From positions 1-37,111 of the forward strand of contig JAITRU010000048.1 in assembly GCA_031288225.1 (NCBI GenBank): a DNA stretch of 37,111 nt, given 5' to 3'. How positions within the stretch are numbered: position 1 is the first letter of the stretch; every line of letters starts with the position of its first letter. Positions 1 to 37,111 of this stretch are shown one piece after another. Under the pieces are notes generated by a model that ran no database searches, had not been told where the DNA came from, and saw nothing but the letters and a program-made list of their open reading frames with translations. The position numbers were made by a program, and so were the translations under genes. This stretch comes from Holosporaceae bacterium. Its GTDB lineage: Bacteria > Pseudomonadota > Alphaproteobacteria > UBA3830.

Positions 1-139
1 GTAAACTTTTGACGTCCGGATACATTGCCTCTAACGATGAAATTACAGGCAATGACATACATAGCGAAAATAATACATACACAACAACCTTGTTACCATT
101 GCCAATGGTGACAAAAACATTTCCAATAATTTTTTTCAT
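1..139 (-). CDS. Exported protein, 3' end truncated by window edge
   Basis: Reverse strand ATG at 139 preceded by GGAGC; translates MKKIIGNVFVTIGNGNKVVVYVLFSLCMSLPVISSLEAMYPDVKSL..., a signal-peptide-like N-terminus, open to the window edge. Not in the ORF track because it is under 60 aa. Confidence 0.5.
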   Translation of the reverse strand, partial: MKKIIGNVFVTIGNGNKVVVYVLFSLCMSLPVISSLEAMYPDVKSL

Positions 140-486
140 AATTATTTGCTCCAAAATTTATATAACTAGTACTAATCCTACCGTCAACTGATCGTCATCT
201 GCTGATGTAGAGCATATCCTCCGAGGTTGCCGGGTATAAGCCGAAACGAATTTGGCCCAGCTATCCCGGAGATTGGTCATAAATCACCGAATATTTTGTT
301 GAATTTTAAGCATATTAACGTTGCTTAGCATAAAACTGCGCCAATGGTCTTAAAAATCAGGCGTTGAAAAATAATCAGCAAATATCACATCCGGCAATGG
401 AAAATTCCTCTAACGGCAAAGTAAGTGTAACAAAAGAAGAAATGAAAGTCAATTTTTTTGCAACATAAATATTCAAATAATAAAAA

Positions 487-1365
487 TTATACCTTGCAAA
501 TTCCTCGAAGTTTAGCTGATCGGGATTTGGGATTTGCCAAAACCTCGGATCTAGATGGAATTAGTGGTTTTTTTGTCAGTAAACAAAAACGATGATCTGC
601 GCAATTTTTGTCATCACACAATTGCTTGAAGTGCGTTTTAATAATCCTATCCTCCAGGGAATGAAAACTAACGACGACAACTCTACCGCCCGGATTTAGC
701 AAAATTGGCAGCAAATCTAGAATTGCCTTCAATTCCACAAGTTCCTCATTGACACAAATCCTGATGGCCTGGAAAGTTTTTGTGGCAGGATCTGTGCGTC
801 CGGTTTTTTTTACACATATTCTGATAATATTGGCAAAATCCTCGGTGTTTTTTATTTTTTCTAAATTTTTTTTTATATTCTTAGCAATTTTTCTGGAAAA
901 ACGCTCTTCTCCATACTCATAAATTATGTCCGCCAGTTGCTGCTCAGAATATTCATGGATAATATCCATGGCACTTTTTCTGCACAGCCCCATTTCCATG
1001 CTGAGAGGACCGCTGTGTCGAAAGGAAAAACCACGAGATGGATCGTTCAGTTGAAAATTAGACACTCCCAAATCCAACACAATACCATCAAGCTTTGCAA
1101 TTGCGTAGTTCTTTAGAATTTGCTCAACGTCACTAAATTTTGCATGGGAAAATTTAAAATTATTTCCATATTTTTCCCGCAATTCATTTGCTGCACACAA
1201 CACCCGCTGGTCTCTATCACAGCCCACAACAGTGCATTTTGCCGATTCCAGGATACTGCGCGTGTACCCACCTCCACCGAAAGTTCCATCAAAGTATACA
1301 CCTCCGTTTCGGGGAGATAACATTTCCACAACCTCATCCAACAACACTGGCACGTGAGCTAACAT
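487..1365 (-). CDS. rsmH: 16S rRNA (cytosine(1402)-N(4))-methyltransferase RsmH (MraW)
   Basis: 292 aa; HVPVLLDEVVEML, DGTFGGGGYTRSIL, LDLGVSNFQLNDPSRGFSFR, VVSFHSLEDRIIK and the C-terminal NPKSRSAKLRGI motif are diagnostic. Confidence 0.97.
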   Translation of the reverse strand: MLAHVPVLLDEVVEMLSPRNGGVYFDGTFGGGGYTRSILESAKCTVVGCDRDQRVLCAANELREKYGNNFKFSHAKFSDVEQILKNYAIAKLDGIVLDLGVSNFQLNDPSRGFSFRHSGPLSMEMGLCRKSAMDIIHEYSEQQLADIIYEYGEERFSRKIAKNIKKNLEKIKNTEDFANIIRICVKKTGRTDPATKTFQAIRICVNEELVELKAILDLLPILLNPGGRVVVVSFHSLEDRIIKTHFKQLCDDKNCADHRFCLLTKKPLIPSRSEVLANPKSRSAKLRGICKV

Positions 1366-1372
1366 TCTTACC

Positions 1373-2683
1373 CTACAATAAACAAGAAATAACGAAAAAT
1401 ACCGGGAGCAAAATTACCGAGGACCACAGCATGTACATCATGAACGATGGTGGTCTTACGCCATAGTATACCGAAATGGACCTCACCATTAAATTTGGAG
1501 CATTGCCTATGTAAGTCAAGGCGCCCATGAAAACGGTGGCGATGGATATGGCCATCAGCAGATGGGATTTTACGGTCATTAGCTCCATCGCTTTGCCGGA
1601 CAACATATGGAAAAATATGAGGAAAGTCGGGGCATTATCCAATATTGAAGATAGGATTCCACTCGCCCAAAAACATCTGCTGGCAATAAATTGATCTCCA
1701 GCTGACATCCAGTCAAATATTGGCCCAAATTCTCCAGTAACTCCCCTATGCAGCATAAATATGATGGGCGTAACGGTTATGAAAATACCGGCAAAAAATT
1801 CTCCAACTTCTACCACAGGTCCGAAAAAAAAATGATTTTTTTTACGCAGTGTCGCAGGCGTAATTTTTAAAGAAATAAATGCAACAGCCAGCAGCAGAAT
1901 ATTCCTAACCATGGAATCATAATGAAATTTTTCTTCACATAGCATAAAAGTACCATCGAAGTTGCAATATATGGTTATCACTAATATGACTGCTACCAGG
2001 AGTAAGTTTCTGGATCCATTGATTACGAAATACGGAGCATCTTTCCTCGGGACATGCTCAGATGGAAATTTTTTAAACAAAATATAATCTATGGTAAAAA
2101 ATATAAAACATAGCAGAAGTAAAGTTCCAAGCAAGAATGGGTACAGATTTTTCAAAAACCAAAAAAAATCCACACCCTCCAAAAATCCTATAAATAGCGG
2201 AGGATCCCCCAGTGGAGTCGCTACTCCACCAATATTTGCCACGATAAATATGAAAAATACCACCAGATGAGATTGATACTTCCTTTCGGCATTTGCCCTG
2301 AGAAATGGACGAATCAGCAGAGTTGCCGCTCCGGTTGTTCCTATCCATCCGGCAATAATGCCACTGAAAAACAGAAAGCAAACATTGAACAGCGGCCCAT
2401 ATCCCCGAGGGAAATCCACAAATATCCCTCCCGATACAACATATAAGCTAAAAATAAGCACAAAAAACGGAACATAATGCGCTGTTATAGGCTCAAAAAC
2501 AGCTTCAAAAATTTTCCACGGCCCGAACACATAGCCAATGGCTATGAGATATAGCAACAACCAACCAGCTATTACATTACGCGCATTTCTATGCCAAAAA
2601 TCTTGGCACAGCAAGGGCAAAATCGATACCGAAATAATAATTCCAAAGAACGGTATGGACCATAATAGGCTAGAAAACTGCAT
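1373..2683 (-). CDS. NhaD-like sodium:proton antiporter / CitMHS-superfamily transporter
   Basis: 436 aa polytopic membrane protein; VANIGGVATPLGDPPLFIGFLEGV and GILSSILDNAPTFLIFFHML motifs. Confidence 0.75.
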   Translation of the reverse strand: MQFSSLLWSIPFFGIIISVSILPLLCQDFWHRNARNVIAGWLLLYLIAIGYVFGPWKIFEAVFEPITAHYVPFFVLIFSLYVVSGGIFVDFPRGYGPLFNVCFLFFSGIIAGWIGTTGAATLLIRPFLRANAERKYQSHLVVFFIFIVANIGGVATPLGDPPLFIGFLEGVDFFWFLKNLYPFLLGTLLLLCFIFFTIDYILFKKFPSEHVPRKDAPYFVINGSRNLLLVAVILVITIYCNFDGTFMLCEEKFHYDSMVRNILLLAVAFISLKITPATLRKKNHFFFGPVVEVGEFFAGIFITVTPIIFMLHRGVTGEFGPIFDWMSAGDQFIASRCFWASGILSSILDNAPTFLIFFHMLSGKAMELMTVKSHLLMAISIATVFMGALTYIGNAPNLMVRSISVYYGVRPPSFMMYMLWSSVILLPVFFVISCLL

Positions 2684-2763
2684 ATACCAACATCAATAAG
2701 TAAGTAACTTTAACATATCAACCTATCGCAGCAAGAAAGATTTTGTCTGGCATCAATACGATA

Positions 2764-3864
2764 CTAAATGCGCATCGGCATTATTACGAACAAACTCTCA
2801 GGTTCAGATTCATCCACAATTAAGATTGGAGCTAGAGAACCTTTTATGTACACCTTCAATATTTCTCCACCTAGGGCGCTGGCAACATCCATGAGGTAAT
2901 TGGCGTTGAAGCCAGCACTCCAGCTCTGACCGGAATAATCCAGCGCAATTTCACTTTTGGCACTGCCAAGCCTGTTGTTAGATACGTGAAAAAGCAAAAT
3001 GTTTTTATTCAGCTCAAGCTTAATTATTCGCAATTTATCATCGGACATTACCGAAAGGCGATCTATGATTTCCAAAAATTTCGCACGATTTACGATAAAA
3101 AAGTCCTGGGACATTTCAGGAATAACTTTCTTGTATTCGGGAAATTTTCCATCAATTAATTTGGATATCAAAATAGTATCGCCAATCTCAAATTGAACTT
3201 GGTTATTACTAAACGTCAGCGATACATCTCCGCCATGAACGTCCAACAATTTTTTCACTTCGAAAATGGTTTTCCTGGAGATAATAACTCCGGGAACATT
3301 ACCAGCAGGCGCATCGATATATGATGTCGACAATCTATGCCCATCTGTGGCAGCGGCCTTCAGCAACACATCTTCCCTATGAAAGTAGATGCCACTAAGA
3401 TTTAATCTGTTTTCCTCTGGAGATATGGCAAACCTCGTACGACTTATCAACTTGTTTAGGCGAAACGATGGAACGGTGAATTTTTCGGCGGCATCCAGAA
3501 TATTTATTTCCGGAAAATCGGCGTGATCCAACGCTGCAAGATCAAACCGGGACTTTTCGCTGCTGATCACGCAGCGATTTCCTTTATCCGACAAAGAAAA
3601 CTCCAGCGTAACATCATCCGGAGATTTTCTAATGATATCGTACAAAGTGACCGCCGGAACTGCTACAGTACCAAAGGTGCTTATCTCGGCTGGTACAATA
3701 TCCAGGAGCGAGTGATCCAGATCGGTGGCCTTGACGCGCAATCCAGAGTTGCAAAATTCCAGTAACACATGCGATAGAATTGGAACGACGGACTTTTTAT
3801 CAGCAATGCTAACCGTCCGCGTTAACGCCGGTAGTAGGTCCTTTTTGGCAACATTAGCTCTCAT
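2764..3864 (-). CDS. dnaN: DNA polymerase III beta sliding clamp
   Basis: 366 aa; three-domain beta clamp sequence (LLPALTRTVSIADKKSVVPILSHVLLE, AATDGHRLSTSYID) ending in FVIMPMRI. Confidence 0.96.
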   Translation of the reverse strand: MRANVAKKDLLPALTRTVSIADKKSVVPILSHVLLEFCNSGLRVKATDLDHSLLDIVPAEISTFGTVAVPAVTLYDIIRKSPDDVTLEFSLSDKGNRCVISSEKSRFDLAALDHADFPEINILDAAEKFTVPSFRLNKLISRTRFAISPEENRLNLSGIYFHREDVLLKAAATDGHRLSTSYIDAPAGNVPGVIISRKTIFEVKKLLDVHGGDVSLTFSNNQVQFEIGDTILISKLIDGKFPEYKKVIPEMSQDFFIVNRAKFLEIIDRLSVMSDDKLRIIKLELNKNILLFHVSNNRLGSAKSEIALDYSGQSWSAGFNANYLMDVASALGGEILKVYIKGSLAPILIVDESEPESLFVIMPMRI

Positions 3865-3927
3865 TTTTCATTCTCCACAATACCGAAACACAATGCATCC
3901 GCGCGAATATAATAGACTGAGTTTGTT

Positions 3928-5819
3928 TTATAATCCATCTAAAATTTCCTTTAGTCTTCGGTGCTTCCTGTTGGTTGGTTTTACTCTCTGATCAACAACG
4001 CTGTCATCTTTTTCACCGTAGCTGCTATTTTTATAGCCAAATGCCATCATCATGAATTCTCGCCACGTCATAGCCGGAAGAAAGCCACCTGTAACTTTCG
4101 GACTCATCGGAGTATTATCGTCATTACCAATCCAAATCCCAACCACAATTGGATTGATGAATCCGATGAAGCTGGCGTCACGACAATCATTGCTGGTGCC
4201 AGTTTTCCCATAGCACTGCAGCGTTGATATGTTAGCGTTACGGCCAGTTCCGCGCTGCATCTGGGCATGCATTATGGTTTTCATTTTTTCACAAGTACTT
4301 TTGGACATGACAATTACTCTCTTTTTGTGCTGTGCTTTGTAGAGAATCTTTCCCGTCGGAGTTCTGATATTCATGATGGAAAATGGAGCAACCTTTGAAC
4401 CATTGGCCATGGTGGCTCCGTAGCATGCGGTTATATCCAGCAAAGTTGTTCCACTAGCACCCAATGCTGAGGCAAGATTTTTGCTGATTTCCGTCGTAAT
4501 GCCCAACTGTTCTGCTTTTTCCACAACATAGTCCATGCCAATTTTTTGAGCAATTCTTACGGCGCTTGTGTTTACGGATTTTACGAATGCTTCCTGGAGG
4601 GTTATGCTCCCGTTGCTTTTATAGCCGTAATTTTTCGGTGACCAAGGACCAATGGAAAGCGGAGTATCCAGCACATGGTCATAGATGTCAATACCTTTTT
4701 CGAGTGCTGACAGATACACAAAATATTTGAAGGCGGAGCCAAAGGAACGCACTGCAAGTGCTCTATTATATTGGCTTACTCCGTAGCTATGGCCGCCGAC
4801 CATTGCCCTCACAGCACCGGTTTTGTCTATGACAACAAGAGCCATTTGGGTTGCTTTATTTTTAAAACCATGTTCGCTGATGATATTTTGTATGATGCCG
4901 ATGGCATTTTTCTGCAATCTTATATCCAGAGTTGTCCTTACAATTATGTCTTCGTATTCTGGTCCAATTAGGTCTTGTACCTGTTCCAGTGCCCAATCGG
5001 TAAAGTAGCGATTTTCATCTACGGGAACCTGTGCCTTGCCGAGTTTATCCTTCTGTAGAATCGCCTCCTTCATCTCATCCTCGCTGATGTATTTGGCATC
5101 TACCATGCACTGCAGTACTAATTCTGCCCGTTGATCTGCCTTGGTCGGATTATAAAACGGAGAATAGGTGGAAGGAGCTTTTAGAGTTCCCGCAAGTTTC
5201 GCCGCTTCATAGAGAGAAAGTTGCCTAGCCTTTTTTCCAAAATATCTGAGAGCTGCTGCATCTATGCCGTAGGCGCAGGCACCGAAATAAACTCGATTCA
5301 AATAAATGGAAAGTATTTGTTTTTTTGTAAATTTTCTCTCCAACCACAGAGCTAAAATAACTTCCTGTACCTTCCTTTTTATGGATTTGTTAGGAGAAAG
5401 GAAAAGGTTTTTCGCCAACTGTTGCGTTAAAGTAGATCCTCCCTGCACTATCCTGCGGTTCAGAATATTAGTGTACATTGCCCGGAAAATGCCCAACACA
5501 TCCACACCGCAATGTTCATAGAATCGATGATCCTCGATGGCTATGGCTGCCTTGCTAACATACAAAGGAAGTTCATCCACATTTACAATGTCCTTGAAGA
5601 GATCACCATAGGTAGCAATAATTTTGCCATCGTAGGATTCAAAAACTATACTTGCTCTACGTCCATTGGTCTCCAGGTTGTCCAAATCAGGCATATCATA
5701 AATGAAAAACAAAAAAACGAAGAACCCAACAATGGCTGACATAAGAAAAAAAGCTGCCAATTTATTGGTGAGACTGACTTTATGAGAAGTAAAACTCGGG
5801 TGCGATCTCCTGCGAGCCA

Positions 5820-5820
<1 letters not shown>
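3928..5820 (-). CDS. mrcA: Penicillin-binding protein 1A (transglycosylase/transpeptidase)
   Basis: EDHRFYEHCGVDVLGIFRA, QGGSTLTQQLAKNLFLS and KTGTSNDCRDASFIGF motifs. ORF track starts at a TTG (5823); ATG at 5820 overlaps the gyrB TGA. Confidence 0.93.
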
Positions 5821-8222
<2,402 letters not shown>

Positions 8223-8331
8223 CTAATCCTTTCAAAAATTTTGTCAACAGAAAGCATTGTAGCAAAATACGCGGGTAATACCAGAGAAAAATATACCAAC
8301 CACGGGGTCAACGAACTTCGTGGCACCGAGG

Positions 8332-8426
8332 TATAGATAAATTACTTTGAAAATGCGAATTTCGTGTAAACAGGTATAGAAACTGCAATGATTAACAGAA
8401 CGAACTTTCAAAGTAATTTATCTATA
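8332..8426. repeat. Palindromic intergenic repeat, family E copy 1
   Basis: Perfect 21-bp inverted repeat: TATAGATAAATTACTTTGAAA (8332-8352) and TTTCAAAGTAATTTATCTATA (8406-8426) around a 53-bp centre; reverse complement aligns with copy 2 at 25902-26006. Confidence 0.85.
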
Positions 8427-8513
8427 TCTTTCTCCATGGCTAATCTCCTCAAAATTTATCCGTATTTTAGCCTTTTCTTCTGCTTCAATACTTCTAATCC
8501 ATAATTCGCGCTA

Positions 8514-9749
8514 TTAGAGATATCTATTGATTACATTGTAGGTTTTTGCCATGTCATCTTTATTTACGCAGTAGGGAGGAAACAGATAAATTGTTTTCCC
8601 TAATGGACGCAGAAAAATTCCATTTTCCCATGCTTTGTCGATGATAAAATTAGCTCTATCTTCCGATTCAGCCTCAAAGGCCATTATAGTGCCAATCTTC
8701 CTCCTTTTGACGGCTTTGGGAACATCATGGGTTTCATGGAATTTCGTTATTTCTTCTACTTTGGAGATGGTTTCCCTTCTCTGGAGAATTTCCAGGGACT
8801 TACAGGCGGCAGCGCAGGCAATGGGATTTGCCGTATAGGAATGTCCATGCAAAAATGTTTTTCTTCTATCGTCGGATATGAAAGCATCGTAAATTTTTTC
8901 CGATGTTACTGTTAGCGCCAGCGGCAAAAAACCGCCACTGAGCCCCTTGGAGAGGCAAACGAAATCCGGCGTTATGTTTAAGTAGTTCATGGCAAACATT
9001 TTTCCGGTACGGTAGAAGCCGGTCATGATTTCATCGAAGATCACCAGAATGTCGTACTCCATCACTTTATTTACCACTTTTTCTAAAAATTCAGATCGGT
9101 AGAGCCTCATGCCAAAGGATCCCTGCACCAGGGGCTCCAATATGATGGCACAAACCTTATTTCCGATTTTTTCCAAGGTTTGCTCCAGATTATGAATTAT
9201 TTCACTTTCTTTTTTCTCCATTGATTCGGCTCCATCGTGGTACTCGGGAACATCCACCATGATGGTTTTGAAAAATAATGGAGAAAAAGTCGCATGATAT
9301 TTGGAATTTATGCCGGCGACACTCATGGCACCGAATGTGTCTCCGTAATAGCCTCCGCCAAGGGAAAGAAAAAGATCTCTATCAGTTTTTCCGATATTTT
9401 TGAAATACTGATAGGCCATTTTCAGCGCCACTTCCACCGCCGTTGAACCGTTGTCTGAAAAGAAATATCGACTCAATTTTTTCGGAATGATTTGCCCTAG
9501 GTTTTCTACCAATTTTTCCGCCGGATCGTGGGAAAATCTAGTAAAAATGACGTGCTCCAGAGTTTTTGCCTGGTTGCTGACAACCTCAGCTATTTCCGGA
9601 TGAGCGTGCCCATGTACATTAACGAACCAGCTGGAGATCATATCCAAATATCTGTTCCCGTTTTCGGAAATTAAGTACATTCCTTCGCCTCTGACTATTT
9701 TTACCGGTGGAGGAGTGATTTTTTCCTGAGTGAATGGTCTCCAAATCAT
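8514..9749 (-). CDS. bioA: Adenosylmethionine-8-amino-7-oxononanoate aminotransferase
   Basis: 411 aa class III aminotransferase: MIWRPFTQ N-terminus, SWFVNVHGHAHPEI, FDEIMTGFYRTGKMFA, CLSKGLSGGFLPLALT, FLHGHSYTANPIACAAA; start overlaps bioD stop (ATGA). Confidence 0.95.
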   Translation of the reverse strand: MIWRPFTQEKITPPPVKIVRGEGMYLISENGNRYLDMISSWFVNVHGHAHPEIAEVVSNQAKTLEHVIFTRFSHDPAEKLVENLGQIIPKKLSRYFFSDNGSTAVEVALKMAYQYFKNIGKTDRDLFLSLGGGYYGDTFGAMSVAGINSKYHATFSPLFFKTIMVDVPEYHDGAESMEKKESEIIHNLEQTLEKIGNKVCAIILEPLVQGSFGMRLYRSEFLEKVVNKVMEYDILVIFDEIMTGFYRTGKMFAMNYLNITPDFVCLSKGLSGGFLPLALTVTSEKIYDAFISDDRRKTFLHGHSYTANPIACAAACKSLEILQRRETISKVEEITKFHETHDVPKAVKRRKIGTIMAFEAESEDRANFIIDKAWENGIFLRPLGKTIYLFPPYCVNKDDMAKTYNVINRYL

Positions 9750-10357
9750 CGCAACAGCTCCAAAATCTCCGATGGTGGAAGAATGCTTTGTAAAAGTTTT
9801 CGCAGGTCATTGCTTCGGGGAATTACGGAAAGTATCTTTAGCCCAGAAAATTTTCGAATGGTCCGCTGCAGGCTATCTTCCATCTCTCCGTTTAGGACTA
9901 TTCCCAAGATCTCGATATTACGGATTTTTAAAATCTCGGCAGTCATTAGCAGATGATTAATCACGCCCAATTTCGATTGGGCAACTATCAGTGCCTTTGC
10001 GTGGTACATTTTTATCAGATCTGCCATGAAAAAATTTTCCCCGATGGGGACAAGCGCTCCACCGGCACCTTCTATGATGGTATTCTGCAAATTCCCGTTG
10101 AATAAATTCCGATCGATTTCTACATTTTCAAGTTTTGCTGCATCATAGGGAGATAGAGGCGCTTTCAACTTATACGCTTCGGGAATGATTTTTGTGTGCG
10201 GAGAAAGCTTTGCAACCATGTCACAGTCAGAATCTTCTCCCGTTTGAATTAGCTTCCAATAATCTGCGCTAGTATGCCAACAAAGCCACGCGGAAATCAG
10301 TGTTTTCCCTACGTTAGTATCTGTTCCAGTAACAAAAACGTTGGTGCTGTGTTTCAT
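9746..10357 (-). CDS. bioD: Dethiobiotin synthetase
   Basis: NVFVTGTDTNVGKTLISAWL P-loop, YWKLIQTG, IIEGAGGALVPIGENFFMADLI. Start chosen at the internal MKHSTNVFVTG; ORF extends to 10381. Confidence 0.93.
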   Translation of the reverse strand: MKHSTNVFVTGTDTNVGKTLISAWLCWHTSADYWKLIQTGEDSDCDMVAKLSPHTKIIPEAYKLKAPLSPYDAAKLENVEIDRNLFNGNLQNTIIEGAGGALVPIGENFFMADLIKMYHAKALIVAQSKLGVINHLLMTAEILKIRNIEILGIVLNGEMEDSLQRTIRKFSGLKILSVIPRSNDLRKLLQSILPPSEILELLR

Positions 10358-10456
10358 CGAAATGCCTTTTCGTAAACTCAATTTCTAGGTCTACTGCTCC
10401 ATCTCTAAGATTTGCGATCTTGCATCGCTAATCACAACTTTAGCAAAACAAAACAG

Positions 10457-11935
10457 TTATTTATTAGACACACGCCGGGTACGTTTACCGTAAACCCAAC
10501 CACCTCCCAGTGCTTTGCAGAGATCAACCGTTGCATTTAGCTGATTTTGCAAAGCTCCGGCCAAGTCCATTTCTGCCGCCAGCAGCCCTCTTTCCACATC
10601 CAAGAGATCCAGTAAGCCAATTAAGCCTACCTCTTTTTGTTTGCGTGCCAGTAAATATCCCTTCCGAAGGGCATTGACCTGAGCTATCCTTGAACCGACC
10701 ATTTCCCGGATTTTTCTATTGGATATGAGTGTATCAAGTACTTCTTTGAAGGCAATTTGCACACTCTTTTCATAGGCAGCACGAATCCTTTTATATCTCG
10801 CCCTGGCTGCCTTGGAACCAAACATAATTTTTCCACCATTGAATATAGGAAGCGAAATACTCGCTCCAACATTCCATGTGTCTGATCCATTCGAAAACAA
10901 TTCCTTCAGTGATAGACTTTCAAACCCAAACATTCCGGTCAATGATATGGATGGCAAATGCGCAGATTCAGCAACACCTATGCGGGCACTAGCCTCCATG
11001 AGCATTCCTTCCGCCTGCAACACATCTGGACGTCTGGACAGCAAATCTGATGGCAATCCGCTTGGAATATCAGATGGTACCCCCAAACTTTCAAGAGAGC
11101 TAGATCTAGTGGTCTTCCGGACAACTATTTCTCTGGGACCGCAACCTATGAGAACACTAAGGGCAGTTTCGGCTTTTTCAAGGGCACACTCAAGATCCAA
11201 TACCATAGCCTTTATGGATCTCATATCGGCTTCCACTCTTAGACAATCGAATTCAGTGCAATACCCATTGGTTAGCCGACTTTTGTACATTTCATAGCTT
11301 TCCTGGCGTGTTTTCAGAGTCCGGCGAGCAATGGCCAACTTTGCGTCCAGAGCACGAACGGCGAAGTATGCTTTGGCGACCTCCGCTGTTACGGTTAATG
11401 TAACAACATTTTTGGCTGCGCTGGATGCTAGCAGTATGGCACGAGCTGCTTCACTGGATCTTCTATACTTACCAAAAAGATCAATTTCATATGCCACCAA
11501 CGATTTTGCGATATAACTTTCATAGCCGTTAGAGGAGAATCCCTGGGTACCGCCAGCTCCCTGGGTTCCAGCTCGTGCCTGCCCAAGCTGTCCTATCACG
11601 GATTTGCGCGATAATCCGGTTTCAGATCCATCTCCTTTCAGGGCAATAGAAGGCAGCAGGTCGCTCATTGCCATTCCAACAGCAGCCATGGCTTCTTCCA
11701 CATTTGCAATTGCTTGCCTTATATCTGCATTTTTTTTAAGAGCCATATCTTCAAGTTTATTGAGCGTAGGATCCCGGAAAGTTGTCCACCATTTCGCGCA
11801 TGCGAACTCATCTATCTTGCCACCACAACCATCAACGATGGTAGGCAGATCAAGCTTTGGACGCCTATAATCCGGCCCAATGCTACAACCATTAGCAATA
11901 AACACCAAAGCAAAACACCACCAGCGGTAGACCAT
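10457..11935 (-). CDS. RND efflux system outer membrane lipoprotein, NodT family
   Basis: GCSIGPDYRRPKLDLP lipoprotein-like start, SYEMYKSRLTNGYCTEFDCLRVEAD, SDLLSRRPDVLQAEGMLMEASARIGVAESAHLPSISLTG. The longer ORF start (12115) overlaps the pump gene and lacks a signal sequence; ATG 11935 preferred (TTG 11965 also possible). Confidence 0.92.
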   Translation of the reverse strand: MVYRWWCFALVFIANGCSIGPDYRRPKLDLPTIVDGCGGKIDEFACAKWWTTFRDPTLNKLEDMALKKNADIRQAIANVEEAMAAVGMAMSDLLPSIALKGDGSETGLSRKSVIGQLGQARAGTQGAGGTQGFSSNGYESYIAKSLVAYEIDLFGKYRRSSEAARAILLASSAAKNVVTLTVTAEVAKAYFAVRALDAKLAIARRTLKTRQESYEMYKSRLTNGYCTEFDCLRVEADMRSIKAMVLDLECALEKAETALSVLIGCGPREIVVRKTTRSSSLESLGVPSDIPSGLPSDLLSRRPDVLQAEGMLMEASARIGVAESAHLPSISLTGMFGFESLSLKELFSNGSDTWNVGASISLPIFNGGKIMFGSKAARARYKRIRAAYEKSVQIAFKEVLDTLISNRKIREMVGSRIAQVNALRKGYLLARKQKEVGLIGLLDLLDVERGLLAAEMDLAGALQNQLNATVDLCKALGGGWVYGKRTRRVSNK

Positions 11936-11961
11936 TGTTGGTAGATCGGATATTGTCACTT

Positions 11962-14900
11962 TCAACGCGCACCTCCAGACTTTGCAGATGACCTTTGTGA
12001 AATTTTTTCGCTGACACTTGTTACCAATACATACAACAAAGGAACAAACAATGTGCCGATTAGTGTAGATCCCAGCATTCCACCTATGATCCCGGTTCCC
12101 AATGAATTCCGGCAAGCGCTGCCTACTCCGGAACCAAACGCCAGAGGAACGCAGCCAAGGATGAAGGCAAACGATGTCATGATAATTGCTCGGAATCGTA
12201 GCTTAGCTGCATTTATGGCTGCATCCACGATGCTTTCTCCGGCATTGCGCCGCATTACAGCAAACTCCACCATAAGAATCGCGTTCTTTGCCGATAATCC
12301 TATGAGAGTTATTAGAGCCACCTGAAAATAAATGTCATTGTAGAACTTCCTTACAAAAACGGCCAGAACAGCTCCAAACATGGCAAACGGCATTGATAAA
12401 ATCACCGAAAATGGCAAACTCCAGCGCTCATATTGGGCAGCAAGAATAAGAAACACCACCAGCAGTGCCAACAGCAGCGTCCCAAATGATGTTCCTCCAT
12501 TTTCTTTTTCCTGGTAGGAGGATCCACCCCAAGCCAAGCTATAATCATCACCAAGAACTTTATTGGCAACCTCTTTCACCACTGCCATAGCGTCTCCAGA
12601 TGAATATCCTGCGGCCGGAGTGCCGACAACCTTGGCTGATGCGAAAAGATTGAATCTTTCAATTACGTTAGGACCAACTTTAGGCACCAATTTCACAAGA
12701 GAAGATAACGGTACCATTAATCCCTTTGATGATTTCACATACACTTCATTTATTTGTTCAGGATAGGCTCGATAACTACCCTTCGACTGCATGAGTACCT
12801 TGAAATTTCTGCCGGATTTTACGAAATCATTTACGTAAGTTGCATTAAATGTGGCCGCTATTGTTGCATAGATATCATTAATTGGGACTCCCAGCGACAG
12901 CGCTTTCAGTTCATTTACATCAAGATAAAACTCCGGAGTGCTGGCATTGAAAGTTGAAGTTACTCCGGTCAATTCTGGACGTTTAGATGCCTCAGTAATA
13001 AACTCTTTAGTTTTCTCCTCCAATGCCCGGCTATTTGTTCCGCTGGTTCTTTGTATATAGGCTTCAAATCCTCCAGTCATGCTCATGCCCACAATTGGTG
13101 GTGGACAAAACGCAAATATCATTCCATCTGTCACTCCCATTCCGATGCCAAAAATCTTCTTCACAATATCAGTGGATGATTGTCCAATTCCCTTCCTTTC
13201 CTTCCAATCCCTAAGAGTAACAAACATTGTTGCAGTGCTGGTGGAAAGTGTGGAATTCATCATGTTAAAACCAGCTACAAACGCAGTACTGCGCACGGCT
13301 GGGTCCTTCGAAATCGCATCAGCAACTGAAGATATAGCACTTTCTGACCTAGTTAGAGACGCAGCTGGGTCCATTATGGCACAAGTTAATATGACTCCCT
13401 GATCCTCGTTTGGTACTAAACTACTGGGAATATTTTTGAACAGAAAAACCCCAACAACTATGATGGAGGAGATCAACAGCAGAGATGTTTGCACATTATG
13501 AATAAAAAAGCTGACTGCCTCCTTGTACTTTTCCGTTAATTTTTCAAAAAATACACCAAACTGTAGCAGTAATTTGTTTTCATGCAATTCTGTTTTCGTG
13601 TGATTTTTTAGGAAGACAACACAAAGTGCCGGTGTTAAGGTCAAAGCACATACACCAGATATAGCAACGGAAATGGCTATGGTTAAAGCAAATTGCCTAT
13701 ACATTGTTCCCGATAATCCACCCAGAAAAGAAACTGGCACAAATACGGAACATAATACTAGGACTATCGCCACAAGCGCTCCTGAAACTTCGTCCATTGC
13801 TTTGATGGTTGCATCTCTTGCATTGAGGTGTTCTGTCCTCATGAGGCGTTCAACATTTTCAATGACGACGATGGCATCATCCACCACGATACCAATCGCT
13901 AACACGAGTCCGAACAACGTCAGTGTGTTGATGGAAAATCCAAAAATCACCATGCCAGCAAAAGCACCAATGATGGAAACCGGTACGGCTAGGCAAGGAA
14001 TAAGAGTCGCGCGCATGTTCTTTAAAAACAGCAAAATTACCATAAATACTAGAACGAAGGCAAACAGCAGCGTTTCCACCACCTCAAAAACTGAATTTCT
14101 AACAAACGATGACGTATCGAATGTAATTTTATGACTGATTCCTCGGGGATAACATTGGGATAACTCCTTAAACTTTTTTTCGACGATTTCTGCGGTTGCC
14201 AAAGCGTTAGCGCCCGGAGAAAGTGAAATCATAATGGGAACAGATGAGCAATTCCCAGCCCTTGATACGACATCATAGGAATAGGATCCCAGTTCCACAT
14301 CCGCTATATCCTTAAGGCGCAACGCAGTTCCATCGCTGTCTGCTCTTATGATAATATTTTCGAATTCTTCGGGAGTGCTGTATTTCCCCTTTGCCGTAAT
14401 CATGTAGCTACGATCAACCTTCACATCCAACGGCTGTTTCCCAATAGCCCCGGCCGAGCGCTGCATGTTTTGGGCCTGTACAGCAGCAATAATTTCGTTG
14501 GTTGTGAGATTCAGTTTGGCGAGTTTATCCGGCTTCAGCCAAATACGCATGGCATACTCACGTCCACCAATGACCTGAGCATCGCCGACGCCATCTAATC
14601 TTTTCAGTGCATCAATTATGTATAGAACAGCGTAGTTACCCAGATAGGAAGCATTGTAGCGATTGTCTTCCGAACAAAGCGCTATCATCTGCAGAATTGA
14701 TGAAGATCTTTTGAGAACGGTGACACCATACCTTCTGACTTCTTCCGGTAACGAGGATGTAATGGCCTGGACACGATTGTTTACGTTAATCAAAGCCTTG
14801 TCCGCATCTGTTCCAACCTTGAAAAAAACAGAAATGGATGCCTTCCCATGGCTAGCAGTGGAGCTAATATAGATCATATCCTCCACTCCATTGACTTTTT

Positions 14901-15105
14901 CCTCTATTACGGAAAGCACAGATTCGGATATAACCTCAGCGCTAGCACCGGGATAAAGAGCTTCTATGTTAATGGTGACGGGGGTAATATTGGTTGGGTA
15001 TTGGGATACGGGTAGGTTAAAAATCGATATCAGTCCAGCCAAAACAATGATAAAGGAAACGACGGTGGCAAATATCGGCCTATCAATGAAAAAACGAGAA
15101 AACAC
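11962..15105 (-). CDS. RND efflux pump inner membrane permease, HAE1/AcrB family
   Basis: 1047 aa; [71 protein letters not shown]. Confidence 0.97.
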
Positions 15106-15123
15106 CGGAACCTCCTTCGATGG

Positions 15124-16269
15124 CTATTTCGACGCCTGCACCTTCAAAACCGCGTTGATTGGTTGCCCGGGGCGGGCTTTCATAATTCCTTCCGAAATAA
15201 CCACTTCTCCTTCTTGCAAACCAGAATCCACGATTGCCTTATTACCGATGGATTCTGCCTTTATGGAACGAGCTTGAACTACTTTATCCTTACCTACCAC
15301 GTAGGCGCTGCGGCTAGCCTCTGTTTGCACAATGGCGGATGTCGGAATGACCAGCGCATTCGTATACTCAGCACCCACTAATCGAACCCTGACGAATTGC
15401 CCAGGTAGCAGTAATCTTTGATGATCGTCGCTGGGAATTTCTGCTTTTATGGAAACGCTTGAGGTAAAATTATCTTCGCTGCTATCGATGAATATTATTT
15501 TTCCGGAATAGGGGTACACGGTTCCATCGGACATGATGACTTCCACTGCATAGCCGCCGGGCTTTAGTAACTGCACCTTTCCGGCAATATTGCTCTTGGC
15601 AATGTTGCTCCAAACTTCTCCAGAAACAGAAAAATTTGCATGCAAAGGAGATACCTGTACCATAGTAGTCAGCAGACTAGAATCCCCAGTTAAAGATATT
15701 AAATTCCCCACCGACTGAGCTTCCTTGCGCACAACGCCGGAAATAGGAGCCCTAACTTCTGTATAGCCAAGGTTTATTTCTGCTTCTTTCACAAGCCCTT
15801 CGGCGACCTTCAGGTTAGCTTCCGCTCTTTCGAAAGCCGCCAGAGCATCATCATGATCCTTTTGGCTAACTGCTTTATCTTTGTAGAGTTTTTTCATACG
15901 ATCGTAGTCGCGGGTCGTTCTTCTCATCTCGGACTGAGCCTGCGCCAGTGTTCCATTTGCTTTTTTTAGCGCTGCCTTATAGGGTTCCTGATCAATCTCA
16001 AATAACTTATCCCCTTTGTTTACGAACTGACCTTCATGGAACAGTCTGGATTTCAAAATACCTGAGACCTGAGCCCGCACTTGGATTTCTAGAGATCCCG
16101 TTATTTTTGCCTGAGCTTCGATGATGAGCGGCACATTTTCTCGCACGACTTTCACAGCCCCGACCATCTGAGTCGGCTGCTGCGACCGTTGCTTTTTATC
16201 ATCACATCCGGCGGCTAAGAACAACACCAACAGCAACAGCCTTCCAGAATAAGATGAAAAACGGCTCAT
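15124..16269 (-). CDS. RND efflux membrane fusion protein, AcrA family
   Basis: Lipoprotein signal (MSRFSSYSGRLLLLVLFLAAGCDDKK), EVRAQVSGILKSRLFHEGQFVNKGDKLFEIDQEPYKAAL, VRAPISGVV. Start set at ATG 16269 rather than ORF-track 16296. Confidence 0.94.
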   Translation of the reverse strand: MSRFSSYSGRLLLLVLFLAAGCDDKKQRSQQPTQMVGAVKVVRENVPLIIEAQAKITGSLEIQVRAQVSGILKSRLFHEGQFVNKGDKLFEIDQEPYKAALKKANGTLAQAQSEMRRTTRDYDRMKKLYKDKAVSQKDHDDALAAFERAEANLKVAEGLVKEAEINLGYTEVRAPISGVVRKEAQSVGNLISLTGDSSLLTTMVQVSPLHANFSVSGEVWSNIAKSNIAGKVQLLKPGGYAVEVIMSDGTVYPYSGKIIFIDSSEDNFTSSVSIKAEIPSDDHQRLLLPGQFVRVRLVGAEYTNALVIPTSAIVQTEASRSAYVVGKDKVVQARSIKAESIGNKAIVDSGLQEGEVVISEGIMKARPGQPINAVLKVQASK

Positions 16270-16457
16270 TACGGCTCCTTCAAACAAACTCAACACAACA
16301 CCATGGCTAAATATAGCACATCAGACGTACCGGCCATCGTAGTATTTATTAACAAAATATTAACTACTAGCCTGCAAAACGCGTAATTATCATACAATTT
16401 TACATGCCAAGTCAATAGCATGTGAGGGAGGGATTGCCCTATAAGCGTATCCAATGT

Positions 16458-16570
16458 GATATAGATAGACTGTTTTGAAATTAGGTTTGCAATGTTAGGT
16501 TTTTTACTCTAATATCAGGCTGATCATTGCGCAATCGAACGCACTTCCAAAGCATGTCATGCCTATGATC
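16458..16570. repeat. Palindromic intergenic repeat, family E copy 3, inverted relative to copy 2
   Basis: Reverse complement GATCATAGGCATGACATGCTTTGGAAGTGCGTTCGATTGCGCAATGATCAGCCTGATATTAGAGT...ATTTCAAAACAGTCTATCTATATC aligns across its length with copy 2. Confidence 0.75.
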
Positions 16571-16700
16571 TAGGCCTAGGTTTATTCGGAGAAAAATCAA
16601 ATTTTTCAGCATCTCGAGGCATGGGATCCTCGGATTTTCTGCTATGCCTTAAATTTATCGGTGAGTAAATTTTGTCTTTGCCCGAATTCTGGTTAGCCGC

Positions 16701-17546
16701 CTACTCCCGCGTTAGTATTCCCAAAATTTTTTCCAAAACGCCTTTTATATCCCTTCGATGGACCACCATATCTATGGCTCCGTGTTTTAGCAAATATTCC
16801 GACTGCTGAAACCCATCCGGCAATTTTTGATGTATGGTATCTTCTATGACTCTTGGCCCCGTAAAAGCTATGAGAGCTCCAGGCTCAGCGATGAGGATAT
16901 CTCCAAGCATTGCAAATGACGCAGAAACACCACCGGTCGTTGGGTTGGTTAGCAGCACCAAATATGGCAATTCAGCTTCTTTTATTCTATTAACAGCCAC
17001 GACAGTTCTCGGCATTTGCATAAGAGAGAAGATCCCCTCCTGCATGCGAGCACCTCCGGAACATGGCACCACCAAAAAAGAGTATCTTTTTTCAATGGCA
17101 AACTCAGCTGCAGCAATGAATCCGTTTCCCACAGCCATGCCCATTGACCCGCCCATGAAATCGAATAAAAAAAACACAGCTACTGTTTTGTGGCCACCTA
17201 TGCAACCATGGCCAATGATTATTGCATCATTTTCTCCGGTGGTTTCCCGAGATAATTTAAGACGATCTGCATATCTTTTATTATCTTTAAACTTCAGGGG
17301 ATCTGCATTGACGGACCCGTAGCGAATTTTCGTAAACTCTCCATCGTCGAACAGGCTCTTTATGCGCTCTGTAACTGGCAATTTCATGTGATTGCCACAG
17401 TGTGGACACACCTGCTGCAGCGAAACAAGCTCCTGGTGAAATATCATCTGCTCGCATTTTGAACATTTGTGCCACAGATTGTCAGGGACATCAGCCCCCA
17501 CCAACGCTCTTATCTTCGGTCTCACAAACTTTGTTAGCCAATTCAT
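16701..17546 (-). CDS. accD: Acetyl-CoA carboxylase carboxyltransferase subunit beta
   Basis: 281 aa; N-terminal four-Cys zinc ribbon (LWHKCSKCEQMIF...VCPHCGNHM), GGARMQEGIFSLMQM, NPTTGGVSASFAMLGDI, FTGPRVIEDTIHQKLPDGFQQSEYLLKHGAIDMVVHR. Confidence 0.97.
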   Translation of the reverse strand: MNWLTKFVRPKIRALVGADVPDNLWHKCSKCEQMIFHQELVSLQQVCPHCGNHMKLPVTERIKSLFDDGEFTKIRYGSVNADPLKFKDNKRYADRLKLSRETTGENDAIIIGHGCIGGHKTVAVFFLFDFMGGSMGMAVGNGFIAAAEFAIEKRYSFLVVPCSGGARMQEGIFSLMQMPRTVVAVNRIKEAELPYLVLLTNPTTGGVSASFAMLGDILIAEPGALIAFTGPRVIEDTIHQKLPDGFQQSEYLLKHGAIDMVVHRRDIKGVLEKILGILTRE

Positions 17547-17603
17547 TTTTTTGCACTTCTTGTATTTGGCATAGCAACTGCTCTATCAGTCATTGTGCTG
17601 CAA

Positions 17604-17912
17604 CTAAGAATTTGTTTCAGCATTGGGGGGCGAACTCGAATTTACCATTTCCTTCAGGGGCTTACCGGCTTTAAAAAATGGGACATATTTTTTATTTATG
17701 GCCACCTTTTCTCCGGTTCTTGGATTTCTTCCTTCCATTGATTTCCTTTCTCTTATGCAAAAGGACCCAAATCCTCTCAATTCGATACGTGCTCCATTTT
17801 TTAGCGATGAGGTTATGCTATCAACCACTATGGATATGATTTTATCAGCGTTCCGGATGGTCATGTATGGACAGAGCTCTGCAAGCTTAGCTGTCAAATC
17901 CGACTTGGTCAT
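17604..17912 (-). CDS. ihfB: Integration host factor beta / HU-family DNA-binding protein
   Basis: 102 aa; MTKSDLTAKLAE, IELRGFGSFCIRERKSMEGRNPRTGEKVAINKKYVPFFKAGKPLKEMVN. Confidence 0.93.
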   Translation of the reverse strand: MTKSDLTAKLAELCPYMTIRNADKIISIVVDSITSSLKNGARIELRGFGSFCIRERKSMEGRNPRTGEKVAINKKYVPFFKAGKPLKEMVNSSSPPNAETNS

Positions 17913-18064
17913 GGTTTACTCCTACGATTTATAACTAGAATTAATACGAATTGGAACAATTTTGCTCTAATTCAAGAACTTTCTCTAATCACAGCATGAG
18001 ATAATGAAATAATACACGAACATGCTAGTGTATACTCTATACTCAAATGTTGTATAAATAAACT

Positions 18065-18760
18065 ATGGAATGCATAAAAAATATATCATCAGTAATAGAA
18101 TTTTATGAAAAAAACCCGGGGCAATCGTTGGTAAATAAGTTGACAGGTCCATTGTCTGATACCCTCAACGTAACCAACGAAAATGTTTTAGTCATGGGAT
18201 TTGGCCGAAAGTATCTAGAAGCGCTAGGAATAGAAAATGCCTACTATGCCATTCCAAATGGCTATCCCATCGAGCATTGGCCAAGCATTCGTCCCTTTAG
18301 GACTGTGGTGGTGGACGAGAAGAGCATGCCATTTCAACCAAATACTTGGGATATTGTCATTGTGATTCATTTTATGGAGTTTGGTGGAAATAATCCGTTT
18401 TTTTTGCAAGAACTTCGGCGCATAATCAAAAATGGGGGTAAATTAATGATTATCGCCGCTAACAAAAATAGCGTGTTTCCCAAAAAATGCGCCATAAGAA
18501 ATATAAAGGTTAGTGTTGGGGGTATTGTTTCATCGCTGCTTAGTGCTTCATTTGAAGCTACCAATGTGTTTGGTGTCAATGATAGATTTGGGTTTTGGCC
18601 ATATAGTTTTAGCTATCATTTGAACAAATATAGTGAGGTTCTCATGGATATTTTCCCGCTGTTGTCCAACATAGTTGTGATAATTGCCGAAAAGGTGGAA
18701 CTGGCTGGCGTGCCGCTTAAAACTTTGGATGCTCCCGTGACCGCTGCGGGTGTTCAGTGA
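18065..18760 (+). CDS. Class I SAM-dependent methyltransferase-like protein
   Basis: 231 aa; NVLVMGFGRKYLEALGI, VVVDEKSMPFQPNTWDIVIVIHFMEF, FLQELRRIIKNGGKLMIIAANKNS resemble methyltransferase motifs. Confidence 0.75.
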   Translation: MECIKNISSVIEFYEKNPGQSLVNKLTGPLSDTLNVTNENVLVMGFGRKYLEALGIENAYYAIPNGYPIEHWPSIRPFRTVVVDEKSMPFQPNTWDIVIVIHFMEFGGNNPFFLQELRRIIKNGGKLMIIAANKNSVFPKKCAIRNIKVSVGGIVSSLLSASFEATNVFGVNDRFGFWPYSFSYHLNKYSEVLMDIFPLLSNIVVIIAEKVELAGVPLKTLDAPVTAAGVQ

Positions 18761-18887
18761 TTTGATATGACATTAATGTTCAGTGCATTCACAAAAATTA
18801 TGTTCGTGTGCTTGTAAATTGATTATTTTTTAATACTAATCTAGTATCCCATATGGATGTAGATTTGGATATTTGGGGGTAAAAAAC

Positions 18888-19343
18888 ATGACTTCTTCAA
18901 CTGAAAAAAATGGTACTACGGATGGCGATAGCAACAAAAGAGGGAAAGATGGTTTTTTTGGGACATTTAACATGCCGCAGGTGGATATGGATGCACTGGT
19001 AAACCACCACAGGAGGAATTTGGAAATTTTGGGATCAATCAATAAGATGTCTGCGGAAGTGTATTCCGGCATTGTACAACTGCAATCAACATTCGTGAAA
19101 CAAATGATGACTGAAATGAATGAACTTATTCAGGAAAAAGGCAAGCCATCGGAAATGGTGGCAAAATTTTCTGAATTTGCCAAAGACCATGTTGTAAAAG
19201 TTGTTGATAATAGCAAGCAAATTTCTGATTTGTTGGCTACCACTCAGCAAAGCGTAAATACTGCAATATTGAAACATTTTCGAGAATCAGTTGATGAGCT
19301 AAAGAGGAAAAATACCAACAGTACTGGTGGCGGCATTAGCTGA
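18888..19343 (+). CDS. Phasin family protein
   Basis: MPQVDMDALVNHHRRNLEILGSINKMSAEVYSGIVQLQSTFVKQMMTEM matches the phasin_2 pattern; ATG 18888 used instead of TTG 18873. Confidence 0.75.
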   Translation: MTSSTEKNGTTDGDSNKRGKDGFFGTFNMPQVDMDALVNHHRRNLEILGSINKMSAEVYSGIVQLQSTFVKQMMTEMNELIQEKGKPSEMVAKFSEFAKDHVVKVVDNSKQISDLLATTQQSVNTAILKHFRESVDELKRKNTNSTGGGIS

Positions 19344-19361
19344 GAAAATTGTGGTTGTCCT

Positions 19362-19393
19362 GCCCGCGGAAGATTTTTTTGTGCGGGGCTTTT
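19362..19393 (+). terminator. Possible intrinsic terminator after the phasin gene
   Basis: GCCCGC ... GCGGGGC stem (one bulge) followed by TTTT. Confidence 0.35.
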
Positions 19394-19549
19394 ATGTCGT
19401 ACATGCAGTGAAATTAATCAATTGCAAAGCAATCCGATAATGTAATACAATGTTGCGTGTTATTTGAGGAGGAAATGTTGGCATGATCTTTGGTGGTTTC
19501 ATGCCTACGTTATAGGTGTATGGTGTAAAAAAAATCATAAGGAGTTGTA

Positions 19550-20893
19550 ATGAAAACAAAAATAAGTTGTACTGTTGCGGTGTTTTCGCTGTTATGCGTT
19601 GGCTACGCTAGTGCTGGGACTTTGTTCAAGTCTAAAAAAACCGAAGGTAATGAGGTAGCTGCCGGGAAGGAGTCCGCCGGCAGTGCAACGCCTGGGGCCG
19701 AAGCCGCTGCCGGTGCTACCAAGGAGGCGAAACCCGATCATGTAGCTGATGATGATTCCGACGATGAAGCAGAGCCTGAGGCTAGCAAGAGTGTTCCCAA
19801 GAGCTCAAGCGGCGCTGCAGCTGGTCAGGAAAAAAAAAAAAGTAGCGATCCAGTCGTAATCAAGATAGGTCGCAAGGAAATTAAGCTAAGCCAGGTACTT
19901 GCGGGTGTTGATGCCCTTCCTCCTCAGATCAAAAAGGCCATACCCGCTGGGCGGTTGTTCGAGATTTTAAGGACACATGCCGTAGCTATGCATGTTCTGT
20001 GTGAGCAGGCCAAGAAGGTTGGCTTAGATAAGACAAAAGAATATGTGGAACAGCTTGGCAAGCTTAGTGGTGATTTACTTGCGAACTTATTGGTTAAGAG
20101 GGAAGTCACTCCGAAAATAATGGCTGCGTCTGAGAATGAGGCAGTCCTCAAGTCTGAGTATGCTAGATACTTGGCGGGATTCAAGAAGGGGAAGGAATAC
20201 AAACTTTCCTTCATGACTTTAAAGAGCGAGTCGGATGTATCCAAGGTACTGGAACGCCTGAAGACGGAAGATTTTGCTGCGGTGGCCAAGGATAATGGGG
20301 CGCCTGTTCTGAAGGATGGCGGAGAATATGTGCCGATCAATATGCTCCCGAAAAGTGTGAGCAGCAAGCTAGCGGTTTTGAAGCCTGGGGAGTATACGAA
20401 AGAAGCAATCAAAGTGGGCGGTAATTTCTTGATATTCAAAGTAAGTGATATTCGAGACGCAGAGCCTTTGAAATTTGAGGAAGCAAAGCAGTCGCTGCTG
20501 GAATCTCTGACACGGAGAGAAGAGAGAAAGCTTTTGCTTAGGCTGAAAAAACAGTACAAAGTCGAAGAATTCAATGAGGATGGTACTCCGTTTAATCCTG
20601 ATGCTCCAGTGTCTTCCTCCGACGAGGGTGATAGTGGTGCAGAGGATTCGCCACCGACGGCGGCTGGTGGATCTCCTGTACCGACGACTGGGTCTGCTGT
20701 GCCGGCGATACATACTGCACCACCAGTTACTCCATCAACTACGCCGACAACACCGCTTGCCTCGGCGGCAGAGGTGAATGTTCCTCCGGTTCAAGAAGCT
20801 TCGGTGGCTACGCCTCCGGTCGTGGTGCCGCCCACTGTAACTGCTCCAGCTCCGGTGCCAACGCATTCTCCGCAGCCAATTTCCGGTGTTTAG
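19550..20893 (+). CDS. PpiC-type (parvulin) peptidyl-prolyl isomerase / SurA-like exported foldase
   Basis: 447 aa; signal peptide (MKTKISCTVAVFSLLCVGYASAG), A/E-rich linker, rotamase-like core (KGKEYKLSFMTLKSESDVSKVLERLKTEDFAAVAKDNGAPVLKDGGEYVPINMLPKSV...LKPGEYTKEAIKVGGNFLIFKVSDIRDAEPLKFEEAK), P/T/A/V-rich tail. Confidence 0.85.
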   Translation: MKTKISCTVAVFSLLCVGYASAGTLFKSKKTEGNEVAAGKESAGSATPGAEAAAGATKEAKPDHVADDDSDDEAEPEASKSVPKSSSGAAAGQEKKKSSDPVVIKIGRKEIKLSQVLAGVDALPPQIKKAIPAGRLFEILRTHAVAMHVLCEQAKKVGLDKTKEYVEQLGKLSGDLLANLLVKREVTPKIMAASENEAVLKSEYARYLAGFKKGKEYKLSFMTLKSESDVSKVLERLKTEDFAAVAKDNGAPVLKDGGEYVPINMLPKSVSSKLAVLKPGEYTKEAIKVGGNFLIFKVSDIRDAEPLKFEEAKQSLLESLTRREERKLLLRLKKQYKVEEFNEDGTPFNPDAPVSSSDEGDSGAEDSPPTAAGGSPVPTTGSAVPAIHTAPPVTPSTTPTTPLASAAEVNVPPVQEASVATPPVVVPPTVTAPAPVPTHSPQPISGV

Positions 20894-20928
20894 GTTTTGG
20901 CAATGGAATTTAGAGAGGCGGTGAAATT

Positions 20929-21126
20929 ATGCTGAAATTAAAAACGAAAAGTTCTGCTAAAAAGCGGTTTAGTTTTACCGCTTCAGGTAAGATTATATGC
21001 GGTTCTGCCTTCAAAAGGCATAATCTGAGGAAGCGTTCTCAGAAGATGAAAAGGCAGGCCAGGGGAACGATGGTATTGAGTTGTAGTGATGCCCTAAGCG
21101 TGGTAAAATACATGCCCTATGGGTAA
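20929..21126 (+). CDS. rpmI: 50S ribosomal protein L35
   Basis: 65 aa; [20 protein letters not shown]...[17 protein letters not shown]. Confidence 0.95.
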
Positions 21127-21149
21127 GAAAGTAAAGTGAGGTTCGTACT

Positions 21150-21503
21150 ATGTCACGTGTAAAAAGGGGAGTTACTGCCCATGCTCGTCATGGGAAAGTG
21201 TTGAAGTTATCGAAGGGGTACATTGGTCGCTCCAGTAAATGTTTTCGCTCAGCGATTGAACGCTTGGAAAAGGCGATGCAGTATGCCTATAGGGATCGGC
21301 GCAATCGCCGGAGGGATTTTCGTAGACTGTGGATTACTAGGATTAATGCTGCCGTGCGGGAGTGTGGAATGAAATATTCGCAATTCATACATGGGCTGCG
21401 CATGGCGAACGTAACAACGGATAGAAAGATTTTGTCCGAACTGGCAGTGAATGACAAAGATGCTTTCGTTGCCATTGTAGACAAAGTTAAATCCGCGCTG
21501 TAG
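21150..21503 (+). CDS. rplT: 50S ribosomal protein L20
   Basis: 117 aa; [60 protein letters not shown]. Confidence 0.97.
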
Positions 21504-21539
21504 CTGTTGTTTTTGAATAGGCCAATTGGGGATCATCCA

Positions 21540-21965
21540 ATGGAAGTGAAAATCTGCGATTTGCCTGAAGGCTATGTTCCATCGGAACAGGAAAATTTCA
21601 TGAATGACCTGCAGCGGGAATACTTTAGGCGGAAACTTGTCGAATGGCGTAGCGAGCTCGAGCGGGAAAATGGGGATGTAATAAAGTACCTGCAGCAGGA
21701 AGAAAGGTCGTGCAACGATGAAGCGGATCGCGCTTCTAATGAGACGGATTTGGCCTACGAGCTGCGCACAAAGGAACGGGCACGTAAGCTTATCCGAAAA
21801 ATTGATGATGCACTGCAGCGCATCATCAATGGTACGTATGGTTACTGCGAAGAAACCGGTGAGCCGATTTCACTGAAAAGACTGGATGCTAGGCCGATTG
21901 CCCTTCTCAGCATAGAAGCCCAGGAACGCCATGAAAAGCAAGAGCGTATCCAAAAAAGCAACTGA
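21540..21965 (+). CDS. dksA: RNA polymerase-binding transcription factor DksA
   Basis: MNDLQREYFRRKLVEWRSEL, DEADRASNETDLAYELRTKERARKLIRKIDDALQRIINGTYGYCEETGEPISLKRLDARPIALLSIEAQERHE. Confidence 0.95.
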   Translation: MEVKICDLPEGYVPSEQENFMNDLQREYFRRKLVEWRSELERENGDVIKYLQQEERSCNDEADRASNETDLAYELRTKERARKLIRKIDDALQRIINGTYGYCEETGEPISLKRLDARPIALLSIEAQERHEKQERIQKSN

Positions 21966-22054
21966 AATCGACTGGCTGCCGTGCTTTTTTGAGATTGCGC
22001 CAGCAGATGGTGATGTGTGTTTGTTGGGAACCAGGTTGTGGATGATCGGAGCGT

Positions 22055-22100
22055 TTCCTATGACCGCAAGCAACACACTTCCAAAGCATGTTACGTATAG
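22055..22100. repeat. Possible partial family E repeat overlapping the 3' end of the ABC ATPase gene
   Basis: Reverse complement TATACGTAACATGCTTTGGAAGTGTGTTGCTTGCGG resembles copy 2 (TATACATTACCTGCTTTGAAAGTGCATTCGTTAGCG); the opposite arm is not clearly recognisable. Confidence 0.4.
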
Positions 22101-22768
22101 TAGCGCTTTAAATAGTTGATTGGATCCTTTTGCTGTTGTACATGGACATCCACTGCTATTTTTCCTTTCTTCAGCAGCACAATGCGGTCTGATATTTTGG
22201 TGAGAAAATCCAAATCATGGGAAGCGATAACCATGGTTACACCGGTCTCACTGATGGATCTTAGCAGCTGTACCACATCCTGGATCGTTGCAATGTCTAG
22301 TCCAGATGTGGGCTCGTCACAGAGTAAAATATCCGGATTAATCATCAAGCTTCTGGCTAGTGCTACCCGTTGTTTTTGACCTCCTGACAGGGAGTTTGGA
22401 TACGACTGTTCTTTCTCTTCTATGCCAAGATCCTTCAGCATCCCTCGAGCCATACAAAGATAATTCGCAGATTTTTCTCCATAAACGTCCTTGCTAGCCA
22501 AAAACTTAGTCGCGTACAAGAGATTTTCCAGTACAGTCATGTGGGGAAAAAGTTGAAAATCCTGGAACATAAATCCGGTTTTCCCGTTACATTCCAGTAA
22601 CCCACAATCCGGCGTTTCCAGTCGCTGTATACAACGCAGCAGAGTTGATTTCCCACTGCCAGAAGGTCCAGCAAGTCCGAAAATACTGGATTTTTCTATC
22701 TCTATACTAATGTGATCTAATATTTTTGTTCCCTTGAACGTCTTGCAGACATCATGAATTTTTAGCAT
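22091..22768 (-). CDS. Polar amino-acid ABC transporter ATP-binding protein
   Basis: GPSGSGKSTLLRCIQRLE Walker A, NSLSGGQKQRVALARSLMINPDILLCDEPTSGLD. Start set at MLKIHDVCKTFKG. Confidence 0.95.
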   Translation of the reverse strand: MLKIHDVCKTFKGTKILDHISIEIEKSSIFGLAGPSGSGKSTLLRCIQRLETPDCGLLECNGKTGFMFQDFQLFPHMTVLENLLYATKFLASKDVYGEKSANYLCMARGMLKDLGIEEKEQSYPNSLSGGQKQRVALARSLMINPDILLCDEPTSGLDIATIQDVVQLLRSISETGVTMVIASHDLDFLTKISDRIVLLKKGKIAVDVHVQQQKDPINYLKRYYT

Positions 22769-23399
22769 AGGACCGTCTCTTTTCAATTTTTCTGCCAACA
22801 AATTCAATTAGCAATACAAGAACGTAATAGTACACACCGGCAATGCAGAGAGGAGCAAAATATTCAAATTGCTCGGCGGCTACTATCTGAGATCGTCTCA
22901 TTACATCCATTCCTCCGATAACAGCGATTATGGCTGTTTCCTTGAGCAATGCAATAATTTCGTTGATGAGAGCCGGAAGCACATTGGTGATAACCTGCGG
23001 CAAAATGATGTCTTTCCACATGTAATACTTAGGTATCCTAAGCGTTTGCGCAGCTTCAAATTGCCCTTTGGGTAAACTTTCTATGCCTGATCTAAGTATT
23101 TCCGAAACATATGCGGAACTATTGACGCCAAATGCAACAATTCCCGCTGCCAGTGTTCCCAATCTGACACCACAAATGCTGGGAATTGAAAAATATATGA
23201 AACTCAGTTGCAATATCAGCGGTGTACCCCTTATGATTGAAACAAATCTGTCTACCAAAAAAGCCAACACTTTTCCGTGGCGAAGAATAGACAACAACAG
23301 GCCCATCGTGGTTCCTATGGCAAACCCTCCGGCCAACAACTGCAGCATAAAGCCTATTCCCTGGCCTATGTAGGTGAAGTTAGTAAAAAGCTTTTCCAT
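22752..23399 (-). CDS. Polar amino-acid ABC transporter permease
   Basis: HisM/GlnP-type permease: VSIIRGTPLILQLSFIYF, SAYVSEILRSGIESLPKGQFEAAQTLRIPKYYMWKDIILPQ. Confidence 0.93.
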   Translation of the reverse strand: MEKLFTNFTYIGQGIGFMLQLLAGGFAIGTTMGLLLSILRHGKVLAFLVDRFVSIIRGTPLILQLSFIYFSIPSICGVRLGTLAAGIVAFGVNSSAYVSEILRSGIESLPKGQFEAAQTLRIPKYYMWKDIILPQVITNVLPALINEIIALLKETAIIAVIGGMDVMRRSQIVAAEQFEYFAPLCIAGVYYYVLVLLIEFVGRKIEKRRSYAKNS

Positions 23400-23401
23400 A
23401 A

Positions 23402-24136
23402 TTATTTTGCCAACCACTTCTGTTTGAGCCGATCGATTTTTCCTTCCGACTTCAGCTTCGCTATGGTTTTATTAATTTTTTCCAGCAATTCAGATCCTTT
23501 TGGTAATGCAATGGCATATCCATCAGTGGATTCTGCAATCCAAGAAAAAGCCAATTCACTATTGTTGCGACAGAAAGCCTCGGCCTGAACTAAGTTGATG
23601 AACACACATTTCACATGACCAGCTTTGAGCATCTCTACGGCTTGATTGTTATTGTCGATGGCAACAATAATAGCCTGGGGAAAATTCTTTTTCAGCCACA
23701 TTTCCATTGTGCTCCCCAGTTGACATGCAATCTTTAGTCCACTCAATTGATTTTTGTCAGTAACCGGATGATCTTTATTGTATATGGTGGCAAATACTTC
23801 CGTATAATATTCGGAAGAAAAATCGACTTTTTGTCTTCTTTTATCTGTGGCTGCAATGGCAGAAATGGCAGCATCTACGGATTTTTGCTGCAGAGACACA
23901 AGTATGGCAGAAAATTGCATTTCTTCAAATTGTATCTTTTTATTGAGTTCCTGGGCAATGAGTTTAGCCATATCAATATCAAACCCCTTTAATTCTCCAT
24001 TTTCATAGTATTCAAAGGGCGGATAATCAGCACAAACAGCAAATTTCATGGTATTACTATTACCATCATCATTGCATCCACACAATAACGACAACAGCAC
24101 CACAAAAGCCATGCGCATGCGCAAGCACGCCTTCAT
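23402..24136 (-). CDS. Amino-acid ABC transporter substrate-binding protein (family 3)
   Basis: Lipoprotein-like N-terminus (MKACLRMRMAFVVLLSLLCGCNDD), FAVCADYPPFEYYENGELKGFDIDMAKLIAQEL, AAISAIAATDKRRQKVDFSSEYY. Confidence 0.93.
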   Translation of the reverse strand: MKACLRMRMAFVVLLSLLCGCNDDGNSNTMKFAVCADYPPFEYYENGELKGFDIDMAKLIAQELNKKIQFEEMQFSAILVSLQQKSVDAAISAIAATDKRRQKVDFSSEYYTEVFATIYNKDHPVTDKNQLSGLKIACQLGSTMEMWLKKNFPQAIIVAIDNNNQAVEMLKAGHVKCVFINLVQAEAFCRNNSELAFSWIAESTDGYAIALPKGSELLEKINKTIAKLKSEGKIDRLKQKWLAK

Positions 24137-24207
24137 GGTTCTATGTGACCACCCTACGCTCATGCTTTAATCCCCTATTTCCATAAATTTCCAAATTTCA
24201 TACAAAA

Positions 24208-25494
24208 TCATCCTTCAATGGAGCGAAAAATGTCATCATCAAAAAACTTTGCGCTCGTTCCCAACTCTTCTTCAATTCTTAGAAGGCGATTATATTTTGC
24301 GACGCGATCTGAACGAACTGCTGCTCCGGTTTTGATTTGGCCTGTGTTCAATGCCACAGCTATATCCGCAATGGAGGTATCTTCTGTCTCTCCGGATCTA
24401 TGAGAAATAATAGCTCTCATGCCGGCCTTGTGGGTCATTTCAACCGCCCGCAGGGTTTCCGTGAGCGTTCCTATTTGATTTGGCTTAATCAGCACAGCGT
24501 TGGCTATTCCTTCTTTTATGCCACGGGAAATACGTTCTGGGTTTGTGGCAAAAACATCATCACCAACCAACTGAATCCTATCACCAATCACATCCGCCAT
24601 ATTCTTCCAACCTTCCCAATCTTCTTCACTCATGCCGTCCTCTAGGGAAACAATCGGATAATCGGATATTAGCTTGCTGTAGTAGGTTGTCAGTTCGCTT
24701 GCAGAAAAAGCTTTTCCTTCCCCTTCAAAATGATATTTCCCGTCCCGATAAAGTTCTGTTGCTGCCACATCCAAGCCAATCACTACGTCCTTTCCTGGTT
24801 CATAATCGGCACTCTCTATGGCACTTACTATGAAATCTAGCGCTTCTCGGCTTGTGGATAGATTTGGTGCAAAACCACCCTCATCTCCAATGTTTGTGGT
24901 CAGGCCATTTTCTTTTAATTTGCTTTTCAGATTATGATAAACCTCAATTCCCATTCTCAGAGCCTCACTGAAGCAGTCGGCTCCAACGGGAATGATCATG
25001 AATTCCTGAATGTCTAGCTTATTATCAGCATGCACCCCGCCATTCAGTATGTTCATCATCGGCAATGGTAGAACATCAGCGCCGATTCCACCAATATATT
25101 TATAGAAGGGAATTTTTTTCTCAGCAGCTGCGGCCTTCGCCGTTGCTAGACTAACCGCTAAAATGGCATTAGCTCCCAATTTCCCCTTATTAAAACTGCC
25201 GTCCAGATTAATCATTTCTTCGTCGATTTCTAGTTGATCAGAAGCTTCCAACCCAATAATGCATTCGGATATTTCATCATTGATATTGTCGACGGCTTTC
25301 CGTACCCCTTTTCCACAATATCTGTCTTTGTCACCATCTCTCAACTCAACGGCTTCAAACGACCCAGTTGACGCTCCGCTGGGTACGATGGCGGCTCCGG
25401 ATATCCCATCCTCTAGTTCTACCACTGCTTCGACCGTCGGATTACCTCTGGAGTCTAAAACTTCACGACCAAACACACTAACAATCACACTCAT
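24208..25494 (-). CDS. eno: Enolase
   Basis: [117 protein letters not shown]. Confidence 0.98.
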
Positions 25495-25718
25495 GCAACA
25501 TACTCCCAACCTAATACGAAAAAACTACAGCCAAACATGCGGAGTTATATCCACATGCTCCAAGCATCGTATATGACAAAGCGCATTTTATCAAGGGATG
25601 AGAGCTTTTGGGAGCCAAATTCATAGGGCGTGAGACCGCCTTGTGGGAAGAAATTGAGTACTATCCACCAAAAGAACGAATCATTCCTCCCCAGAATTTC
25701 AAAATGGATTTTTATATT

Positions 25719-25810
25719 ATACTCAATCACCGTAAGAAATTGGATTTTATTAGCGAGTCTTTATTGTGATTACAGCATTTGCCGTCTGAAATCTCACTAT
25801 GATTGGGTAT
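25719..25810. repeat. 92-bp palindromic unit, family A copy 1
   Basis: Starts ATACTCAATCACCGTAAGAAATTGGATTTTA and ends TGATTGGGTAT (terminal inverted repeat); abuts copy 2. Confidence 0.75.
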
Positions 25811-25902
25811 ATACTCGATCACCGTAGGAAATTGGATTTTTATGCACGAAAAACCAGCAAATTTCCGATACATAAGTTCGCTTTCTCAGCGTGATTGAGT
25901 AT
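25811..25902. repeat. 92-bp palindromic unit, family A copy 2
   Basis: Starts ATACTCGATCACCGTAGGAAATTGGATTTTT and ends GTGATTGAGTAT; same length and termini as copy 1, with a divergent centre. Confidence 0.75.
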
Positions 25903-26006
25903 ATACATTACCTGCTTTGAAAGTGCATTCGTTAGCGCAATGAGCAGCCTTATATCTTAGTGAAAATTCGACATTACAAATGCACTTTCAAAACAGTTTA
26001 TGTATA
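25902..26006. repeat. Palindromic intergenic repeat, family E copy 2
   Basis: Imperfect ~26-bp terminal inverted repeat: TATACATTACCTGCTTTGAAAGTGCAT and ATGCACTTTCAAAACAGTTTATGTATA. Confidence 0.85.
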
Positions 26007-26205
26007 TGATTCCATTTTTGGTATGTAGAGTTTCTTCTTACTAGAGTGATGTTTTCGCTGATTTTTCAGCGATCTCTGAATGTTTATCTCCGTGACGTCA
26101 GCGTCGGCTTTTTTCTTTGGAGCCTATTCGTTTTTTAGTATTTTGTTAACAGATTTACTATATCACTGGGAACTGTAAGTTTTGTGATATTGTTTGGAGA
26201 TTTTT

Positions 26206-27789
26206 ATGAAAAGGATATTTTTTCATTTAATTTTTACATCGGCATTGTCGTTGCTGAATATTGCTAATGTAGATTTTTGCTGTGCCGCTGACCATGTAGC
26301 AGACATTGCTCTACTGAAACAGCAAATTGAACTTCTACAGCAGAAAATAAGTGCCCTTGAAAAGAGTTGCATCAAACCAGAGCAGCAGGCACGATCAGTA
26401 CAATTACCGCAATTGCAACAGAAATCATTCCTGTCAGCATTAGCGAAAGTTCCACAAGTTGCCACTGTGCCTCAGGCAGATAAGCCCATCGATGATGGCA
26501 ATTATTTGGGAAAAGTTCCCGATTCCAAAATCAGTGGTTCCGCCAATGATAAAGTTGCTGCAAAAACCAATTTCGTCATCCCGGGTCTTAACACGACAAT
26601 ATCACTTTCTGGGTTTATAGATTTGTGTGGCATATATGATCTAGAAGGAACTACGGGAGGAATTATTGATACCAACGGAGAGGGTGCCTACTATTCAAAT
26701 TTACGCACATTGGCTACAAATCCTACGAGCACCACCAATGGTAATTTCTTTTTTCACGCACGGGCATCACGACTTGCCGTAGCATCAAAAACTCCGATTG
26801 ATGGCAAACACGATTTATCGATCTGTTTGGATGTAGATTTTCTTGGTGATCCATCTTCATCTCCTCTTATTACCAATGGGTACCTTCCTAGATTAAGGCA
26901 TGCCTATGCGAATCTATATGGCTTTACTATAGGACAAGCTAATTCCACGTTTACCGATTTAGTTACCTACGGCGAAACGGTGGATTTCGGTGGTCCGGTG
27001 GGTCATTGCCAAATAAGACAGCCGCTCATAAGATATAAAATGAATCCGTGCTGCAGCACAACTTTGGAGTTTTCCATTGAAAATCCAGACAGCGAATTTT
27101 TAACTCCTAATCTTTATATGCTTTCCACGTCTTTAGCAAAGTTAAAAGAACCACTGAAGGAAAACCTAAAAGGAGAAAACCGATTTCCAGACTTGGCTGC
27201 GGCTGCGTCCTATGACAAGGATGATTTATATCTGCGATTAACAGGGCTTATGCGGATCAATTCTGTGTGCCGCGTGGTGAACGGCAATTCTGAAACCTTT
27301 AATGCTATGGGATTTGCGCTGGCTTTAAATCTGAGATATAAAATTTTCAAACACGATGAATTTTTGGGAAAGATATCCTATGGTAGCGGAGCTGGTCGCT
27401 ATTTTACTGACATATATTGCATGGCAACATACTTCGATGAACATGGAAAATTACACTCCAACAAAGCATTGCAATTGTTTGCTGGCTATAAACATATGTG
27501 GAACGAAAATCATAAAATCAAATCTTCCGTTATCTTTGCCTATCTCAAGAATTATAATTGTTCTGCATTGAGGAATAAGATTGCTGAAAGCGGAATAAAT
27601 GATGCTGAGTTAAATAAGCGCATCGATCTCGTCAACAAAGCCATAATGTCATTTCATGCTAATCTAAGCGGGAATTTAACCGACAACGTCACGGTATCTA
27701 TCGAATATATGTTTGGGAAACGATGGACCGAAGCCAACAGGACCGGAATATTGCAGCGAATTACTTTTGGTTGCAAAATATTATTTTGA
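26206..27789 (+). CDS. DcaP-like outer membrane porin
   Basis: Signal peptide, N-terminal coiled-coil (ALLKQQIELLQQKISALEKS), FVIPGLNTTISLSGFIDLCGIYD at the barrel start, C-terminal ITFGCKILF ending in Phe; TTGGAGA RBS. Confidence 0.75.
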   Translation: MKRIFFHLIFTSALSLLNIANVDFCCAADHVADIALLKQQIELLQQKISALEKSCIKPEQQARSVQLPQLQQKSFLSALAKVPQVATVPQADKPIDDGNYLGKVPDSKISGSANDKVAAKTNFVIPGLNTTISLSGFIDLCGIYDLEGTTGGIIDTNGEGAYYSNLRTLATNPTSTTNGNFFFHARASRLAVASKTPIDGKHDLSICLDVDFLGDPSSSPLITNGYLPRLRHAYANLYGFTIGQANSTFTDLVTYGETVDFGGPVGHCQIRQPLIRYKMNPCCSTTLEFSIENPDSEFLTPNLYMLSTSLAKLKEPLKENLKGENRFPDLAAAASYDKDDLYLRLTGLMRINSVCRVVNGNSETFNAMGFALALNLRYKIFKHDEFLGKISYGSGAGRYFTDIYCMATYFDEHGKLHSNKALQLFAGYKHMWNENHKIKSSVIFAYLKNYNCSALRNKIAESGINDAELNKRIDLVNKAIMSFHANLSGNLTDNVTVSIEYMFGKRWTEANRTGILQRITFGCKILF

Positions 27790-27851
27790 CGCGATATGTT
27801 ATGCTGGTCAGCCGTGTTTTTTATGTTCTGGGGAGAGATGTCTGCACATCA

Positions 27852-27864
27852 TCCCCGCAGGGGA
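27852..27864. terminator. Short hairpin between convergent genes
   Basis: TCCCC-GCA-GGGGA between the convergent porin and lolA-like genes, then GTAATTTT. Confidence 0.25.
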
Positions 27865-27902
27865 GTAATTTTCGTTCTTCTGGATTTCTCAATCCTAGAA
27901 TA

Positions 27903-28577
27903 TCAATAACATTGTTCAAATTCTTCGTTGGCAATGGACGCATATTTTTGGTTCTTTAAAGTAACTGTTACATTGCCGGAAGTTAGATTGTTTTTATTTT
28001 TAAATATAACCCATTGTTCGATGGCTCCCGGCCTTTTAGCCAACAGCTGTTCCCTTTGAAAAATGAATCTTATGGCTCCTTCGTTATCTCCGGATGCTTT
28101 GCAAAAAGTTACGATAATTTTGTTATCTTTTTCCACCACAGACAGAATTTTTATTTCTTTCAAATTTAGCGTTTTTTCCAGAAGAAAGGCCATCGGAGAT
28201 GAATAAACCGTCGTTTCTGTTTTTTCCTTCAATGCTCTATCATACTGAATAAACCTATTGTTTTTGATCAAGACAACTTTTCCATGGGAAGATTTGCAAG
28301 CCATCTTTAGAGCAAAGATGCCGTTAATTCTTTTCATAAAAAAGCGTCCATCCGAGATGCCATCGCTATTTTGCTCTTCAAATTCAGCAGTAATGGTATT
28401 TATGGCATTTAAATATTCCTCAATTAAAGTTCTCAACTTGCCATGGTCCATGGCCGTTGCATCGGCGCTGGGGGCTGATATTTTTTTATTACCCGGCGGC
28501 AATTGTGATTTTACATCGCCCAGGAGCAATAAGTGAATCATATGTACAATTGTCAGTGTTTTTAAATGGTCACTCAT
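27903..28577 (-). CDS. LolA-like outer membrane lipoprotein carrier protein
   Basis: LNAINTITAEFEEQNSDGISDGRFFMKRINGIFALKMAC...VVLIKNNRFIQYDRALKEKTETTVYSSPMAFLLEKTL matches the LolA fold pattern. Start uncertain; ORF extends to 28652. Confidence 0.65.
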   Translation of the reverse strand: MSDHLKTLTIVHMIHLLLLGDVKSQLPPGNKKISAPSADATAMDHGKLRTLIEEYLNAINTITAEFEEQNSDGISDGRFFMKRINGIFALKMACKSSHGKVVLIKNNRFIQYDRALKEKTETTVYSSPMAFLLEKTLNLKEIKILSVVEKDNKIIVTFCKASGDNEGAIRFIFQREQLLAKRPGAIEQWVIFKNKNNLTSGNVTVTLKNQKYASIANEEFEQCY

Positions 28578-28655
28578 CAAGTAATTAACCTTTTTGTGTA
28601 TTATTCTCTTAATTATTCCTATAATGCCGATCTCATTTTTGATTGTATCCACATA

Positions 28656-29504
28656 CTATCTCATCAAACAAATAGCGGAGATATTTCTTCCCTGCCTAGT
28701 GTTAGGATTCGCTTGGGTAAAACGATGGCTGAAATAGACACTATGGTTTGCGTAGGTATTAATATTTAACCATTGTATATTTTCTTCTGGCACTGCCATC
28801 TGTCGTAATCTGTCACGGCAGAATTTTTGCAAATCGAAATACTTTTTGTCATTTTTTATCAGGAAACAATCGTTGGCATTGGTGAAATTTTGCTCAAAAT
28901 CACTGCTTATTTCGTAGCTTTCTACTGCAATGGCCGGGCCAATTATGGCGTGGATATCTTCCGGTTTGCACTTGGCCACTTCCGTGATTTTATCTATGGT
29001 GGATTCAATTATTCCTCCTACCGCGCCTTTCCAGCCACAATGGGCTGCGCCTATGATCAAAGGTTGTTGCCGGTGTTGGCAGAGATCTGATCTTCCGTTG
29101 CAATTATTTTGCCCTAGCGTGTTTCTTTCATCCGAATTTTCACCATATTTCCTTTGCGACGGGCCCCAGAATAGGATAGGGACACAGTCCGCCGTCAAGA
29201 CTCCGATGGCAATTCCGATTGTTGCCGTCACCAAAGCGTCCGCTTCAATATCTGGATCGATTGCCGTTGTACTATCAATTGCAACGCAAATATTGCTGTG
29301 TATTTGTTTGAGGGTAACCAATTTTTCTGCATTGAAAAGATTTTTAATGGTATCCAAATTCTCTAGGACGTCCCCAGGATTGTCGCCTATGTATTTGCTG
29401 CAATTACCAATATTTTTTCCAAAAAAACCGTACCCAACCTCTGGAAATGCACGATCGCGGTGAACAGCGCATGTGGAAGTGAGATGTGGAGGAGAAATTT
29501 TCAC
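28656..29504 (-). CDS. pgeF: Peptidoglycan editing factor PgeF (laccase-domain protein, YfiH family)
   Basis: GVLTADCVPILFW, GAAHCGWKGAVGGIIESTI, IIGPAIAVESYEI, HSVYFSHRFTQANPNTRQGRNISAICL. Confidence 0.93.
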   Translation of the reverse strand: MKISPPHLTSTCAVHRDRAFPEVGYGFFGKNIGNCSKYIGDNPGDVLENLDTIKNLFNAEKLVTLKQIHSNICVAIDSTTAIDPDIEADALVTATIGIAIGVLTADCVPILFWGPSQRKYGENSDERNTLGQNNCNGRSDLCQHRQQPLIIGAAHCGWKGAVGGIIESTIDKITEVAKCKPEDIHAIIGPAIAVESYEISSDFEQNFTNANDCFLIKNDKKYFDLQKFCRDRLRQMAVPEENIQWLNINTYANHSVYFSHRFTQANPNTRQGRNISAICLMR

Positions 29505-29507
29505 TTT

Positions 29508-29771
29508 TTATCTTTCCATAGCTGCGTCATCACCTGGAATCAGCCCAAGAGCAAGCATATAGGTGTCCAGCAGAAGATCTTCATTCTCACGATCTTCAAT
29601 CTTCATTTTTTTTATTTTTATGACTTTTTTCATGATCTTGGGATCAAATCCCTCCGATTTTGCTTTGGCGTAGATATCGGTGATTTGTTCTTGGATTTCC
29701 GATTTTTCCGTTTCCAAATTTTCAATTTCCTCAATATATCGCTTGAGACTGCTGGCTTCCGCTGAATGCAT
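29508..29771 (-). CDS. gapR: GapR-family DNA-binding protein (DUF2312)
   Basis: 87 aa; LKRYIEEIENLETEKSEIQEQITDIYAKAKSEGFDPKIMKKVIKIKKM...LLDTYMLALGL matches DUF2312. Confidence 0.92.
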   Translation of the reverse strand: MHSAEASSLKRYIEEIENLETEKSEIQEQITDIYAKAKSEGFDPKIMKKVIKIKKMKIEDRENEDLLLDTYMLALGLIPGDDAAMER

Positions 29772-30329
29772 TTATACCACCTTTCATTAATGTTCATATT
29801 TCCAGAAGAATTATTATAATTGGCGCACAATAAAAAACAATACTTATTAGGTTTTCGGGATTGACCTATAATACCATTCCTCAGAACAAATTATCCGAAA
29901 GCTTTTTCGGGAAGCCCGAACACGAGTCTGCCAAGCGCTTGCTGAGAGAAATTAATAATGAGGAATGGCATAAGCATATAAAATGATATGAAGAACTTGG
30001 TTTATTCGGAGGAAAATAATGTAAAATACATTGTTGAAGATATTATCTTGCTCGGTTAAACAGAAAAGCCAAATGCCGCTCAAAATCAGCTCAATTGCTT
30101 GGGCTTTCCGTTTGTTTACTCATTCATCAAAAATTTAATCTACGATGGTTGAATTTTACCAAGGCTCTGCTGCGAAAAAAAGCCAAAAGCATGACTATAT
30201 ATTGCACCAACCTAGTTTTTACAATATATTACAAGCTGGTACGTTTGTGAGTAATTTGGTAGACTATGAACACTGATTTTTATGCTTGCCCTGCTCGAGT
30301 ATTACCAGGTTTGCGTGGGTTCTGTTTCG

Positions 30330-31205
30330 ATGGTTAAGTTCTATACGTATGCCAAGTGTGTCCTGTGTGGTGAGCACGCTGTTGTACGCGGTGGTAAGGC
30401 TGTGGCGTTTCCTCTGAGTCACTACAGTTGTTCCGTGCAATACGAAGATACCAATGATGATACGATCGTAGCCAATTCAACTAGTTATGATGGTGCAAAC
30501 TGCGACGAGTTGCTTCACAGGCTCATAGCGACAGCTCTTGAGATCACAAATATTCCGAAAATTACAGGTACTTTTGTCATCAATAACAACATACCGATTG
30601 CAGCTGGGCTAGGGAGTTCCGCAGCTATTTGTGCAAATCTTGCGAGAATATTTAAGCATTTTGGCTTTTGTTCGGATGTTATCGGTTTAGCAACTCAGCT
30701 GGAAGATATATTTCACCAAAATAGCAGCGGGCTAGATCCCGCAGTGGCGGTGATTAATAAGCCGATAATCTTTCAGAATAGAAAGATTGTGGAAGTGCTG
30801 CACATTCCTTCATGGCCATGTCTGATGGTTTCCTATTCCGGAAAAAGTTCTCCAACGAGCGAGTGTGTGAGAATTGTGAATGATATTTTTACTCACAACA
30901 TCGAAAATGCGATTGAATTGGATGGACAAATGAATGAGGCATCCAATTTATGTGAAGTTGGCCTAAAAGTTTCAAATTTTGATGCTCTAAATGAGGGTAT
31001 AAAGTTGGGATATGATGTCTTTCGGAGGTGGGGATTGTGCTCGCCATCGCTGAAGTCCCATGTGGACGCATTGTTGGACAGCGGAGCTGTTGCTGCCAAA
31101 CCGACGGGGTCCGGGCTGGGCGGATTTGTAATCAGCCTGTGGAAGGAAAAACCAAAACTGCTCCATACTAATGATAATATATATTTGACATTAGGTGGTC
31201 CTTAG
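30330..31205 (+). CDS. Mevalonate kinase (GHMP kinase family)
   Basis: YAKCVLCGEHAVVRGGKAVAFPL, IPIAAGLGSSAAICANLA, LEDIFHQNSSGLDPAVAV, KPTGSGLGGFVISL. ORF track start 30282; internal ATG 30330 fits family alignments better. Confidence 0.85.
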   Translation: MVKFYTYAKCVLCGEHAVVRGGKAVAFPLSHYSCSVQYEDTNDDTIVANSTSYDGANCDELLHRLIATALEITNIPKITGTFVINNNIPIAAGLGSSAAICANLARIFKHFGFCSDVIGLATQLEDIFHQNSSGLDPAVAVINKPIIFQNRKIVEVLHIPSWPCLMVSYSGKSSPTSECVRIVNDIFTHNIENAIELDGQMNEASNLCEVGLKVSNFDALNEGIKLGYDVFRRWGLCSPSLKSHVDALLDSGAVAAKPTGSGLGGFVISLWKEKPKLLHTNDNIYLTLGGP

Positions 31206-31284
31206 TATATTAAAATTTTGGTTGTGGTATTCATTTCATGTGACTTCATTTGGCACTAATAATTTAGACAAAAGAAAGGAAACA

Positions 31285-31560
31285 ATGGGAAAAGAAGATT
31301 GGGGCGTTAAAAGAGTGTGCCTTGAATGCAGCACTCGTTTCTACGATTTTAATAAAATGCCAATCGTATGCCCTTCGTGTGGAGCGGTGTTTGATCCGGA
31401 ATATTTATTGAAAAAGAAAAACAAAATTACGCGAGACAAAGGTGATGACATTGTTGGCATCGATATCATTGATGATGAATTGGAAGATGAAGCAGATGAT
31501 GTTATTCCCATGGATGATACCAGCAGTGATGTTACCTTGGATAATCCGAAGGATAAATGA
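31285..31560 (+). CDS. TIGR02300 family (FYDLN-type acidic) protein
   Basis: MGKEDWGVKRVCLECSTRFYDFNKMPIVCPSCGAVFDPEYL followed by an acidic tail. Confidence 0.9.
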   Translation: MGKEDWGVKRVCLECSTRFYDFNKMPIVCPSCGAVFDPEYLLKKKNKITRDKGDDIVGIDIIDDELEDEADDVIPMDDTSSDVTLDNPKDK

Positions 31561-32032
31561 AATTATACACTATTTTCAGGCAAAATTTGTCCGCTTCTCG
31601 CTGGGAGTGTTGGTGTTAGTGTTCACTGTTGCTGCTAATGTTGGCGGCGATGTCGCCGTTGCAAATGGTAATGATCTGGAAGAAGAATCGTTGGCTGAAA
31701 ATGAAGATCTTAGACAATCTCTGTGGGATTCTCCTCCCGTAGAACAATTTGAAGCAAACATACAAATTCTTGATAAAATCAGCGGGAAAGCATTTCGTCA
31801 AAAAATAAAAGTGGGAAATCTCGTAGCGTTTGGTACCATTGGCATTAGACTTAGGCGGTGTTTTAGAAATAGCCCCGAGGAGAAGAAAGAAGTGTATGCC
31901 TTTGTGGAAGTAGAAGAAAACGGACATAAAATATTTTCTAATTGGCTTTTTGCATCATCTTTGTCAGTGAACCTATTTTCTCACCCGGTATATGATATAA
32001 GAGTAGAATTTAATGAAACTGGAGCAAAGTAA
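31557..32032 (+). CDS. DUF2155 domain-containing exported protein; apparent frameshift near the 5' end
   Basis: ANIQILDKISGKAFRQKIKVGNLVAFGTIGIRLRRCF...AFVEVEENGHKIFSNWLFASSLSVNLFSHPVYDIRV matches DUF2155. The ATGA-coupled ATG (31557) is in frame 3 and stops at 31617; the body is in frame 2. Start therefore unresolved. Confidence 0.75.
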
Positions 32033-32148
32033 CCGAGTTGTGCATACCTAATTTTCCGAGCGAAAAATACTTTATAATTTCGGTTATCGTTGATTTTATC
32101 TGTGCATAGGAGATAGCATGGGTGTGGCAAAAACTTTTGGAGAGCCCG

Positions 32149-32940
32149 ATGAAACCGTATGTCATAGTGTTGGGGAACGAAAAAGGTGGTACCGGCAAAT
32201 CGACCATCGCAATGCATCTCGCCGTATATCTGCTGCATGGCGGATTCAGAGTAGGAACCGTAGATGTTGATGCTCGCCAGGGAACCTTTAGCAGGTATTT
32301 TGAATACCGCAAAGCATCATCGGTAGGTGGATTGCGTGTGCCGACTCACTTCGCGGTCCGGAAAAGTCCGGCCGAAAATATTGCTCAAGCCAAAGCCGAT
32401 GAGAATGATGATTTCCAAAAGGCCATGGCGGCGTTAGATGACCATGATTTCATCATCATAGATACTCCCGGTAATGATACTTTCCTATCCCAATTGGCTC
32501 ATTCCTATGCTGATACTCTCATTACTCCGCTCAATGAGAGCTTTGTCGATTTGGATGTGCTGGTAAGCGTCAAGGGCAGCGATAACAAACGGCTGCACCC
32601 GAGTATTTATGCGGAAATGGTCTGGAATCAACGGAAAGAACGCGCCAAAAGAGGGGAAAAACCAATAGACTGGATTGTGCTGAAAAATCGTCTTACTACT
32701 CTCTATAGTAAAAATAGGAGCGAGATTAATTTGGTACTCGAAGCTTTGTCTAAAAGGATAGGTTTTCGCCTTTGTGGTGGATTTTGCGAGCGCGTTGTAT
32801 TTAAAGAATTGTTTTTATCTGGTTTGACTCTATTGGATTTAGAATTATCTAACCAACAAATGTCACTATCTCACGTATCCGCTAGACAAGAATTACGGGA
32901 ACTGATAACTTTCATGAGATTGCCACATACGGAGAAGTAA
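32149..32940 (+). CDS. mipZ: Division plane positioning ATPase MipZ
   Basis: YVIVLGNEKGGTGKSTIAMHLAVYLLHGGFRVGTVDVDARQGTFSRYFEYR; RBS GGAGAG upstream of ATG 32149. Confidence 0.92.
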   Translation: MKPYVIVLGNEKGGTGKSTIAMHLAVYLLHGGFRVGTVDVDARQGTFSRYFEYRKASSVGGLRVPTHFAVRKSPAENIAQAKADENDDFQKAMAALDDHDFIIIDTPGNDTFLSQLAHSYADTLITPLNESFVDLDVLVSVKGSDNKRLHPSIYAEMVWNQRKERAKRGEKPIDWIVLKNRLTTLYSKNRSEINLVLEALSKRIGFRLCGGFCERVVFKELFLSGLTLLDLELSNQQMSLSHVSARQELRELITFMRLPHTEK

Positions 32941-32943
32941 TTA

Positions 32944-34134
32944 GTGTCGTACATAGTCCAAAAATTTGGCGGAACTTCCGTTGCCACTTTGGAGAGAATC
33001 CGCAATGTAGCGGACATTGTAGCTCGCACAGTGAAATTACAAAAAAAAAATCCCGTTGTAGTGGTATCGGCAATGGCCGGAGTAACGAATAAATTCATAA
33101 AATTTGTTAATGAAATGGGTATATTCGAGGGCGATGCCGAATATGATCAAGTTGTATCATCGGGAGAATTCGTTACTGCTGGACTTGTGGCCATTGCATT
33201 GCGGAATGTTGGAATTGGGGCGCGGTCATTTGCCGCGTGGCAGGTGCCAATTATTACGGATGCCAACTACGGTCGTGCCGTGATTGGGAGCATTGATCCC
33301 AACGGTATCAGGAAAAATCTAGAAAATGGAGTGGTCCCTGTTATCTGCGGATTTCAGGGCATTAGTCCGGAAAAGAAGATCACCACGCTTGGTCGTGGAG
33401 GATCTGACCTCACGGCCGTAGCCGTAGCATCAGCCATTGCAGCGGAATTATGCGAGATCTATTCGGATGTAGATGGTGTCTACACCACGGATCCAAATTT
33501 TTTCCCGGAAGCAAGAAAAATTGAAGAGATTAGCTATCAGGAAATGCTGGAAATGTCCATGCATGGAGCAAAAGTCTTGCAGGCGCAGTCAGTAGAATAC
33601 GCTCGGAGACACAATATGGTAATTCGCGTTGCGTCTAGCTTTGTGGATAATGGTGGAACAACCATTTCCCATAAAATATCTCCCAAACCATTCTGTGCTC
33701 TTGCCGTCACTCATAATCTCTCTTTTATTAAAATTGTGCACGAAAAGGAAGGCGATATTGATGAAATAGTCAAAATTTTGCAAATGCATGTCGTTCAGGT
33801 GATCCATAAAAAAATTTTGCAAAACGGTTCACATAAATTCATCATTGTGGTGGATAAAAAACAAACAGATTTTATCATGAACTTGCTGTCTGGCATGAGC
33901 TTCGTATCTAGCGTCGGTAGGGAAATGGTGAGAAAAAGCTTTTCGCAAATCAATGTCATAGGCACGGCAGCATTAGCCAATGTAAGCAATCATCTCATTG
34001 GAGAACTAAAGAAAAGCAGAATAGATGCGTTTATCGGCTCCAGCAGTCCATTTCGCATTGGCTTAATTGTACCCAGCGATAAACTCATTGATGCCGTCGA
34101 TGCTTTACATAAATATTGTGGATTATCTGCATGA
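32944..34134 (+). CDS. lysC: Aspartate kinase
   Basis: YIVQKFGGTSVATLERI, VVVVSAMAGVTNKF, TTLGRGGSDLTAVAVASAI, YSDVDGVYTTDP; C-terminal ACT domains; GTG start. Confidence 0.97.
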   Translation: MSYIVQKFGGTSVATLERIRNVADIVARTVKLQKKNPVVVVSAMAGVTNKFIKFVNEMGIFEGDAEYDQVVSSGEFVTAGLVAIALRNVGIGARSFAAWQVPIITDANYGRAVIGSIDPNGIRKNLENGVVPVICGFQGISPEKKITTLGRGGSDLTAVAVASAIAAELCEIYSDVDGVYTTDPNFFPEARKIEEISYQEMLEMSMHGAKVLQAQSVEYARRHNMVIRVASSFVDNGGTTISHKISPKPFCALAVTHNLSFIKIVHEKEGDIDEIVKILQMHVVQVIHKKILQNGSHKFIIVVDKKQTDFIMNLLSGMSFVSSVGREMVRKSFSQINVIGTAALANVSNHLIGELKKSRIDAFIGSSSPFRIGLIVPSDKLIDAVDALHKYCGLSA

Positions 34135-35150
34135 CAAATTACCAAAAAATCAACAAACTTATGGAACGGGGCCGCGAATTACTTGGATCGAAATATGCGC
34201 TGCTGGGAGGAGCCATGACCTGGATCTCCGATGCAAATCTGGTGTCGGCCATGGCTAACAGGGGAATGTTTGGAGTTCTGGCATCGGGCGCCATGGATGG
34301 CATAGTTCTTAGCAGGGAAGTAGCATCAACGCAATTGAAGACTCCTTACAATTTCGGCGTAAATATTATTCTCATGAATCCGCATTTGCACGATCTGGTA
34401 GATGTGTGTGGTGCAGCCCACGTGTCCCACATTGTTTTTGCCGGAGGCATTCCTGACAAGACCATCATCGATAAATCCCACAGTTACGGCATGCGGGTGT
34501 TCGCCTTTGCCCCAATCCTATCCATTGCCAAAAGACTGTTCAAGCACGGCATAGATGCTCTAATTTTGGAAGGGAACGAAGCCGGAGGACATGTTGGCTC
34601 CGTTTCCACCATGGTGTTGATTCAGGATATTCTGCTAAATATGAAGGAATATCCCATCGTGGTGGCGGGAGGAATTTTGCGGGGAGAAGTATTCGCCAGC
34701 CTATTGCAGTTGGGTGCGGTTGCTTGCCAAATGGGAACGATTTTCGCTTGTTCCCGGGAATCGGGAGCTCATCCAAATTTCAAGCGAGCTTTCCTGCAAG
34801 CAAAGGGCCGAGATGCGGCGACTCCTGTTCAGCTACACAAAAAATTTTCCATAGCTCCAGTTCGAGCCATTGCTAACAGAGCCACGGAAGAATTTGTAGA
34901 AAAACAACGAGAAATCATCGCTAGGTTTGAAAGAGGTGAAATTTCTGCCGAAGATGGGCAGCTAATGTTGGAACATTTTTGGGTAGGAGCTCTCCGCATT
35001 GCGGTAAAGGATGGCAATGTGGATAGGGGATCGCTCATGTCTGGTCAGATTGTGCAGCTTATAACCAAAGAAAAAAGCCTTAGTGAAATAATTAGCGATA
35101 TCATGAATGAAGCAGAATTGTATCTTAACAATACTGTGTGCAGTGGTTAA
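34131..35150 (+). CDS. Nitronate monooxygenase / FabK-like flavoprotein (NPD superfamily)
   Basis: LLGGAMTWISDANLVSAMANRGMFGVLASGAM, LILEGNEAGGHVGSVSTMVLIQDIL, PIVVAGGILRGEVFASLLQLGAVACQMGTIFACS; ATGA overlap with lysC. Confidence 0.87.
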   Translation: MTNYQKINKLMERGRELLGSKYALLGGAMTWISDANLVSAMANRGMFGVLASGAMDGIVLSREVASTQLKTPYNFGVNIILMNPHLHDLVDVCGAAHVSHIVFAGGIPDKTIIDKSHSYGMRVFAFAPILSIAKRLFKHGIDALILEGNEAGGHVGSVSTMVLIQDILLNMKEYPIVVAGGILRGEVFASLLQLGAVACQMGTIFACSRESGAHPNFKRAFLQAKGRDAATPVQLHKKFSIAPVRAIANRATEEFVEKQREIIARFERGEISAEDGQLMLEHFWVGALRIAVKDGNVDRGSLMSGQIVQLITKEKSLSEIISDIMNEAELYLNNTVCSG

Positions 35151-35229
35151 ATACTGTAATTTTTATCAGCAAAAACCATATTTTATTTCCTATAATTAAC
35201 AATTATGTAACCATAGTGGCGATAATATA

Positions 35230-35258
35230 TTGACATGTGTTTATGATTTCCATATGGT
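35230..35258 (+). promoter_or_regulatory. Putative sigma70-type promoter for the K/E-rich protein
   Basis: TTGACA (35230-35235), 17-nt spacer, TATGGT (35253-35258), ~35 nt upstream of the GTG start. Confidence 0.5.
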
Positions 35259-35293
35259 AAATCTTACACCTATATGTATTTCGGGGTACCACA

Positions 35294-36874
35294 GTGAAGA
35301 AAAATGCCACCAAAATTGCTGTTTTGTTGCAGTGCCTGCTGTTCCTAGGTTCTGTTAGCAAAATTACCGCAGTAATAAATACCGTTGGTAACTATGTCAA
35401 AGAAAAAAATGTTAATGATAACAAAGACCATTTCAAATTGATAAAAACAGCTGAAAATGTTGTTAATAACGATAATAGCTTTTGCAACAACTTGTGCATC
35501 AATGGTGCTTTTTCCATTAGTCTCGCAGAAGAACTAAAAAACGCCATCAACAACAATGTAATAAACCGGGATTCTCATGAAAATTTAGATAAAAACCGTG
35601 CGAAATTAGGCGATGATTTTTGTGAAAGTGAGAATAATGAGCATTTAAAAGAATCGGGGGCGAAGAAAGAAAGACGGAAAAAATTGGCGGAAGAAAAGAA
35701 GAAGCTGGAGGAAGAAAATAAGAAGCTGAAGGAAGAAAAGAAGCAGTGGGAAGAAAGAAGGAGTAAGCGCTTGGAAGAAAGACAGAAAAAGCTGGAGGAA
35801 GAAGGGAAGCAGAAGGAGAAGCTGGAGGAAGAAAAGAAGAAGATAGAGGAAGAAAAGAAGAAGCAGGAGGAAGAATGGAAGAAGATAGAGGAAGAATGGA
35901 AGAAGAAGGAAGAAGAAAAGAAGGGGAAGAAAGAAGAAAAGAAGCAGCAGGAAGAAGAAAAGAAGCAGGAGGAAGAAAAGAAGCAGCAGGAAGAAGGGAA
36001 TAAGCAGAAGGAAGAAGGGAATAAGCAGAAGGAAGAAAGAAGGAGTAAGCGCTTGGAAGAAAGGAAGACTCTGGGAGAAGGGAAGCTGGAGGAAAAAAAG
36101 AAGCAGCAGGAAGAAGGGAAGCAGAAGGAAGAAGGGAATAAGCAGAAGGAAGAAGGGAAGCCGGAGGAAGAAGAGAAGAAGCTGAAGAAAGAAAAGAAGC
36201 GGAAGAAAGAAGAAAAGAAGCAGGAGGAAGAAAAGAAGCAGGAGGAAGAAGATAAGAAGCTGAAGAAAGAAAAGAAGCGGAAGAAAGAAGAAAAGAAGCA
36301 GGAGGAAGAAAAGAAGAAGCTGGAGGAAGAAGAAAAGAAGCAGGAGGAAGAAAAGAAGAAGCTGGAGGAAGAAGAAAAGAAGCAGGAGGAAGAAAAGAAG
36401 AAGCTGGAGGAAGAAGGGAAAAAACAAGAAAATATCATTGGCACCGACAAAAAAAACAAAGGTGAAAAAAAAGGCATTGTCATATATACTGCAGGGAAGG
36501 GGCTTGGAGAAAATACTGGGATTAGAAGCATAATGAGAAAGAAAAATTTTGACTTTCAATCCCCAGGCAAAGAATTAGTTAAAAAAATTTCAAAAGAAAT
36601 AGGCAAGTTAATAAAGTGTGAAACTGATTCATTAGGAAAAACCAAATTGATAATAGAAAAAGGCGATGTTAGTATTGTCTTACACGAATCTGATGAACCA
36701 AAAGAAGCTGAAATTATCAAAGAGATACCAACCAAACTAACAAAGTTTAAGAAGTTAGATGTGCTATCAAAAAAAATTCTTAATAAAATAATTAACATGC
36801 TGACATGTACAACTAATTCGCAAAAAATGACTGAACTTGTAATATCACCTCAGGTGTCTGATCCAGAGAGATAG
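35294..36874 (+). CDS. Secreted Lys/Glu-rich repeat protein (predicted long charged helix) with C-terminal domain
   Basis: 526 aa, GTG start; signal peptide MKKNATKIAVLLQCLLFLGSVSKITA; about aa 120-377 almost entirely K/E/Q/R with sporadic L; ~150 aa non-repetitive C-terminal part. Confidence 0.8.
   Translation: MKKNATKIAVLLQCLLFLGSVSKITAVINTVGNYVKEKNVNDNKDHFKLIKTAENVVNNDNSFCNNLCINGAFSISLAEELKNAINNNVINRDSHENLDKNRAKLGDDFCESENNEHLKESGAKKERRKKLAEEKKKLEEENKKLKEEKKQWEERRSKRLEERQKKLEEEGKQKEKLEEEKKKIEEEKKKQEEEWKKIEEEWKKKEEEKKGKKEEKKQQEEEKKQEEEKKQQEEGNKQKEEGNKQKEERRSKRLEERKTLGEGKLEEKKKQQEEGKQKEEGNKQKEEGKPEEEEKKLKKEKKRKKEEKKQEEEKKQEEEDKKLKKEKKRKKEEKKQEEEKKKLEEEEKKQEEEKKKLEEEEKKQEEEKKKLEEEGKKQENIIGTDKKNKGEKKGIVIYTAGKGLGENTGIRSIMRKKNFDFQSPGKELVKKISKEIGKLIKCETDSLGKTKLIIEKGDVSIVLHESDEPKEAEIIKEIPTKLTKFKKLDVLSKKILNKIINMLTCTTNSQKMTELVISPQVSDPER
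36181..36420 (+). repeat. Nested in-frame tandem repeats in the K/E-rich gene
   Basis: 78-bp period (GCTGAAGAAAGAAAAGAAGCGG at 36181 and 36259), then 42-bp period (GCTGGAGGAAGAAG at 36319, 36361, 36403). Confidence 0.9.
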
Positions 36875-37051
36875 TTTCATTAAGGTGTACCAATCAAGAT
36901 TTAATCTGACAATTGATGTATAATACCATTTCCCATTGTTAAATACAGATAATTTGTTGTGATAGTTTTTATTTGATGCTATATTTTTAGTCAATATAGT
37001 CGCGTCGGGAAAAATGTGTTACGATGCTATTGGTTTATCAGGAGAGTAATT

Positions 37052-37111
37052 ATGTACCATAGCGTTGAATATCGGCAAGATGTGCTAACCTTTTGTAATA
37101 TGAATGGAAAT
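37052..37111 (+). CDS. Start of an unidentified ORF truncated by window edge
   Basis: GGAGAG RBS upstream of ATG 37052; MYHSVEYRQDVLTFCNMNGN... open to the end. Confidence 0.4.
   Translation, partial: MYHSVEYRQDVLTFCNMNGN

Follow-up and report, generated by a model that had tools for sequence, protein, structure and literature searches.

An orphan gene of a Holosporaceae bacterium encodes a predicted exported protein with a charged region that fits the single-alpha-helix type

A gene of 526 codons lies near the end of a 37,111-nucleotide stretch of DNA from a Holosporaceae bacterium, and the middle of its product consists mostly of lysine, glutamate, glutamine and arginine. The locus raises the question of what such a protein is, what structure its charged part adopts, and where and to what end it might be used. 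The stretch, referred to below as the window, is the entire contig 13 of a 52-contig, 938-kb assembly. The gene and its immediate surroundings comprise the following features.

35230-35258, forward strand: promoter-like site TTGACA-N17-TATGGT, a 10/12 consensus match (pattern match only)
35294-36874, forward strand: whole gene, 526 aa, GTG start
36922-36997, forward strand: left-hand terminus of a mobile element, also present at three other contig ends
36995-37111, forward strand: nested IS630-like element, truncated where the contig stops and present in three further copies; its HTH_Tnp_IS630 match (E=0.0098) is below Pfam's cut-off

The promoter-like match stops 36 bases 5′ of the start codon; as a pattern match, it agrees with the preliminary description of this DNA, which had credited the gene with a promoter-like sequence of its own. 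Two reverse-strand ORFs running across the repetitive part of the gene (318 and 304 aa) are S/F- or L/F-rich mirrors of the purine-rich repeat and were judged spurious. Upstream lie genes for a ParA-like protein, an aspartate kinase and NMO, in an order that is kept at the family loci read; downstream of NMO, the content varies from genome to genome. The 526-aa gene was seen only in this genome, beside insertion sequences and at a junction whose makeup varies among genomes. Genes for interface proteins are commonly genome-specific and located at such variable junctions beside insertion sequences. The next gene of the mobile element with its left end at 36922-36997 begins MSRKSALL. Elsewhere in the window, a GHMP-kinase family gene (mevalonate-kinase-like, 30282-31205) may point to isoprenoid synthesis via mevalonate in this alphaproteobacterium, and 26206-27789 encodes a DcaP-like outer-membrane porin whose N-terminus has a short coiled-coil-like segment.

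With the NMO protein as query, the named relatives found were MAGs labelled Holosporaceae or Alphaproteobacteria; several are titled rumen samples, and the isolate codes of others presumably denote termite-gut samples. These gut relatives support the earlier suggestion of a host-associated bacterium. Holosporales are obligately host-associated, mostly with protists, and include an uncharacterised gut clade found in termites and antelopes (PMC11909080).

The first part of the protein comprises two features.

35294-35371, forward strand: signal peptide, residues 1-26, from hydropathy comparison; cut likely after ITA, placed by eye with the -3/-1 rule
35372-35656, forward strand: N-terminal region, residues 27-121, Asn-rich, with three Cys (64, 68, 110) and a pI of 5.1; no family match

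In the signal-like N-terminus, MKKNATKIAVLLQCLLFLGSVSKITA, a net charge of +3 precedes a hydrophobic core of 15 residues, which is followed by a plausible cleavage site. The mean hydropathy of its best 14-mer, 2.45, is the highest among the 19 window genes compared, the four clearly exported proteins reaching 2.06-2.26 and the apparently cytosolic ones at most 1.25. On this sequence basis the protein is probably exported, in line with the earlier view of it as secreted. A hydropathy search for a second transmembrane-like stretch across the protein found none (best 19-mer 0.83), nor is there an anchor motif beyond the signal. The protein does not resemble an autotransporter or another self-exporting outer-membrane protein, since it has no family match, ends in Arg and carries no hydrophobic segment past the signal.

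The charged region follows and can be divided into two helices separated by a break, with a tandem DNA repeat underlying most of it.

35657-36061, forward strand: first charged helix, residues 122-256, with a calculated length of about 20 nm as a straight helix
36062-36172, forward strand: Gly/Pro-rich break, residues 257-293, from charge analysis and AlphaFold
36173-36439, forward strand: second charged helix, residues 294-382, with a calculated length of about 13 nm as a straight helix
35689-36416, forward strand: in-frame tandem DNA repeat with periods of 21 and 42 bp (7 and 14 codons), from TRF and lag identity

Between residues 123 and 382, K/E/R/Q make up at least 75% of every 21-aa window. 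Counted over 265 residues, the region holds 94 E, 92 K, 21 Q and 12 R (75% K/E/R/D, 83% K/E/Q/R) with 9-11% hydrophobics, and the net charges of helices 1 and 2 are +6 and +4. The layout given in the preliminary description is thereby confirmed: a polar N-terminal region of 95 aa, a K/E/Q/R stretch of ~260 residues (83%) and a C-terminal part of 144 aa with ordinary composition. Compared with 2000 same-composition shuffles, opposite charges are strongly favoured at i+3 and i+4 (z -6.7 and -6.5), as are residues of like charge at i+7 (z 8.1). The charge pattern of residues ~122-382 thus fits the single alpha-helix (SAH) type, which would make the helix monomeric. The region has much in common with SAH (ER/K) domains, such as that of myosin-6, and with EK3 peptides, namely K/E-rich heptads, opposite charges at i+3/i+4, about 10% hydrophobics and the lack of a continuous hydrophobic seam, which is clearest here beyond residue 203; about 9.6% hydrophobics have been reported for SAH domains (PMC5378345), and the repeat unit closely resembles AEEEKKK, the designed EK3 heptad, which makes a single helix (PMC5347031). 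It departs from them in its content of about 8% Gln, in its Gly/Pro break and in its placement within a predicted exported bacterial protein, where single-helix behaviour is a prediction. An AlphaFold model built without an alignment places helices at residues 117-256 and 294-381, on either side of a low-confidence Gly/Pro-rich break. The model is confident over about 121-210, with a block of pLDDT 91-96 at about 131-200, and moderately so over 301-370; overall pTM is 0.24, and the end domains are of low confidence, with pLDDT mostly below 50. The long charged helix proposed earlier is supported by charge pattern and model alike, and of the two forms then considered, single alpha-helices or coiled coils, the latter appears the less likely.

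A coiled coil would give the region another role, that of holding the protein together as dimers or filaments in the envelope. This is unlikely, although one stretch invites it: hydrophobic residues recur about every seven positions between residues 131 and 184 (L131, L138, L145, W152, L160, L167, I184), with W195, I198 and W202 further on, and form a one-sided stripe over residues 131-202. It is in that stretch that a/d occupancy is highest (0.38-0.50) and that AlphaFold likewise predicts a high-confidence helix. However, the second core position is mostly left empty, and occupancy beyond residue 203 is 0-0.3, so that unbroken heptads with hydrophobic a and d positions were not found in the charged region. 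The low overall share of hydrophobics and the charge phasing are also of the single-helix kind. It is because the hydrophobic seam is not continuous that a coiled coil is considered less likely than the single helix.

The DNA beneath the charged region suggests how it arose. TRF reports 21- and 42-bp arrays with scores up to 500, and the self-identity of the array at a lag of 21 is 71%. AAG accounts for 86% of Lys codons in the array versus 8% in the N-terminal part, 26% in the C-terminal part and 40% in five neighbouring genes, and the flanks of the array have a G+C content of 32-34% versus 46% in those neighbours. Because its codon use is unlike that of its flanks, the array probably grew through duplication of a short segment within an orphan gene that is AT-rich. 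Between repeat copies, the first codon position differs most often, and the third-position sign of protein-level constraint is absent within the array. Tiling of a 7-residue unit itself yields a period of 7, and 30% of random E3K3Q heptads also yield the i+3/i+4 signal when tiled. The charge pattern therefore fits an SAH, but alone it is no proof of selection for one.

Beyond the charged region, the protein ends in a part of ordinary composition and net charge +10.

36440-36871, forward strand: C-terminal region, residues 383-526, 144 aa, pI 9.6, two Cys (442, 505)
36566-36661, forward strand: C-terminal internal repeat 1, PGKELVKKISKEIGKLIKCETDSLGKTKLIIE, from self-alignment
36755-36850, forward strand: C-terminal internal repeat 2, KLDVLSKKILNKIINMLTCTTNSQKMTELVIS, from self-alignment

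Self-alignment pairs LVKKISKEIGKLIKCETDSLGKTKLII with LSKKILNKIINMLTCTTNSQKMTELVI at a score of 48, which 1 of 1000 shuffles matched, and a low-confidence model gives both repeats a helix followed by a strand. It can be stated with moderate confidence that this part holds an internal duplication of two ~30-aa repeats; it shows no resemblance to the N-terminal part. Searches of Pfam, NCBIfam and PHROGs gave no credible match for either end, and none was found among PDB sequences for the whole protein or the C-terminal part. The C-terminal part is without relatives in phages, plasmids, viral contigs and an 84,980-genome contig set, as well as elsewhere in its own genome and in 49 other genomes of the order, and the N-terminal part is without relatives in 40 other family genomes. 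Used alone as a homology query, the charged part returned a self-match only, an uninformative result probably due to composition correction. Four candidates were rejected: weak matches to Zn_Tnp_IS91 (E=0.055) and to an SDR enzyme (E=0.043), a CLIBASIA_05150 match (E=0.028) with 13.9 bits against a cut-off of 220, and a match in genome G014 that lies on the opposite strand and contains stops. A known housekeeping domain in the C-terminal part, a finding that would have spoken against the preliminary description, was not encountered in the family libraries. The SAH is a known structural element, here in an orphan protein that appears to be lineage-specific, with no conservation to back selection on any of its parts.

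An orphan of this kind may also be young or decaying: 21-bp slippage would then have produced the K/E array, possibly disordered, in a gene with hardly any selected function, if any. The lack of relatives, the neighbouring nested mobile elements, the low G+C content of the flanks and the lack of third-position bias among copy changes are all consistent with such an origin. Nevertheless, the frame is open over 526 codons despite about 18-30 repeat units, the signal sequence is good, a promoter match is present, the C-terminal part has an internal repeat, and the genome encodes another exported orphan (described below) whose charge pattern is the same. Slippage without function seems rather unlikely, about as much so as a coiled coil.

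The preliminary description had also raised a TolA-like role, spanning the periplasm; such a protein would link inner and outer membranes. The order of parts is indeed alike, i.e., a hydrophobic N-terminal segment, a long charged helical middle and a small C-terminal domain, and the helix would be long enough to span the periplasm. However, the same genome carries its own tolR-tolA-tolB cluster on contig 46, encoding a TolA of 412 aa, whereas the 526-aa gene follows NMO and does not adjoin tolR. Neither the 526-aa protein nor its C-terminal part has a TolA/TonB match in Pfam or NCBIfam, and the charged linker of this genome's TolA is without the period-7 charge pattern. Lacking the TolA C-terminal domain, differing in charge pattern and lying outside the tol cluster, the 526-aa protein is most improbable as a TolA-like protein, and membership of that group is largely refuted. 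Its signal is also probably cleaved, which would be a further difference.

Other K/E-rich exported proteins were sought with a DNA pattern, runs of 20 K/E/Q codons, which outperformed the homology search. Such runs occur in just 5 of 41 family genomes, and several are simple A or GAA tracts; the many matches in one genome (G001) that are poly-A or GAA microsatellites were left out. Two further cases emerged.

G000:C14:27669-30260 (L190:2670-5261): second exported K/E orphan, 864 aa, from the same genome as the window, found by the K/E/Q-run pattern
L191:1297-4143 (G017:C10): third case, exported, 949 aa, from another genus of the family, with a 112-aa charged-helix C-terminus

The 864-aa protein has a signal sequence, an N-terminal domain, a charged segment of about 121 aa and a C-terminal part of about 570 aa (574), for which no relative was found elsewhere in the family. 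Its charge autocorrelation (d3 -0.31, d4 -0.29, d7 0.34) shows the same pattern as that of the 526-aa protein. The two are alike in their signal, charged pattern, unique C-terminal part and lack of family relatives, but their sequences are dissimilar outside the charged part, and the 864-aa gene sits in a phage-head cluster of HK97 type, flanked by the genes for portal and prohead protease. Of 41 family genomes, 38 have a single copy of the portal gene, the identity being about 53-67%. Of the 29 relatives whose loci were read, 27 have portal and protease next to each other (at most about 230 bp apart), and the loci of the other two end at contig limits. This adjacency in relatives argues that the 864-aa gene is an insertion. 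The portal/protease/capsid cluster (L190:1286-9277, L202-L231) looks like a domesticated, vertically kept, gene-transfer-agent (GTA)-like cluster in reduced symbiont-type genomes. The 949-aa protein has low-complexity D/E and Q/N/G parts and the same charge pattern. DNA likeness among the three arrays is no greater than that of re-coded copies of the same protein, and no recent shared repeat origin is therefore claimed. A 2026-aa membrane protein with a very long K/E-rich C-terminal tail (L192:944-7021, G064:C120) was also observed; we take it to resemble extended VirB6/TrbL-like proteins. One could speculate that this Holosporaceae-type gut clade repeatedly joins unrelated domains to SAH stalks and inserts the resulting genes at variable sites (the NMO junction and the middle of the GTA-like head cluster would be two examples), and so maintains a fast-evolving set of rigid-stalk host-interface proteins; at present this seems doubtful.

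For the 526-aa protein itself, the reading that we favour, if tentatively, is that of an exported, lineage-specific protein in which a rigid hinged spacer joins two domains and which likely acts at the envelope or host interface. The Sec signal would direct it across the inner membrane and then be cut off, leaving a soluble protein of about 59 kDa. The charged, Q-containing SAH would consist of two segments, about 20 nm and 13 nm long, on either side of a flexible break. It would keep the small N-terminal domain, which carries Cys residues, apart from the basic C-terminal domain, in which a small alpha-beta unit would occur twice. Such a rigid but hinged spacer could present or tether the end domains at a distance. 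The protein would act in the periplasm or after release to the host, most likely at the envelope or where this gut bacterium, probably an intracellular one, meets its host. The helix is what suggests a spacer and the signal what suggests export; what suggests a host role is the lifestyle, the orphan status and the variable locus. The ORF, its repeat, the charge pattern, the absence of a continuous hydrophobic seam and of relatives, and the variable locus are direct observations, whereas export, a monomeric helix, the domain folds, the location and the host role are inferred.

A periplasmic protein of Holospora is reportedly released into the nucleus of its host (PMC9866348), which indicates that traffic from periplasm to host occurs in the wider group. 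That protein, PRP1 (periplasmic region protein 1, 63 kDa), is likewise periplasmic or secreted, similar in mass and from a Holosporales symbiont (PMC9866348), a likeness of context only. By extension from PRP1, the 526-aa protein might be a secreted nucleic-acid binder or host-nucleus effector, its basic C-terminal domain (pI 9.6, net +10) and K-rich helix binding DNA; a K/E/R single-helix region of CAF-1 does bind DNA (PMC10335832). Yet no match to a DNA-binding family was found, the net charges of the helices are just +6 and +4, and no secretion route was identified, which makes this role very unlikely.

Single alpha-helices have been studied mostly in eukaryotic motors, and to our knowledge little work has gone into natural examples from exported bacterial proteins. 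The main value of the 526-aa orphan is as a testable example of a known structural element. Should it turn out to be a monomeric stalk reaching the host, it would illustrate how a reduced-genome, probably protist-associated bacterium builds new interface proteins from short DNA repeats.
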